NCBI GenBank assembly: GCA_947630765.1
Contig: CANRIX010000002.1
Span: forward strand, 39,387-103,386
Source: an uncultured Clostridia bacterium
GTDB lineage: Bacteria; Bacillota; Clostridia; Oscillospirales; CAG-382
DNA: 64,000 nucleotides
Reading direction: 5' to 3'
Shown here: positions 1 to 64,000 of the stretch, piece by piece
How the letters are laid out: each line of letters begins with the position of its first letter
Numbering within the stretch: position 1 is the first letter of the stretch
Translations under genes and position numbers: made by a program
Notes under the pieces: generated by a model
Told to the model about the DNA's origin: nothing
Database searches by the model: none
Seen by the model: only the letters and a program-made list of their open reading frames with translations

Positions 1-2
1 TC

Positions 3-122
3 CGCATGGAGGATTTCTCGGCGATGCCACGGGAGCGCCAACTCTTTTATATCGCCTCGGAAGTTTACGAGAATGAACACCCGTGCAGACTTGATACGAT
101 AAAAATCCGCAGAAAAGCGTGA
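3..122 (+). CDS. C-terminal fragment of a phage protein upstream of the tape measure (possibly tail assembly chaperone), truncated by window edge
   Basis: Open frame from position 3 to TGA 120-122 (..RMEDFSAMPRERQLFYIASEVYENEHPCRLDTIKIRRKA*); position before the tape measure gene. Confidence 0.45.
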   Translation, partial: RMEDFSAMPRERQLFYIASEVYENEHPCRLDTIKIRRKA

Positions 123-130
123 CGCTTTTT
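113..130 (+). terminator. Short hairpin AAAAGCG-TGA-CGCTTTT with T tract; loop is the stop codon of the upstream CDS
   Basis: 7-bp inverted repeat 113-119/123-129. Confidence 0.45.
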
Positions 131-141
131 GGGGCATGGCA

Positions 142-170
142 TTGACATTTTGGCGGGGGGGGGGTACAAT
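142..170 (+). promoter_or_regulatory. Sigma-A type promoter TTGACA-17-TACAAT with a G10 tract in the spacer
   Basis: TTGACA 142-147, G10 155-164, TACAAT 165-170. Confidence 0.7.
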
Positions 171-294
171 ATTTGCTGAGTATATTTATTCAAATTGCTG
201 TTCCGAGCTGGGGATTTATTCCCCAGTATGGGGCAAGCATTCACGAAAGGATAACGGCAGATATGAAGCGTATCAAGGGTGCTGGTGAAATTTA

Positions 295-1041
295 ATGATT
301 GAGTTGAAGCCAGAAGAAATACGACTATTGTCGAAAGTTGGAAATCATAGCGTAAATGAGTACGAGGGCAATTCAACGGTTGAACTGCTCGTGAATTACG
401 GACTGCTCACATATAGTGATAGCAGCTATGAAATAGGAAAACTTACGCTGCCAGAGATTAAAAAAATTGCGCTTGATTATGGGATAAGTAACAAGGGCAA
501 AAAAGCGGAAATCATTAGCCGAATAACATCTTGTGTGCCATCAGAGCAAATTAAGAAGTTAAAGCTAAACAAATACTATGTGGTGACTGAAAAGGGGCAG
601 AGCGTGATTGATAGCAACGCGCCGTTGCTGATGTGGTATAATGGGCTTCATCATGAATTTATAAAAGCCGAGGATATTGTTTGCGCACAAAAAACATGCC
701 TAAACAACACGGCGTATGGAGTTTTGCTTTATGCTTATAATTCGCGCCTTAGTAAGAATATAGAGAAGTTAGAACGGTTTTCTTTGCTTTTAGATGTTAA
801 GCGAATATATCAATGGATGCACGATTTTCAGAGCGTGAACAAAATTGCTTTGGAAATTGATGAGGTAGAAAAAGCGCTTGAAGATGAGCATAGAAGTCGT
901 GCAGCAAAGGCGCGTGCCGCACTCGGGCTTACAGAGGATGAAATACAAAAGATTAGAGAACAGGTAATGAAAGAGATGGACGAGGACTGGGAAAACGAAC
1001 TCGATGCCAAATATAGAAAGGCGTCGGAAAATAAAAAATAA
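295..1041 (+). CDS. SAP-domain-like protein, probable phage moron
   Basis: 248-aa ORF; LTLPEIKKIALDYGISNKGKKAEIISRI resembles a SAP motif; own promoter and terminator. Confidence 0.65.
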   Translation: MIELKPEEIRLLSKVGNHSVNEYEGNSTVELLVNYGLLTYSDSSYEIGKLTLPEIKKIALDYGISNKGKKAEIISRITSCVPSEQIKKLKLNKYYVVTEKGQSVIDSNAPLLMWYNGLHHEFIKAEDIVCAQKTCLNNTAYGVLLYAYNSRLSKNIEKLERFSLLLDVKRIYQWMHDFQSVNKIALEIDEVEKALEDEHRSRAAKARAALGLTEDEIQKIREQVMKEMDEDWENELDAKYRKASENKK

Positions 1042-1050
1042 ATATCGAAA

Positions 1051-1086
1051 GCGAGAGCTTCACATTTCGGTGTGAGGCTCTTTTTA
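1051..1086 (+). terminator. Intrinsic terminator after the SAP-like gene
   Basis: GAGCTTCACA-tttcgg-TGTGAGGCTC followed by TTTTT. Confidence 0.7.
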
Positions 1087-1117
1087 TATCCAAAAATCTT
1101 TGCAGGGAGGTGATACA

Positions 1118-4100
1118 GTGGCGAACCTAACAGCCGTATTTGAGCTTATCGACAGGATGAGCGATAAAATGGACGCTATTTCGAGCCGAGGCGAAGCGGC
1201 GGTCGGGAATTGGGAGCATATCGGAGAGAGTGCAGACCAAGCCTTTGACAAGGCAGCATCGGCGGCAGACGGCGTTGCATCCGCGATGGATAGTTATAAT
1301 AAGTCCGCTCAGGATGCGGCGGCACAGACGGATTTCTGGACAGATGCGGTAGGAAATTACGACAAATCGGCTCTTGAAGCTATTTATAGCACACAGGAGC
1401 TTGTCGATATGGGTATGAAGTCCGCAGACGCGCTCGAACACGAGGCTGATATTATGGCAGAGTGTGACCGAGCGGCGCAGGAATTGTCCAACGCGCTGGA
1501 TGCCTCCACTTCCGCGCAGGAAGAATTATCGTCGGCGATGGATGATGCGAACCGCGTTGCCGAGAAAATTGCTAATAACGACAAGGTTGCTGCTGAAACA
1601 AAGGAGGCGTTGCAGAAAGCGACGGAAGATGCCGCGCAAGCCTTTGAGGAATTGGAGCAGGCGCAAGCCGAAGCGCAGTCCGCTATGGACAACTACAATT
1701 CTGTTATGGAGAGCGGAACGGCGAGCCTTGATGAGATGGAGGATGCGGCGAGACAGGCGGCAGAAGCCTCCGAGAAGTTGGAAAAGGCGCAGGAGAACGC
1801 CACCGATGCGGCAGATGATTTGGCAGACGCCACCGAGGATGCCTCTAACGAAGCTAAAAAGGCTGGCAAAAAGGGAGAAGAAGCAGCAAAGACGTTGCAA
1901 AATGCACTGGCGGCGGCTGGCATTGTAAAAGCCCTTGAAGAAATTACAGGTGCATTTATGGATGCCGCAGACGCAGCAGCACAGGCTGAAACGGCGTTTG
2001 CAAAATTGCAGACCATCGCGGGAGCCGATTCTATGGGGATGCTGACGGACCAGATACGAGAGCTGTCGGCAGAAACGGGAATTGCCCAGGATGCCCTCGC
2101 AGATGTCGCGTATAACGCGATTTCCGCAGGCGCGGCGGTTGAAGATGCGGTCGGAACAGCGGGAGCGGCATCGAAGCTCGCGGCGGCTGGTTTTACTGAC
2201 ACGTCCTCCGCGCTGTCCGTCCTTTCCACGGCTATGAACAGTTATGGAGAAGCGGCAGGATCAGCGGAGGATATTTCAAACTCCCTGATTATGGTGCAGA
2301 ACCTTGGCGTTACGACCGTGGCTGAATTGTCCGCGAGTATGGGCAAGTCCATCAGTACGGCGGCAGCTTATAACGTGTCGCTCGGCAATTTGGAGAGCGC
2401 ATACGTATCGGTCACAAAGGCTGGTATTAACACGGCAGAGGCGACGACGTACATCTCTGGTATGCTTTCCGAACTTGGTAAAGAGGGGTCTACCGTAGCC
2501 ACTATTTTGCAGGAAGAAACGGGGCAGTCGTTCGGTCAGTTGATGAGTTCGGGCTATTCCCTCGCGGATGTATTGCAAATCATCTATGATGCGGCTGGGA
2601 ATGATGCCGAGGCGATGATGAACCTTTGGGGAAGTCAGACGGCTGGCGTTGCATCGGCGGCGATTGTCAATCAGGGATTGGAGCAGTTCAACACGAACCT
2701 TGTGGCGATTGAGCAGAGCGCGGGAGCTACCGAAAGCGCGTACTCCGTTATGGCGAATACCACTCAACACGCGCAGGAGAAGATGCAGAACAGTGCCGAG
2801 AACCTTAAAATCGCCGTGGGTGATATTCTCAATCCGACCCTTAAATCCCTGTATAATACTGGAACAGAGGCATTTCGGTGGGCTACTGATTTTGCTGAGA
2901 AACATCCGAAAGTAGTAAAAGCGGTTACGGCTATTACGGTGGTAATTGGCGTATTTGCAGCTGGAGTGGCGATAGCAGCGGCGGCAACCGCAGCGTGGAA
3001 CGCTATTTTGGCGGTAAATCCCGTCGTTTTGATTGTGACAGGAGTAGCGGCATTAACGGCTGGAATTGTTGCTTTAACAGCTGTGATGATGCAGAACGAA
3101 GATGAGTACAGTTCTTGGACGAGAACGACCCAGCAGCAGTATGATGCCCTGCAAGACCTGAACGCAGAATATGACGAGGCTGTGAATAAGTACGGCGAAA
3201 CGTCCGAAGAAGCGTTGAGACTGCAAAATCAGATTGACGACCTGAATGCGGAGTTTGAAGCATCGAAGCAGACTGTGGAAGAATTCGTCGCCGAGACAGA
3301 TGCGATGATACAGAGCCATAACGAGCTTGTTTCCTCCTACGAGGATGGAATGAGTTCTATCCACGACGAAGAACTTGGAACGCTCGCCCTCATCCAGCGG
3401 TTGGGAGATTTGGCAACAAGCACAGACCAGACCGAAACAGCCCAGATGAAGATGCAGACCATCATCGACCAGCTTAATGAGAAATTCCCAGAGCTTGGGC
3501 TGAATATCGACAACGTGACCGAAAGCACCGACCAGATGATTGCCGTGTTGAAGCGGTCGGCAGAGGAACAGGCGAAGCAGGAAGAGTACGAGGAAAGCTA
3601 CCAAACGTGGGTAGACCTTATCAAAGAACAAGCTGTCTTGGAGGACCAGCTCGCTGATGCAGAGGCAAATCTTAATGCTGAGCGTGAAAAACGCGGAATG
3701 TATCTCGATGAGCTGACAGGCGAGTGGATGAATAACGTCTACACAGAGGACAGCCTGTGGGCATCGTGGTTTACAGACCTTGACGATTACGGCGATGCAG
3801 TGGATGAGGTTTCGGCAGCACTTGAAGAAAATAAGAGGCTGCAAGCCGAATGCGAAAAGACGATGCAGGAATATGCCGACAGTGTAAATGGAGTTACTGG
3901 CGATACCGTCAGTTACGAAGAAGCGGTAAGTTTGGCAGTCAGGTCCGTCCAAACAGATATGGACGACCTTAAAAAAGCCTATGACGAGGCGTTCGAGGCA
4001 GCGAGGAATTCCATTTCAAGTACAGTCGGACTGTTCAACGATATGAGTATGTCGGGGCTGGAAAACAACGTCAGAGGCAGTTTCGGTGTATTTGATGAGC

Positions 4101-5434
4101 TGGAAGTTAAAGCTGAACATTCCGCAGGAAAGCTCGTCGATATATTGGAGGGGCAGACGAAGCAGCTCACGGAGTACGCGGACAACCTGAAATCGGCTGG
4201 AACCTACGGACTGGATGAGGGGCTGCTCGATATGTTGAGCGACGGCAGCACCGACAGCATGGCGAATATCTCCACCATAATTGCGGAAATTGAGAGACTG
4301 GGCGGCACGACTGACGCGGCTCGTCAGTATGTGGATGAATTGAACGGGGCGTTTGCAGATAGTCAGGCGGCGCAGGATTATTTCACACAGGCGCAGACGA
4401 CAGCCGACGACCTTATGGCATCGTTGCAGTCGCAGAATGATTTCATCACGCAGTATGTGGATAATATCCAGCGGGCAAATGAAATCGGGCTGAATGAGAA
4501 TTTGCTTGCATCCCTTAGTGACGGCAGCGAGGAAAGCGCGGCACAGCTTCAAGCGATTATCGACAAAGTGGACGAGCTGGGCGGCACGTCGCAGGCGGCA
4601 AAGGATTACGTTGCTGAGATGAACGCGGCGTTCGAGGATGTGGAGAGCGCAAAAGACACGTTCGCAAATACCGTCGCAGAGATGGAAACGGATTTCGATG
4701 AAAGGATGACCGACATCGAAAAACGTATGGAAGATGCAATCGAAAATATGACGATGGAGGATGATGCGAAAGCAGCAGCACAGGCGACGGTAGCGGCGTA
4801 TGCAGCGGGAATAAGGAGCGGTATCAGGGATGCCGAGAGTGCAGCACAGGCTGTCGCAAATGCGGCGGCAAATGCACTCTCGACTGCGCATAGCGTAGGC
4901 TCTACCACTCGTTCCGCACTTCCTGTCGAGGCAGACGCAAGTGGCACGACGGACGCAGCCGATGTATTCATTGCTGGCGAGAATGGTCCTGAACTTATTA
5001 TCGGAGCTGGCGGCAGCACTGTGTTCCCGCATGAAGAAACGGAACGGATTATTGATGCCGTTTCTGGCGATGCCATGTATAAAGACGCAGGAGCCATGAC
5101 GGTTATGTTCTCCCCGCTTCTTGGTATGTGGGGGAATGATGGCAGCGTTACGACGAGCGAGGCTGTCACGAGTGACGGCAGCGAGGACAACAGCGGCATA
5201 TTCTTCCCCGTTCCGCAGCCTGATGGTGGAGGCGGCGACAGAGATGGAGGCGACGGCGATAATACGAGAAAGGTCCTGCTCGAAATTGCAGGAAAGGGCA
5301 ATATCGAATTGAGGGGCGGTAAAGTGGACGATGAGACGATGCTGCAATTCCTGTATGAGTATTTGAAGCCCGTTCTTTCCGAGATACTGACACAAGAAAT
5401 CTACGAGGAGGGCGACGGCAGCTATGAATACTAA
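1118..5434 (+). CDS. Phage tail tape measure protein
   Basis: ~1438-aa coiled-coil Ala/Gln-rich protein with central hydrophobic segment; GTG start at 1118 after AGGGAGGTG. Confidence 0.85.
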
Positions 5435-6077
5435 ATATCAGATGTGGATTACGTACAACGCGGAGGCTGAAAAGCTCCGCATCCCCGTGCTGCCCGAAAA
5501 GATTACGGTCAGTATTGGGAGCAACAACAGCAGCGTTGATTTGGTAGGCTTGGGCGAGGTTGTTATTAAGCAGGCTCGCCCCGCCTTTCAATTCTCGTTT
5601 GACAGCTTTTTCCCCAGCACGACGTTCCCAGGCGTGACAGTTGGATTGTCCGACCCGAAGCAGTGCGTGAATATGCTGAAAAAATGGCAGGAGGGCGACA
5701 AGCCCGTTCACTTGATTTGCACGGATGTCGGGATTGATGTCTATTGCACGATTGAGAGCTTCACGTATTACGAGCAGGGCGGCGACGTGGGGACGATGTA
5801 TTACAGTTTGAGCCTGAAAGAATATCGGGAAGTGACAGTAAAAAAGGTCAAAATCGAGGAAAAGAAAGCGACCGTCCCGCAGACCGAAACGAGGGTAGAC
5901 AATACGGTTACGCCGAAAACCTATACCGTCCAAAAAGGCGATTGCCTGTGGAATATCGCAAGGAAGTTTTACGGGAACGGGTCCAAGTATACGCTCATCT
6001 ATAATGCGAACAGGGATAAAATCAAGAACGCCAACCTGATATATGCGGGGCAAGTATTGACAATTCCTGATGCGTAG
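5424..6077 (+). CDS. LysM-domain baseplate/tail protein (XkdP-like)
   Basis: C-terminal Lys[50 protein letters not shown]. Confidence 0.8.
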
Positions 6078-6088
6078 GAGGTGAGAAC

Positions 6089-7324
6089 ATGGGCAAAGGA
6101 ATAAGCCTGCTCGTGATGAAGTCGGGAGCATCCAGCGGCACGGATATTTCAGGGCTGGTGGAGACGATAACGTGGAGCGGGCGGCGAGGTAGTCCGACGA
6201 GGACACTTCAAGTCTCACTGATTGATGATGACGGATATAAACACGCGCGGAGCGGCGTGGATATTGAAAGCGGTTATCAGTGCATATTCTCGTATGATGG
6301 CGCGGAATTGTTTCGGGGGATATTCCTACGGCAGAGCCAAAGCCACACAAAGACGATGGAGTTCAAGGCATACGACCTCGGAATATATCTGTCGAATAAT
6401 AAGGACACTTTCGTATATGAGAATAAGACGGCGACGGATGTATTCAAAGACGTGTGCAGCCGTTTTGGTATTCCGGTAGGAGGCGCGGCGAGTACAAGCT
6501 ATACGATACCTGACCTGACGAAGAAAAAAACGACTGGATGGGATGCCATAGCGGATGCCCTTAGTTTGGATTATGAGAACACGGGAACAAAGCATTATGT
6601 GTTCTCGGATAAAGGGCAACTCTATTTGAAAAAGAGGCTCGAAAACGTCCTACAATGGGTGTTGGATGTTGATACGAACATCACGAGCTATAAGTATTCC
6701 AAGAGCATAGAGAACCTGAAAACGCGGATAAAATTGCTGTCGAAAGAGGGTACTGTGCTGGCGCAGGAGCAGGACACAGCCCTCGAAAAACTATACGGCA
6801 TTTTTCAGGATGTGGACACGCCCGACGAGAGCCTTTCCAACGCGCAGATAAAATCCCTTGCAAAGAGCTTGCTCTCGGAAAAGAAAACGCCAGAGCGGAA
6901 CCTTATCCTGAATAATGTGCTGGGCGTGACGGATGTGATTTCTGGGGTAGGGGTATTCATAAAAATCCCGCACCTCGGATTGAACAAGACGTTTTATGTG
7001 GACAGTGACAGCCACACGTTCAAAGGGAATTTGCACACGATGTCGTTGGAGCTTAACTTGATTTCGGAGGCAAGCCCGCCCGAAGAACCGAAGCAGGAAG
7101 ATGAGGCGAAAAAGGATTACAAGGTCGGCGACGTGGTGCAATTCCACGGAGGAAAGCATTACGTTGCGAGTACGGCGAGCAGCCCAGCAAGCACAAATCT
7201 CGGCGCAGGACCAGCGAAGATTACCCTGACAAACAAGGGGTCCGCTCATCCGTGGCATCTCGTCACGGAGGACTGGGGGAAAACACACGTCTGGGGCTGG
7301 GTCGATGATGGGTCATTCAGTTAG
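6089..7324 (+). CDS. Phage tail hub / late control D-like protein (XkdQ-like)
   Basis: Size, gene order and sequence style; C-terminal SH3-like extension. Confidence 0.7.
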   Translation: MGKGISLLVMKSGASSGTDISGLVETITWSGRRGSPTRTLQVSLIDDDGYKHARSGVDIESGYQCIFSYDGAELFRGIFLRQSQSHTKTMEFKAYDLGIYLSNNKDTFVYENKTATDVFKDVCSRFGIPVGGAASTSYTIPDLTKKKTTGWDAIADALSLDYENTGTKHYVFSDKGQLYLKKRLENVLQWVLDVDTNITSYKYSKSIENLKTRIKLLSKEGTVLAQEQDTALEKLYGIFQDVDTPDESLSNAQIKSLAKSLLSEKKTPERNLILNNVLGVTDVISGVGVFIKIPHLGLNKTFYVDSDSHTFKGNLHTMSLELNLISEASPPEEPKQEDEAKKDYKVGDVVQFHGGKHYVASTASSPASTNLGAGPAKITLTNKGSAHPWHLVTEDWGKTHVWGWVDDGSFS

Positions 7325-7335
7325 GAGGTGGAGCG

Positions 7336-7752
7336 ATGGCAACAGAACAAAGCAAAAGCCTGAAAAACATCTTTCAGGGAATGGTGCGGGGATATGCGGA
7401 ATTGATGCAAGGAACGGTCATTTCCGTAAGCCCGCTCAAAATTCAGATGGCGAACGATGAAAAGCTGATTATCAACGAGAGGATAACAGTCGTTCCGCGC
7501 CATTTGAGTGATTACAAGACAAAGGCGACCTATACGGTAGGTGAGGGCGTACTGGATAGCGAAACATTTGAGGATGGAGAGCACGGCGGGCATATCAGCG
7601 GGAACGGGGCGCACGTAAACAAGCTGCGGACGTTCACACTGACGAAAGGCACGATAACAGTTTTCAACGCCTTAAAGGTTGGAGAAATCGTCTATGTGCT
7701 GTCGCTGAATGACGGCAAACTATATTATGTCCTCGATAGGGTGGTGGAATAA
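7336..7752 (+). CDS. DUF2577-like phage baseplate protein
   Basis: Gene order; spike-like composition. Confidence 0.6.
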   Translation: MATEQSKSLKNIFQGMVRGYAELMQGTVISVSPLKIQMANDEKLIINERITVVPRHLSDYKTKATYTVGEGVLDSETFEDGEHGGHISGNGAHVNKLRTFTLTKGTITVFNALKVGEIVYVLSLNDGKLYYVLDRVVE

Positions 7753-8162
7753 TGCCAGAGAGTGTATACATCCCCATCGGGATAAATGAGATTTCAGAAG
7801 CGGAAGAACAGCCGAGCAGGACATATAAGCTCGACCTTGATGCTGGGCGTATTCTTGGTTTTGTAGACGGGCAGGAGGCGGTACGGCAAGCGATAAGGAA
7901 AGCCTTAATCACCCCGCGCTGGAAATGCCTGATATACGATAATCAGTACGGCAGCGAGATTGAGGATGCTGTTACTGTGAACGATGCGACACGGGAATAT
8001 GTGCGGTCGGTAGTCCCTGGCTTTGTGAGGGATTGTTTGAAGCCTGACAGCCGCATACTTTCCGTGTCAAATTTTACGTTCGAGTTTCGTGACGACGGGG
8101 CATATATAGGCTTCGATGCGGACACGATTTTCGGAAAAATAAGTATCGGGGAGGTGATATAA
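7752..8162 (+). CDS. DUF2634-like (XkdS, gp25-like) baseplate protein
   Basis: GQEAVRQAIRKALITPRWKCLIYDNQYGSEI motif. Confidence 0.7.
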   Translation: MPESVYIPIGINEISEAEEQPSRTYKLDLDAGRILGFVDGQEAVRQAIRKALITPRWKCLIYDNQYGSEIEDAVTVNDATREYVRSVVPGFVRDCLKPDSRILSVSNFTFEFRDDGAYIGFDADTIFGKISIGEVI

Positions 8163-8163
8163 C

Positions 8164-9282
8164 GTGTTTGAGGCTTATACGTTTGAGGCATTACTGGACG
8201 ATGTGCTGCGGAACGCCCCAGAGGGGATAGACACACGGCAGGGCAGCATTTTCTATGATGCTGTGTCGGGAATTATCCTACAAATCGCAAGGATGTATAC
8301 GGACCTTGAAAGAGTGTTCCAGCTTGTTTTCGTAACATCGGCAGAGGGCGAATATCTGGATATGAAAGCAAGCGAATACGGGATGAAGCGGCTGAATGCG
8401 ACATCGGCAAAATACAGGCTCGTGTATGAGGGAGCAACGCCGTCAATCGGAGCAAGGTTTTTCCACAATGACACGGGACTGTATTTCAGGGTAGGAAGTG
8501 ACGACGGCGTATTATTCCTTGAATCGGAGCAGGTTGGCACGGTGGGCAACAATATTCCTGTTGGAGCGTTGGCTGTGCCAGTGAATACCATTCAGGGGCT
8601 TTTATCGTCCACGTTTGGCGAAGTGTATGAGTACGGGTCTGACGAGGAATCGGATGCAGACCTCCGAACGAGAGTGCAGGAAAAGATTGCAGGACCAGCC
8701 GAGAACGGCAACAAGCAGCATTACAAGACGTGGTGTGAAAGCGTTGACGGTGTAGGTCTTGCGAGAATAACACCGCTCTGGAACGGCCCGAACACGGTGA
8801 AAGCGGTGCTGATAAGTCCGCTCGGATTGCCGTGCAGCGAGAACATCGTCGAGAACGTCCAAAACTATGTTGACCCGTCCACGAAAGGGATTACGGTCGA
8901 TATTAAGGGCAAGACATACCCTGTCGGCGACGGGCTGGGAGAGGGCGTTGCAAATCTTGGCGCCCATTTCACAGCCACGGCAGCGGACAGCGTAAATGTT
9001 GCCGTGAGGTTTAAGGCCGTGATAGCAGAGGGACGGTCGGAAGATGATGTACGACAGGAAGTCACGGAGGCGTTGACGGAGTATTTCAAACAGCTTGTTA
9101 TGGAAACGGCAAGCGCATCGGATATTGTCGTGCGTATCACGGCAGTCGGCGCGATGATTTCAGGAGCGGAGAGCGTCGTCGATTATAGCAACCTTACGCT
9201 GAATGGAGGAACGTCGAATATATACCCAGGCGAGGACGGCGTTCCCGTTGTGTCGGAGGTGACCGTCGATGTCGATATTTAA
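8164..9282 (+). CDS. Baseplate J family protein (XkdT-like)
   Basis: GIDTRQGSIFYDAVSG, SDEESDADLRTRVQEKIAGPAENGNKQHYKTW. Confidence 0.85.
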   Translation: MFEAYTFEALLDDVLRNAPEGIDTRQGSIFYDAVSGIILQIARMYTDLERVFQLVFVTSAEGEYLDMKASEYGMKRLNATSAKYRLVYEGATPSIGARFFHNDTGLYFRVGSDDGVLFLESEQVGTVGNNIPVGALAVPVNTIQGLLSSTFGEVYEYGSDEESDADLRTRVQEKIAGPAENGNKQHYKTWCESVDGVGLARITPLWNGPNTVKAVLISPLGLPCSENIVENVQNYVDPSTKGITVDIKGKTYPVGDGLGEGVANLGAHFTATAADSVNVAVRFKAVIAEGRSEDDVRQEVTEALTEYFKQLVMETASASDIVVRITAVGAMISGAESVVDYSNLTLNGGTSNIYPGEDGVPVVSEVTVDVDI

Positions 9283-10387
9283 TCCCTACTGGAAGTGTAA
9301 CTACGACGAGCTGATAACGTATTATCCCCGCTATTACAGGGATGTGCTGGAAATGGATGCAATTCTTCACGCGGAGGGTCGCCTTGCGGATGGATTACAG
9401 AACGGCATTGACCTAATCCTGATGAATAACTTCATTGACGGAGCGGACGAGGACACAATCGGAAAGTTTGAGCAGTTTCTTGGGCTGTCGTTGCTTAAAA
9501 GGCGTTCTGTGGAGGAACGACGGCGGCTTGTAAAGAGCTTTTTCGCTGGTATGGGAAAAGTATCAGCCACAAGAATTGCCGAGACTATACGGGCGTACAC
9601 GGGCGCAGAAACGACGTGTGATTTCTACCCGTTTGACGAGGCAAGAAACAACCGCCTCGATATAATGTTCCAGCGTGGGAATGAAGAAACGATATACGTC
9701 AGCGATATATATACCTTGCTGGAAAGGATGCTGCCCGCGCACATCGAGTGGCGGGCGATGATTGTGTATCGTTTCGGCATCGGGGTAGGATGTCGCAGAG
9801 AGCATTACAAATATCTGTATGAGTTCTGCGGAACGAAGCCGTATTCTGTCCTTATCGCGGACGTGAATGGAGTTACGACGGTCGTTGAAACACACATCAC
9901 TGGCGTAAAAGCTGATTATAAGCACAGCGCACAGGATGGAGTTATGCAGCGTTCGGGGCAGCATCCGAATACTGCGCTCCTTGCGGGAGTGAGAACAGCC
10001 GATACAGTGGTGGAGGTTGGCATCACGAACGACGTGGAGACGTACAAATTCAGCGGCTACGGCGAGGCTGGAAAGCACCCGAACACGACAACCTTTGCCG
10101 AGGTGATAGGCGCTGACGTGGGCATCGGTGCAGAGAACGAAAATGCGCTCATAATGTATAAGCGCACGGGTGTTGAGCCTGACACCGCCACAATCGCCCA
10201 CGAAAGCGAAATCGCGGTCGGGGTAGGAGAAAATTCTGAACACACAGTTATGGACTACAAGAGCAGCGGCGTAATCCCTGACACCGCCACCCTTGCCCAT
10301 AATGATGAGATTAACGCCGCAGTCGAGGTGAAGTCCTCCGATTACGGCGTTAATTATATTCCGTGTGGTACAACTTTCACAAGATAG
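9269..10387 (+). CDS. YmfQ/DUF2313-like tail protein with C-terminal repeats
   Basis: N-terminal tail-protein signature followed by five ~33-aa repeats. Confidence 0.65.
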   Translation: MSIFNPYWKCNYDELITYYPRYYRDVLEMDAILHAEGRLADGLQNGIDLILMNNFIDGADEDTIGKFEQFLGLSLLKRRSVEERRRLVKSFFAGMGKVSATRIAETIRAYTGAETTCDFYPFDEARNNRLDIMFQRGNEETIYVSDIYTLLERMLPAHIEWRAMIVYRFGIGVGCRREHYKYLYEFCGTKPYSVLIADVNGVTTVVETHITGVKADYKHSAQDGVMQRSGQHPNTALLAGVRTADTVVEVGITNDVETYKFSGYGEAGKHPNTTTFAEVIGADVGIGAENENALIMYKRTGVEPDTATIAHESEIAVGVGENSEHTVMDYKSSGVIPDTATLAHNDEINAAVEVKSSDYGVNYIPCGTTFTR

Positions 10388-10399
10388 GAGGTAACGGCG

Positions 10400-10705
10400 A
10401 TGGCATTTTGGACGGAAACTTTTCTGAATAAGATGCGGGAGGACTGGCTGCGGCGTATCGTAAAAATCCAGTATTATGCTGGCGGCACGTGGTATGATGC
10501 TCAAATCACGAGCAAGACCATCGAGGGCGACACGTTAAAGATTTTGAGCCAGACCACCGACAGCAGGGCGTTGACCGTCACGAGCGTAAGGCTTATTGAC
10601 ATGGGCGGCGACGTGGCGGGGCAGATTTCAGAAAACATCACGAAACTGGCAACGCAGGGCGTAATTACCCTTTGGGAATTTCCGCTCTATGAGATTGCAA
10701 CTTAA
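10400..10705 (+). CDS. Small phage tail-region protein
   Basis: ORF with RBS, in tail-fibre operon. Confidence 0.6.
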   Translation: MAFWTETFLNKMREDWLRRIVKIQYYAGGTWYDAQITSKTIEGDTLKILSQTTDSRALTVTSVRLIDMGGDVAGQISENITKLATQGVITLWEFPLYEIAT

Positions 10706-10730
10706 AAACGAAAAGAGGTGAGAAACAGCT

Positions 10731-11255
10731 ATGTACAAAAATTTGCTTTGGCTTGACCATGCCGTAACTCCTGACCGCACCTTTAAGATGACGAACAACT
10801 CTGACGGTACGGTGACGCTGACACCCGCAGGGAGGGTCATTCAGCAGGGTACGAATATGAGTGCCGCAAATTTCAACAACATCGAGATGGGCGTCTCGGA
10901 TGTTGACCTTGCGGGGCATCTGCTCGTGCTTATTGTCCGCGACCTGTGCAGGAGAACGGGCGTGACCGAGGACGACTTTGTGAGCGTTCTGAATGAGGTG
11001 ACGGCAGAAGAAAAGAGCATCACGCTGAAAAATACGGCGAAATACCCGTTTAACAACAGCGTACAGAGTGTGAGCCTGACGAAGAACAGAGCCACGAAGA
11101 ATTACACGGTCGAAGCGGAAGTCGTTTCCAAGAACGGAAACGTCGGGGAAATCGTCATCACTGACAAGGCCCTGAACGGTTTCAAGGTGGAACACACTGG
11201 CAGCGCGACCGAGGTAAAAATCAACCTGAAAATTAGAGGAGGTATAATCGCATGA
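10731..11255 (+). CDS. Phage tail/collar structural protein
   Basis: ORF with AGAGGTG RBS, tail-fibre operon. Confidence 0.6.
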   Translation: MYKNLLWLDHAVTPDRTFKMTNNSDGTVTLTPAGRVIQQGTNMSAANFNNIEMGVSDVDLAGHLLVLIVRDLCRRTGVTEDDFVSVLNEVTAEEKSITLKNTAKYPFNNSVQSVSLTKNRATKNYTVEAEVVSKNGNVGEIVITDKALNGFKVEHTGSATEVKINLKIRGGIIA

Positions 11256-11602
11256 TTATCATCGAAAAGAACGAGGGGACGAAAATCCCCTACGAAGTGG
11301 ACGGCACAAAGGTCTGCTTCAATGACGACCTGACAATCAACCTTGCCAAGCGGCAGGAGGATTGGCCCGTGCATATCGACGTGTGCAGCGACAAGGACGG
11401 TGCGCTCGTTATCGGCGCGGCAAGTGGAAATTACTACGTCGCCCAGATTGACGTACCCGCGAGGGAGTACGTCGAAGTCGAGGAAGATGTCGAGCCTGTC
11501 GAGGAAGATGGGCAGACAAAGAGCGTTAAGCTCGAACCGAAGCCGCTCGATATGGATGAGGTGACGCTCACCCTTTGGGCGCTCGAAAATTATTCTGAAT
11601 GA
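11252..11602 (+). CDS. Small phage tail-region protein
   Basis: ORF overlapping previous stop, acidic. Confidence 0.55.
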   Translation: MIIIEKNEGTKIPYEVDGTKVCFNDDLTINLAKRQEDWPVHIDVCSDKDGALVIGAASGNYYVAQIDVPAREYVEVEEDVEPVEEDGQTKSVKLEPKPLDMDEVTLTLWALENYSE

Positions 11603-11617
11603 TAGGAGGCAGAAAAA

Positions 11618-12694
11618 ATGAGTAACTTTGACCTTGCGAGCCTTGCGCTCAAATCAGCGTTTCCGAAGAACACAATCCTGACCGACGATAAGGGACTGCC
11701 GTCCGTGATGGTGTACGTACCGAAGTTCAAGATGTCGGAAGTTATCGAGGGAGGCACGGACAGCACCCATCCCGCGTTCATCGTTGACGGTGTGGAGCGC
11801 AGCGGCATCTATATTTCCAAGTATCAGAACAAGGCATATAACAGCCGCGCGTATTCCCTGCCCGGGGAAGACCCGACCGCGAGTATCAACGCTGACACCG
11901 CAAGACAGTATTGCGAGAGTAAGGGCGCGGGCTGGCACCTGATGACGGCGATGGAATGGGGCGCCATCGCATTGTGGTGCAAGAAGAACGGCTGGCTGCC
12001 CTACGGCAACAACAATTACGGAAAGGACACCCGCGAAAAAACCTACGAGGCTGTTCCTACGTATGAGTACGACGACAGCGGTCACCATATCGGTAGAGTT
12101 GCCACTGGTACTGGACCTGTCACATGGTCGCATAACAAGCAGCTCGATGGTATCTATGACCTGAACGGCAACGTCTGGGAATGGACGGACGGGATGAGGC
12201 TCGTATACGGCGAGTTGCAGATTTTGGAGAATAACAATGCTGCAAACGCCTCGAACCTCAAAACCGCCGCGTCTGCCGCGTGGAAAGCCATCGACGGTAA
12301 GACTGGCGCCCTTATTACCCCGAACGGGAGCGGCACTACCACGAACAGCTTGAAGCTGGACTATGTTTCGAGCAATTGGAAGTGGATTACGGGCGAAATC
12401 ACCAGCAAGGATGACAGCAGCCGCTCGTGCCTGTTCTTCAATGTGTCTGCCGACGAGGACGTTGTTGATAAGGCAAAGGAAATCCTTCACGCGCTGGCTA
12501 TGCTGCCTGATGAGACGGAGGACAAGTACGAGGGCGACTATTTCTGGGCGAATAACGCGCAGGCAGAGCGTTTCCCGTGTCGTGGCGGCGGCTGGCACCG
12601 CGGCACGGGCGCGGGCGTGTTCGCTGCGGGCTTGAACGATGCGCGGTCGAATGTGTCCCCGGGCGTCGGTTTCCGCTCCGCTTTTTACGAATAA
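11618..12694 (+). CDS. DGR target protein: SUMF/C-type-lectin-fold tail adhesin with C-terminal variable region
   Basis: IYDLNGNVWEWTDGMR and WHLMTAMEWGAIALWCKKNG motifs; C-terminus RFPCRGGGWHRGTGAGVFAAGLNDARSNVSPGVGFRSAFYE overlaps the VR. Confidence 0.93.
   Translation: MSNFDLASLALKSAFPKNTILTDDKGLPSVMVYVPKFKMSEVIEGGTDSTHPAFIVDGVERSGIYISKYQNKAYNSRAYSLPGEDPTASINADTARQYCESKGAGWHLMTAMEWGAIALWCKKNGWLPYGNNNYGKDTREKTYEAVPTYEYDDSGHHIGRVATGTGPVTWSHNKQLDGIYDLNGNVWEWTDGMRLVYGELQILENNNAANASNLKTAASAAWKAIDGKTGALITPNGSGTTTNSLKLDYVSSNWKWITGEITSKDDSSRSCLFFNVSADEDVVDKAKEILHALAMLPDETEDKYEGDYFWANNAQAERFPCRGGGWHRGTGAGVFAAGLNDARSNVSPGVGFRSAFYE
12568..12682 (+). repeat. DGR variable repeat (VR)
   Basis: 115-bp gapless match to TR 13300-13414 with 21 mismatches, all at TR adenines. 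Confidence 0.97.
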
Positions 12695-12722
12695 CTGATA
12701 ACTGAACACTGGCACACTGATA

Positions 12723-12744
12723 AGGGGCTGCGATAGCAGCCCCT
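12723..12744 (+). promoter_or_regulatory. DGR target-recognition hairpin downstream of VR
   Basis: AGGGGCTGC-GATA-GCAGCCCCT, perfect 9-bp stem, GRNA-type tetraloop, 40 bp after VR, no T tract. Confidence 0.8.
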
Positions 12745-12773
12745 ATCTCTGCCAGTAGAAAGGAGCGCACAAG

Positions 12774-13262
12774 ATGGAGGATGCGCACAAAGAAGTAGCG
12801 GAACAGCCATCGTTTGACGATGGAGTTCCCGCGTTACAGTACAAGCAGTTTTTCCTCAAAACGAAAATCGAGGACATGATGAAGTACGGCAAGAAAGCCG
12901 TTGCGACGTTTCCTCGGCGCGAGAGGCAGACGGCTGATGAAATCCGAAGGACGATGCTCGATATGTACCGCCTGTCAATCCAAATTGAACGGAAGTATTT
13001 CAAGAAATCGACGTTGCAGGATTTGGACGTAAATCTTGATGTGCTGCGGCATTTGGTGAGGCTCGCAAACGATAAGGATTACTACGACGAGATGGTGCCG
13101 AAAAGGGATGCGAGCGGCAGAGTGATAAAGGACGGGAACGGAAAGACTGTCAAAGTCAGGATGATGCCGCCCCTGCCCGATAAGCGGTACAAGGTTTGGA
13201 GCGGGATGCTGGACGAAATCGGAAAAATGATTGGCGGTTATATCAAGTCCGTAAAGGGCTGA
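12774..13262 (+). CDS. avd: DGR accessory variability determinant (Avd-like four-helix bundle protein)
   Basis: 162-aa helical basic protein between VR and TR; size and position typical of avd. Confidence 0.85.
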   Translation: MEDAHKEVAEQPSFDDGVPALQYKQFFLKTKIEDMMKYGKKAVATFPRRERQTADEIRRTMLDMYRLSIQIERKYFKKSTLQDLDVNLDVLRHLVRLANDKDYYDEMVPKRDASGRVIKDGNGKTVKVRMMPPLPDKRYKVWSGMLDEIGKMIGGYIKSVKG

Positions 13263-13299
13263 TAAAGCCGCCTTTTGTTTTGTGGGAATAAGCCAAACA

Positions 13300-13414
13300 G
13301 CGTTTCCCGTATCGTGGCGGCAACTGGAACAACGGCACGAACGCAGGCGTGTTCAATACGAACTTGAACAATGCGCGGTCGAATGTGAACACGAACATCG
13401 GTTTCCGCTCCGCT
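13300..13414 (+). repeat. DGR template repeat (TR)
   Basis: Adenine-rich AAC/AAT codon copy of VR; 28 A, 21 substituted in VR. Confidence 0.97.
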
Positions 13415-13608
13415 CTGCTGTTATGTCGGAAAGAAATGGGCGAAGCCACCCGCCGAAAGGTGGAGGCTTTACGCACGGAACATAACACCAAAGGGGCTTA
13501 TTTCCATTCCTGTGTTGAACATCACGGGAAAAAGATTGTATTGCTGCGAAAACGCCACGTGGAGGGCGAGGCGGAAACGTCACGCGCAGCGGGCAGGAGG
13601 TGTAGTCA
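13415..13608 (+). ncRNA. Putative 3' spacer of the DGR template RNA
   Basis: Intergenic TR-RT spacer with potential stems (e.g. CCACC-cgccgaaa-GGTGG); analogy to Bordetella phage TR RNA. Confidence 0.5.
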
Positions 13609-14772
13609 ATGGAGAATGGGCGCGAGTATAGCGTCATCACGGATGTATTTGACCAGATATGCGATTTTGATGAGCTGATGAAAGCGCATCGGAATGCACG
13701 GAAAGGCAAGCGTTATCGGGGAGATGTCCTCCGTTTCACGAATGATTTGGAGGGCAACATCATCAATTTGAGCAATCATCTTAGATGGGAGAGCTACGAG
13801 GTAGGACCGTATCACCCGTTTTATGTTCACGAGCCTAAGACGAGACTTGTGATGTCCTTGCAATATCCCGACCGCGTTGTACAGTGGAGCATATACGATA
13901 AACTGTACCCGTTCTATGACAAAATGATGATTGAAGACAGTTTCGCTTGCCGAAGAAATAAGGGCAGTCATAAGGCTGCCGACAGGCTGCAATATTGGCT
14001 TAGACAGGTGGACCGAAAGCCGCAGAAATGGTACTACTTGAAGTTGGATATTTCAAAATACTTTTACCGAGTAGACCACGCCGTTTTGGAGGAAATTCTT
14101 TCAAGACGGATAAAGGACGAGCGGCTGATGAGATTGCTCCACAAGATTATCAACTGCGAGGACACGCGGTTCGGACTTCCCGCAGGAATGTCGCCCGATG
14201 ATTGCCCCGAAGATTTATGGCTGTGGGACGTTGGGATGCCCATCGGGAATTTAACTTCGCAATTATTTGCGAACATCTACCTTAACGAGCTGGACCAATT
14301 TTGCAAGCACAAACTCCACACCCATTTTTACGTCCGATATATGGACGATATTATAATATTATCCCCCGATAAGGGTCAGCTTGCCGAGTGGAAACAGGAA
14401 ATTGCAGTCTTTTTGGAGGACAACTTACGGTTGAGCCTGAATAAAAAGACGGCGATACGTCCGATTTCCCTCGGCATTGATTTTGTCGGCTATAAGATAT
14501 GGGCGACACATCGGAAGTTGAAAAAGCAGACGGCGCGGAGGATGATACGCCACGTTGCTACGATGTGTGACCTTATGGCGGCTGGTGAGATGAGCGAAGA
14601 AGAGTTCAGACGCGTTGCCGCGTCCTATGGAGGCGTTATGCAGCACTGTAACAGCTACGGGATGCGGACGAAGATGAACAGCTTTTACATCGAGTACAGA
14701 CGCAAAATTTCCGAGGCAAAAGGCTGGGAGAATGAAGAACAAACGGACAACAAAAGAGGTGATGCAGTTTGA
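13609..14772 (+). CDS. DGR reverse transcriptase
   Basis: MPIGNLTSQLFANIYLNELDQFCKH (DGR-type (I/V/L)GxxxSQ motif), YVRYMDDIIILSPDK active site, FVGYKI. Confidence 0.97.
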   Translation: MENGREYSVITDVFDQICDFDELMKAHRNARKGKRYRGDVLRFTNDLEGNIINLSNHLRWESYEVGPYHPFYVHEPKTRLVMSLQYPDRVVQWSIYDKLYPFYDKMMIEDSFACRRNKGSHKAADRLQYWLRQVDRKPQKWYYLKLDISKYFYRVDHAVLEEILSRRIKDERLMRLLHKIINCEDTRFGLPAGMSPDDCPEDLWLWDVGMPIGNLTSQLFANIYLNELDQFCKHKLHTHFYVRYMDDIIILSPDKGQLAEWKQEIAVFLEDNLRLSLNKKTAIRPISLGIDFVGYKIWATHRKLKKQTARRMIRHVATMCDLMAAGEMSEEEFRRVAASYGGVMQHCNSYGMRTKMNSFYIEYRRKISEAKGWENEEQTDNKRGDAV

Positions 14773-15191
14773 ATTTATGGGAAATTTTCGCTGGTGGCGG
14801 CGGGATTGTCGTGCTTGTCATGACATTTATTCAGGTATCAAAAATCCAAATCAACCCGTGGAGCTGGCTTGCCAAGAAAATCGGCAAAGCCATCAATGGC
14901 GAAATCATTGAAAAAGTAGACAAACTCTCTGACGACCTCAGTCAGCTCAGGTTGGAGAGCGAAGAAAGAGATGCGACGGCTTGCCGAACACGGATTATGC
15001 GCTTCAACGACGAAATCCTGCAAGGGCGAGAGCACACGAAGGAACACTTCGACCAGACGTTGATTGATATAACGAATTATGAACGATATTGCGAGGAACA
15101 CCCGAAGTTTAAGAACAGCGTCGCGGTGGCTACGATTGCGAATATCAGACGTGTCTACGAGAAGTGTATGAAAGAAAAATCGTTTTTGTGA
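14769..15191 (+). CDS. Phage small membrane-anchored coiled-coil protein
   Basis: N-terminal TM segment, helical C-terminus, lysis region. Confidence 0.5.
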   Translation: MNLWEIFAGGGGIVVLVMTFIQVSKIQINPWSWLAKKIGKAINGEIIEKVDKLSDDLSQLRLESEERDATACRTRIMRFNDEILQGREHTKEHFDQTLIDITNYERYCEEHPKFKNSVAVATIANIRRVYEKCMKEKSFL

Positions 15192-15204
15192 CGGAGGTGG
15201 AAAC

Positions 15205-15561
15205 GTGAAGAAGCAGAGCAAGAAAAAGCCCGCCCACGCCGAGAAAAAGGGCATCGGCGTGATGGACATCATCTTGATTATCGTCGGCGTTTCGCTGCTG
15301 TCGTTCACGGTGTATATGATACACCTTTTTCAAATTTACGGCGCTGTTCCTGATACGCTCGTAACGTGCGTGTTCGCCTGTCTCGGAGGCGAATGCGGCA
15401 TTATGGGATGGATTAAGACGAACAAAGACCGTAACCGCGACAGGGAATGGCAGCTTGATGATGAGAAGCGAGCGAAGCGTGAAGCGCGGCGATATATGGA
15501 GGAAAGCCAAAACACAGGACAGACAGGAGGTTTAGAAGATGCTGAACGGGACAACGAATGA
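15205..15561 (+). CDS. Phage small membrane protein (holin-region)
   Basis: Two hydrophobic segments, adjacent to endolysin. Confidence 0.5.
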
Positions 15562-17206
15562 ACAGAAAATCTGGAACTACCTGAAAGCGGCTGGGCTGAA
15601 TGATTTCGGCACGGCTGGATTGATGGGAAATCTGTACAAGGAAAGCGGATTAAAGCCGAATAATCTGCAAAACAGCTACGAGCAGAAACTTGGGTACACA
15701 GACGAGAGCTACACGGCGGCGGTAGATAATTCATCGTACACAAATTTCGCCTCGGATGCGGCGGGCTACGGGCTGGCACAGTGGACTTTCCACACGCGCA
15801 AGGCTGGGCTGTTGAGCTACGCAAAAAGCAAGGGAAAGAGCATCGGCGACCTTGAAATGCAGCTCGAATACCTGATGAAAGAGCTGAAAGAGAGCTACGC
15901 AGGGGTCCTTTCGGTGCTGAAAACCGCAACGAGTGTTCAGGAGGCTTCGGATGCGGTATTGATGCAGTTTGAACGTCCTGCGAACGCTGCCGCCAAAAAG
16001 AGTGAGCGAGCCGACTGCGGTCAGGCTTACTTAAATAAATTTGCAGAAATGGAGGAACGGAAAATGAGCTTTACGAACAGCCCGCTGGTATCTTATACCA
16101 AGATTTCGCCCAACAGGACGAAGAACAGAAATCACGCCATCGACACGATTACCATTCACTGCGTTGTCGGTCAATGCTCGGTGCAGACGCTCGGCGAAGT
16201 GTTCGCGCCGACAACGAGGGAGGCATCGTCGAATTACGGTGTCGGGTATGATGGCAAAATCGGGATGTACTGCGAGGAAAAGGACAGGTCGTGGTGCAGC
16301 TCGAATGCGGCTAACGACCATAGAGCCGTGACGATTGAGGTGGCAAGCGATACGACCGAACCGTATGCGGTGAATGATAAGGCATACGCCGCGATGCTCG
16401 ACCTCGTGACAGACATCTGTAAGAGGAACGGCATCAAGAAGCTCGTCTGGTCGAACAATAAGGATGACCGCGTAAATCATAGGAACGGCTGCAACATGAC
16501 CGTCCACCGTGATTATGCGAATAAGTCCTGCCCTGGTACTTACCTGTATGAGAGGCACGGAGCGATTGCTGCCGAAGTCAATCGCAGACTTGGTGCGAGC
16601 GGAGATGCACCCGCAGAGCCGAAGCCTACACAGCCCGCGACGGAGCTTAAGTTCGGCGCAGGTGACATCGTGGCGTTCGCTGGTGGAACACATTACACGA
16701 GCGCGGATGCCGCCACAGGCTCGACTGCAAAGGCTGGTACGGCTAAAATCACAGCGGTAAAAGTTGGCGGCAAGCACCCGTACCACTGCCGCGCGGTGAA
16801 TGATGCTGGGGCGTTTGTCAGCGGTGTATACGGCTGGGTGGATGCCGCAACTGTTTCGGCTGTCAAGGCCGAGGCAAGTGGCGATACTGTGTACGTTGTG
16901 AAGAAAGGCGACACCCTATCTGGGATTGCTGCCAAGTATGGAACGACGTATCAGGCGCTTGCGGAGTATAACGGCATCACCAATCCGAACATCATCAGCG
17001 TCGGGCAAAAAATCAAAATCCCGAAGAAAGGCGCGACCGCAGCACCCACGGTGAGAAAGCACACGGTTGTCCGTGGCGATACGCTCTGGGCGTTGGCTGT
17101 GAAATATCTCGGTAACGGCAGCCGTTATCCAGAGATTATGAAAGCCAGCGGCATCACGTCCACGACGCTGACGGCAGGACAAGTCCTCACTATTCCCGAA
17201 AAGTAG
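15539..17206 (+). CDS. Modular endolysin: tail-lysozyme-like domain + amidase_2-like domain + SH3-like + two LysM domains
   Basis: [103 protein letters not shown]. Confidence 0.9.
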
Positions 17207-17220
17207 TGGAGGGCTTTACA

Positions 17221-17391
17221 ATGCCTATTCTGAACCTATTCCTTGCGACATTTGTCATCGTCCTCGGCATCGTGTGGATTATTTCACTCGTGAACTGGGA
17301 CGGCAAATGCCACTGTGACAAAACTGAATGTGAAAACTGCCCGTATAGAGGCAGTTGCGAACACGAAACGGAGGAACAAAGCGATGAATGA
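17221..17391 (+). CDS. Small membrane protein with Cys-rich tail
   Basis: ATG 17221 after GGAGGG; one TM; CHCDKTECENCPYRGSC. Confidence 0.55.
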   Translation: MPILNLFLATFVIVLGIVWIISLVNWDGKCHCDKTECENCPYRGSCEHETEEQSDE

Positions 17392-17914
17392 AATTCTCAC
17401 AAACCTTTTAATCGCAGTCATAACGGCGGTTATCCCTGTTCTTGCGACCGCGCTGATAAAGTATATCGGCAAGGCGAAAGACAGTGCTGCGGCACAGGTG
17501 GATGATGCCAAGCAGAGATGGTACATTCAAGAGATTGCCGATGCGATTGCGGACGCTGTTTCGGCGACCAGCCAAACGTATGTGGATGCACTGAAAAGGG
17601 CTGGGGAGTTTACGGCAGAAGCGCAGAAAGAAGCCGCGAAAAAGGCTCTTGACGCTTGCCTTGCCTCAATCAGTCCAGCGGCGAAACAGTTTATCGAGGA
17701 AATGTACGGCGACCTCACGGCTTACCTGACGACCAAGATAGAAGCACAGGTCAGAGCGCAGAAATCCTCGCCTGTCGCGTTGGAGGCTGTCACCGTAGAG
17801 AGCACCACGGACACGACCACGATTGCCGCGAGTACGGCAGCAGCGACGGCGGCGACGATTGCACAGACCGCCATCGCCCAGATGAGCGCGGACGTTGCCG
17901 TAAAGCCCGAATAA
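17384..17914 (+). CDS. LLH-family phage holin
   Basis: MNEILTNLLIAVITAVIPVLATALIKYIG N-terminal TM and helical tail; start 17384. Confidence 0.75.
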   Translation: MNEILTNLLIAVITAVIPVLATALIKYIGKAKDSAAAQVDDAKQRWYIQEIADAIADAVSATSQTYVDALKRAGEFTAEAQKEAAKKALDACLASISPAAKQFIEEMYGDLTAYLTTKIEAQVRAQKSSPVALEAVTVESTTDTTTIAASTAAATAATIAQTAIAQMSADVAVKPE

Positions 17915-17920
17915 CATCTT

Positions 17921-17952
17921 GCCCCTCCCTGAAATATGGGAGGGGCTTTTTT
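17921..17952 (+). terminator. Intrinsic terminator after holin
   Basis: GCCCCTCCC-tgaaatat-GGGAGGGGC-TTTTTT. Confidence 0.9.
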
Positions 17953-17989
17953 CGTACATAAAAATTTTTGAGAAATTTCGGCTAACGTA

Positions 17990-18018
17990 TTGACAAGTGT
18001 GTATTTGTTGTGTATAAT
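17990..18018 (+). promoter_or_regulatory. Consensus promoter of hicAB
   Basis: TTGACA 17990-17995, 17-bp spacer, TATAAT 18013-18018. Confidence 0.9.
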
Positions 18019-18041
18019 ATAACTGTCAGGAGGTCAAGGAG

Positions 18042-18215
18042 ATGAAGACAAAGGATTTAATCAAACTGCTGGAACGAAACGGATGGAAATTTGTACGACA
18101 CGGAGCAAATCATGATGTATATGCAAAGGGAAATCAAATCGAATCAGTGGTAAGGCACAGAGAGACAGACGAAAAGCTGGCACAGGCAATCATCAAGCGC
18201 AGGGGGCTGAAATAA
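18042..18215 (+). CDS. hicA: HicA-type mRNA interferase toxin (57 aa)
   Basis: MKTKDLIKLLERNGWKFVRHGANHDVYAKGNQIESVVRHRETDEKLAQAIIKRRGLK; catalytic-type His; upstream of hicB; absent from supplied ORF track. Confidence 0.92.
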   Translation: MKTKDLIKLLERNGWKFVRHGANHDVYAKGNQIESVVRHRETDEKLAQAIIKRRGLK

Positions 18216-18259
18216 GCCCCGCCGCGCCTGCAAATACTAAACCATAGGAGGTTTTATCT

Positions 18260-18658
18260 ATGAAACAGTCATACCCGATTGTTATGAGCAAAGGAACATC
18301 ACATATCGTCGTGTACGTCCCTGATTTCGATATAAATACTCAGGGCGAGGATTATACGGACGCCATTGAAATGGCGAGGGATGCAATCGGCGTGGTGGGC
18401 ATCGAGCTGGAAGATAGAAAAGAACAGCTCCCTTGCCCAACTGCCATGAGTGAGGTGCGGAAAGAAAACGACGACGATATTATTTCACTCGTCGATGTGG
18501 ACTTCACCGAGTACCGCCGCCAAAACGATATTAGAGCGGTGCGGAGAAACGTCACCCTCCCGTCGTGGCTGGATGCCGCAGCAGCGAAAAGCGGGGTAAA
18601 TGTATCAGCCATCCTGCAAAGGGCTTTGAAGCAGGAGCTTCATCTTACTGACCGATAA
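18260..18658 (+). CDS. hicB: HicB-type antitoxin
   Basis: YPIVMSKGTSHIVVYVPDFDINTQGEDYTDAIEMARDAIGV.. plus C-terminal RHH-like segment. Confidence 0.9.
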   Translation: MKQSYPIVMSKGTSHIVVYVPDFDINTQGEDYTDAIEMARDAIGVVGIELEDRKEQLPCPTAMSEVRKENDDDIISLVDVDFTEYRRQNDIRAVRRNVTLPSWLDAAAAKSGVNVSAILQRALKQELHLTDR

Positions 18659-18672
18659 CTGACAAAAATGCC

Positions 18673-18716
18673 GAGGGGCAGGTCGAGAGTTCAACGCTCT
18701 CCCCTGCCCCTTTTTT
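18673..18716 (+). terminator. Intrinsic terminator after hicB
   Basis: GGGGCAGG..CCTGCCCC followed by TTTTTT. Confidence 0.85.
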
Positions 18717-18923
18717 CGTATGACCGCGCAGGAGACGCGCAGACGCGCCCAGAAGCGTTTTTATGTGCTGGGGGTAGTTTATATTGCTTTGACCCGAATC
18801 GCGTCAAATCGGAGGCAAAATGAGCCTCCTGCGGGCAACCTGAAAAAACGCTTCAATTTCCCAATGCGGGGCAATACGTCTAAAAATTTTTTCATTTTTT
18901 TTGAAAAATTTCGGAAAAAGGTA

Positions 18924-18951
18924 TTGACAACTACTTGCTACGTGGTAAAAT
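18924..18951 (+). promoter_or_regulatory. Promoter, copy 1 of duplicated phage promoter/leader module
   Basis: TTGACA-16-TAAAAT; ACGTGGTAaAATCATAATCA shared with 21064 copy. Confidence 0.8.
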
Positions 18952-19040
18952 CATAATCAGAAAAGGAAATTTGCTCCAAAACGGGGCAAAAAATTTTCAA
19001 GACATTTGCCCCAATAAGGGGAACGAAAGGACGATGCGTT

Positions 19041-19376
19041 ATGATGTACAGCGAGTTTTATGAGAGGACCAAGACGGAGATTTCCTTAGACGAATACCAC
19101 TACGTAGAGGAAAGCTACTACGAGTTCGAGGGCAACAAAGATGAGTTCTGCAAGGCGTGGCTGAAAGATGTGAAGTCTGGCAAGTGGGCTATGGAATATA
19201 AGCTCCGCAAGGCTCTGGATGACCAGAAAGCAGAGTACGAAAGGCAGCTTGCAGAAAAGGACGAAACGATTGATTTCTACCGCCCGTTCTACACAGAGGT
19301 TGGAGAGCTTCGCAAAAAGCTGAACACCGCGCAGGTCCACCTTGAAGCGATTGTCAGAGATTTCAGGACCATCTAA
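19041..19376 (+). CDS. Hypothetical phage protein
   Basis: ORF with RBS GAAAGGACG. Confidence 0.65.
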   Translation: MMYSEFYERTKTEISLDEYHYVEESYYEFEGNKDEFCKAWLKDVKSGKWAMEYKLRKALDDQKAEYERQLAEKDETIDFYRPFYTEVGELRKKLNTAQVHLEAIVRDFRTI

Positions 19377-19424
19377 ATATGAGGATGCTGGGCTAACGGC
19401 AAGACGGGCAGAGAGGAAAACATC

Positions 19425-19631
19425 ATGACAGATATTGAAAGAAAGCATCTCAAAAGAGCTGATGCGTACTGGAATTACCAAAGAGCACGCGTGCTGTGGA
19501 TTGCAGCGCAGAACGACATCGAGGTTGACCTGCCGCAACATGATGGCGAGTTCCTTTTTGACCTGTTCGACGGTGGGGATGCGGATATTACAGACGAAGA
19601 AATTTTAGAAGCGTTGAAAGAGCTTAACTGA
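19425..19631 (+). CDS. Hypothetical small phage protein
   Basis: ORF with RBS. Confidence 0.55.
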   Translation: MTDIERKHLKRADAYWNYQRARVLWIAAQNDIEVDLPQHDGEFLFDLFDGGDADITDEEILEALKELN

Positions 19632-19646
19632 TAGGAGGAACGGACG

Positions 19647-19892
19647 ATGACCGAAACAAGGACGTGGGAACAGATGAAGCGCGACAACGATGGGGCTGTG
19701 TGGATTATGGAGAACGGCTCATTCTGTGAGTATTACGAGGAAGATGGCAGAAAGGTGTACGGCATCAGCGCGGAGATGGAGGCAGAGCAAAGGCTTCTGG
19801 AACCGTGGCAGAGAATTGGCTTCAATGGATGTTGGAGCTGCGCGAACGCCCCATACTGCGAAAAGTATATCAAGACGCTTGAAAGAAACTGA
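19647..19892 (+). CDS. Hypothetical small phage protein (C-terminal CWSCANAPYCEKY)
   Basis: ORF with RBS GGAGG. Confidence 0.6.
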   Translation: MTETRTWEQMKRDNDGAVWIMENGSFCEYYEEDGRKVYGISAEMEAEQRLLEPWQRIGFNGCWSCANAPYCEKYIKTLERN

Positions 19893-19916
19893 GGACGAAA
19901 CAGGAGGTTACGGACG

Positions 19917-20183
19917 ATGACAAACCTTGCAATTATTGAGGGAGCAAAGAGACTGAACGGCATTATCGAGGAAGTGGACACCTTTGCTGGATGGAAACGT
20001 AGGGGAAAGAAAATCAAGGCGGGCAGCAAAGCCCTGTTCAAGACGAGTATCTGGAAGCCTGTCGGCGGCAGAAAGAAAGGCGATGAGGCAGATTACGAGG
20101 AAGAAATCAACCCCGATTTGATACTCGTTCCAGCGTCGTTCTTCGGCATCAGTCAGGTTGAGGATATGCCTGTAAAGGAATAA
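19917..20183 (+). CDS. Hypothetical small phage protein
   Basis: ORF with RBS GGAGG. Confidence 0.6.
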   Translation: MTNLAIIEGAKRLNGIIEEVDTFAGWKRRGKKIKAGSKALFKTSIWKPVGGRKKGDEADYEEEINPDLILVPASFFGISQVEDMPVKE

Positions 20184-20232
20184 TAAAAAAGCTGACCTAA
20201 CGGCTCTACGGGGAGAAAGAGAGGTCTTAATT

Positions 20233-20466
20233 ATGTGGACAGATAAACTTGAAAGCGGCGTATATGAGCGCCTGTGTAATTGCAGGAGCAGAAAAAGCGA
20301 CATCGAACCGCTGACGAATGCAAAATGGGCAGCTATGAGAGAGGCTGGAAAAGACAAACAGGGATTTACCAAAGAGGATGCTCTCGTTGCTGTTTTAGAA
20401 ATGCTGGACTGCAATGGCCAGTGCTTCGACCTTACTGCGGACGAGTATAGCGAGCTTATCAGATAG
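20233..20466 (+). CDS. Hypothetical small phage protein
   Basis: ORF with RBS. Confidence 0.55.
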   Translation: MWTDKLESGVYERLCNCRSRKSDIEPLTNAKWAAMREAGKDKQGFTKEDALVAVLEMLDCNGQCFDLTADEYSELIR

Positions 20467-20481
20467 AATGGAGGACAGACG

Positions 20482-20766
20482 ATGAAAGAATATCTTGCGA
20501 TGTGGTATGATGTGGCAGCGGGAAAGTTGCACACGCGCGAGTTTACGGCGAATGATTTGCCGTCCGCAAAGCACAAGGCGTTCCAGATGCTCTGCGACAG
20601 CAGCGGGGACAGGCTGGCAGGGAATGTCGTAATCTATGAACGGCGGTATATGTTCGAGTGTGCAGGAGAGAGCAACCCGCGCCCGAATGGAGATGCGAAA
20701 GAGTTCGCTACGAGGGATTACTACACTGGAATGAAGATACGGAGAGGCGGCAAGGACAATGGCTAA
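20482..20766 (+). CDS. Hypothetical small phage protein
   Basis: ORF with RBS GGAGG. Confidence 0.55.
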   Translation: MKEYLAMWYDVAAGKLHTREFTANDLPSAKHKAFQMLCDSSGDRLAGNVVIYERRYMFECAGESNPRPNGDAKEFATRDYYTGMKIRRGGKDNG

Positions 20767-21067
20767 GAAGATGACGAACGCGGACCGTATACGAGCGATG
20801 ACAGATGATGAGCTTTTCGATTTCATCGACAAAGTGCGCCTTGACGATATAGATTATGCTTGTACGTTCTGCGATATGTGCGAGAATGATGGAGGCAACG
20901 CGCTGGGCATAGACTGCGACGGCTGTTTGAGGCGCTGGCTTACTCTGGATGCCTCCGAGCATCCACAAGGACTGGACTATTTTGCCCCCAAAAGCGTCAA
21001 AAGAGGCTTTTCTGGTAGCTTGCAAAAAATCTCAAATTTTTTGAAAAAATTCGTAAAAAAGTGTTGA
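20759..21067 (+). CDS. Hypothetical small phage protein with Cys motifs
   Basis: CTFCDMCENDGGNALGIDCDGC; overlaps previous stop. Confidence 0.5.
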   Translation: MAKKMTNADRIRAMTDDELFDFIDKVRLDDIDYACTFCDMCENDGGNALGIDCDGCLRRWLTLDASEHPQGLDYFAPKSVKRGFSGSLQKISNFLKKFVKKC

Positions 21068-21091
21068 CACCTACTACTCACGTGGTATAAT
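21064..21091 (+). promoter_or_regulatory. Promoter, copy 2 of duplicated phage promoter/leader module
   Basis: TTGACA-16-TATAAT; ACGTGGTAtAATCATAATCA. Confidence 0.85.
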
Positions 21092-21180
21092 CATAATCAA
21101 GATAGGGGAAAGCACATAGCAAGTACCCAAAAAATTTTACGACACTTTGCCCCATATAGGGGAAAACGGAGGAAATAATC

Positions 21181-21786
21181 ATGAAGTTTGAGAGCATCAA
21201 CAGAAAGTACACCGAGATGGTAAACGAGTACATCGGCAGAGGGTATTATATCAATGCTGGAACGATGTCAGGCAGTCAGGGAGAAATCGCCCACATCGAC
21301 CTGACGGACGGGAAAGATATTATCCGTATTCTGATGGAGGGCTTCAACGACTACGAGAGAGGCATCGAGGGCATCCGTATCACGGCTGGAAAATGCACGG
21401 AAGATACCAAGCCGAACGGCTCCCGCGATATTGGCTGCGGTATTTGGAACCATCGCCTTGAAGTTATAGAAACAGCCGAGTTCTTCCTTGTTGGAGAAGT
21501 GAGAGGCAATAAGGAATATTACGGAACGTATGATGAGGCTGTCGCGGCAAGAGACAAGCGTTACCAGAGGTACGAAAACCGCCCGTGCGACACAAAGAAA
21601 GTGGAACTTCCCGAAGCTGCAAAGGAAATCGCTCTGAGATGGGTCAAGAAAAACCTGACTTTCAAGAGAATAGGGCTTGCGAGCATTGATGCTGTGTATT
21701 CGGTGACTACGCTCAATCGTTTTGATGGAAAGCAAAGACGCAGCTACGTTGTGAGCGTAAAAGGCAAGCAGTACCAGTTGAAGTAA
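21181..21786 (+). CDS. Hypothetical phage protein
   Basis: 201-aa ORF with RBS GGAGG. Confidence 0.7.
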   Translation: MKFESINRKYTEMVNEYIGRGYYINAGTMSGSQGEIAHIDLTDGKDIIRILMEGFNDYERGIEGIRITAGKCTEDTKPNGSRDIGCGIWNHRLEVIETAEFFLVGEVRGNKEYYGTYDEAVAARDKRYQRYENRPCDTKKVELPEAAKEIALRWVKKNLTFKRIGLASIDAVYSVTTLNRFDGKQRRSYVVSVKGKQYQLK

Positions 21787-21824
21787 ATTATTTTGCCAGA
21801 AAACGCCCCACAACGGGACAAAGT

Positions 21825-21840
21825 TGTTTCACATGAAACA
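21825..21840 (+). promoter_or_regulatory. parS-like 16-mer
   Basis: TGTTTCACATGAAACA, one base from parS TGTTTCACGTGAAACA. Confidence 0.45.
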
Positions 21841-21899
21841 TAAAAAGCCCCATAAAGGGAAACTGTCCTATCGGTTAAACGGGGAGAAAGGAACAGAAC

Positions 21900-22346
21900 A
21901 TGAAGTATTTCAGCACACAGCGCCCTTTGATGCCAGGAGGATTTCCGAAGCCAGAGGGCAACAAGGTCCTTGACATCCGCAACTTTGACAACCGCGAGTA
22001 CGTGAAAGAAGTTGACCGAATGGCGTGGGGATGGATTGAGTACGAGCGAAGACTTTCACATTCGGACATGGTGAATTATGAGCTTGTGCCACTTCCTGAA
22101 AGGGAGCTGCACCTTACCTATCTCGGCGAAGATAGCTGGGGCAGATACGTATACAAGGACGAAAACGGTAAGCTCTGGAAACTGCTCGACTGCTGCTCGC
22201 CGAGAGAAGTATGCGAGGAACGCCGAGACACACCGTATTCATCAAGCGGGAATGAGTTCGACGGAGAGCCAGACTGTCCGATGGCAAATGACATAAAACC
22301 TATATTTGAAATGGAGGTGAACGAAGATGAATTTTCCGAGGCGTGA
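21900..22346 (+). CDS. Hypothetical phage protein
   Basis: ORF with RBS. Confidence 0.6.
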   Translation: MKYFSTQRPLMPGGFPKPEGNKVLDIRNFDNREYVKEVDRMAWGWIEYERRLSHSDMVNYELVPLPERELHLTYLGEDSWGRYVYKDENGKLWKLLDCCSPREVCEERRDTPYSSSGNEFDGEPDCPMANDIKPIFEMEVNEDEFSEA

Positions 22347-22560
22347 AGTGGTGGAGGCTATCAGGGCGCAGTTTCCTATCGGATGCCGTGTGCAGCTCGA
22401 CCAGATGGATGATGCGCAAGCACCGCCCAAAGGCACGAGGGGAACGGTGCTGGGAGTAGACGACATCGGCAGCATTATTGTGAGATGGGACAACGGATGC
22501 GGGCTATCGGTAGCCTACGGCGTTGACAGATGCCACAGAATTGGAGGCGAGGACGAATGA
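22327..22560 (+). CDS. Small DUF4314-like phage protein
   Basis: EAIRAQFPIGCRVQLDQMDDAQAPPKGTRGTVLGVDDIGSIIVRWDNGCGLSVAYGVD. Confidence 0.65.
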   Translation: MNFPRREVVEAIRAQFPIGCRVQLDQMDDAQAPPKGTRGTVLGVDDIGSIIVRWDNGCGLSVAYGVDRCHRIGGEDE

Positions 22561-22730
22561 AGTATAGGAGGCTGACAGAGGCAGAAAAGGACAGGCATCC
22601 GTCAATCCACTATACTGGGAGCGTCCGAGGAATGAAAAAGCTCGGCTTCTGGAAAAAGGGCGACGAGTGTGTGAGATGCGGACAGTATATCTACAACCTG
22701 TCTATTCGGATTGGAGGATGGATGCGGTAA
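22557..22730 (+). CDS. Hypothetical small phage protein
   Basis: ATG 22557 overlapping previous stop. Confidence 0.5.
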   Translation: MKYRRLTEAEKDRHPSIHYTGSVRGMKKLGFWKKGDECVRCGQYIYNLSIRIGGWMR

Positions 22731-22927
22731 TGATGAACAAGGACGAATTCAGACAGTGGATTTACGATAACTACAACGTGCCTGGCGATAATTGCACGTT
22801 GGGACCGACGATGCTGGATGCCATTCTGGATTATGCCGAGGGGATGGAAGAAAACGAGCAGTACAGATTTCTTTGCAGGATGCTCGTCGAAATTCCTCGA
22901 AGAATAATCAAAAAGGTGAGGTACTGA
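22730..22927 (+). CDS. Hypothetical small phage protein
   Basis: ATG 22730 after GGAGGATGG. Confidence 0.5.
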   Translation: MMNKDEFRQWIYDNYNVPGDNCTLGPTMLDAILDYAEGMEENEQYRFLCRMLVEIPRRIIKKVRY

Positions 22928-22942
22928 AAGGGGGCGACGCGA

Positions 22943-23152
22943 ATGAAATTTGACCGCGAGGAACTTATATGCCCGTATTGTGGAGAAGCACAGTACGCCC
23001 ATGAGCCAGACGAGATTTCGGCAGATATGTGCTTCACGGAATGCGAACACTGCGGGAAAAATTTCTGGTACTCGGTTACTGTTACGCGAACATACTGGTC
23101 TGAAAAAGACAACGAAGCAGACGAAGATGAAACGGAGGACGATGAAAGATGA
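22943..23152 (+). CDS. Small zinc-ribbon-like phage protein
   Basis: CPYCGEAQ..CEHCGKNF. Confidence 0.6.
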   Translation: MKFDREELICPYCGEAQYAHEPDEISADMCFTECEHCGKNFWYSVTVTRTYWSEKDNEADEDETEDDER

Positions 23153-23703
23153 ACGATACGATAAAATATGCGCTTGAAAACATCAGCGCGGCGAGGCTGC
23201 ACCTCGAAAATCTTGGCGTAGGAGAAATCACCGAGGATGAGGTTAAAGCCCTGTATGTGGTAGTTGATGCTCGCTTTGAAAACGGCTGGGAAACGACATA
23301 TACAAGCCCGTACAACGACATCCTGCTCATAGAGAAGTTGACACCCACGGATGAGTGCAAACTGTACGCCCACGCGATTGTAGGACGGCTTATCGAGATG
23401 AGGATTGTCGCCCACGAGCCTGTAAAAAGCACAACTGCCCCGCCGGTGATGACGGAGCAGAAGCAAGAGCGGCAGGACGGGGATTATCCGTTCAAGAAGA
23501 TTTCCCGCGCTGGGCGGACACCGCATCCAGTGGCACAGTATGAGCTTACCACAGGGGCGAAGCTGGGAGAGTTCCCGTCAATCTCGGCTGCACAGAAAGC
23601 GACTGGAATTGATGATGCGTCCATAGCGAGATGCTGCCGAGGCGATTACGTACACGCTGGCGGGTATATGTGGAAATATGCCGCCCCAGTCATAGGAGGT
23701 TAA
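23149..23703 (+). CDS. Phage protein with C-terminal NUMOD1-like DNA-binding segment
   Basis: VAQYELTTGAKLGEFPSISAAQKATGIDDASIARCCRGDYVHAGGYMWKY. Confidence 0.65.
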   Translation: MNDTIKYALENISAARLHLENLGVGEITEDEVKALYVVVDARFENGWETTYTSPYNDILLIEKLTPTDECKLYAHAIVGRLIEMRIVAHEPVKSTTAPPVMTEQKQERQDGDYPFKKISRAGRTPHPVAQYELTTGAKLGEFPSISAAQKATGIDDASIARCCRGDYVHAGGYMWKYAAPVIGG

Positions 23704-23707
23704 AACG

Positions 23708-24046
23708 ATGAAGTACAACGGCAAAGAGGTTTACACACAGGAAACATTCAGCTTTGAAAAGGTCAAAATCGGCGACTATGTTGACCAAGAGCTTGTCGAT
23801 GATTTTATGGATTTGCTGCCGCCCGCGAGTATGAGCGCAAGCTGCTCGCAGATTGGAGAGCCACACAGCCATAGGCAAGACCCTGACACTGGAAAGTGGA
23901 GAGCTACATACGCCACGTTCAAGAAAGTCGCGGGAAAGTACCCGAAAGGCATCTGGCAGTATTGTGGGAATTGTTTCAGAGGCGAGACGGTGGAGAGAGG
24001 CAAAGACCCCGTTTACGTCCTGCGGTCAGAGGGGGTGAGCGAATGA
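23708..24046 (+). CDS. Hypothetical phage protein
   Basis: ORF with RBS GGAGG. Confidence 0.55.
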   Translation: MKYNGKEVYTQETFSFEKVKIGDYVDQELVDDFMDLLPPASMSASCSQIGEPHSHRQDPDTGKWRATYATFKKVAGKYPKGIWQYCGNCFRGETVERGKDPVYVLRSEGVSE

Positions 24047-24273
24047 ACTATACAATCGTTTCAGTACGTGAGTATGGCGCCGACTTCACGATGAGCTTAG
24101 ACAAGTCTGGGAATAAGTACGTAGTTTCCGTCCACGGCAGCACGAGCTTTGAATATAAGTCGAGGACTTTCGACAAGATGGAGGATGCGCAGGAGAAATT
24201 CATCACCATAGCTGGATGGTGCTGCGGCGGGCTATATAGTTTCAGTGACAGGGCGGCATACCTGATGAAATAA
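24043..24273 (+). CDS. Hypothetical small phage protein
   Basis: ATG 24043 overlapping previous stop. Confidence 0.5.
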   Translation: MNYTIVSVREYGADFTMSLDKSGNKYVVSVHGSTSFEYKSRTFDKMEDAQEKFITIAGWCCGGLYSFSDRAAYLMK

Positions 24274-24295
24274 CCGAAAATAATCGGCGATTTTC

Positions 24296-24652
24296 GGGGA
24301 GAAAAAAACCGAATACTTTCGGAAATCCGCAGATATTTACGATTATAACCGAAATCGACCCGAATTGCAGAAAGGTGGTGACGAAAATGAAAATCGGAGA
24401 GGTTGTCGAGGCGCTTATCAGGCTGCGAGACGTGTTTGACTTGTCGAGATATGAGGACGAAGCCGTGTGCGCGGCGTGTAATGTGCTGGACAGACTGCCC
24501 ATTATGATGGATGAAGAACAGGCGAAAAGTGCCTTAAATAAGGCGTTTTCGGGAACTTTCGACGATTGAAAGATAGTTTTCGGAGATATTCTCCCCGAAA
24601 ATATTCGGATATACTTATTTTCGCGGATAATTGGGGAGAAAAAAACCGAATA
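24296..24652 (+). repeat. 20-bp direct repeats GGGGAGAAAAAAACCGAATA (24296-24315 and 24633-24652) within a CCGAA/TTCGG-rich cluster
   Basis: Two exact copies. Confidence 0.8.
24387..24569 (+). CDS. Hypothetical small phage protein
   Basis: ORF with RBS GGTGG, between two 20-bp direct repeats. Confidence 0.5.
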   Translation: MKIGEVVEALIRLRDVFDLSRYEDEAVCAACNVLDRLPIMMDEEQAKSALNKAFSGTFDD

Positions 24653-25029
24653 TCACCCGAAAATCGTTAGAAAAGAAAAGAAAAGATAAAGTAAAGAAAA
24701 GAGAACTTTATACTACGTATAAAGAGATGCGCGCGTAGTTTGCTTGGGGCATAAACGTCCTTTGCAAATTCACGGATGTATGAGGGCTTGCGTAGATGAC
24801 GTTATATACATCCTGCGGAACTTGATAAATTGTAAAGAGGTTTTTTTGTTTTTTTCACAATTTTTTTGCGTGAAATGCCCTCTTTTTTTGTTTGCTTGCA
24901 AAAAAGGGGAGGGTAGTGCGGAAAACGGGCGGGAAACGGGTCCGTTTCCTTTGGAAAATTCGACAAACCCGTTCCGTCAACCGGCGAAGCGAAACCGTCC
25001 GTCGGGCTGTGCAGACTGCATAAAAAAAT

Positions 25030-25065
25030 TTCGGGGGCAAACGCGATTGCGTTCGTCCCCGAATA
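25030..25065 (-). terminator. Terminator of the ABC transporter operon
   Basis: TTCGGGG..CCCCGAA inverted repeat with A tract on + strand. Confidence 0.6.
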
Positions 25066-25068
25066 TCT

Positions 25069-26949
25069 TTATTCCGTGTAGTACTGCGCCTGGGCGTGCC
25101 AGAGTTCGTGGTACTTCCCGCCGACGTCGGCTTCGAGGGCGGCGTGGGTGCCCTGCTGGACGACGCGTCCCTCGTCGAAAACGAGTATCTCGTCGCAGAA
25201 CTTACAGGAGGACAGGCGGTGACTGATGTAAATGGCGGTCTTGTCGCCGGCGATGTCGTTGAATTTCGCGTAGATTTCCGCTTCGGCGAGCGGGTCGAGC
25301 GCGGCGGTCGGTTCGTCGAGGATAATGAACGGCGAATCCTTGCAGAGCGCACGGGCGATGGCGATTTTTTGCGCCTCCCCGCCGGAGATGTCCACGCCCT
25401 TCTCGCTGAGCTTTTTATATAGGAAGGTTTCCAGCCCGTCCGGCAGTTCCGCGAGCCGTTCGCCGAAGCCGGCTTTCTCCAGGCAGTCCTTCACCCGCTC
25501 GTCGTCGTAGGCGGTCTTCACGGCGACGTTTTCGCCCAATTTCATCGCGAAGAGCTTGAAATCCTGGAACACGATGGAGAAGATCTGCATATATTCCGCG
25601 TAGTTGTACTTGCGGATGTCGATGCCGTTGAGCAGGATCACCCCTTCGGTCGGGTCGTAGAGCCGGCAGAGCAGCTTGATGAACGTGGTCTTTCCGCTGC
25701 CGTTCTGCCCGACGACGGCGAGCCGCTTGCCGATCTCGAATTTGATACTGACGTGCCGCAGGGCGTACGTTTTGCTGCCGGGGTAGCGGAAGGACACGTC
25801 GCGGAATTCCACCTCGTACTTGCGGTCCTGCCGCTTTTCGACGGTCAGGCTGCCCTGGTACATCTTGTTCGGGATGTCGAGGAAGGCGAAGTTCAGCTCC
25901 AGAAACGGGGCGTTGTTCCGCAAATCGCCGAGCGCGCCGACCAGCTTGCCGACCGATTGCGCCATGCGCGACACGGACGCGACGTATTGCGTGACCGCGC
26001 CCAGCCCGAACGCCCCCGCCCACGCTTTCAGGCAGACGAACAGGTACACCGCCCCGGTGAACGCCACCGAAACGGCGGCGGACGCGGCGGAGTACGCGCC
26101 CATCGGTCCCCGCGCCAGTTTCGCGAAAACGCCTTTGGAGTAAAAGATGCCGTCCTTCGCCGTGCTGTATTTTTTGCAGAAATTCCACTGCCGGTAGATT
26201 CGGATGTCCTCCGCGTTTTCCTTCTTAAAGCCGAATTGACAGAAAAAGCCGAACAAACGGTTGCCGAATTTGTGGTCGTTCGCGTGTTCCGCCCAGTAGC
26301 GCCCCGACCGGTTGCCCAGCATGGGGGACAGGCAGGTGAGCGCGAGCAGGGCGGCGATGACGAACAGCGCCGTCAGCGGGTGGTCGAGCGCCTTATAAGC
26401 GCCCGCGCCGTCCGGGACGCGGCTGGCGAACAGGGAGACCGTCAGGGAGACCCCGCCGAAGAACAGCAGGACCGCCGAGAGCATGGATTCCATGGCGTCG
26501 AGCGCACGAGAGAGTCCCCAGCTGCTGCCGTTTATATGGTTCCAAATGTTTGTATACAGGGAGGCAGTCTCGGTGCTTTCCGTGTCCACATAGTCCATTT
26601 CCAGAAATTTGTCGTTGAGCATATTTCGCATTTCAAACCACAGTCCGCCGTTCTGTATGCCCCGCCACCGCCCGAGCAGCGCCGAGCCGAGCGAGACCGC
26701 CGCGGCGGCGAACAGCGTGAGCAGCACCAGCGTTTTCAGCCGGTCCGGGTCCCGTGCGCCCGCCAATTCGTCCACGACGAGGGCGGAAAGATAGATGCCG
26801 ACGTACGGGGTCAGCGACCACCAGACGGTCGTGGCGACGCGGGACAGGACCATGCCCGGATACCGCTTGTACCAGAGCCGCAAAACGCGGAAGGAAAGCC
26901 GCAGCGCCTTGCCCAGCGGGACGGTCTTTTTATCGCGTTTCCGCTTCAT
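25069..26949 (-). CDS. ABC exporter, permease-ATPase fusion
   Basis: GQNGSGKTTFIKLL Walker A, DISGGEAQKIAIARAL, ILDEPTAALDP. Confidence 0.92.
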   Translation of the reverse strand: MKRKRDKKTVPLGKALRLSFRVLRLWYKRYPGMVLSRVATTVWWSLTPYVGIYLSALVVDELAGARDPDRLKTLVLLTLFAAAAVSLGSALLGRWRGIQNGGLWFEMRNMLNDKFLEMDYVDTESTETASLYTNIWNHINGSSWGLSRALDAMESMLSAVLLFFGGVSLTVSLFASRVPDGAGAYKALDHPLTALFVIAALLALTCLSPMLGNRSGRYWAEHANDHKFGNRLFGFFCQFGFKKENAEDIRIYRQWNFCKKYSTAKDGIFYSKGVFAKLARGPMGAYSAASAAVSVAFTGAVYLFVCLKAWAGAFGLGAVTQYVASVSRMAQSVGKLVGALGDLRNNAPFLELNFAFLDIPNKMYQGSLTVEKRQDRKYEVEFRDVSFRYPGSKTYALRHVSIKFEIGKRLAVVGQNGSGKTTFIKLLCRLYDPTEGVILLNGIDIRKYNYAEYMQIFSIVFQDFKLFAMKLGENVAVKTAYDDERVKDCLEKAGFGERLAELPDGLETFLYKKLSEKGVDISGGEAQKIAIARALCKDSPFIILDEPTAALDPLAEAEIYAKFNDIAGDKTAIYISHRLSSCKFCDEILVFDEGRVVQQGTHAALEADVGGKYHELWHAQAQYYTE

Positions 26950-28765
26950 CTTCGGTTCCCCCTTCCTTGTAGTATTTGCTCTGCACTTCGAACAGAGCGG
27001 CGTATTTTCCGTTCCGGCGAAGCAGTTCCTCGTGCGTCCCTTCCTCGCAGATGTGCGCGTCCGCCAGCAGCAGGATACGGTCGCAGAAACGGGTGGATGC
27101 GAGCCGGTGGGAGATGTAGACGGAGGATTTCCCGCGCGACATCTCGTCGTACCGTTGGTACAGGTCGGCTTCCGCGATGGGGTCGAGCGCCGCCGTCGGT
27201 TCGTCGAGGAAGAGGAACGGCGCGTCCTTGTAGAGCGCCCGCGCGAGCATCAGCCGCTGCGTTTCGCCGCCGGAAAGCAGGACCGCGTCCTCGTAGACTT
27301 CCCGGATCAGGCGCGTTTTGCGCCCGTTCGGCAGGCTTTCCACCTTTTCGGTCAGCCCCGCCTTATCTAAGCAGTCCTGCACCCGTTCCTCGTCGATGCC
27401 GTCCTCCGTCTGGGCGACGTTGGCTTCAATGGTCGCGGCGAGCAGGGAGAAATTCTGGAACACGGCGGAAAACAGCGTGTAGTATTCCGCACGGTTGAAA
27501 TCCCGCACGTCCTTCCCGTCCAGCAGCACCCGCCCCTCGGTCGGGTCGAGAAAGCCGCACAGCAGGCGGATCAGCGTGGTTTTCCCCGCGCCGTTCAGCC
27601 CGACGACGGCGATCTTTTCGCCGGGGCGGAGGGTCAGATCGATGTGGGACAGCGCGTCCTTTTCCGCGCCGGGATAGCGGAAGGAGACGTTCTCCAGCCG
27701 CAGCTCATGGGAAGGACCGTCCGGCAGCGGGTCGCCGCCGGAAAAGCGGAACGGTTCGTCGTAATCCAAAAATTCCCGGACGGTGGAGAGTTCCAGCGAT
27801 TGGTTGTGCAGGGTGTTCAGTCCGCCTAAAATGCCGGATACCCAGCCGGAGAACCCGCCCACGGCGGAAAAGTACAGCAGGAACGCCGAAACGTCCAACC
27901 CCTCCCGCAGGACCAGCGAGATCAGGTACGCGTAGGCGACGCCGTTTCGCAGGAACGCGGTCAGCAGGTCGGCGGCGTTCGCCCAGAGGTAGACGGTCTG
28001 GCATTTCCGCCGGAACGCGGTCAGCGCACGCATCGACTTATCCCGCAGTTCGGTCAGCCACGGGCGAAGTCCGAAGATGCGGATCTCCTTGCCGTACCCC
28101 GTATCCGCGGCAAGGTAGGAATAGTAGTTGATCCGTTTGTAGATCTCGGATTCCTCCTCGCGGTGGCGGTAGCTGTACGCGTACACATACCTTCCGACGA
28201 AGTAGTTCACGGCGCTGGTCGCGACGATGACGGCGAGCAGGACCGGCTGAACCGTCGAAAGCAGTCCGACGTAGAACGCAAATCCGAGCAGGTTGGTCAA
28301 CAGGTTGCCGAGCGTTCCCCAGACCGCCTCGGTCGCTTGGCTGTTGCTGCTCGTGCTTACGTCGCTTTTGTTTTGTAGGTTCCGGAAACGCTCTTCGCCT
28401 AAATTGGGGTAGGAGGTGTTTGACGACTTTTGGTTGATTCGGTTGAGGAGGAGCGACCGCACCGTTATCCTGCCGTACAAAACGTTCGACCCGACGTAGG
28501 ACGACAGCGACGACATCGCCATGGACGCGAGCACGAACCCCGCGATGGTCAACAGCAGTTCCCCGAACGGGACGTGCTTTTCCACCGCCGAGAGGATCAC
28601 GGGGGACAGGTACAGCCCGACCAGGTTCGACGCGACCGCCAAGAGAGCGACCGCGACGGTCAGCAGCGGGACCTTCTTTTCGCCGTTCGTCCACGCGAGC
28701 CGGAGCATGAAGGCGACGTTCGAGCAGACGCCGTACTTCGGTTTTTCGGTTTTGGGTTTCGCCAT
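26930..28765 (-). CDS. ABC exporter, permease-ATPase fusion
   Basis: GLNGAGKTTLIRLL, LSGGETQRLMLARAL, FLDEPTAALDP; overlaps partner gene. Confidence 0.92.
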   Translation of the reverse strand: MAKPKTEKPKYGVCSNVAFMLRLAWTNGEKKVPLLTVAVALLAVASNLVGLYLSPVILSAVEKHVPFGELLLTIAGFVLASMAMSSLSSYVGSNVLYGRITVRSLLLNRINQKSSNTSYPNLGEERFRNLQNKSDVSTSSNSQATEAVWGTLGNLLTNLLGFAFYVGLLSTVQPVLLAVIVATSAVNYFVGRYVYAYSYRHREEESEIYKRINYYSYLAADTGYGKEIRIFGLRPWLTELRDKSMRALTAFRRKCQTVYLWANAADLLTAFLRNGVAYAYLISLVLREGLDVSAFLLYFSAVGGFSGWVSGILGGLNTLHNQSLELSTVREFLDYDEPFRFSGGDPLPDGPSHELRLENVSFRYPGAEKDALSHIDLTLRPGEKIAVVGLNGAGKTTLIRLLCGFLDPTEGRVLLDGKDVRDFNRAEYYTLFSAVFQNFSLLAATIEANVAQTEDGIDEERVQDCLDKAGLTEKVESLPNGRKTRLIREVYEDAVLLSGGETQRLMLARALYKDAPFLFLDEPTAALDPIAEADLYQRYDEMSRGKSSVYISHRLASTRFCDRILLLADAHICEEGTHEELLRRNGKYAALFEVQSKYYKEGGTEDEAETR

Positions 28766-28875
28766 GCGAAATCACCGTCCTTTCTGCCGTCCATTCTACC
28801 ACGGAAAAACGTCCCCGGACGATTTCGGGGACGAATCGTCGTTTTTTGGGGACGAATTGCATTTTTACGCCCGTT

Positions 28876-29538
28876 TCACGTTTGCGGGAGCAGGATTTCC
28901 GTCGTGTACGCCCCGTCCTCGCTGTTGCGGCTGAGGTACCCGCCCAGCCGCTCGACGATTGCGTCGATACGCACCAGCCCGAACCCGTGTCCCTCGCCTT
29001 TGGTGCTTCGGAACCGCCCGTTCACCTTCTGCAGTTTCTTTCCCGCCGTGAGGTTGGTGAAGGAGATATAGAGTTGACTGCCGCGCAGGTCGATATAGAC
29101 CCGAATGACCCGCTGTTCTTCGGGCAGGTGCACGCTCGCCTCAATCGCGTTGTCGAACAGGTTGCCGAGGATACAGCACAGGTCGATTTCCGAGAATTTG
29201 AGCCGATACGGGACCTGCACGTCCGCGACGACGCGAATGTCCTTCGCTTTCGCGAGGGAGATTTTCGAGTTGAGAATCGCGTCCGCGACGGGGTTGCCGG
29301 TTTTCAGGACCGTGTCGACGGTGGTCAGGTCCTTGTCGAGCAGGTCGAGGTAGCGCCGGATCGCGTCCAGATCCCCGACGGCGGCGTAGGCTTTCATGGT
29401 CTGGATATGGTTGCGGTAGTCGTGCCGCCAGCCTCGCACCTGCCGGTACATATTGTCCACTTCCCGGTAGTGCGTTTCGATGAGTTCCCGCTGATAGGCG
29501 GCGATGCGCTTGTCGACGGCTTTGGAAAACAGTCCCAT
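28876..29538 (-). CDS. GHKL-domain sensor histidine kinase (AgrC-like cytosolic part)
   Basis: WRHDYRNHIQTMKAY, NLFDNAIEAS, GHGFGLVRIDAIVERLGG; start ATG at 29538. Confidence 0.85.
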   Translation of the reverse strand: MGLFSKAVDKRIAAYQRELIETHYREVDNMYRQVRGWRHDYRNHIQTMKAYAAVGDLDAIRRYLDLLDKDLTTVDTVLKTGNPVADAILNSKISLAKAKDIRVVADVQVPYRLKFSEIDLCCILGNLFDNAIEASVHLPEEQRVIRVYIDLRGSQLYISFTNLTAGKKLQKVNGRFRSTKGEGHGFGLVRIDAIVERLGGYLSRNSEDGAYTTEILLPQT

Positions 29539-29558
29539 GGGTTTCTCTCCTTCGCGTT

Positions 29559-30263
29559 TCAGGTCCGCTCGATGATGGCGCGGTTGACGCTCTCGTACGC
29601 GCCCCGCGGCAGGGGCAGGACGGTCCCGTCGAGCAGGCGCAGTTCCGTCCGGGACACCCGTCCGATCTGCGTCAGGTTGACGAGCAGGGAGCGACCCGCC
29701 CGGAAGAACCGGTCGTCGAGTTGCTTTTCCAGTTCGCCGAGGGTCATTTTGACGGTCATCGTTTCCTCGGCGTGCAGGGTGACGTAGTTGCCGGACACTT
29801 CCGCGTAGCGAATGCGGTACACCGGCAGGCGCACTGTTTCGCCGCCGAGCGTGAAATGCAGCAGTTTTTCGTCCTTCGTCCGCTTTTCCGCCGCCCGGTC
29901 GAGGACGGAGAAGAATTTGTCCGCCTTGACCGGCTTCATCAGGTAGTGGAGCGCTTCGACTTCGTAGCCCTCGGCGATGTAGTCCGCGTAGCCGGTGATA
30001 AAGACGATCTGTACGTTGTCGTTCCCTTTTCGGAGGGTCTTTGCGAGCGTCACGCCGTCCATGCCGGTCATTTCGATGTCCAAAAGCAGCAGGTCGAACC
30101 CGCATTCGCCCGCTTCCGCGCGGCGGAACAGGAAGTTCTCGGCGGAGGGGAACGTGGAGATTTCGACGGTATGGCGTCTTAATTTCGCCCAGCGGGCGGT
30201 CAGTTCGGCGAGGGTGCGGCGGTCCTCGTCCCCGTCGTCGCAGACGGCGATGCGGTAGTGCAT
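29559..30263 (-). CDS. LytTR-family response regulator
   Basis: AVCDDGDEDR receiver, LLLLDIEMTGMDGV, C-terminal LytTR. Confidence 0.92.
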   Translation of the reverse strand: MHYRIAVCDDGDEDRRTLAELTARWAKLRRHTVEISTFPSAENFLFRRAEAGECGFDLLLLDIEMTGMDGVTLAKTLRKGNDNVQIVFITGYADYIAEGYEVEALHYLMKPVKADKFFSVLDRAAEKRTKDEKLLHFTLGGETVRLPVYRIRYAEVSGNYVTLHAEETMTVKMTLGELEKQLDDRFFRAGRSLLVNLTQIGRVSRTELRLLDGTVLPLPRGAYESVNRAIIERT

Positions 30264-30321
30264 GGCGATGCCTCCTTCGGTGCGGAAAGGGATCTTTCGG
30301 TTTGCGGGGGGGTGTGTTCAA

Positions 30322-30350
30322 ATTATACGACTTGTCCGGCAAAATGTCAA
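30322..30350 (-). promoter_or_regulatory. Promoter of LytTR/GHKL operon
   Basis: On - strand TTGACA-17-TATAAT. Confidence 0.85.
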
Positions 30351-30400
30351 TCCCTCCCGCTTCTTTTTGCGTCCCGCCCTGCCGGGGGGCGAAAAAAGCA

Positions 30401-30429
30401 TTGACATCCCTGCGAAGATGTGCTACTCT
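30401..30429 (+). promoter_or_regulatory. Promoter of SGNH hydrolase gene
   Basis: TTGACA-17-TACTCT. Confidence 0.65.
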
Positions 30430-30463
30430 TAAGGCGAATGGAGCCGAAAGGGGATATTTTTTG

Positions 30464-31531
30464 ATGAAACGCATCCGCGAACGAACGACGCCCAAAACGC
30501 TGACCGTCGGCGGCAGACCGCTGTCCGCCTTTTCCATCGTGTACGCCGAACGCGGCGACCCCGCGTTGCCGCCGTATGCGCTTGCGCACGGGCAGGAGCG
30601 GGAATTTCATAAAATCACCGCCGAGCGGCTGCAGCGGGAGCTGGAGCGTCGCACCGGCGTCAAACTTCCGGTCCGCTCCGACGCGTCCCCCGCGCAGGCG
30701 TGCGAAATTTTGGTCGGCGGCGCGAAGCGGGAGGCGGTCGGCGCCCTCGCCGTCGGTGGGCGGGATCGCTACACGGTCGCGATGGCGGGGGATTCGCTGT
30801 GCTTCCTCGGCGGCGCCTGCGGGACGACCTATCACGGCGTGGACCGCTTTCTGGAGGTGCTGGACAGGCAGGACGGCGATTGGGAGGTGCCCGCCGACTT
30901 TTCGCTGGAAGGGGAGCATCACCTGACGGTGGTCGGCTGTATCGGGGACAGCATCACCGCAGGCGTCGGGGCGGCGGACCGCTCGAGCGCCTATCCCGAT
31001 GCGCTCAATCGGATCCTTTGGCGGGACTGCGTGGTGGTCAATTACGGGTGCAGCGGCATGACCATGCGCGGCGACACCTGGGCGTCCTATCTGCAGTGCG
31101 TGAAATACCCCGAAGCGCTGCGGGACTGCCCCGGTGTGGACCTGTTCACCGTCATGCTCGGGACAAACGATTCCAGGCCGGACATCGTCGAGTCCTACGG
31201 CGTGGACCGGGAGCAGTTCGAGAAGGGCTTTTCCGATCTGCTGTCCGCCCTGCACGAACGGAACGCGGACGCCCGCTTCATCCTGATGAACTGCCCGGTC
31301 TACTACGGGGACACCACCTATGCGGCGGACTACATTCTGGAATGGCAGGCGCAGCTGTACGAGAAGTACCGGCAAACCTACGCACTGTCCTTCTACGATA
31401 TGCGCTCCTTTTCCGAATCGCATATGCCGGAAAGCTGCTTCGGCGACCTGCTTCACCCCAACGACGCCGGCTACGCGGTCATGGCGCAGGGCGTCGCGGA
31501 CCTGCTTCGGGGATACTTGGGGCTTTCCTGA
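30464..31531 (+). CDS. SGNH/GDSL hydrolase
   Basis: IGDSITAG, MLGTNDSRPD, DLLHPNDAGY. Confidence 0.9.
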   Translation: MKRIRERTTPKTLTVGGRPLSAFSIVYAERGDPALPPYALAHGQEREFHKITAERLQRELERRTGVKLPVRSDASPAQACEILVGGAKREAVGALAVGGRDRYTVAMAGDSLCFLGGACGTTYHGVDRFLEVLDRQDGDWEVPADFSLEGEHHLTVVGCIGDSITAGVGAADRSSAYPDALNRILWRDCVVVNYGCSGMTMRGDTWASYLQCVKYPEALRDCPGVDLFTVMLGTNDSRPDIVESYGVDREQFEKGFSDLLSALHERNADARFILMNCPVYYGDTTYAADYILEWQAQLYEKYRQTYALSFYDMRSFSESHMPESCFGDLLHPNDAGYAVMAQGVADLLRGYLGLS

Positions 31532-31602
31532 GGGGTTTCGGCGGGAGCCGAAACGGGAAATTGCCCGTTTTTGTGCCGCATAGGAAAAGGCTTGCAAAGA
31601 CC

Positions 31603-31631
31603 TTGACTTTGCGGTCGCGTTGTGGTACACT
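31603..31631 (+). promoter_or_regulatory. Promoter of repeat lipoprotein
   Basis: TTGACT-17-TACACT. Confidence 0.65.
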
Positions 31632-31678
31632 GTTTTTGCATGTTTTTTCAAGAAAACAGAAAAAGGAGTGGGCTTTCC

Positions 31679-32350
31679 ATGTGCTGCAGGAAACCATTCG
31701 GTTTGCTCTTGGCGCTGACTTTCCTTCTCACGGCGGTGCTGCTTTCCGCGTGCGGCGAGACGGAAAGGATCATATACGGCGACGACGGGGAGATGCTTTA
31801 TCGCGAAACGTACGACAAAAGCGGAAAGTTGACGGAAAGGCTTTCATACAACCCCGACGGGGCGTTGCAGGAACGCGATATCTGGATCTACGACGCGGAC
31901 GGAAACCCAACGGAGGAGATCCAATGCGATCCCGATGGGATTGTCATGTATCGCTATACCTACGCTTACGACAAAAGCGGAAACAGAACGGAAGAAATTC
32001 GTTACGACGCCAACGGGTCGATATGGCGTGACACCTACGCTTACGATGAACACGGGAACGTGACAGAATGGACGAAATATAACGCCGACGGGTCGGTCGG
32101 ACAACGCGACACGCGCGCTTACGACGAAAACGGAAAGAAAACGGAATGGATCATATACAGCGGCAACGGGTCGGTCACATTTCACCAAACGTACGCCTAT
32201 GACGAACACGGAAACCAGACGGAATGGATCGTGTACAACGGCGACGGGTCGGTCGCATATCGCTATGCCTACGCTTACGATGAAAACGGAAACCGAACGG
32301 AAGAAACCCGTTACGACGGCGACGGGTCGGTCGTTGCGACCGACGACTGA
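31679..32350 (+). CDS. Lipoprotein with seven ~24-aa YDxxGNxTE..DGS repeats
   Basis: Lipobox LLSAC; tandem repeats visible in translation. Confidence 0.8.
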   Translation: MCCRKPFGLLLALTFLLTAVLLSACGETERIIYGDDGEMLYRETYDKSGKLTERLSYNPDGALQERDIWIYDADGNPTEEIQCDPDGIVMYRYTYAYDKSGNRTEEIRYDANGSIWRDTYAYDEHGNVTEWTKYNADGSVGQRDTRAYDENGKKTEWIIYSGNGSVTFHQTYAYDEHGNQTEWIVYNGDGSVAYRYAYAYDENGNRTEETRYDGDGSVVATDD

Positions 32351-32356
32351 CGCAAA

Positions 32357-32408
32357 ATGAAAAAGCGGTTCGATAGAACGCCGACGGGCGGTATCGAACC
32401 GTTTTTTA
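32357..32408. terminator. Bidirectional terminator
   Basis: CGGTTCGATA..TATCGAACCG flanked by A and T tracts. Confidence 0.75.
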
Positions 32409-33089
32409 GGGAAGGTGCAGTTGTGCGATCTCGGCGAGCAGGCTTTGCTCGTCCGTCGGGTCCAGCCCGCGTGCGAGCCGCCCGGACAGCCGCTTTTCCG
32501 CCTGCGTGCGGACCTTTTCGGCGTAGGCGGCGTAGGCGGCGGTTCGCAGACGTTCCTTGCCGAGGAACAGGTCGGCGTAGCGGTACGGCTGCGGGGCTTC
32601 CCCGGTGCAGCGGACGGCGAGGACGGCGTAGGGGCGGTTCCGTTCGCAGGTGAACGCTTCGCGGTCGATGCGGTAGCCGTTTTCCCATAGGAAGCGCCGC
32701 AGGTCGTCTTGCGCGGTCATCGGCTGGAGAAGGAAGCGGCAGGTCGGGTGCGGGCCGTACCGTTTCAGCAGTTCGGCGATCAGCTCGCCCCCCATGCCGC
32801 AGACGCAGGCGCAGTCGAACGCAAATTCGCCCAGTCCGTCGAACCCGTCCGACAGGCAGAAGCGGATGCGGTCCTCCCCGAACCCGTGCGACGCGGCGTT
32901 GGCCCGTCCGCGTGCAAGCGGACCCGGACGCAGGTCGGACGCGACGGCGAACGCGGCGTCCCCGCGACCGAGCGCACGCAGGGCGAGCATCGCGTGGTCC
33001 GAACCAACGTCCGCCACGCAGCGGAACGGTCCGTATGTATGCAGCAGTTCCGCGACCAGCTCCAGCCGGTTGCCGATGGATCTTGTCAA
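32406..33089 (-). CDS. trmK: tRNA (adenine(22)-N(1))-methyltransferase
   Basis: VADVGSDHAMLAL, GMGGELIAELL, LQPMTAQDDLRRFLWENGY. Confidence 0.88.
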   Translation of the reverse strand: MTRSIGNRLELVAELLHTYGPFRCVADVGSDHAMLALRALGRGDAAFAVASDLRPGPLARGRANAASHGFGEDRIRFCLSDGFDGLGEFAFDCACVCGMGGELIAELLKRYGPHPTCRFLLQPMTAQDDLRRFLWENGYRIDREAFTCERNRPYAVLAVRCTGEAPQPYRYADLFLGKERLRTAAYAAYAEKVRTQAEKRLSGRLARGLDPTDEQSLLAEIAQLHLP

Positions 33090-33125
33090 AACGGTTCCTC
33101 CTAAGTAAAATACAATTCAAATATC

Positions 33126-33335
33126 GTTTCGGAGACGGACATGCGCCGGATCCGAAACTCCTCCAGAGAAAAACGGCGAAGGCGGCGTCAGCATTGACGC
33201 AAGCCGAGCCGGTTTTTGACGTGCCGACTTTGTCGGCACGTCTTAAAAGGGGGACTTTTGGGGGGAAAAGCCGGAACAAGGCGAGCACGACGCAGTCGTA
33301 GCACGCAGCCGCCGTGATCGGGTTTTCCCCCCCAA
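33126..33335 (-). repeat. Structured intergenic repeat, copy A
   Basis: Reverse complement matches 50130-50292 (GGCTCGGCTTGCGtCAATgCTGACGCCGCCtTCGCCgTTTTTCT and CGGCGCATGTCCG). Confidence 0.75.
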
Positions 33336-33355
33336 AAAAAGGGTTTCCCGCCCGG

Positions 33356-33541
33356 TCAGCAGTCCATCTTGTCCTCGAGGGCTTTGAACGCTTTCTTCGC
33401 TTTCTTCTTCAGGCTGCAGGCGCAGGAGCAGCTGTTGACCGCGAGGTTTGCCGCCAGTACGCCCAGCCCGACGCCGACGGCGACGCCGATCATGTTGCAG
33501 ACCATGCGGTGACCGGCGATGAGTTTCTTCATGCAGAACAT
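33356..33541 (-). CDS. Small Cys-containing membrane-associated protein
   Basis: 61-aa ORF with hydrophobic segment. Confidence 0.45.
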   Translation of the reverse strand: MFCMKKLIAGHRMVCNMIGVAVGVGLGVLAANLAVNSCSCACSLKKKAKKAFKALEDKMDC

Positions 33542-33713
33542 CCTTTGAAAACCAATCCTTTCCTGGTTGTTTTGTCTTTGGCAAGGTTAGTTTTGGTTTT
33601 CGGGGACGGAACTATACTACCACAAATTCTTTCCGAACGCAACCTTTTTCTGGAAAAAGCGTGCGGACGGGGAAAAAGAAACGCAAAAAATGCGGAAAGG
33701 TGCAAAAAAGGTC

Positions 33714-33742
33714 TTGACAAATCCGTTTGGATTCGATATAAT
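33714..33742 (+). promoter_or_regulatory. Promoter of yceD-rpmF
   Basis: TTGACA-17-TATAAT. Confidence 0.9.
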
Positions 33743-33808
33743 AGAACGTAATTGCACGGCGACCGTCGCGGTCCGCCGGAAAGCGAAGGCGGAAAGGGGA
33801 CGGAGCCG

Positions 33809-34318
33809 ATGGTGCTGGATCTGCGGGAGCTTATCGGCGAATCGGTGAAGGTCCTGCCGTTCGCGGAGGAACGCTCGCTTGCGGGCGAGGACGCGAAGGA
33901 ATTTTCCGACGACCTGCTTTCGGGTGTGCTTTCGGCGTCCGGGCGGGTGGAAAACCACGCCGGGTGCCTGACGCTCGAAGGGGAGCTTGCGCTGGACGGC
34001 GAATTCCGCTGTGCGCGGTGCTGCCGGTCGTTCCGCCGGGTCTTTCGGTTCCCGATGTCCTATCGGCTGGCGGAAACGCTCGCCGGGGAGGATACGGAGG
34101 AGTTCCTGCTTCTCGAGGACGGGTGTTTGGACCTTTCGGAGGTCGTGCGGTGCCAGCTTTTGCTGGAGCTGCCCAGCCGGTTCCTCTGCAGGGAGGATTG
34201 CCTCGGGCTGTGTCCGGTCTGCGGCTGCGACCGCAACGTCACGCAGTGTTCCTGCGACCTGCGCGAACGGGATCCCCGCTGGAACGTCCTGCAAAATTTT
34301 TTTGACGAAGAAGATTGA
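33809..34318 (+). CDS. YceD/DUF177 family protein
   Basis: CARCCRSF, ED..LDLSEVVRCQLLLELP, CPVCG; upstream of rpmF. Confidence 0.88.
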   Translation: MVLDLRELIGESVKVLPFAEERSLAGEDAKEFSDDLLSGVLSASGRVENHAGCLTLEGELALDGEFRCARCCRSFRRVFRFPMSYRLAETLAGEDTEEFLLLEDGCLDLSEVVRCQLLLELPSRFLCREDCLGLCPVCGCDRNVTQCSCDLRERDPRWNVLQNFFDEED

Positions 34319-34342
34319 GCATACAAAGGAGGTATATGAGAG

Positions 34343-34534
34343 ATGGCAGTTCCCAAGAGAAAAGTCTCCAAAGCGAGGCGCGATAAGCGCCGCTCCGCCG
34401 TCTGGAAGTTGGAGCTTCCCGGCATGATGAAGTGTCCGAAGTGCGGTGCGTACAACCTTTCTCACCGCGTCTGCAAGTCCTGCGGGTATTATCGCCGCAG
34501 AGAAGTCTTGAAGATCGAGGAAGAAAAGGCGTAA
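34343..34534 (+). CDS. rpmF: 50S ribosomal protein L32
   Basis: [38 protein letters not shown]. Confidence 0.97.
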
Positions 34535-34616
34535 AGAAAAGCGTGTTGCTCAGCTACTACGGCACCGAGCGGCACGCCTTTTTCGTATCACGGCGTTTTC
34601 AGGAGGAAAGGGACGA

Positions 34617-35936
34617 ATGGTAGAGATTCGGGGCATACAGCCCGGCAGTCCCGCGGCGAAGGCCGGCGTCTGTCCGGGCGACCTGCTGCTGACGGTCAAC
34701 GGCGAAGCGATCCGGGACGTGCTGGATTACCGTTTCTTCGCGACCGACCCGCACTGCGTTCTGACCGTTTCCCGGGGCGGGGAGGAGCTGACGTTCCGCC
34801 TGCGCAACCGCGTCTACGAGGAGCTGGGGCTGGAATTCGGCAGTTACCTGATGGACGAGAAGAAGCGCTGTGCGAACAATTGCATCTTCTGCTTTATCGA
34901 CCAGAACCCCCCGGGGATGCGTGAGACCATCTACTTCAAGGACGACGACGAACGCCTGTCCTTCCTGATGGGGAATTATGTCACCCTGACGAACCTGAAG
35001 GACAGCGACGTCGACCGCATCGTTCGGATGCGAATTTCCCCGGTCAACGTTTCGGTTCACACGATGAACCCCGAGCTTCGCGTAAAAATGATGCGAAATC
35101 GGTTCGCCGGGGAGAAATTGCGCTACCTGAAACAGCTCGACGACGGCGGGATCCGCATCAACGCCCAGTTGGTGCTCTGCCGGGGGATCAACGACGGCGA
35201 CGAGTTGGATTTTTCGATGAACGAATTATGTAAACTTGAAAACCTCGAAAGCGTCGCGTGCGTTCCGTGCGGAATGACCGCCCACCGCGAAGGGCTGACC
35301 GAGATCCCGCCCTACGACCGGGAGTCCGCGCAGGACGTGGTCGAACGCGTCGAGCGGAAGGCGGCGGAATGCCTGCGGACGCGTGGGTCGCGGACGGTGT
35401 ACGCGTCGGACGAATTCTACCTGACCGCCGTCCTGCCGATCCCGCCTGCGGAAGCCTACGAGGATTATCCACAGCTGGAAAACGGCGTCGGGATGCTCCG
35501 GCTGCACGCCGAGGAGTTCCGCGAAGCGCTGGAAACTTGCGCGGACGCGCCGACCCACCGTCACGTCAGCATCGCGACCGGCGTCGCCGCCGAAGCGCAT
35601 ATGCGGGAGCTCGCGTCGCTCGTTTGCGCCCGGTTCCCGTCGCTTCGCGTGGACGTCCACGCGATCCGCAACCGTTTCTTCGGCGAAAGCATCACGGTCA
35701 GCGGGCTGGTGACCGGCGGGGACCTGATCGAGCAGCTTACCGGGCTTCCGCTCGGGGAAGTCCTGCTCCTGCCGGAGAATATGCTCCGCCACGAGGGGGA
35801 CCTGTTCCTCGACGGCGTCAGCCTTGACGACGTGCGGGAAAAATTGGGCGTGCGGGTCGAAGTGACGGACCGGGACGGGGGAGACCTGCTCGCAAAACTG
35901 CTTGGAACCGATAAAGGAGAGAAAACGGATGGCTAA
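34617..35936 (+). CDS. DUF512 family protein (PDZ + radical-SAM-like)
   Basis: PDZ N-terminus; CANNCIFCFIDQNPPGMRETIYFKDDDERLSFLMGNYVTLTN. Confidence 0.9.
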   Translation: MVEIRGIQPGSPAAKAGVCPGDLLLTVNGEAIRDVLDYRFFATDPHCVLTVSRGGEELTFRLRNRVYEELGLEFGSYLMDEKKRCANNCIFCFIDQNPPGMRETIYFKDDDERLSFLMGNYVTLTNLKDSDVDRIVRMRISPVNVSVHTMNPELRVKMMRNRFAGEKLRYLKQLDDGGIRINAQLVLCRGINDGDELDFSMNELCKLENLESVACVPCGMTAHREGLTEIPPYDRESAQDVVERVERKAAECLRTRGSRTVYASDEFYLTAVLPIPPAEAYEDYPQLENGVGMLRLHAEEFREALETCADAPTHRHVSIATGVAAEAHMRELASLVCARFPSLRVDVHAIRNRFFGESITVSGLVTGGDLIEQLTGLPLGEVLLLPENMLRHEGDLFLDGVSLDDVREKLGVRVEVTDRDGGDLLAKLLGTDKGEKTDG

Positions 35937-37251
35937 AGGAGTCGTTGCGGTCATCGGGCGACCGAACGTGGGCAAAAGCACGCTGTTCAACCGTCTGACC
36001 GGTGCGCGGACCGCGATCGTGGAGGACACCCCCGGCGTGACCCGGGACCGCCTCTACCGGGACGTGGAATGGAACGGGCGGACCTTCCGCCTGATCGACA
36101 CGGGCGGCATCGAGCCGCAGACGGACAGCCCGCTGCTCGTGCAGATGCGCGACCAGGCGGAGATCGCCGTGCGGCACGCGGACGTGCTGGTGTTCCTGTG
36201 CGACCTGAAAAGCGGTCTGACGGACGCCGACCGCGACATCGCGACCATGCTGCGCAAGGCGCACAAGCCGGTGCTCGTCGCGGTCAATAAGGTCGACAGC
36301 GTCGGCGAAACGCCGGCGGAGTTTTATGAGTTTTACGCCCTCGGCTTCGAGGAGGTCTTTCCGCTTTCCTCGCTGAGCGGCACCGGCACGGGCGACCTGC
36401 TCGACCGCGTCGTGGAGCTGCTTCCGCCGGAGGACGGTCCGTCCGCCGACGAGGGGCGCATTCGCGTCGCCGTCATCGGCAAGCCGAACGCGGGGAAAAG
36501 CTCGCTGATCAACCGCATCTGCGGGGAGGACCGCGTCATCGTTTCCGATATGGCGGGCACGACGCGGGACGCGGTGGACACCTACGTCGACAATCCGTTC
36601 GGGCGGTACGTCCTCGTCGACACGGCGGGCATTCGGCGAAGCGCGCGGATCGAGGACCGCGTCGAGAAGTACAGCGTCCTGCGTGCGAACATGGCGGTCG
36701 AAAACAGCGACGTCTGCCTGATCCTCATCGACGCGAACGAGGGCATCACGTCCCAGGACGAACACATCGCGGGGCTCGCGCACAACGCGGGCAAGGCGAG
36801 CGTGATCGTCGTCAACAAGTGGGATCTGATCGAAAAGGACAACAAGACGCACGACGCGTTCGTCAGAAGCGTCCGCACGGCGCTCGCCTATATGCCCTAC
36901 GCCCCGATCCTGTTCGTTTCGGCGAAAACCGGGCAACGGCTCGACAAGCTCTTTCCGCTCGTCAACGACGTCTACCGCGAATCCTGCAAACGCATCACGA
37001 CCGGCGTACTCAACGATTTCCTGACGGACATCACCGACCGCGTCCAGCCGCCGACGGACAAGGGACGCCGCCTGAAGCTCTACTACATGACCCAGACCGG
37101 GACCAATCCGCCGACCTTCGCCTGCTTCTGCAACAGTGCCGACCTGTTCCACTATTCCTACCAGCGGTATATCGAAAACTGCCTGCGGGACACGTTCGGG
37201 TTCGACGGGACGCCCATCCGACTCATCATCAAGCAAAAAGGAGACGAATGA
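35929..37251 (+). CDS. der: Ribosome biogenesis GTPase Der
   Basis: Two G domains: GRPNVGKSTLFNRLTG and GKPNAGKSSLINRICG; KH-like C-terminus. Confidence 0.97.
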   Translation: MAKGVVAVIGRPNVGKSTLFNRLTGARTAIVEDTPGVTRDRLYRDVEWNGRTFRLIDTGGIEPQTDSPLLVQMRDQAEIAVRHADVLVFLCDLKSGLTDADRDIATMLRKAHKPVLVAVNKVDSVGETPAEFYEFYALGFEEVFPLSSLSGTGTGDLLDRVVELLPPEDGPSADEGRIRVAVIGKPNAGKSSLINRICGEDRVIVSDMAGTTRDAVDTYVDNPFGRYVLVDTAGIRRSARIEDRVEKYSVLRANMAVENSDVCLILIDANEGITSQDEHIAGLAHNAGKASVIVVNKWDLIEKDNKTHDAFVRSVRTALAYMPYAPILFVSAKTGQRLDKLFPLVNDVYRESCKRITTGVLNDFLTDITDRVQPPTDKGRRLKLYYMTQTGTNPPTFACFCNSADLFHYSYQRYIENCLRDTFGFDGTPIRLIIKQKGDE

Positions 37252-37252
37252 G

Positions 37253-38017
37253 ATGCTGCAATTCTTTCAGTGGCTCTGGACCGCGCTCGGCGTGACCGAA
37301 CGCCTGCACTTCGGGGAAAATGAGACCTTTCAGGGGTTCCTCAACTGGCTGCACGGCGACCTGCTCGAAAGCGGAAAATCAATGGAGGCAGCGCTTGTCT
37401 TCTGCGCGGCGGTGCTCGTCTGCAGCGTCCTGCCGTACCTGCTCGGCAGCCTGAATGCCGCCATCATCGTTTCGCGTGTGCGTTATCACGACGACGTCCG
37501 CAAGCACGGCTCCGGCAACGCCGGACTGACCAATATGGCACGCGTCTACGGCAAGCAGGCCGCCCTGTTCACCCTGCTCGGCGACGTCGCCAAGCAGTTC
37601 CTGTCCGTCGTCATCGGCATCGTCGCCTGCGGCGAGTGGGGGGCATACTTCGCCGGGGTGTTCTGCATGTTTGGGCATATCTTCCCGCTGTACTACCATT
37701 TCAAGGGCGGAAAGGGCGTTCTGACCGCCGCGACCATGGTTTTGATGATCGACTGGCAGGTGTTTCTCATCGCGTTCCTGCTCTTTGTCGTCACCGTGCT
37801 GATCACGCAGTACGTTTCGCTCGGCTCCATCATCGCCGGGTTCGCCCTGCCGGGCATCGTCTACTGCAGCGCGACCCTGCGCGGGACCCTTCCGTCCCTA
37901 CCGGCGATCCTCTTTTCGGTTTTCATCGGTCTGATGCTGATCTTCATGCACCGTTCCAATATCCGCCGCCTGTTCAACGGGACGGAGAATAAGTTCCATT
38001 TCAAGAAGAATAAGTAG
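37253..38017 (+). CDS. plsY: Glycerol-3-phosphate acyltransferase PlsY
   Basis: GSLNAAIIVSR, HGSGNAGLTNMARVYGK, FKGGKGV. Confidence 0.92.
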   Translation: MLQFFQWLWTALGVTERLHFGENETFQGFLNWLHGDLLESGKSMEAALVFCAAVLVCSVLPYLLGSLNAAIIVSRVRYHDDVRKHGSGNAGLTNMARVYGKQAALFTLLGDVAKQFLSVVIGIVACGEWGAYFAGVFCMFGHIFPLYYHFKGGKGVLTAATMVLMIDWQVFLIAFLLFVVTVLITQYVSLGSIIAGFALPGIVYCSATLRGTLPSLPAILFSVFIGLMLIFMHRSNIRRLFNGTENKFHFKKNK

Positions 38018-38042
38018 GGCAAACAGCGCCCCTCGGCAAAGG

Positions 38043-38075
38043 AAAAACGGACCCGACGAACGGGTCCGTTTTTTG
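38043..38075. terminator. Bidirectional terminator plsY / iscU
   Basis: AACGGACCC-gacgaac-GGGTCCGTT with A/T tracts. Confidence 0.85.
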
Positions 38076-38087
38076 TGTGTTGAGAAA

Positions 38088-38492
38088 CTATCCTTCCACG
38101 ACGGTCGTTTCGGTCGTTTTGCCGGAACGCTTGTTGTAATCGTCGATGGCGGCGCGGATCGCCTCCTCCGCCAAAACGGAGCAGTGCAGCTTGTGGGCGG
38201 GAAGCCCGTCGAGCGCCTCGGCGATCGCCTGATTGGTCAGTTCGAGCGCCTGATCGACCGGCTTGCCCTTGATCATCTCGGTCGCCATCGAGCTCGAGGC
38301 GATCGCGGAGCCGCAGCCGAAGGTTTCAAACTTCACGTCGACGATGATGTCGTTTTCGATCTTGAGGTAAATTTTCATGATGTCGCCGCAGCGGGCGTTG
38401 CCCACTTCGCCGATGCCGTTGGCGTCCGGTAGACTGCCGACGTTGCGCGGGTGGGTGAAATGATCCATCACTTTTTCACTGTAGAGTGCCAT
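38088..38492 (-). CDS. IscU/NifU-like Fe-S scaffold
   Basis: MDHFTHPRNVG, GNARCGDIMKIYLKIEND, FGCGSAIASSSM, KLHCSVLAEEAI. Confidence 0.95.
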   Translation of the reverse strand: MALYSEKVMDHFTHPRNVGSLPDANGIGEVGNARCGDIMKIYLKIENDIIVDVKFETFGCGSAIASSSMATEMIKGKPVDQALELTNQAIAEALDGLPAHKLHCSVLAEEAIRAAIDDYNKRSGKTTETTVVEG

Positions 38493-38519
38493 AAAAAATC
38501 GTCCGTCCTTTCGACAATA

Positions 38520-39725
38520 TCACAGCAGGAACTGTTTTTCGCCCGCCTCGAGCTCTTTCCAGACCGGGGACATTCCGCGCAGTTTTTCGACCGCCCACGG
38601 GACCCAGCGCAGGACTTCGTCCACCTCTTCGTCGGTGTTTTCCGCGTCCAGCGTCAGACGCAGCGACCCGTGCGCGACTTCGTGCGGACGCCCGATCGCG
38701 AGCAGGACGTGGCTCGGGTCCAGCGACCCGGACGTGCAGGCGGACCCGGACGACGCGCAGATGCCCTTCTGGTCCAGCAGCAGCAGCAGCGATTCGCCCT
38801 CGATCCCCTCAAAGCAGAAGCTGACGTTCCCCGGCAGACGCGACGTGCGGTCGCCGTTGAGGGCGCTGTGCGGGATCTTGCCCAGCCCGTCGATCAGCCG
38901 GTCCCGCATTCTGCCGACGGATACGGTGTTCCGTTCCATGCCGTCGACCGCTTCGCGCAGCGCCGCCGCCATCGCGACGACCCCGGCGACGTTTTCCGTC
39001 CCCGCGCGCTTCCCACGTTCTTGCGCGCCGCCTTCGACTAGCGTCGCGAGCGGGATCCCCTTGCGGCAGTACAGCAGCCCGACCCCTTTTGGACCGTGGA
39101 ACTTGTGCGCCGAAATGCACAGCAGGTCGATGTTTTGCGCCTGCACGTCGATCGGCAGATGCCCGGCGGCCTGCACGGCGTCGGTATGGAACAGCACGCC
39201 CGCCTCCCGGCAGACCTTCCCGATCTCCGCGATCGGCTGGATCGTCCCGATCTCGTTGTTCGCGTACATCACGCTGACCAGGCAGGTATCCGGTCGAATC
39301 GCCGCACGGACCTCCTCCGCCGTCACCAGCCCGTTCTCGTGCACGTCCAGCAGGGTGACCTCAAAGCCTTCCCGACCGAGCTGCTCAAGCGTATGCAGGA
39401 CGGCGTGATGCTCGAACGCCGTCGAGATGATATGCGTCTTTCCCTTCCGCTTGCCCCACGCCGCCGCGGTCCGAAGGGCTTGGTTGTCCGCTTCGCTCCC
39501 GCCGGACGTGAAGGTCAGTTCCTTCGCCGTCGCGCCCAGCAGGCTCGCGAGCTCCTCGCGGGCGCCTTCCAGCGCTTCCTTGGCTTTCTGCCCGACCGTG
39601 TGCAGGCTCGACGGGTTGCCGTATTCCTCCGTCAGGAACGGCAACATCGCCTCGACCGCACGCTTGCTCATTCCCGTCGTGGCGGCATGGTCCAGATAGA
39701 TCCGCTTTCCGTTCTCTTCCATGCG
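38520..39725 (-). CDS. Cysteine desulfurase (IscS/NifS)
   Basis: IYLDHAATTGMS, TSGGSEADNQAL, SAHKFHGPKGVG, CASSGSACTSG. Confidence 0.95.
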   Translation of the reverse strand, partial: RMEENGKRIYLDHAATTGMSKRAVEAMLPFLTEEYGNPSSLHTVGQKAKEALEGAREELASLLGATAKELTFTSGGSEADNQALRTAAAWGKRKGKTHIISTAFEHHAVLHTLEQLGREGFEVTLLDVHENGLVTAEEVRAAIRPDTCLVSVMYANNEIGTIQPIAEIGKVCREAGVLFHTDAVQAAGHLPIDVQAQNIDLLCISAHKFHGPKGVGLLYCRKGIPLATLVEGGAQERGKRAGTENVAGVVAMAAALREAVDGMERNTVSVGRMRDRLIDGLGKIPHSALNGDRTSRLPGNVSFCFEGIEGESLLLLLDQKGICASSGSACTSGSLDPSHVLLAIGRPHEVAHGSLRLTLDAENTDEEVDEVLRWVPWAVEKLRGMSPVWKELEAGEKQFLL

Positions 39726-39851
39726 TTTCCGCTTTTCACTCCTTTGCATTTCCTTCCGCATGCAGTATACCACATAAAACCCACCTTGTCAATAGGATTT
39801 AGCGGAACCAGCGAAAATATTTTGCATTTTTCGGCGGAAATTTTCGGAAAA

Positions 39852-40463
39852 TCACACGTCGATGGGGCGGCCGGGGCGGTAGAACAGGCGGTCGCGCTCG
39901 GAGATCTCACGCAGGACGCGGCAGGGGTTGCCGACGGCGACGACGTTCGCGGGCAGGTCCTTCGTCACGACGCTGCCGGCGCCGACGACGGTGTTGTCCC
40001 CGATCGTCACGCCAGGCAGCAGCACCGCCCCCGCACCGATCCAGACGTTCCGCCCGATGTGCACCGGCAGGTTGTACTGGTACGCCTGTGCGCGAAGCGA
40101 CGGCTCGACCGGGTGACCGCCGGTCGCAACCGTGACGTTCGGACCGAACATACAGCAGTCCCCGACCGTGATCTCCCCGTCGTCGACCAGCGTCAGGTTG
40201 AAGTTCGCGTACACGTTTTTCCCGAACGTGACGTACTTGCCCGCCCAGTTCGCGTGGAACGGCGGCTCGATATAGCACCCGTCCCCGATTGCGCGGAACA
40301 TCTGCCGCAGAAGCGCCGTCCGCTTCTCCGCTTCGTGCGGGCGCGTCGCGTTGTAGTCGTACAGCAGTTCCAGCCGGTCGAGCTGCTCCTTCTGCAGTTC
40401 TTCGTCCGTCGGCAGGTACAGCCGCCCGTCCGCCATTCGTTCGTGCAGTTCTTTTAAGTCCAT
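39852..40463 (-). CDS. Maltose/galactoside O-acetyltransferase family (LbH)
   Basis: Hexapeptide repeats; GGHPVEPSLRAQAYQYNLPVHIGRNVWIGAGAVLLPGVTIGDNTVVGAGSVVTKDLP. Confidence 0.92.
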   Translation of the reverse strand: MDLKELHERMADGRLYLPTDEELQKEQLDRLELLYDYNATRPHEAEKRTALLRQMFRAIGDGCYIEPPFHANWAGKYVTFGKNVYANFNLTLVDDGEITVGDCCMFGPNVTVATGGHPVEPSLRAQAYQYNLPVHIGRNVWIGAGAVLLPGVTIGDNTVVGAGSVVTKDLPANVVAVGNPCRVLREISERDRLFYRPGRPIDV

Positions 40464-40509
40464 GGGGTTGCCTCCTTCGCCATTGGCGTTTTTTTGAAAG
40501 ATTTCGCTC

Positions 40510-43083
<2,574 letters not shown>

Positions 43084-43199
43084 AATAGCACTCCTTTCGG
43101 GAAACTGCTTTTTCATATCCGATCTTTTATCAGATACAAGGGTAGTATACCCGAATATTATGAACATTTCGATATATTACTGTGTATATTCTATGAATT

Positions 43200-43226
43200 T
43201 TAGCACTCTTTCGATTAGAGTGCTGA
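43200..43226 (-). promoter_or_regulatory. CIRCE operator (HrcA) upstream of clpB
   Basis: TTAGCACTC-N9-GAGTGCTGA. Confidence 0.88.
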
Positions 43227-43332
43227 TTTTGCAAAAATCCTTTGGAAATTTCGGCGACCCGACGGGTTCCGACAAAATCGGTGCGCAGGGTCTGCTATAC
43301 TGAACGGGAAAAACGAAAGGAGCGGCGAAGGG

Positions 43333-43665
43333 ATGAACTTTTCCACAGAAAAAAGCGGGGACAAGCTGCGGCTGTACCTGCGCGGGGAGATCGACCACCA
43401 CAATGCGGCGGAAGTCCGCACACGCATCGATCGGATCCTCGAAACCGAGCTGCCGGGGGTGTTCTACTTCAACCTGTCCGGCGTGACCTTCTGCGATTCG
43501 TCTGGGCTGGGGCTGGTGATGGGTCGCATGCGCAAGTGTGCGATGCAGGACACGTCGCTGATCGTGGAAGCGCCGTCGGAGGCGGTCATGAAAATTCTCA
43601 ATATCGCGGGGATGGACAAGCTACTCCGCATCGAAAGGAGCAACGGCAATGGCAAGGCGAGCTGA
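43333..43665 (+). CDS. spoIIAA: Anti-sigma F factor antagonist
   Basis: STAS domain, FCDSSGLGLVMGR; operon with spoIIAB-sigF. Confidence 0.92.
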   Translation: MNFSTEKSGDKLRLYLRGEIDHHNAAEVRTRIDRILETELPGVFYFNLSGVTFCDSSGLGLVMGRMRKCAMQDTSLIVEAPSEAVMKILNIAGMDKLLRIERSNGNGKAS

Positions 43666-44104
43666 CTCGATCAGCAACAGCATGAAATGCGTTTTTCCGG
43701 CGAGGAGCATCAACGAGGGGTTCGCGCGAATGGCGGTCGCCGCGTTCGTCGCACAGTTGGATCCGCCGGTCAGCGTGCTGTCCGACCTGAAAACGGCGGT
43801 CAGCGAGGCGGTCACGAACTGCATCGTACACGCCTATCGCGACGTGGACAGCAAGGCGGACTGCCCGATCTACATCACAGCGATCTGCACGGCGGGAGGA
43901 CTGCTCCGCATCACGGTCAAGGACAAGGGCAAGGGCATCCCGGACGTCGCGCTCGCCCGCACACCGCTCTACACGACCGACGCGGAAGGGGAGCGGAGCG
44001 GGATGGGCTTCACCGTCATGGAGAGCTTCACGGACAGACTGCGGGTGCGTTCCGCCGTGGGGAAGGGGACGACCGTCGTGCTGGAAAAGCAAGTCGGGCG
44101 ATGA
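43649..44104 (+). CDS. spoIIAB: Anti-sigma F factor
   Basis: SEAVTNCIVHAYRD, GxGIPDV, SGMGFTVMESFTD. Confidence 0.95.
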   Translation: MARRADSISNSMKCVFPARSINEGFARMAVAAFVAQLDPPVSVLSDLKTAVSEAVTNCIVHAYRDVDSKADCPIYITAICTAGGLLRITVKDKGKGIPDVALARTPLYTTDAEGERSGMGFTVMESFTDRLRVRSAVGKGTTVVLEKQVGR

Positions 44105-44796
44105 AGAACGCGCCGGAACTGCTCGACCGTGCGCGTTCGGGCGACCCGACCGCCGAGGACGCGCTGGTGCGGGAGAACATGGGGCTGGTCAAATCGGTTG
44201 CGGCCCGGTTCCTCGGGCGTGGCGTAGAATTCGACGACCTGTGTCAGCTCGGTGCGATCGGGATGTTAAAGGCGATCCGAAACTTCGATACCTCCCTCGG
44301 CACGGCGTTTTCGACCTATGCCGTCCCGCTGATCATCGGGGAGATCAAGCGCTTCCTGCGGGACGACGGCATGATCAAGGTCAGCCGCGACCTGCGGCAG
44401 AAGGGCGCGTTCCTGCTCCGCAAGCGGGAAGCGTTCACGGCGGAAAACGGCCGCGAGCCGACGGTGACGGAGCTTGCGGCGTACTGCGGATGTACGGTCG
44501 AGGAAGCGGTCGAGGGGCTGGACGCGGGCAACGCCGTGCTGTCCTTTTCCGAGCCGGTCGGGGAGCGTGCGCTCGAGGACCTTATCGGGACGGACAACAT
44601 TTCCGAACTCTGCGAACGGGAGTCCCTGCGGCAGGCGATCCAGGCGCTTCCGACGCAGGAGAAGCAGTTGGTGCTCTTGCGGTTCTACCGGGGGCTTTCC
44701 CAGCAGAAAGTCGGCGAACTGCTCGGTATGACGCAGGTCAAGGTCAGCCGGACGGAGAAAAAAGTGCTTGAAAAGCTTCGACTGGCGCTTGGGTAG
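44101..44796 (+). CDS. sigF: RNA polymerase sigma-F
   Basis: ENMGLVKSVAARF..DDLCQLGAIGMLKAIRNFD..; ATGA overlap with spoIIAB. Confidence 0.95.
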   Translation: MKNAPELLDRARSGDPTAEDALVRENMGLVKSVAARFLGRGVEFDDLCQLGAIGMLKAIRNFDTSLGTAFSTYAVPLIIGEIKRFLRDDGMIKVSRDLRQKGAFLLRKREAFTAENGREPTVTELAAYCGCTVEEAVEGLDAGNAVLSFSEPVGERALEDLIGTDNISELCERESLRQAIQALPTQEKQLVLLRFYRGLSQQKVGELLGMTQVKVSRTEKKVLEKLRLALG

Positions 44797-44799
44797 CTT

Positions 44800-46146
44800 T
44801 CATTCCGCCGGGACATACGGGACGGATGCGAGCGTATATCCGCCGTCCGGCGTGAGCGTGATCAGCGTCCCACCGCGTTGGGCGTTCTGTCCGGCGATCC
44901 CGGGGTAGGCGATGTAGTCGATGGAGCGGGAGTAGACCAGATCCACGCCCTTGTAGTGGACCGCAAGGTTGTTGTAGTGGTCATGCCCGACAAAGACCGC
45001 GTCCGTACTGCCCTTTTCGAGGATCAGGTCGAAGAAGCCGAAATCCACGTCGGGACAGCTGACCGTTTCGCCGTTTTCCCCGCATATGTAGACGGCGGAC
45101 GGGTCGCCCGCTGCAAGCGCCGCTTCCGCGTCCGCGAACGCCCGGAACGGGATATGCTGAAAGACGAAGGACGGTACGGTACGCCCTTCCGCGGCGGAGA
45201 GGGCGTCGATGGTTTCCGCGTACCAGTCCATCTGGTCGGGGTGGATCGAGTCGTAGGCGTCGACCGCCCGCCTGCCCTTCAGGTAGTCGTTGGAATCCAG
45301 CAGGAACAGGATGCGGTTCAGGCTTCCGTCCGGGTTTTCGATGCGCAGGTACTGGTTGTACCGCCCGTAGATCGACGGCTGTCGGTCGGCGTAGAGCATG
45401 ACGCCCGCACCCTCGTCGCGGAAGTAGCGGAAAAGCCCGGATAGGTGCTGCGCGTCGTACAGGGCGACGGATTCCGTGTCGTGGTTGCCGTAGACCATCG
45501 CCCACGGGATACCGAGGCGGTCCATGAGCATGCCGAACTGACCGAACGGGACGAGGTTGTCCCGCGTGAAGCTGTAAAAGGGGAGCGGATAGGCGAGGTC
45601 GCCGGTCACGATGACCAGGTCCGGCTCGGTTTCCCGTATGAGCGCGTCGCACGCGTCGAGCGCTTTGCGGTCGCATGGCACGGAGGTCAGGCTGCTGCTG
45701 AGGTGGATGTCGGTCAGTTGCAGGATGCGAAAATCCTCTCCCGTCGCCCGTAGGGTGTACACGCCGGTGTCCGCGTCGTAGGAAACTGCGGAACGGCTTT
45801 GGTAGCCGGCGGCGGGCATGGACGCGATGTAGGCGTTGTTGACGTCCGTCCCTTCCTCGACCAGCACGCCGAACAGCAGGACCGCGACGGCAATCGCACA
45901 GAGGTTCACGCCGTGCAGCGCGAAAAACCGCACCCGCGGACGGGGGATCTTCCGCAGCAGCGGGCGGGGAAGCACCCGCACCGCCATCTGCACCCCTGCG
46001 AGCAGCGGGAACGGCAGGTAGAGCAGGAAATTCCCGAACGCAAAGCTCAGCGCGAAATAGCCCCCGAGCACGGCGAGCCAGTACAGCCCCCACCGAAACA
46101 GGGGGCTTCGGACGAACCTCCGCATATCGCCGACCTCCTTTCCCAT
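44800..46146 (-). CDS. Membrane-anchored metallophosphoesterase
   Basis: LQLTDIHLSS, VTGDLAYPLP, YGNHDTES, GHDHYNNL; N-terminal TM segments. Confidence 0.88.
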   Translation of the reverse strand: MGKEVGDMRRFVRSPLFRWGLYWLAVLGGYFALSFAFGNFLLYLPFPLLAGVQMAVRVLPRPLLRKIPRPRVRFFALHGVNLCAIAVAVLLFGVLVEEGTDVNNAYIASMPAAGYQSRSAVSYDADTGVYTLRATGEDFRILQLTDIHLSSSLTSVPCDRKALDACDALIRETEPDLVIVTGDLAYPLPFYSFTRDNLVPFGQFGMLMDRLGIPWAMVYGNHDTESVALYDAQHLSGLFRYFRDEGAGVMLYADRQPSIYGRYNQYLRIENPDGSLNRILFLLDSNDYLKGRRAVDAYDSIHPDQMDWYAETIDALSAAEGRTVPSFVFQHIPFRAFADAEAALAAGDPSAVYICGENGETVSCPDVDFGFFDLILEKGSTDAVFVGHDHYNNLAVHYKGVDLVYSRSIDYIAYPGIAGQNAQRGGTLITLTPDGGYTLASVPYVPAE

Positions 46147-46149
46147 GCA

Positions 46150-46197
46150 AAAACCGACGCTCTCCGGCGAACAGGCGACGGAGAACGCCGGTTTTTC
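46150..46197 (-). terminator. Hairpin with A tract / T tract between metallophosphoesterase and pfk genes
   Basis: AAACCG..CGGTTTTT inverted repeat. Confidence 0.55.
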
Positions 46198-46218
46198 AGC
46201 ATTTCATGCGGTGTGTGA

Positions 46219-47466
46219 TTACTTCGCGAGGACCTTTTTCAGGTGGACGAACTTCGGCAGACCGTCCTCCTTCGGCAGGTCGGTTTCGCCTTGGATCAGC
46301 GGGAGCGCGTAGGCGACGAACTTCTCGTTCATGCCGTCCTTGGTCGCGTTGAACCAGTCGGCCGGGATCTTCTTTTCGGTGTTGGCGACGACGTTCAGGT
46401 CGAACAGCTCGTACTTGCAGACGTACTTGCCGTCGACCGTGTCGCGCACGAAACCGACCATCTTGTCCGTCACGCCCTCGACCGCCTTTTCGACCGCGGT
46501 CTTTCCGGCGTTGAAGGACTCTTCGATGTCCGTCCCGGAGGCGCAATGCGCCGCGCAGCGCTGCAGGAGCGACAGCTCGATGCCGCGGACCTTCGCGCCG
46601 GTGGCTTTCTTCAGCTCGTTGGCGAGATAGGACGCCAATCCGCCGAGCTGGGCGTGACCGAACCCGTCGCGAGCGTTGGACAGGTCGTTGCCGTATTCGG
46701 AGATGTACTTGCCGTCCTTGTCGTGAATGCCCTCGGAGACGGCGACGATGCACTTGCCGTTTTGGTCGTAGATCGACTGCACCTTCGCGATGAAGGACGG
46801 CAGGTCAAAATCGTTCTCCGGACAGTAGATCAGATCCGGGCCCTGTCCCTTCGCGCAGGCGAGCGCGGCGGACGCGGTCAGCCAGCCGGCGTTGCGGCCC
46901 ATGATCTCGACGACCGTGATCATGCCGGTGTCGTACACACGTGCGTCGTGGTAGATCTCCATCAGGGACGTGGCGATGTACTTCGCGGCGGACGCGTAAC
47001 CGGGGCAGTGGTCGGTCCCGGCGAGGTCGTTGTCGATGGTCTTCGGAATGCCCATCACGCGGCACTCGTAGCCGTGCGCGAGCATATACTTGGAAACCTT
47101 GTTGCAGGTGTCCATCGAATCGTTCCCGCCGTTGTAGAAGAAGTAGCGGATGTCGTGCTTCTTGAAGATTTCCAGAATGCGCTGGTAATCGGTTTCGTCG
47201 ACCGACGCGTCCTTGAGCTTGTAGCGGCAGGAGCCGAGCGCGGAGGACGGGGTGGTCTTCATCAGCGCCAGCTCGGCCGGGTCCTCCTCGTCCATGACGA
47301 AGAGCTTGTCGTCGAGCAGGCCCTTGATGCCGTTGCACATCCCGTAGACCTTCGTGATGTTTTCGTTTTCCAGCGCTGTCTTGATACAGCCGTAAGCGGA
47401 TGCGTTGATGACCGAGGTCGGTCCGCCGGACTGACCGATCACCGCCGCGCCTTTGAGTGCGCTCAT
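46219..47466 (-). CDS. 6-phosphofructokinase, PPi-type family
   Basis: GQSGGPTSVINAS, FFYNGGNDSMDTC, GIPKTIDNDLAGTDHCPGYASAAKYIA. Confidence 0.93.
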   Translation of the reverse strand: MSALKGAAVIGQSGGPTSVINASAYGCIKTALENENITKVYGMCNGIKGLLDDKLFVMDEEDPAELALMKTTPSSALGSCRYKLKDASVDETDYQRILEIFKKHDIRYFFYNGGNDSMDTCNKVSKYMLAHGYECRVMGIPKTIDNDLAGTDHCPGYASAAKYIATSLMEIYHDARVYDTGMITVVEIMGRNAGWLTASAALACAKGQGPDLIYCPENDFDLPSFIAKVQSIYDQNGKCIVAVSEGIHDKDGKYISEYGNDLSNARDGFGHAQLGGLASYLANELKKATGAKVRGIELSLLQRCAAHCASGTDIEESFNAGKTAVEKAVEGVTDKMVGFVRDTVDGKYVCKYELFDLNVVANTEKKIPADWFNATKDGMNEKFVAYALPLIQGETDLPKEDGLPKFVHLKKVLAK

Positions 47467-47630
47467 TGTGTTCACCGTTTCCTTTTCCGTTTTTTGGATG
47501 TTCTTTTCTATCCGCTCTATCTTACCACACCGTTTCAAAAAAATCAACCGCTTTTTTCGGAATTTTCCGAAAAAGCCGAAATATTTTTCCTTCGGAAACG
47601 ATATTTTCAGGAAATGTTTACACGCTGCGC

Positions 47631-47658
47631 TTGACAGAACGCGGAAAATCAGTATAAT
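47631..47658 (+). promoter_or_regulatory. Promoter of sigma-factor/SH3 fusion gene
   Basis: TTGACA-16-TATAAT. Confidence 0.8.
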
Positions 47659-47705
47659 AGTATATTAGAAAAATAACAGAAGGATTCTCGGAAAGGAACC
47701 ATACC

Positions 47706-49055
47706 ATGACGGAATCGGAACGGATCGCCGGGCTGACAGCCCGCCTGCGCGCCGGCGGAGAAGGCGCGGAGGAAGCGTTTGAAGCGCTCTATTCGACCTA
47801 CGGAAAACGGGTCTACTATTTTTGTTACAGCCTGCTGCGGGAGGAGGACGCCGCCGTCGACGCGACGCGTTCGGTCTTCCTCTACGCGTGGAGGAGCCAA
47901 CGCTCCATCCCCGAGGAGCAGTCGTTCTACCATTGGATCTGCGGGAACGCGTTCTACTTCGCGAAGATCGCGCTGGCGGGAATTCGCGGCAACAGCGTGA
48001 CGGTCGAGGAGTTTGACGGCGACCCGTCCCTGTTCGACAGCATGAACCGCCCGAATCCGCAGACCACGGCGGAAATCAGTGTCCGCCGCTCCCACCTCGA
48101 TGCGGTCACGGAAGGGCTGCGGTCCCTACCGGACGCCGACCGCATCTGCATTCTGCTGTATGATTACGCCCGTTTCCCGGTCGAGGAGGTCGCCGGCATG
48201 GTCGGCTGCTCGGTGCAGACGGTCAAGTGCCGGGTGTACAGCGGGCACGAATCGCTCTGCGCTGCGCTGGAGCAGGCAAATCCGGGCGACGGCGAGCTGT
48301 TCGCCCCGTATCTCGACAAGCTGCTTCGCACCTGCGGGAAGAATTCCGAACTGCCCGAACGGGTCACGGAACGGATCCGCGAAGGGATCGCGGACGGGGA
48401 GTCCGTCGAGTTCCCGGTCCCGACCGTCGGGGACGCTAAAGCGTCGAAGAGCGGCGGGATGTCCCCGGTCGTCATCAACCGCATCTGCATTCTGCTCGGC
48501 GTGCTGTTCGCGGGGGCGCTGACCTATATCCTGCATTGGTTCCTGTCCTCGCCCAAGACGCCTTCGACCGACCTGTCCTCTACGCCGTCGGAAGGCTATG
48601 TATCGCAGGTCTTTTCGACGGACACGTCCTCCGGCGACCTGTCCGACCCCGGTACGGCGTCCACCGGCGAATCGTCCGGCGTTATCAGCACCCCGGACGT
48701 CAGTATGCCGGACGTCAGCGACCCGACGGTCTCGTCCGACGTGAGCGGAACGGTCAGTGGTGCGGTCAGTACGCCGTCGGTCAGTACGCCGGAAACCTCG
48801 ACGCCAGCGGTTTCCCAGCCGACCGAACCCGGCGAAGTGCCGCGCACGACGACGCGCCTGCGCCTGCGCGAACAGCCGAGCACGTCGGGCAACGTCGTGA
48901 CGACCATTCCCGAGGGGGCGCACATCGACCTGCTCGACCCGGAGCCCGTCACGTCCGAGGACGGCACGCTCTGGTATCACGCCCGCTATACCGCGTCGGC
49001 GGGGCTATGGTTCGACGGTTACTGTGCGGCGGAGTACGTGCAGACGACGGAATGA
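47706..49055 (+). CDS. ECF-like sigma factor fused to TM helix, Ser/Thr/Pro linker and SH3b domain
   Basis: sigma2/sigma4-like N-terminus (RICILLYDYARFPVEEVAGMVGCSVQTVKCRVYSG), TM INRICILLGVLFAGALTYILHWFL, linker, TTTRLRLREQPSTSGNVVTTIPEGAHIDLL. Confidence 0.85.
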   Translation: MTESERIAGLTARLRAGGEGAEEAFEALYSTYGKRVYYFCYSLLREEDAAVDATRSVFLYAWRSQRSIPEEQSFYHWICGNAFYFAKIALAGIRGNSVTVEEFDGDPSLFDSMNRPNPQTTAEISVRRSHLDAVTEGLRSLPDADRICILLYDYARFPVEEVAGMVGCSVQTVKCRVYSGHESLCAALEQANPGDGELFAPYLDKLLRTCGKNSELPERVTERIREGIADGESVEFPVPTVGDAKASKSGGMSPVVINRICILLGVLFAGALTYILHWFLSSPKTPSTDLSSTPSEGYVSQVFSTDTSSGDLSDPGTASTGESSGVISTPDVSMPDVSDPTVSSDVSGTVSGAVSTPSVSTPETSTPAVSQPTEPGEVPRTTTRLRLREQPSTSGNVVTTIPEGAHIDLLDPEPVTSEDGTLWYHARYTASAGLWFDGYCAAEYVQTTE

Positions 49056-49097
49056 GCCCCGTTCGCCCGAAAAACCGCAAATTCTTGCCGAAACCTC

Positions 49098-49126
49098 TTG
49101 ACTTTTCCGGCGCTTTGCGGTAAACT
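49098..49126 (+). promoter_or_regulatory. Promoter of aldolase gene
   Basis: TTGACT-17-TAAACT. Confidence 0.65.
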
Positions 49127-49172
49127 GATGAAGGAAAAAGATTCCAATCATAATGCAAAAGGAGTAATTCAA

Positions 49173-50111
49173 ATGCCACTCGTCACATCTACCGAAATGT
49201 TCAAGAAGGCGTACAGCGGCGGCTATGCCGTCGGCGCTTTCAACGTCAACAACATGGAGATCGTCCAAGGGATCACCGAAGCCTGCGCCGAGGAGAAAGC
49301 CCCGGTCATCCTGCAGGTCTCCAAGGGCGCTCGCGCCTACGCGAACCACACCTACCTCGTCAAGCTCGTCGAAGCGGCGGTCATCGAATGCCCGGAGATC
49401 CCGATCGTCCTGCATCTGGACCACGGCCCGGACTTTGAAACCTGCAAAGCCTGCATCGACGGCGGCTTCACCTCCGTCATGATCGACGCGTCCTCCAAGC
49501 CCTTCGCGGAGAACATCGAGATCACCCGCAAGGTCGTCGAGTATGCCCACGCCCACGGCGTCGTCGTCGAAGCCGAGCTCGGCACCCTCGCCGGGATCGA
49601 GGACGAAGTCAAGGTCGAAGCCGGCAACGCTTCCTACACCCGCCCGGAGGAGGTCGAGGAGTTCGTTTCCAAGACCGGATGCGATTCCCTCGCCATCGCC
49701 ATCGGCACGTCCCACGGTGCGTATAAGTTCAAGCCCGGTACGAAGCCCCAGCTTCGGTTCGACGTCCTGCACGAGTGCGAGAAGCGTCTGCCCGGGTTCC
49801 CGATCGTCCTGCACGGCTCGTCCTCGGTCCCGCAGGAATATGTCGAGATGATCAACGAAAACGGCGGCGCGATGCCCGGTGCGATCGGCGTCCCGGAGGA
49901 ACAGCTCCGCGAGGCGGCGCGTTCTGCGGTCTGCAAGATCAACATCGACTCCGACCTGCGTCTGGCAATGACCGGCACGATTCGGAAGTTCTTCAACGAG
50001 CACCCGGATAAGTTCGACCCGAGAGAGTACCTCAAGCCGGCGAGAGCGAACATCAAGGAACTGGTTCGCCACAAGCTGCGCGACGTTCTCGGCTGCAGCG
50101 GGAAAGCGTAA
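49173..50111 (+). CDS. Class II fructose-bisphosphate aldolase
   Basis: GAFNVNNMEIVQGI, LHLDHGPDFETC, VEAELGTLAG, LHGSSSVP. Confidence 0.95.
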   Translation: MPLVTSTEMFKKAYSGGYAVGAFNVNNMEIVQGITEACAEEKAPVILQVSKGARAYANHTYLVKLVEAAVIECPEIPIVLHLDHGPDFETCKACIDGGFTSVMIDASSKPFAENIEITRKVVEYAHAHGVVVEAELGTLAGIEDEVKVEAGNASYTRPEEVEEFVSKTGCDSLAIAIGTSHGAYKFKPGTKPQLRFDVLHECEKRLPGFPIVLHGSSSVPQEYVEMINENGGAMPGAIGVPEEQLREAARSAVCKINIDSDLRLAMTGTIRKFFNEHPDKFDPREYLKPARANIKELVRHKLRDVLGCSGKA

Positions 50112-50129
50112 AAAACTTTCGAGGGGCAA

Positions 50130-50358
50130 ACATAATCGCATTGCCATCGCTTCGCGCTGTCTCGCTCTATGTTTTCCCCCCCAATTACCCCCCTTTGATC
50201 GAAAAATGGCTCGGCTTGCGCCAATTCTGACGCCGCCGTCGCCATTTTTCTTTAGATGTGTCAAATCTGCGGCGCATGTCCGCAGATTTGACGTCATTTC
50301 TGTGCGGGGAAGGTTCCCGCAGCGTTTGGGTGCGCATCAGAAAACGGCGCATGTCCGC
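50130..50358 (+). repeat. Structured intergenic repeat, copy B
   Basis: Matches reverse complement of 33126-33335; perfect 13-bp stem 50260-50272/50280-50292. Confidence 0.75.
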
Positions 50359-50534
50359 TTATGGGACGATATATTCGTCTCTGTCGAATTCTTTAACAGA
50401 CAAAAATCGCCGTCCGGGTTCCGGGCGGCGATTTTTGAAAGGAAAAGTTTTGAGGATTTTTAAGGGACCTTTTTCAAAAAGTCCCTTAAATGGGGGGTAG
50501 GGGGCAAAGCCCCCAATGAATACGGAATACGCCG

Positions 50535-51623
50535 TCACGGGGCGATCGGCTCTTGCGGTTCCACCGGCGAAGCGTCTGCGTCCTGCGGCGTGGGATCCGA
50601 TTCCCCGCCGGGGTAGTAGTTAAAATTCTTTCGGCGGATCACGGTCAGCACGATGTAAGCGGCGAGCAGCGGCAGCGCGAACAGGAACGCGAACAGCATA
50701 CTCCGCGTCAGCGCGTTTTCCGCGCTCTGCGCAAGCGTTTCCGCGAACGGGATGTCGCCCGCCGCCAAGCGCATGACCGGGCGGACGAGCAGCCGCAGCG
50801 TCAGCAGGAACGCACCCGCGATCGCGTAGGGGATCGCACAATGCAGGAACGGCTTTCGGTAACTTCTCTTGAGCAGCAGGAACAGCCCGTACAGCACCGC
50901 GACCGTCAGCAGATTGTAAAGCAAAAAGTACGGCGTCCGCAACCGGGCGAGAACCTTCTGCGCCGTCGCAAGGATCGCCAATTCTTCGCGATCCCGGTTC
51001 GGCGTCGCCGTCGGGGGCGTTTCGGAGGACGCGGATTCCTCCCGCATCTCCTCGTAGGCGTTCTCCAGCACTGCGGACGCGAGGGCCAGCTTGTCGCTTT
51101 TGTCCGCCGGGAGCCGGATATCCTGCTCTTCCGCGATCGCTTCGACCGCTTTGCGGTAGGTTTCGTCGTCGATCTCGAGCGTTTCGGTGAGCCGATCCAG
51201 CGCTTCGCCGTAGAGCGCCGCGTTCGCCGGGTCGTCCAGCGTTTCCAGCATATTGCCGACGAGCTCCACGCTGTCCGTCGGTTCGGACTGAATGGTGTCG
51301 TACAGGAACTGTCCGGCGGCTTCGAGGATCGTGTCGTCGCTCAGCAGGGTGTCGATCTGCCGGTCGGAGATCACTTCTTCCGGGAGGGCGTCCCGCAGGG
51401 TGCCGGCGATCTGTTCCCGCGTGTCGTCCTCCTGCAGGAAGACCTTCACGGATTTCCGCAGTCCGCCTTGCTCGAATGCCGACGACACGGCGTAGAGCGG
51501 GAAGGCGGCGAGCAGGGCGAGCGTCAGCAAAATGACGAGCAGGACGGCGACGGATCCGGCTCCGGCGTTGCTTTCTTCATTGAAAAAACGACCGGCACGG
51601 GAATTGCCGTTGGTTCCGGGCAT
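50535..51623 (-). CDS. Multi-pass membrane protein of unknown function
   Basis: 362-aa ORF with four hydrophobic segments and a large extracytoplasmic domain. Confidence 0.75.
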   Translation of the reverse strand: MPGTNGNSRAGRFFNEESNAGAGSVAVLLVILLTLALLAAFPLYAVSSAFEQGGLRKSVKVFLQEDDTREQIAGTLRDALPEEVISDRQIDTLLSDDTILEAAGQFLYDTIQSEPTDSVELVGNMLETLDDPANAALYGEALDRLTETLEIDDETYRKAVEAIAEEQDIRLPADKSDKLALASAVLENAYEEMREESASSETPPTATPNRDREELAILATAQKVLARLRTPYFLLYNLLTVAVLYGLFLLLKRSYRKPFLHCAIPYAIAGAFLLTLRLLVRPVMRLAAGDIPFAETLAQSAENALTRSMLFAFLFALPLLAAYIVLTVIRRKNFNYYPGGESDPTPQDADASPVEPQEPIAP

Positions 51624-51896
51624 GAAAAATCACTCCGTTCCATTCTTTTCCTCAGTATAAATGAACGAAATGTGCAGTTTCGGCATATTTTGTGAATATT
51701 TTGCAAATTTTTGGAAAAGGGACGTATAGGATCTCGCGAATTCGCAAAAGGATGATTCTGCCAGCATCGCGATATTTTTTGAACGCACGGTTAAATGGCA
51801 GTTTCCCACTGTTCCCTTGCATTCTCGGCGAATTCTGCTATCATAGAAGCAGATACGGACGTCGGTATCCACAAAACAAAAACGGAGGTAGTTTCC

Positions 51897-53021
51897 ATGA
51901 AACTGAACATCGGAAAAAACATCAAACGCCTGCGCGGCGAAAAAGGCGTGACGCAGGAACAGCTCGCGGAGGTGATGAACGTCACCTGCGCGGCGGTGTC
52001 GAAGTGGGAACGTGGAGAGACGTTTCCCGATATAACGCTCCTTCAGCCGCTCGCGTACTATTTTGGCATAACCATCGACGAACTGATGGGTTATGACAGC
52101 GAGCGCGTGAAAGCGCAGATCGACGATACGCTCGGCGAATATTGGAAGCAGTATCGGAAGGCCACGAAAGAGGGGTACGAGGCGGCGCGGGACATCATTA
52201 CCAGCGCCTACCGCGCCTATCCGGGCGACTATCGCGTCATGGCCTGCTATATGTGGTTTATCGCCGGGGGCTCGGCGGACAACGATCCTAAGGTATTGCT
52301 TGCACACAGGGACGAATTCCTGTCGATCTGCGCGAAAATCCTCGACGGGTGCAACGACGACAGGCTCCGCCTCGACGCGTGGAATATGCGTGCGAAAATT
52401 TTGCAGGCGGAGGGACGCACGGACGAAGCGCTTGCGATCTACCGCAGGGAATTCACGGATTGGTACCAGACGTGCGGCCAGAAAAGCGAACAGCTCTTTG
52501 CGAAAGGCACGGACGAATATGCTTTTTGGGTTCGGAAGAATCTGTATGAGTTGTTCAATTTTGCCGCCGATAAGCTCGGGCGCACCGTTTTCTTTGACAA
52601 GGGGCTGACGAGTGCGGAAAAGGTTGAAAAGGCGCTGCTGTACGGCGAATTGCTGACCGAAGCGTATGAAAAGACGGGCGAAGATGCTTTTCTTGTCGTC
52701 GCGAACGGGTTTCTGGGACGCGTCGAAAACGACCTCTGCTACCGGGGCGGCACGGACGGCGAAGTCGCTGAGGTCATGGACAAACATCTGCAAACCCTTG
52801 CGCTTCTTGACGCGTGTATCCCCAAAAACAGCGTGATAAAGGACGCCGTTTTCTCGGGGAATCCGTTTTGGGCAGGTGCAAACGGAACCCTTGCGGGCTA
52901 TTTGGCGGCGTCTCTGAAAGGCACAAAAGAGGGCAGACGCGCCGAACTTCTGGAAAACCCGGAGTACGCGGGCGTCCTTGCAAAATATGCCGACGCGAAC
53001 TGCAAGCGCAGACCGCAGTGA
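51897..53021 (+). CDS. XRE-family HTH regulator with helical C-terminal domain
   Basis: IGKNIKRLRGEKGVTQEQLAEVMNVTCAAVSKWERGETFPDITLL. Confidence 0.9.
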   Translation: MKLNIGKNIKRLRGEKGVTQEQLAEVMNVTCAAVSKWERGETFPDITLLQPLAYYFGITIDELMGYDSERVKAQIDDTLGEYWKQYRKATKEGYEAARDIITSAYRAYPGDYRVMACYMWFIAGGSADNDPKVLLAHRDEFLSICAKILDGCNDDRLRLDAWNMRAKILQAEGRTDEALAIYRREFTDWYQTCGQKSEQLFAKGTDEYAFWVRKNLYELFNFAADKLGRTVFFDKGLTSAEKVEKALLYGELLTEAYEKTGEDAFLVVANGFLGRVENDLCYRGGTDGEVAEVMDKHLQTLALLDACIPKNSVIKDAVFSGNPFWAGANGTLAGYLAASLKGTKEGRRAELLENPEYAGVLAKYADANCKRRPQ

Positions 53022-53050
53022 TCCCGTTTTGCACGGCAGGAATAAAGCCG

Positions 53051-53088
53051 GGGACGCGATTTTCGCGTCCCCGTGCTTTTTTGCGTAA
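53051..53088. terminator. Bidirectional terminator
   Basis: CGGGGACGCGA-ttt-TCGCGTCCCCG followed by TTTTTT. Confidence 0.85.
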
Positions 53089-53093
53089 AATTA

Positions 53094-55202
53094 TTACCGT
53101 ACCCCGAACAGCAGATCCCCGTAGGTCGGGAACGGCCAAACGTCGGCGGCGGTGAGCGTTTCCGCTTCGTCCGCGGCGGCGCGGAGGACGTCCATGGCGG
53201 GGAGCAGTTCGTCGCGGATCGCGAACGCTTCGGCGTCGACGTCGGCGGACGAGGAAAGCGATTGTTCGACCTGCGAAAGCGCCTCGGCGCGTTCGGCGAT
53301 CTGCGCGGTCAGCGCGGACAGTTTGTGCAGAAGCGATTTTTCGCCTGTGCAGTCCAGCGTTTCGTCGAACGCCTTTTTCGCCGACGCGGCGGACGCGACG
53401 GAGGCGGCGTAGCGCCCGACGGCGGGCAGGATCTCGCGCTTGGCCATGTCGACCATCGTGCGTGCCTCGATGCGGACGGTCTTGCAGTAGTTCTCCATCA
53501 TGATCTCGCACCGGCTCTTCATCTCGTCCTCGGTGTACACCTTGTGCGCGGTCAGCATCGCGACGTTTTTGGCGTCCAGCAGGTGCGGAATGCTGTCCGG
53601 CGTGGTGCGGAGGTTGAGCAGACCGCGAACCTCGGTGGCTTCCTTGATCCACGCGTCGTCGTACCCGTTGCCGTTGAAGATGATGCGCTTGTGGTCGCGG
53701 ACGGTCTCCTGAATGAGCGTGTGCAGGGACGCGTTGAAGTCCGCGCTGCCTTCCAGCCGGTCGGCGAACTGCTTGAGCGATTCGGCGACGGCACTGTTGA
53801 GCATGATGTTCGCGCAGGCGATGCTGTTGGACGAACCGACCATGCGGAACTCGAACTTGTTGCCGGTGAACGCGAAGGGGGACGTGCGGTTGCGGTCGGT
53901 CGTGTCCCGCGTGAAGCGCGGCAGGACGTGGACGCCTAACTTCATCTGGGTCTTTTCCGCACCGCTGTAGGGCCTGTCGTTCTCGATCGCGTCCAGCACG
54001 GCGGTCAGTTCGTCGCCGAGAAAGACCGAAATGACCGCAGGAGGCGCCTCGTTCGCGCCGAGCCGGTGGTCGTTGCCCGCCGTCGCGACCGAAAGCCGCA
54101 GCAGGTCCTGGTAGTCGTCCACCGCCTTGAGGACCGCGCAGAGGAACAGCAGGAACTGCGCGTTCTCGTAGGGCGTTTCGCCGGGCGTCAGCAGGTTGAC
54201 CCCGGTGTCCGTCGCGATCGACCAGTTGTTGTGCTTGCCGGAGCCGTTGACGCCGGCGAACGGCTTTTCATGCAGCAGGCAGACCAGCCCGTGCCGGGAA
54301 GCGACCTTCTGCATGATCTCCATGGTCAGCTGGTTGTGGTCGGTGGCGATGTTGGTGGTCGTGTAGATGGGCGCGAGCTCGTGCTGCGCGGGCGCGACCT
54401 CGTTGTGCTCGGTCTTGGCGAGGATGCCCAATTGCCAGAGTTCCCGGTTCAGGTCCTCCATATAGGCGGCGACGCGGGGCTTGATCGTGCCGAAGTAGTG
54501 GTCGTCGAGCTCCTGTCCCTTGGGCGGTTTGGCGCCGAACAGCGTCCGCCCGGTGTAGATGAGGTCCTTCCTTTTATTGTACATCTCCCGGTCCACGAGG
54601 AAGTATTCCTGCTCCGGGCCGACCGACGTCCGCACGCACTTGACGCTGTCGTTGCCGAACAGCTTCAAAATCCGCATCGCCTGCCGGTTGAGCGCTTCCA
54701 TCGAACGCAGCAGCGGGGTCTTCTTGTCCAGCGCGTGTCCGCCGTAGGAGCAGAACGCGGTCGGAATGCAGAGCGTCCTGTCCTTGATGAACGCGAAGGA
54801 GGTCGGGTCCCACGCGGTGTAGCCCCGCGCTTCAAACGTCGCGCGCAGACCGCCCGACGGGAAAGACGAAGCGTCCGGCTCGCCTTTGATGAGCTCCTTG
54901 CCGGAAAACTCCATGATGACCCGCCCGTCCGGCGCAGGGGAGATGAAGCTGTCGTGTTTTTCGGCGGTCACGCCGGTCATCGGCTGGAACCAGTGGGTGT
55001 AGTGGGTCGCGCCCTGCTCCACCGCCCAGTCCTTCATCGCTTCGGCGACCGCGTTTGCGACCGAAAGGTCCAGCGTCGCGCCCTCGTCGATGGTCTTTTT
55101 CAGCGAGCGGTAGGTCTGCGCCGACAGCCGTGCCTTCATGATGCGTTCGTCAAAGACTTTGCTGCCGAACAGCTCCGTGACCGCTTCCCGTTCTTTTTCC
55201 AT
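53094..55202 (-). CDS. glnN: Glutamine synthetase type III
   Basis: ~700 aa; GPEQEYFLVDREMY, NEVAPAQHELAPIY, EKPFAGVNGSGKHNNWSI, GNDHRLGANEAPPAVISVFLG. Confidence 0.95.
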   Translation of the reverse strand: MEKEREAVTELFGSKVFDERIMKARLSAQTYRSLKKTIDEGATLDLSVANAVAEAMKDWAVEQGATHYTHWFQPMTGVTAEKHDSFISPAPDGRVIMEFSGKELIKGEPDASSFPSGGLRATFEARGYTAWDPTSFAFIKDRTLCIPTAFCSYGGHALDKKTPLLRSMEALNRQAMRILKLFGNDSVKCVRTSVGPEQEYFLVDREMYNKRKDLIYTGRTLFGAKPPKGQELDDHYFGTIKPRVAAYMEDLNRELWQLGILAKTEHNEVAPAQHELAPIYTTTNIATDHNQLTMEIMQKVASRHGLVCLLHEKPFAGVNGSGKHNNWSIATDTGVNLLTPGETPYENAQFLLFLCAVLKAVDDYQDLLRLSVATAGNDHRLGANEAPPAVISVFLGDELTAVLDAIENDRPYSGAEKTQMKLGVHVLPRFTRDTTDRNRTSPFAFTGNKFEFRMVGSSNSIACANIMLNSAVAESLKQFADRLEGSADFNASLHTLIQETVRDHKRIIFNGNGYDDAWIKEATEVRGLLNLRTTPDSIPHLLDAKNVAMLTAHKVYTEDEMKSRCEIMMENYCKTVRIEARTMVDMAKREILPAVGRYAASVASAASAKKAFDETLDCTGEKSLLHKLSALTAQIAERAEALSQVEQSLSSSADVDAEAFAIRDELLPAMDVLRAAADEAETLTAADVWPFPTYGDLLFGVR

Positions 55203-55236
55203 AGTGTCCATTCCTTTCTTCTGTTGCCCGAAATCG

Positions 55237-55303
55237 AAAAAAGCAGGGACGCCCCGAAAGCGCCGCAAGCGATGCGGTACGTTTCGCGAGACGTCCTTGC
55301 CTC
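55237..55303 (-). promoter_or_regulatory. glnN leader: ANTAR-type hexaloop hairpin plus competing terminator
   Basis: On - strand GAGGC-AAGGAC-GTCTC; GCAAGGACG can pair with CGTCCCTGC before T6. Confidence 0.6.
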
Positions 55304-55312
55304 TCTGCTGGC

Positions 55313-55341
55313 AGTATACACCCTTTTTGACGGTTTGTCAA
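55313..55341 (-). promoter_or_regulatory. glnN promoter
   Basis: On - strand TTGACA-17-TATACT. Confidence 0.85.
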
Positions 55342-55455
55342 TAGCAAATTTCATTTTTCTCGGAAAAATTTTTCTTTTTTCTGTTTTTTGGCAAATTTAT
55401 GAAAGGACGTGCGTCGAAAAATTTCATTTTTGGGGAACTTTTTTTGCAAAACCGC

Positions 55456-55485
55456 TTGACAAAGCGTCTGTGCGCGTGCTATACT
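55456..55485 (+). promoter_or_regulatory. Promoter of glutamate synthase operon
   Basis: TTGACA-18-TATACT. Confidence 0.8.
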
Positions 55486-55491
55486 GTGGAA

Positions 55492-55565
55492 CGTGAGCAA
55501 CGGCGTTCACGGCGCAGGGCGGGGAAGTGCATCGGCAGTCCCGTCCCGCCCGTGGACGCTTTTTT
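55492..55565 (+). promoter_or_regulatory. gltB-like operon leader: ANTAR-type hexaloop hairpin plus competing terminator
   Basis: CGTGAGC-AACGGC-GTTCACG (492-511); terminator GCGTTCACGG(503-512)/CCGTGGACGC(550-559) then T6. Confidence 0.65.
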
Positions 55566-55592
55566 CCGAAGAGGACAGAAAGGAAACCACTT

Positions 55593-56687
55593 ATGAAACC
55601 ATTGGAAGGACAGGTCCGTATCCCGTCCGGCTGCGCCATTTCCGCGGTGATCGCCAAGGACGGGGCACGGATGTCGGGAAGGACCGTCATCGAAAGCATG
55701 AAGCCCATGCACGAGCGCTCCAACGGGTTGGGCGGCGGATTCGCGGGATACGGCATCTACCCGGAGTACCGCGACCTGTACGCGTTGCATCTTTTCTATC
55801 AGGACCGCGAGAGCCGCAGGCAGGGGGAAGAACTGCTGCGGGAATCGTTCGAGGTCGTGCAGGCGGAGGACATTCCGATCCGCAAGATCCCCGCGATCAC
55901 GGATATCCCGATCATCAAGCGGTATTTCGTCGCCCCGCTGCAGTCGCTTTTGTCACGCCTGCAGCTGGACGAGGAGGAGTTCGTCGTCCGCACGGTCATG
56001 CGCATCAATACGACGCTCGACGGCGCGTACGTCTTTTCCAGCGGGAAGAACATGGGGACCTTCAAGGCGGTCGGCTTCCCGGAGGACGTCGGGGTGTTCT
56101 ACCGATTGGAAGAATACGAAGGGTACTCCTGGACGGCGCACGGGCGCTACCCGACCAACACCCCCGGCTGGTGGGGCGGGGCGCACCCGTTCACCCTGCT
56201 CGACCGCTCGGTCGTGCATAACGGCGAGATCTCGTCCTACGACGCGAACCGGCGGTTCATCGAGATGTTCGGCTACCAATGCACCCTGCAGACGGACACC
56301 GAGGTCATCACCTACATCGCGGACTATCTGATGCGCCGGAAGGGGTTGTCCGCTTCGGAAACGGCGTCGGTCGTCGCCGCGCCGTTCTGGTCCACGATCG
56401 AGCGGAAGGAGCCGGAGGAGCGGGAGAAGCTGACCTGGCTTCGGACGGTCTTTTCCAGCCTGCTGATCACCGGACCGTTCTCCATCGTGCTCGGCTATAC
56501 CGGCGGACTTATGGCGCTCAACGACCGGCTCAAACTGCGCAGCATGGTCGTCGGCGAAAAGGGCGAAAAGGTGTACATCGCCAGCGAGGAAGCCGCCATA
56601 CGCGCCATGGAGCCGGAAGCGGAGAACATCTGGGCGCCGGCTGGCGGGGAGCCGGTCATCGTGCAAGTGAAAGAAGGTGCGTTCTGA
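55593..56687 (+). CDS. Class II glutamine amidotransferase, glutamate synthase subunit domain
   Basis: AHGRYPTNTPGWWGGAHPFTLLDRSVVHNGEISSYDANRRF. Confidence 0.9.
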   Translation: MKPLEGQVRIPSGCAISAVIAKDGARMSGRTVIESMKPMHERSNGLGGGFAGYGIYPEYRDLYALHLFYQDRESRRQGEELLRESFEVVQAEDIPIRKIPAITDIPIIKRYFVAPLQSLLSRLQLDEEEFVVRTVMRINTTLDGAYVFSSGKNMGTFKAVGFPEDVGVFYRLEEYEGYSWTAHGRYPTNTPGWWGGAHPFTLLDRSVVHNGEISSYDANRRFIEMFGYQCTLQTDTEVITYIADYLMRRKGLSASETASVVAAPFWSTIERKEPEEREKLTWLRTVFSSLLITGPFSIVLGYTGGLMALNDRLKLRSMVVGEKGEKVYIASEEAAIRAMEPEAENIWAPAGGEPVIVQVKEGAF

Positions 56688-58192
56688 TGGGAATCGAATA
56701 CCTGACCCCGGAATTTGAGGTCCTTCGCAACCCGGACCGCTGTATCGCCTGTCGCGTCTGCGAACGGCAGTGCGCCAACGAGGTGCATTTCTACGACCCC
56801 GACGACGGGAAGATGCACTGCGACGAAAGCAAGTGCGTGGACTGCCAGCGGTGCGTTTCGCTCTGCCCGACGCACGCGTTGAAGATCGTCCGAAACGAGC
56901 AGGTCTTTCGCGAAAACGCCAACTGGCAGGCGGACACGATTCGCGAGATCTATAAGCAGGCGTCCAGCGGGGGCGTCCTGCTGTCCTCGATGGGTAACCC
57001 GAAGCCGTTCCCGATCTATTGGGATAAGCTGCTGCTGAACGCTTCGCAGGTGACGAACCCGCCGATCGACCCGCTGCGCGAGCCGATGGAAACGCGGGTG
57101 TTTCTCGGCAAGAAGCCGACCGACTGCGTCCGCGACGAAAACGGGAAGCTGAAAACCGATCTCCCGCCCCAGCTGACGCTTTCCATGCCGGTCCTGTTTT
57201 CGGCGATGAGCTACGGCTCGATCAGCTACAACGCCCACGAGAGCCTCGCCCGGGCGGCGACGGAGCTCGGCATCTGCTACAACACCGGCGAGGGCGGTCT
57301 GCACGAGGATTTCTACCGCTACGGTCCGAACACGATCGTGCAGGTCGCGTCCGGGCGGTTCGGCGTGCACGAGGCGTACCTGAATGCGGGCGCTGCGATC
57401 GAGATCAAGATGGGGCAGGGCGCGAAGCCCGGCATCGGCGGACACCTGCCCGGCGCGAAGATCGTCGGCGACGTCTCCCGCACCCGCATGATCCCGGAGG
57501 GGTCCGACGCGATCTCGCCCGCCCCGCACCACGACATTTACTCCATCGAGGATCTGCGGCAATTGGTCTATTCGCTCAAGGAAGCGACCTGCTACCGCAA
57601 GCCGGTCATCGTCAAGGTCGCCGCCGTGCATAATATCGCCGCCATCGCCAGCGGCATCGCCCGCAGCGGCGCGGACATCATCGCCATCGACGGCTTCCGC
57701 GGCGGCACCGGCGCGGCGCCGACCCGCATCCGCGACAACGTCGGCATTCCGATCGAACTTGCGCTCGCCAGCGTGGACCAACGTCTGCGCGACGAGGGCA
57801 TTCGCGACCAGGTGTCCTTGGTCGTCGGCGGAAGTATCCGCAGTGCGGCGGACGTCGTCAAAGCGGTGGCGCTCGGCGCGGACGCCTGCTATATCGCGAC
57901 GGCGGCGCTGCTCGCGCTCGGCTGTCACCTCTGCCGCACCTGCCAGACCGGCAAGTGCAACTGGGGGATCGCGACCCAGCGCCCGGAACTGGTCAAACGG
58001 CTCAATCCCGCCGTCGGCAGCGAGCGACTGGTCAACCTGATGACCGCTTGGCGGCACGAGATCATGGAGATCATGGGCGGAATGGGCATCAATTCCATCG
58101 AAGCCCTGCGGGGCAACCGCCTGATGCTGCGGGGCGTCGGACTCAACGGAAAGGAGCTGGAGATCCTCGGGGTCTCCCACGCGGGACAATGA
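56687..58192 (+). CDS. Glutamate synthase central (FMN) domain with N-terminal ferredoxin domain
   Basis: CIACRVCERQC..CVDCQRCVSLCP; GGHLPGAKIVGDVSRTR, DGFRGGTGAAPTRIRDNVG, GCHLCRTCQTGKCNWGIATQ. Confidence 0.93.
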   Translation: MGIEYLTPEFEVLRNPDRCIACRVCERQCANEVHFYDPDDGKMHCDESKCVDCQRCVSLCPTHALKIVRNEQVFRENANWQADTIREIYKQASSGGVLLSSMGNPKPFPIYWDKLLLNASQVTNPPIDPLREPMETRVFLGKKPTDCVRDENGKLKTDLPPQLTLSMPVLFSAMSYGSISYNAHESLARAATELGICYNTGEGGLHEDFYRYGPNTIVQVASGRFGVHEAYLNAGAAIEIKMGQGAKPGIGGHLPGAKIVGDVSRTRMIPEGSDAISPAPHHDIYSIEDLRQLVYSLKEATCYRKPVIVKVAAVHNIAAIASGIARSGADIIAIDGFRGGTGAAPTRIRDNVGIPIELALASVDQRLRDEGIRDQVSLVVGGSIRSAADVVKAVALGADACYIATAALLALGCHLCRTCQTGKCNWGIATQRPELVKRLNPAVGSERLVNLMTAWRHEIMEIMGGMGINSIEALRGNRLMLRGVGLNGKELEILGVSHAGQ

Positions 58193-58629
58193 AACGAGTG
58201 TATGTCAACGAGGACTGGTGTCTCGGCTGTCACCTGTGCGAATACAACTGCGCATTCGCCAATTCCGGCGTTTCGGACATGGCGAAGGCGCTGAAAAACA
58301 AGCCGATCTTCCCCCGCATCCGCGTCGAGGAGGACGGGAAGATCTCCTACGCGGTGTCCTGCCGCCATTGCGAGGACCCGATCTGCGTGCGAAGCTGCAT
58401 CTCCGGCGCCCTTTCGGTGAAGGACGGTGCGGTGTGCATCGACCGCGAGCGGTGCGTCGGGTGTCTGACCTGCGTGCTGGTCTGCCCGTACGGCGCGGTG
58501 TCGCAGAACGGGGACGGCGTGGTCCAGAAGTGCGAACTGTGCCTGCAAAACAGCTTCGGTGCGCCCGCCTGCGTGCAGGGCTGCCCGAACCGGGCGATCG
58601 TCTATGAGGAACGGGGGGAAGCCGAATGA
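58189..58629 (+). CDS. 4Fe-4S ferredoxin-type electron transfer subunit
   Basis: CLGCHLCEYNC, CRHCEDPICVRSC, CVGCLTCVLVCP, CELCL..CVQGCP. Confidence 0.92.
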   Translation: MKRVYVNEDWCLGCHLCEYNCAFANSGVSDMAKALKNKPIFPRIRVEEDGKISYAVSCRHCEDPICVRSCISGALSVKDGAVCIDRERCVGCLTCVLVCPYGAVSQNGDGVVQKCELCLQNSFGAPACVQGCPNRAIVYEERGEAE

Positions 58630-59882
58630 GCAAGCAGAAGCGTTACGTCATCGTCGGCAACGGCGTCGCCGCGGCCGGCTGCATCGAGGGGATCCGCTCG
58701 GTCGACCCGGACGGACCCATCACGGTGGTTTCGGCGGAGCCGTACCCGGTCTACTGCCGTCCGCTGATTTCCTATTGCCTCGAAGGCAAGGCGTCCCCCG
58801 AGCGGATGAACTACCGCCCGGCGGATTTCTACGAAACCAACGGCTGCGCCGTGCGATACGGCGAAAAGGCGCTCTCCCTCGACCCGGCGGGGCATACCGT
58901 TTCGCTGGACGGCGGGGAAGTCCTGCCCTACGACGCGCTGTGCGTCTGCACGGGGTCAAGCCCGTTCGTCCCGCCGATGGAAGGGCTGGACGGCGTCGAA
59001 AAGAAGTGCACCTTCCTGACGCTCGACGACATGAAAACGCTCGAAACCTTCCTGACGCCGGACGCGAAGGTGCTGATCATCGGCGCGGGGCTGATCGGGC
59101 TGAAGTGCGCCGAGGGGTTACGGGACCGCGTCGCGGACATCGCCGTGTGCGACCTTGCGGACCGGGTGCTTTCGAGCATCCTCGACGCGGACTGCGCGAA
59201 GATCATGCAGGAGCACCTCGAAAGGAACGGACTGCGCTTCCTGCTCGGGGACAGCGTGGAACGGTTCGACGGGAACGTCGCGCACTTCCGTTCCGGGAAA
59301 ACCGAGGCGTTCGACGTGCTGGTGCTGGCGGTCGGCGTTCGCGCGAACCTCGCGCTCGTCAAGGACGCCGGCGGGGAGACCGGGCGCGGCGTCGCCGTGG
59401 ATACGCGGATGCGCACGACCCTGCCGGACGTGTATGCCGCCGGGGACTGCGCCGAGGGGCTTGACAGCTCCTGCGGGACGCGGCGGGTGCTCGCCATTCT
59501 GCCGAACGCTTACGCGCAGGGACGCACGGCGGGGAAGAACATGGCGGGCGGATCGGACGAGCTGACCGACGCGATCCCGATGAACGCCATCGGCTTCTTC
59601 GGACTGCACGCCCTGACCGCCGGCAGTTACTACACGCCGGAGCAGGGCGGGGAGGTCTACGAGGAACGCGGGGACGGCAAGATCCGCCGCCTGTTCACGA
59701 AGGACGGTCTGCTGACCGGGTTTATCCTGATCGGCGACGTGGAACGGGCGGGCATTTACACGTCCCTGATCCGCAAAAAGCAGCCGCTCGCGGAGCTGGA
59801 TTTTGAACTTTTGAAAAAAAGTCCGACGTTTCTCGCTTTTGGCAAAGAAAAACGTGGACATTTCTTCGGAGGTGTGGTATAA
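58626..59882 (+). CDS. FAD-dependent NAD(P)H oxidoreductase
   Basis: VIVGNGVAAAGCIEGI, VLIIGAGLIGLKCAEGL, DVYAAGDCAEG. Confidence 0.92.
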   Translation: MSKQKRYVIVGNGVAAAGCIEGIRSVDPDGPITVVSAEPYPVYCRPLISYCLEGKASPERMNYRPADFYETNGCAVRYGEKALSLDPAGHTVSLDGGEVLPYDALCVCTGSSPFVPPMEGLDGVEKKCTFLTLDDMKTLETFLTPDAKVLIIGAGLIGLKCAEGLRDRVADIAVCDLADRVLSSILDADCAKIMQEHLERNGLRFLLGDSVERFDGNVAHFRSGKTEAFDVLVLAVGVRANLALVKDAGGETGRGVAVDTRMRTTLPDVYAAGDCAEGLDSSCGTRRVLAILPNAYAQGRTAGKNMAGGSDELTDAIPMNAIGFFGLHALTAGSYYTPEQGGEVYEERGDGKIRRLFTKDGLLTGFILIGDVERAGIYTSLIRKKQPLAELDFELLKKSPTFLAFGKEKRGHFFGGVV

Positions 59883-60608
59883 TTGAAGATCATAGAGGCA
59901 AACGGGCTGGACTGCCGGGAGATCAACGAGGCGGTCCGGCAGTCGGACGGGGTCTGTGAGATCCGGGGCTGTCTCGGACAGCGGTTCATCGCCGCAGGCG
60001 CCGGAGAGAACTTCCGCCTGACGGTTCGCGGGGTGCCGGGCAACGCGCTCGGCGCGTACCTCAACGGTGCGGAGATTTACACGGAGGGCAACGCGCAGGA
60101 CGCGGTCGGCGACACGATGAACGCCGGACGCATCGTCGTCAACGGCAGCATCGGCGACGCCGCCGGATACGCCATGCGCGGCGGCATGATCCTGGTTCGT
60201 GGGAGCGCCGGCTACCGCGCGGGAATCCACATGAAGGCGTACCGGGAAAAACTGCCGGTCATGGTCATCGGCGGGCGCACGGGCAGCTTCTTAGGCGAAT
60301 ACCAGGCGGGCGGCGTCATCGTCGTGCTGGGTCTGCACGACGACGGAAAGGACATCGTCGGCAACTTCCCCTGCACGGGTATGCACGGCGGCAGGCTCTT
60401 CCTGCGGTCCCGCTGCGAGAGGATCCGCTTCCCGAAGCAGGTCCATACCCATCTCGCGTCGGACGCGGAAAAGCAGGAGCTGCAAACCTATCTGACCCCC
60501 TTCTGCGAGGCGTTCGGGTACTCGCTCGAAACCCTGCTCGACGCGGACTACACGGTCGTCACCCCGGACAGCAAAAACCCCTATCGCCAGATGTACGTGG
60601 CGAACTGA
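59883..60608 (+). CDS. GXGXG domain protein (glutamate synthase alpha C-terminal-like)
   Basis: Repeating GN..GDTMNAGRIVVNGSIGDAAGYAMRGGMILVRGSAGYRAGIHMK; TTG start. Confidence 0.9.
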   Translation: MKIIEANGLDCREINEAVRQSDGVCEIRGCLGQRFIAAGAGENFRLTVRGVPGNALGAYLNGAEIYTEGNAQDAVGDTMNAGRIVVNGSIGDAAGYAMRGGMILVRGSAGYRAGIHMKAYREKLPVMVIGGRTGSFLGEYQAGGVIVVLGLHDDGKDIVGNFPCTGMHGGRLFLRSRCERIRFPKQVHTHLASDAEKQELQTYLTPFCEAFGYSLETLLDADYTVVTPDSKNPYRQMYVAN

Positions 60609-60626
60609 AACGAAAGGAAGAACCAT

Positions 60627-61829
60627 ATGGACACTTCGGCGGAGGAGATCATGCAGTACGTCCGGGAGGAGGACGTGAAATTCATTCGGCTCGCGTTCTG
60701 CGACGTGTTCGGACGGATGAAGAACCTGTCCGTGCAGCCGGGCGAGCTGTCCCGCGCGTTCGCGGGCGGCATCCCGTTCAACCCCGCCCCGGTGCGGGGG
60801 TTCGGCGGGGAAGCGTGCGAGGAGCTGTTCCTCTGCCCGGACCCGTCCACCATTTCGGTCCTGCCGTGGCGCCCGGAGCACGGGCGGGTGGTGCGCATGT
60901 TCTGTGCGCTTCGCCGTGCAGACGGGACGGTCTCGGACGCGGACACGCGTTCGCTGCTGCGGGAAGCGGCAGCCGACGCGGAGAAGTTTGGCGTGACCTT
61001 CACGTTCGGCTCCCGCATGGAATTCTACCTGTTTGAGACCGACGAAAACGGCGAACCGACGGTCCGCCCGTTCGACCGTGCCGGGTACATGGACATCGCC
61101 CCGGAGGACAAGGGCGAAAACGTCCGCCGGGAGATCTGCCTGACGCTCGAACGCATGGGGATCCCGCCGGAAAGCTCCCACCACGAGGAGGGTCCCGGGC
61201 AGAACGAGATCGACTTCCGCCACGCCGACCCGCTCGCCGCGGCGGACTACGCGATGACCTTCCGCGCCGTCGTGCGGACCGTCGCGTCCCGCAGCGGGCT
61301 GTACGCCAGTTTTTCCCCCAAACCCCTCGCGGGACAGCCGGGGAACGGGTTCCACGTCCGCTTTTCCGCCCGCCGCGCCGACGGGGAGGACCCGCTTCCC
61401 GCCGCGTCCGCCGGGGTCCTGCGCCGTGCCTGCGAGATGACCGCTTTCCTGAACCCGGAGGAGGCTTCCTACGCCCGCCTCGGCGACCACCGCGCCCCGC
61501 GCTACGTCACTTGGTCGCCCCGGAACCGCAGCCAGCTTCTGCGCGTCCCGTCGTTCGGCGAACGCTGGGCGGAACTGCGCTCGCCGGACCCGACGGCGAA
61601 TCCCTACCTGGTTTTCGCCCTGCTGATCCGGGCGGGACTGGAAGGGGTCGCCGCGTCGCTTTCCCTGCCGGACGCGGTCGAACGCGACCTGCGCACCGCC
61701 CCCGCCAACCTGCTGGATGCCCTCGGTCGCCTGCCGGACAGCCTTTCGGACGCCCGTGCGCTCGCACGGGAGTCGGCGTTTATCCGTGCGCATCTGCCGG
61801 AGGCGGTCGTCCGCGCGTACTGCGGTTGA
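60627..61829 (+). CDS. Divergent glutamine synthetase (GSI-like, ~400 aa)
   Basis: IRLAFCDVFGRMKNL, GSRMEFYLFE, QNEIDFRHADPLAAADYAMTFR, ELRSPDPTANPYL. Confidence 0.88.
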   Translation: MDTSAEEIMQYVREEDVKFIRLAFCDVFGRMKNLSVQPGELSRAFAGGIPFNPAPVRGFGGEACEELFLCPDPSTISVLPWRPEHGRVVRMFCALRRADGTVSDADTRSLLREAAADAEKFGVTFTFGSRMEFYLFETDENGEPTVRPFDRAGYMDIAPEDKGENVRREICLTLERMGIPPESSHHEEGPGQNEIDFRHADPLAAADYAMTFRAVVRTVASRSGLYASFSPKPLAGQPGNGFHVRFSARRADGEDPLPAASAGVLRRACEMTAFLNPEEASYARLGDHRAPRYVTWSPRNRSQLLRVPSFGERWAELRSPDPTANPYLVFALLIRAGLEGVAASLSLPDAVERDLRTAPANLLDALGRLPDSLSDARALARESAFIRAHLPEAVVRAYCG

Positions 61830-61861
61830 CGGAAAACCGACCGAAAGGGGAGGCGAGAGGA

Positions 61862-62455
61862 ATGGCGATCCCGCGAATGCCGCAGGAGTGCGTCTACAGC
61901 GTTCTCCTGGTTTCGGCGTCGGAAAAATTCAATCGTTCCCTGCGTGCGCTGCTGCCGGAAGAGACGTTCGTCACGGTCGTGACGGCGACGGACGTCGGTA
62001 CGGCGCGCCGTCTGCTGCTCGGGCGCCGCTTCGACCTGCTGCTCGTCAATGCCCCTCTGCCGGACGAATTCGGCGACCGCTTCGCGCAATCGGTTTCCTT
62101 GGACGGCGAAACGGGGGTGCTGCTGTTCGTCAAGGCGGAGCAGTACGACGAAATTTCGCTGTCGCTTCTGCGGTTCGGCGTCCTCACCCTCGCGAAGCCC
62201 GCGTCCCCGCACGCGGTCTCCCAGGCGCTTCGCCTGCTTTGCGCGACCCGGGAACGGCTGCGCGTAGCACAGGAACGCAACGAAGCGCTGGAGAAGAAGA
62301 TGGAGGAGGTGCGGCTGGTCAGCCGCGCGAAGGCGGCGCTTTCCGCACGGTACGGTATGACCGAAGCGGACGCGCACCGCTACATCGAAAAGCAGGCCAT
62401 GGACCGCTGTCTGACCAGGCGCGAAGTGGCGCAGGAGATCCTCGGGCCGGACTGA
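61862..62455 (+). CDS. ANTAR-domain antiterminator with pseudo-receiver N-terminus
   Basis: SRAKAALSARYGMTEADAHRYIEKQAMDRCLTRREVAQEIL (ANTAR); receiver-like LLLVNAPLPDEFG with Asn at the expected Asp. Confidence 0.9.
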   Translation: MAIPRMPQECVYSVLLVSASEKFNRSLRALLPEETFVTVVTATDVGTARRLLLGRRFDLLLVNAPLPDEFGDRFAQSVSLDGETGVLLFVKAEQYDEISLSLLRFGVLTLAKPASPHAVSQALRLLCATRERLRVAQERNEALEKKMEEVRLVSRAKAALSARYGMTEADAHRYIEKQAMDRCLTRREVAQEILGPD

Positions 62456-62477
62456 ACGGGAATTTTCGGGAGGAAGT

Positions 62478-63026
62478 ATGCTCTACATCATGCGGCACGG
62501 TCGGACGGACTGGAACGACAAGGGAAAACTGCAGGGGCGGACCGACGTCCCGCTCAACGCGGACGGACGCGCCATGGCGGAACAGGCGGCGAAAGCCTGC
62601 GCGGAAACGCATTTCGACGTCTGCTTTTGCTCACCGCTTCGCCGTGCGAAGGAAACGGCGGAGATCCTTTTGCGGGGCAGGGACGTCCCGCTCCTGACGG
62701 ACGACAGGCTGACCGAAATGGGGTTCGGTGTCTACGAAGGCATGGAAAACGGCACCATGCCCCCCGACTGCCCGGTCCGCACGTTGTTCCGCGACCCGGA
62801 AAACTACCGGCCGGACGGCGGGGCGGAAAGCCTTTCGGCGCTGTACGAGCGGACCGGGGAATTCCTGCGGCAGGCGGTTTTCCCGCTGCTGGAGCAGGGG
62901 AAGGACGTCCTGCTCGTCGGGCACGGGGCGATGAACGCGAGCATCGTCTGCCAAGTCAGGGGCGTCCCGGTCGGTCAGTTCTGGAGCGCCGGGCTGGAGC
63001 AGTGCAAGCTGTTGCGGCTTCTTTGA
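62478..63026 (+). CDS. Histidine phosphatase family protein
   Basis: MLYIMRHGRTDWNDKGKLQGRTDVPLN, VGHGAMN. Confidence 0.93.
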   Translation: MLYIMRHGRTDWNDKGKLQGRTDVPLNADGRAMAEQAAKACAETHFDVCFCSPLRRAKETAEILLRGRDVPLLTDDRLTEMGFGVYEGMENGTMPPDCPVRTLFRDPENYRPDGGAESLSALYERTGEFLRQAVFPLLEQGKDVLLVGHGAMNASIVCQVRGVPVGQFWSAGLEQCKLLRLL

Positions 63027-63062
63027 AAAAAGCCCGTTTCACCTTGCAAAACGGGCAGTTTC
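63026..63062. terminator. Bidirectional terminator
   Basis: GCCCGTTT-caccttgca-AAACGGGC. Confidence 0.75.
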
Positions 63063-63069
63063 ATGCGAT

Positions 63070-63588
63070 TCATTCCAGCGTTTTTCCGTAGTATTCCACC
63101 TCGATCTCGGTTCCGTCGGGATACCGTTCTTTGCCGGATTTCAGGAATTCGGTAAAGCCGTAATGGGCGTAGATTTCCTTGTTCCTCTTTTCGCTCGGCT
63201 CCACGCCGAGCGTCGCTTTTGTATATCCTTTTTGCCGCAGATCGTCCAGCAGGAAGCGGAACAGTTTGGAAAAATACCCTTTCCCTTGAAATTCTTCGAC
63301 CGTTCGGAACGCGGACAAATACACCGTATGTTCGTCTACCAAACCGTCGCTGTTCTGCACGATTTCTGATCGGAGCATCGCCGTCGCCTCGCAAATTGTG
63401 GTCCCGTTCAGGATCCCGTAGTATGGCAGAAGATACCCCCGCCGGTAGTTTGCAAAGTGCTGTTCCCGCCAAACCAGCCAGTTTGCCCGGTCCTTTCCGC
63501 TGTGCGCGATTTCGTACGCCCATTTTTCGTTCATTTCCTCGAAGGACGCGATCTTGCAGGAAAACCGTTCGGTCGATCGTTTCATCAT
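63070..63588 (-). CDS. GNAT-family acetyltransferase
   Basis: VYLSAFRTVEEFQGKGYFSKLFRFLLDDLRQKGYTKATLGVEPSEKRNKEIYAHYGF. Confidence 0.85.
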   Translation of the reverse strand: MMKRSTERFSCKIASFEEMNEKWAYEIAHSGKDRANWLVWREQHFANYRRGYLLPYYGILNGTTICEATAMLRSEIVQNSDGLVDEHTVYLSAFRTVEEFQGKGYFSKLFRFLLDDLRQKGYTKATLGVEPSEKRNKEIYAHYGFTEFLKSGKERYPDGTEIEVEYYGKTLE

Positions 63589-63626
63589 GCAACCTCCTGT
63601 TCAAGTTCGGGTTTTGGGACAGAAAA

Positions 63627-63655
63627 AACGCGGTTCCGCGCCGGAATCGCGTTTC
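63627..63655 (-). terminator. Terminator of the S4-domain gene
   Basis: AACGCGGTTCC-gcgcc-GGAATCGCGTT with A tract on + strand. Confidence 0.65.
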
Positions 63656-63669
63656 CTTTTGCGTCTTTT

Positions 63670-64000
63670 TTACACGAACACTTCCACGCGAACGTTCAGC
63701 TTGCCTTTTTTGCTGGTCGAAAGCACGCCGAGGTATCGGAATCGCCCGTATCCCCGCACGGAAAGCACAGCGCCTTCCTTCGCGCTTCCGCTGTTGTTTT
63801 CGGTCAGTTTCCCGTCCGCGTAGACCCGTTTTTCGCGGAAAAGCGCCAAACTTTCCTCCCGCGAGAGCCGAAACACCGCCGCGACCAGCACGTCCAGCCG
63901 TTCCGACGCGACCTGCAGAAACCGCTCCTCCGTCCGACTGCAAAGCCCCTCCGGCGGGCGTTCCTCGACCGTGCAGCGCAGACGCGTGTGCTTCGCCTGC
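63670..64000 (-). CDS. C-terminal part of YlmH-like S4-domain RNA-binding protein (partial, runs off window)
   Basis: SERLDVLVAAVFRLSREESLALFREKRVYADGKLTENNSGSAKEGAVLSVRGYGRFRYLG; frame stays open to position 64000. Confidence 0.8.
   Translation of the reverse strand, partial: QAKHTRLRCTVEERPPEGLCSRTEERFLQVASERLDVLVAAVFRLSREESLALFREKRVYADGKLTENNSGSAKEGAVLSVRGYGRFRYLGVLSTSKKGKLNVRVEVFV

Follow-up and report, generated by a model that had tools for sequence, protein, structure and literature searches.

Bordetella phage BPP-1 (NC_005357), a short-tailed phage, carries a diversity-generating retroelement (DGR) that is laid out as mtd-VR-avd-TR-brt and serves a single target. In this system the target side is marked, as a rule, by a GC-rich hairpin with a GRNA loop (PMC3240598), and the folded spacer recruits RT-Avd and primes the cDNA (PMC12875486). 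The DGR of Faecalibacterium phage FP_Lagaffe (NC_047911; Lagaffe_CP in PMC11792537) was described in one account (PMC5883640) as having a single VR whose reads vary, and in another (PMC11792537) with a second VR and population variation at adenines of both VRs. A second, non-structural DGR target is likewise documented in Quimbyvirus (PMC8008677), and other two-target gut phages have been reported (PMC10743442). Since two-target phage DGRs, that of Lagaffe included, have been published, the kind of system treated here is already known. In an open-access search, we did not find stated in these accounts the existence of two old target clades over 15 phages, a recipient-only GRNA hairpin at both VRs or a spacer RNA model.

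The window, by which we mean the whole stretch of 64,000 nucleotides analysed here, corresponds to G000:C2:39387-103386 from an uncultured Clostridia bacterium with a genome of 2.1 Mb in 39 contigs. On the same contig, 5' of the window, the prophage contains genes for a large serine recombinase, a repressor-like protein, recombination and replication, as well as a terminase-like gene and those for capsid and tail sheath, the last of which bears out the contractile tail proposed in an earlier, sequence-only reading of the window. The first window gene encodes the tape measure and is followed by baseplate J and Mu gp48-like tail genes (8164-10387, + strand; PF04865 and PF10076), the DGR and a tail lysozyme/amidase/LysM endolysin (15539-17206, +). 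The DGR therefore does sit among baseplate J and tail genes, as had been read from the letters, with lysis genes flanking it as well. Three small genes in the baseplate-target interval (10400-11602, +; phrog_7177, 9010 and 8734) keep their order in Lagaffe and Dulem virus 37. Near window position 25 kb the G+C content climbs from about 50% to 60% and ABC transporter and sensor kinase genes start on the opposite strand, from which we place the prophage between about 4.2 kb of C2 and about 25 kb of the window. A search of the prophage ends for repeats yielded just 11-13 nt matches, at chance level, and defined no attachment sites. Judged by its genes, the host element is a contractile-tailed temperate phage. 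Its right part also holds a HicB-like antitoxin gene (window 18260-18658), and between its early and packaging genes (L039:50-1129 and 4606-7268) inspection by eye picked out a SAM synthetase-like sequence, a pair of similar ORFs (about 285 aa each) and an ORF that resembles radical-SAM proteins.

Within the window, the DGR is complete on the + strand in the order target-VR-hairpin-avd-TR-RT (11618-14772), which matches the order in BPP-1. Its core is a pair of direct repeats of 116 nt (12567-12682 and 13299-13414, offset 732, 82% identical), compared with 134 nt in BPP-1. The downstream copy contains 29 A among its 116 nt, and all 21 mismatches between the copies are at these adenines (hypergeometric p = 6.7e-17), with none in the opposite sense; hence the downstream copy is the template repeat (TR, 13299-13414, +) and the upstream copy is VR1 (12567-12682, +). 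VR1 forms the 3' end of a 358-aa structural target gene (11618-12694, +), which ends 12 nt past it, and closes with an invariant, IMH-like stretch of 17 nt (12666-12682, +) identical in TR and in the VR2 described below. The target matches FGE-sulfatase PF03781 (E 3.4e-8) and phrog_2889 (E 1e-129), in line with the lectin/SUMF-fold gene with a 3' VR that had been proposed. It is followed by a GC-rich hairpin or cruciform, the presumed target-site mark (12723-12744, +; 9-bp stem, GATA loop of the GRNA type; AGGGGCTGC-GATA-GCAGCCCCT), and by avd (12774-13262, +; 162 aa), with matches to NF033474 (83.1 bits, cut-off 80), PF22296 (bAvd, E 5.5e-20) and phrog_3206. Because of an insertion after residue 103 (YDEMVPKRDASGRVIKDGNGKTVKVRMM region), Avd matches the family model in two separate parts. 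Downstream of TR, a structured spacer RNA occupies the TR-RT interval (13402-13600, +) and precedes the DGR reverse transcriptase (RT; 13609-14772, +; 387 aa; PF00078, RVT_1; phrog_1423, E 2e-132), in which both GNLTSQ and YMDD are found. The hairpin, the avd-like gene and the RT with its motifs had all been recognised from the sequence, and the HMM searches of RT and Avd suggested at that time returned the families just given. The locus thus combines A-restriction between TR and VR, an SQ RT, Avd, a lectin-fold target with a 3' VR, a GRNA-loop hairpin 3' of the VR without a copy at TR, and a structured TR-RT spacer RNA, all of which are features of BPP-1-type DGRs.

The claim that all DGR parts lie within about 3.2 kb on one strand stands for the window but not for the system, because TR has a second VR, which had been missed since it lies outside the window. 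VR2 (G000:C2:18352-18463) lies in the prophage's early module, 33.6 kb 5' of the DGR, and makes up the 3'-terminal part of a 368-aa ORF (L038:17375-18481; phrog_2889). This early target is flanked by a DUF7694 gene on one side and by zinc-ribbon and MazF-like genes on the other, and SbcCD-like, replication-initiator and DnaC-like genes lie upstream of it; an ORF nearby (L038:18960-19679) is MazF-like at its N-terminus and RNA-binding-like at its C-terminus. Over TR positions 5-116, 17/17 differences between VR2 and TR fall at TR adenines (p ~4e-13), and three non-A differences at TR positions 2-4 probably reflect the 5' limit of homology. In many relatives (L208-L220), VR2 has the same three or four non-A differences at its 5' edge, which are absent from VR1. 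The patterns of adenine change differ between VR1 and VR2, and VR2 is accompanied by a GRNA hairpin of its own (GGGGCTGT-GGTA-GCAGCCCC). One TR thus stands with two VRs in paralogous lectin-fold genes, one on the tail side and one outside it. The Quimbyvirus DGR similarly has two lectin-fold targets, one tail-side and the other in a non-structural gene island, but belongs to a Bacteroidetes phage, has a frameshifted RT and carries its second target on the opposite strand beside defence-like genes (PMC8008677).

Used as the sole query against viral contigs, the RT retrieved one locus, and an alignment query retrieved 159 related loci. Of the 159, 133 contained a TR/VR pair of 60 nt or more in which all mismatches are at TR adenines. 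This number counts layouts, as the scan tolerates A only and its A-restriction is partly by construction; the pooled 359/359 A-site differences are a product of the same A-tolerant scan and are not counted as evidence. Two annotated phages, Dulem virus 37 (PP511443) and FP_Lagaffe, have the same layout and a second target in the non-structural region whose differences to its own TR are A-biased. Dulem virus 37 shares both targets (structural 72% and early 70% identical), RT and Avd with the window phage and differs in a record without DGR annotation for the second target and in another N-terminal extension of the early target. FP_Lagaffe has the same baseplate-to-endolysin order, a lectin-fold target, Avd, TR, RT and a second VR in an early-module gene, and both of its VRs vary in relatives (PMC11792537). 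It differs in its RT (44% identical) and structural target (60%), in having an IS30-type integrase where the window prophage has a serine recombinase, and in an early target without N-terminal extension but with a C-terminal one; moreover, no GRNA hairpin was found when looked for 3' of its VR2. The earlier suggestion that this instance may be undescribed is consequently only weakly true, given that FP_Lagaffe with the same layout has been published (PMC5883640, PMC11792537).

Early-type second targets were detected in about half of the 30 records searched. In 12 of 13 further pairs, VR2 matched the TR of its own record, and here, with no A-tolerance applied, 152 differences fell at A vs. 23 at other bases, the latter mainly on the 5' edge (TR positions 2-6); the pair L167/L212 was left out of the test, its TR and target coming from two different DGRs. 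Within 5 kb of the early targets are genes for replication initiation, DNA methyltransferase, MazF-like proteins, SbcC and Holliday-junction resolvase and, in a few records, endolysin. When VR1 and TR of 109 related loci, together with 15 VR2, were surveyed for the hairpin, the GRNA type was seen 3' of VR1 in 72/109 and 3' of VR2 in 12/15, and 3' of TR in 0/109.

The AlphaFold2 model of the structural target (pLDDT 94), a check proposed in the sequence-only reading, agrees with the predicted fold: the best match is TaqVP (5vf4, TM 0.90), followed by FGE-like enzymes, Mtd and TvpA, and the profile search likewise points to 5vf4 (E 4e-96). Mtd of BPP-1 is a more distant fold relative than TaqVP (Foldseek E ~4e-4). 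TaqVP, which comes from another lineage (Thermus aquaticus, 32% identity), resembles both target types in fold and sequence. For the early target of a related phage (L072:15690-16844), the predicted model (pLDDT 80; TaqVP TM 0.75) begins with 65 residues that form a low-confidence beta-beta-alpha unit, and its core was guided by structural targets, since these make up most of the alignment. Most structural targets have a common N-terminus like NFDxxxLA...DDxGxPSxMV; the N-terminal extensions of early targets are diverse, or absent, and gave no useful match in a Pfam search. In a tree of 19 structural and 15 early targets, computed without the VR, the two types lie on opposite sides of one branch with support of 100/100, which indicates that the target pair is old and would fit a single old duplication with both copies retained under one TR. 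From its position and fold, the structural target is likely the receptor-binding tail tip, and the early target may be a binding protein acting inside the cell or on another part of the particle.

Across 15 relatives, the TR-RT spacer keeps nine helices with 54 pairs, 27 of which have changed at both positions; 95% of cells in these helices pair, compared with 40-48% in slid controls, and 0/500 shuffles reach this level. The covariance model R1 matches just 5' of the RT in nearly all DGR loci searched, has no match in BPP-1 at E 0.01, and the spacer RNA hits no family in an Rfam search. The RNA at window 13402-13600 is a candidate new Rfam entry and, by analogy with the BPP-1 spacer (PMC12875486), may play an equivalent role. 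At L164:8821-9970 (RAZJ01000017.1, bacterium 1XD42-1) and L159:8887-9984 (CAJTGE010000003.1), and also at L259:1-840 (IMG/VR, contig start), four tandem units of TR and spacer RNA precede one RT, the unit periods being 292 and 278 nt. The tandem TRs have constant blocks in common and differ in variable segments and lengths (e.g. RGGNWNNGASAGVF, RGGNYGNQASAGVF and RGGSYNGNVASAGVF), and the sole VR found per tandem locus fits unit 2 best in both loci. They look like DGRs with alternative templates; DGRs with more than one TR have been mentioned (PMC6642488), and our literature search for DGRs with several or tandemly arranged template repeats turned up no account of tandem templates. The genome itself has a second, separate DGR (G000:C1:237477-239595; L004, L040) with a putative Avd and TR and an RT that is 49% identical to the window RT and closer to Lagaffe; contig C1 stops inside the apparent VR and the target is missing.

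An RT originating from a retron, a group II intron or a defence system could have come to lie beside a repeat by chance, and the window RT does have weak general matches to group II, retron and DRT models. These scores, however, are well under the family cut-offs wherever a cut-off exists (TIGR04416, group II: 116 bits, cut-off 300), and the best PDB entry in the profile search was 8ub7 with 224 bits, group II RTs coming next with 109 bits. Although its entry title is just 'Reverse transcriptase', we take 8ub7 to be the BPP-1 DGR RT. In a tree of the window RT, BPP-1 brt, other SQ RTs and 8 QG RTs (six of the 8 scanned, all six exceeding the group II cut-off), the SQ set with BPP-1 brt and the window RT was split from the QG RTs with support of 100/100, so the clustering with group II RTs that would have spoken against the original call did not appear. 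Profile ranking and tree together rule out a retron, group II or defence RT identity, and with the SQ motif, Avd and the TR/VR repeats present as well, a chance neighbour of this kind is improbable to the point of being negligible. It is likewise conceivable that the DGR has decayed, its parts being intact by chance and its VR differences a relic of past diversification: only a single genome is at hand, VR1 is changed at 21/29 adenines so that the unmutated state is not visible, and Lagaffe_CP cultures were reported without read variation (PMC11792537). Yet the reading frames of Avd, target and RT are all open, the RT motifs and Avd are intact, and VR1 and VR2 (over TR 5-116) differ from TR just at adenines, the remaining sites showing no drift.

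Decay is also at odds with natural variation among other phages of the same clade, close relatives of the window's, whose mutual differences are almost confined to VR adenines. In near-identical phages from different samples, VR1 differs at 10-17 sites, nearly all of them TR adenines, whereas the upstream differences of the closest pairs are 0/910, 0/743, 1/910, 5/910 and 6/910; example pairs with 0/910 and 0/743 upstream show 16 VR differences, every one at a TR adenine. In three relatives, the early VR2 behaves in the same way, with 13-16/26 A sites vs. 0-2/90 others differing (p 1.5e-8 to 3e-13). Polymorphism that ignores TR adenines, which had been named as grounds for abandoning the DGR call, is thus not what these phages display. 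The window copy is thus probably active, and we regard a decayed element as unlikely. The fold and phrog_2889 that the two targets have in common might still suggest that VR2 is passive, an old VR retained by an early gene that arose recently by duplication of the structural target and is no real target itself. Several observations already disfavour this reading and make it very improbable: outside the VR the targets share only about 40% identity and fall into separate old clades, VR2 is free of non-adenine change relative to the current TR over TR 5-116 and has its own hairpin, and among close relatives VR2 varies at TR adenines.

Cumulatively, we are nearly certain that the locus is a BPP-1-type DGR of a contractile-tailed temperate phage in which one TR serves both VR1 and VR2. 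In the mechanism that we propose, the avd-TR-spacer RNA would fold through the spacer helices (13402-13600) and be bound by RT and Avd, upon which the RT would make cDNA from TR with errors at adenines. This cDNA would replace VR1 in the lectin-fold gene that follows the baseplate genes, with the common 17-nt 3' end and the GRNA hairpin as guides, the hairpin marking recipients and not TR; the same cDNA would supply VR2 in the paralogous lectin-fold gene of the early module. A more speculative idea, which we put forward as possible but doubtful, is that the paired targets represent an old division of labour, with a diversified tail-tip protein for receptors and an early binding protein of the replication module that never enters the virion and is directed inside the cell against proteins of the host or of rival phages, the single template keeping both in step.

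The element itself is one more case of a known class, and the comparative part is the more useful one. The spacer covariance model provides a repeat-independent route to DGR templates and exposed the loci with four tandem templates. In at least 15 Bacillota phages, one template is associated with two anciently separate targets, one of which lies outside the block of virion genes, and this target pair makes the question of what else phages diversify besides receptor-binding proteins directly testable.

Follow-up and report, generated by a model that had tools for sequence, protein, structure and literature searches.

An Avd-type DGR in a Clostridia prophage very probably serves two target genes from one template, with a CTG array and a hairpin after each VR

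The DGR cassette and its prophage

Detailed knowledge of how diversity-generating retroelements (DGRs) choose their targets, and of the one-way flow of information from template repeat (TR) to variable repeat (VR), comes mainly from one phage. The locus described here resembles this prototype, BPP-1 (Guo 2011, PMC3240598), in its mtd-avd-TR-brt order, its A-specific mutagenesis, and a GRNA-loop hairpin after the VR. In its published form, the DGR target hairpin has a 7- to 10-bp GC-rich stem and a GRNA loop and lies after the VR but not after the TR (Guo 2011, PMC3240598). Closer in layout is Faecalibacterium phage FP_Lagaffe (Cornuault 2018, PMC5883640), which has the same baseplate-to-endolysin gene order, FGE-type targets, and Avd, as well as two VRs for one TR (second VR: PMC11792537) with CTG-type units after both. 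Multiple targets have already been described for phage DGRs (PMC11792537, PMC10743442), so the two-target layout reported below is a recurrence and not a first.

We analyzed a window of 64,000 nt, C2:39387-103386, from a host assembly of 39 contigs; positions are those of the window unless a contig is named. The cassette lies in a contractile-tailed prophage of ∼60 kb (C2 ∼4 to 64 kb), which lies dormant in the genome of a gut-type Clostridia bacterium. One border is at a serine recombinase near C2:4.2 kb and the other at about window position 24.5 kb, both approximate. The features are as follows.

9269-10387: baseplate-type gene, Mu gp48-like, with small genes between it and target gene 1
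11618-12694, + strand: target gene 1, 358 aa, C-type-lectin (FGE/TaqVP) fold, in the tail/baseplate operon
12568-12682, + strand: VR1, at the C-terminal end of target 1, 21 mismatches to the TR
12695-12719, + strand: CTG array, CTG at 12695, 12702, 12709, and 12717 (spacing 7-7-8)
12723-12744, + strand: hairpin/cruciform, 9-bp stem and GATA loop (AGGGGCTGC-GATA-GCAGCCCCT)
12774-13262, + strand: Avd accessory protein, 162 aa
13300-13414, + strand: TR, 28 A's in 115 nt
13414-13608, + strand: structured part of the TR RNA, between the TR and the RT gene, with a consensus fold
13609-14772, + strand: reverse transcriptase (RT), 387 aa
15539-17206: endolysin, 3' of the RT after small genes

Target 1 matched Pfam FGE-sulfatase, phrog_2889, and the variable protein TaqVP (PDB 5vf4; phmmer E=1.6e-46), and its predicted model (pLDDT 94, TM 0.91 to 5vf4) has a TaqVP-like fold over the whole chain. 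The accessory protein was identified by Pfam bAvd (5.5e-20) and phrog_3206, Avd protein of DGR (3.1e-26). The RT was identified by RVT_1 (2e-21), phrog_1423 (1.9e-132), and PDB 8ub7 (1.3e-50), and it shares 40 to 56% identity with annotated DGR RTs. The consensus fold of the TR RNA, built with 16 relatives, has 34 pairs, and for 21 of them one or more sequences carry a compensatory change; an Rfam search returned no match.

The original prediction held that VR1 (12568-12682) and TR (13300-13414) differ at 21 of 28 template A's (15 A>G, 5 A>C, 1 A>T) and at none of 87 other positions. Repeating the pairwise alignment, gapless over 115 nt, we obtained the same coordinates, counts, and substitutions: all 21 mismatches fall on TR A's, VR1 equals the TR at 87/87 non-A positions, and there are no substitutions at template C, G, or T. 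The chance of placing 21 of 21 mismatches on 28 A's is 2e-17 (hypergeometric). A repeat finder recovered this pair at 82% identity (12567-12682 / 13299-13414), the identity extending one base 5' of the predicted start (12567/13299). In the target reading frame, no substitution of a TR A can produce a stop codon.

The accompanying claim that VR1 has been rewritten from this TR gains support from the full DGR gene set, from the conserved structured RNA after the TR, and from a second VR that also departs from the TR only at A's. Together with the A-only TR/VR pair, we found a DGR-clade RT beside the TR, an Avd, a C-type-lectin target with a C-terminal VR, and a GC-rich hairpin after the VR and not after the TR. 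It is close to certain that the element is an ordinary, complete DGR in a prophage, with a C-type-lectin target, Avd, TR RNA, and RT.

We sought the same TR in 23 other genomes of the genus and found none, with a single weak match of 71% over 86 nt; 8 genus-level genomes of >90% completeness gave no match. Among 24 relatives, TR A positions differ in 16% of cases versus 20% for other positions, and none of the 9 TR differences from the nearest relative falls on an A, which amounts to a weak signal that selection may keep TR adenines.

A second target under the same template

Searching the genome with the TR revealed two places besides the TR and VR1. One is the TR of another DGR, located where contig C1 ends. 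The other is a second VR, outside the window but on the same contig and in the same prophage.

C2:17375-18481: target gene 2, 368 aa, in the early region after the integrase, with VR2 at its end
C2:18352-18463 (L005 10353-10464): VR2, 33.6 kb upstream
C2:18478-18525: array and hairpin of VR2

VR2 differs from the TR by 17 mismatches, 17/17 at TR A's (10 G, 4 C, 3 T), and equals it at 84/84 non-A positions; the probability of A-only change arising by chance in both VRs is 9e-30. A direct comparison of VR1 with VR2 shows differences at 20 template A's; the two share 12 changed A's, an overlap no greater than chance, which fits independent rewriting. Target 2 is homologous to target 1 over most of its length (37% amino acid identity), and its model is also TaqVP-like, more weakly than that of target 1 (TM 0.70 to 5vf4, mean pLDDT 74). 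We infer the functions of both targets from their fold.

Based on these observations, we conclude that this is very probably an Avd-type DGR of a contractile-tailed prophage in which one TR rewrites two target genes whose sites appear to be marked by an array and a hairpin. RT-dependent mutagenic homing at VR1 and VR2 would account for the TR/VR patterns. The two VRs, for each of which we have one sequence, might instead record past rewriting by a cassette that no longer acts in the prophage. We consider such a frozen state unlikely: the RT, Avd, and target reading frames are open, and decay would erode the complete non-A identity of both VRs to the TR. An origin by target gene duplication, point mutation, and selection, with no reverse transcription, would suit the homology of the two targets but is strongly disfavored to the point of being negligible, because genes only 37% identical outside the VR nevertheless match the TR at every non-A base of both VRs, with a vanishing chance of A-only change.

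The original prediction offered RT bias, selection, or few rounds of homing as causes of the A>G excess. Across 131 TR/VR pairs of relatives, which were chosen for A bias and therefore show the spectrum but say nothing on A-specificity, A>G accounts for 52% of template-A substitutions (865 G, 454 T, 360 C), rising to 70% when the next base is C. We found no significant difference between the combined spectrum of VR1 and VR2 (25 G, 9 C, 4 T) and the spectrum of the relatives (p = 0.07), so there is no need to assume few homing rounds; either RT bias or selection may lie behind the excess. The A>G excess is normal for the family.

The layout recurs in other phages. The second target of Dulem virus 37 is 70% identical to target 2 over 85% of its length, and in 8 related IMG/VR phage records with both kinds of target, the two lie 30 to 38 kb apart in 7 and about 4 kb apart in 1. 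An early-region second target repeatedly shares a diversifying template with a tail protein.

Close downstream of target 2, we also observed a MazF/PemK-like domain fused to DUF3850 (L005 10961-11677; C2:18960-19676), followed by an S-adenosylmethionine synthetase gene (L005 12051-13130). The separate DGR on contig C1, with its own RT, Avd, and TR (C1:237477-239595; L007 11600-13596; minus strand), belongs to another prophage and lies beside smpB. Its VR is cut by the contig end, and the VR flank also carries a 7-7-8 CTG array.

CTG arrays and hairpins after VRs

Both VRs on C2 are followed by the same module, which is absent after the TR. Between VR and hairpin lies an array of CTG units, AACTGATAACTGAACACTGGCACACTG after VR1 and CACTGATAACTGATTGCTGAATGACTG after VR2, each spaced 7-7-8. 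The VR1 hairpin has a 9-bp stem and a GATA loop and that of VR2 a stem of about 8 bp and a GGTA loop; both are GC-rich and fit the published stem and GRNA-loop form, and the TR flank has none. The VR1 hairpin folds as single-stranded DNA with z = -6.6 and lies 40 nt from the VR, beyond the published range of 4 to 34 (PMC3240598). Counted as in relatives, the loop center lies 17 (VR1) and 16 (VR2) nt from the fourth CTG. In the genome stretches that we read on both strands (the window, C2:1-45000, and C1:226000-239595), there are three arrays, and 3/3 follow VRs.

Among relatives, which were gathered by RT similarity and whose counts are not independent events, chains of at least four CTGs occur in 55 of 78 nonredundant VR flanks, versus 4/1560 dinucleotide shuffles, 0/78 flanks further downstream, and 0/125 TR flanks; about a third of VR flanks have fewer than four units. 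Across 1.95 Mb of loci, 97 of 111 CTG chains directly follow a VR, and at least 3 of the other 14 (L063, L089, L162) resemble VR ends missed by the cutoff. The spacing is exactly 7-7-8 in 41/55 arrays. Of the 41 arrays for which a hairpin was scored, 38 have the loop center at 15 to 16 nt from the fourth CTG, regardless of stem length.

Pattern scans do not depend on RT similarity. We scanned 2.9 million viral contigs blindly with the pattern ACTG-N3-ACTG-N3-ACTG-N4-ACTG alone and found 108 stretches, of which the 80 listed yielded 69 distinct sites for follow-up. A stem of at least 6 bp with a GNNA loop was present at 44/69 sites tested, all with offsets of 14 to 17, and 43 of these 44 (43/69 tested) follow the end of a C-type-lectin-like gene; another 19/69 had no hairpin, such gene end, or Avd and look like chance. 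In an earlier scan with a related pattern, all 20 matches directly followed a VR-like end (20/20), and all had an Avd downstream (20/20).

A second array type, ATCTG, mostly keeps the same spacing and tracks RT lineage, with 3 changes on a tree of 109 labeled RTs; an Aeromonas phage has TTG units in place of CTG. The array is not a universal DGR feature, being absent from BPP-1 (which has only CCTGATTCTTG), ANMV-1, cr55_1, and LPPA56, and degenerate in VP58.5, ACA1, and ARM81mr. BPP-1 and archaeal, crAss-like, and some Pseudomonas DGRs have either no array or a reduced one, and so not every DGR requires it. The idea that hairpin stems are always alike within one genome proved only partly true: they are alike in the genome studied here, Dulem, G031, G042, G046, L028, L133, and roughly G047, and unlike in G037, G038, G039, G045, and L122, and we therefore do not claim concerted evolution.

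Several single cases add detail. The two target hairpins of G042 (L321, L322) differ by one compensated base pair and share a GAAA loop (stems GGGCGGGC/GCCCGCCC and GGACGGGC/GCCCGTCC). At L329 about 2380-2450 (the Lagaffe second VR), CTG units spaced 8-8-9-7 run on inside an open reading frame. A possible degenerate array, ATCTT-ATCTT-ATCTT-ATCTG at 7- to 8-nt steps, is found in phage nd12 (L255 5731-5832), in coding sequence after a VR that lies close to the beginning of the tentaclin gene.

The hairpin is already known (Guo 2011), and the array, we believe with less assurance, is undescribed: a search of the open-access literature returned no description of it, and searching the text of Guo 2011 (PMC3240598) by term did not find it.

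Target recognition and comparison with known systems

Judging from its specificity, register, and conservation, we think it probable that the CTG array takes part in target recognition. A broader proposal, for which we see the case as evenly balanced, is that targets of many Avd-type DGRs in Firmicutes phages are marked by an undescribed composite site, CTG-7-CTG-7-CTG-8-CTG plus a GNNA hairpin in near-fixed register, which is read as one unit and makes targets of even genes at least 30 kb away. A reduced form may occur in some proteobacterial Avd-type DGRs. The reader of such a site might be the RT-Avd-RNA complex, which is the obvious candidate, or a host factor; because steps of 7 to 8 nt do not match the turn of B-DNA, it could be one that reads single-stranded DNA. 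A test for base pairing between the array and the TR RNA gave no support for it, and we rejected the idea: the longest complementarity averages 6.36 nt versus 6.35 for mismatched pairs.

The array could also be a by-product that places stops in every frame behind the target gene or forms part of a transcription terminator there. It does lie mostly just past the stop codon and before the hairpin, and some units contain TGA or TAA. We nonetheless find this account improbable, given that the CTG and not the stop codons is invariant, that the ATCTG type mostly retains 7-7-8, that CTG units continue in coding sequence where the Lagaffe second VR lies inside an open frame, and that no consistent T run follows the hairpins. 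Weaker still is the alternative that the CTGs are start sites for a DnaG-type primase, with lagging-strand synthesis opening or priming the target beside the VR. BPP-1 homing in Escherichia coli favors targets in which the strand complementary to the cDNA serves as template for lagging-strand synthesis (PMC12875486), and gammaproteobacterial primases prime efficiently at CTG (PMC5204125), but tested Firmicutes primases prefer CTA/TTA, with CTG poor for the Clostridioides difficile primase (PMC5204125). Altering DnaG made no difference in E. coli, a result that the authors themselves grade as inconclusive (PMC12875486), and the TTG units of the Aeromonas phage also fit poorly. We regard a primase role as quite unlikely.

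Returning to recognition of a composite site, we suggest the following sequence of events. The TR and its structured flank would be transcribed, and the RT with Avd would copy the TR into cDNA, misreading A's. This cDNA would then replace the 3' ends of target 1, which is next to the cassette in the tail operon, and of target 2, 33.6 kb upstream. Since both targets have the TaqVP C-type-lectin fold, the likely product is a library of variant phage binding proteins; transcription, RT/Avd action, and receptor binding are all predictions from the sequence. The composite site of ∼50 nt past each VR would mark the target and permit action on a distant gene, and its absence at the TR would keep transfer in the TR-to-VR direction only.

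If this is true, a fixed-geometry site of about 50 nt would serve near and distant targets across a large clade, and targets would become predictable from DNA alone. Target recognition could then also be tested cleanly, and the site would help in applying DGRs to the diversification of selected genes.

Compared with the known systems, the locus differs from BPP-1 in the distance of the hairpin from the VR (4 bp in BPP-1, 40 here) and in having a four-unit CTG array, which BPP-1 is without; the BPP-1 region that we read has one target. Both targets of the locus here share the fold of TaqVP, the Thermus aquaticus DGR variable protein, which has about 30% sequence identity and a different host. 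FP_Lagaffe, for all its similarity in gene order, has an RT 46% identical to the one here, ATCTG-type units, and a second VR inside an open frame. Dulem virus 37 (PP511443) likewise combines a tail-region target and a distant one under a single TR, and carries CTG arrays and identical hairpins after both VRs; its RT is 56% identical, and its second target lies between the lysis genes and the integrase, unlike target 2 here, which follows the integrase.
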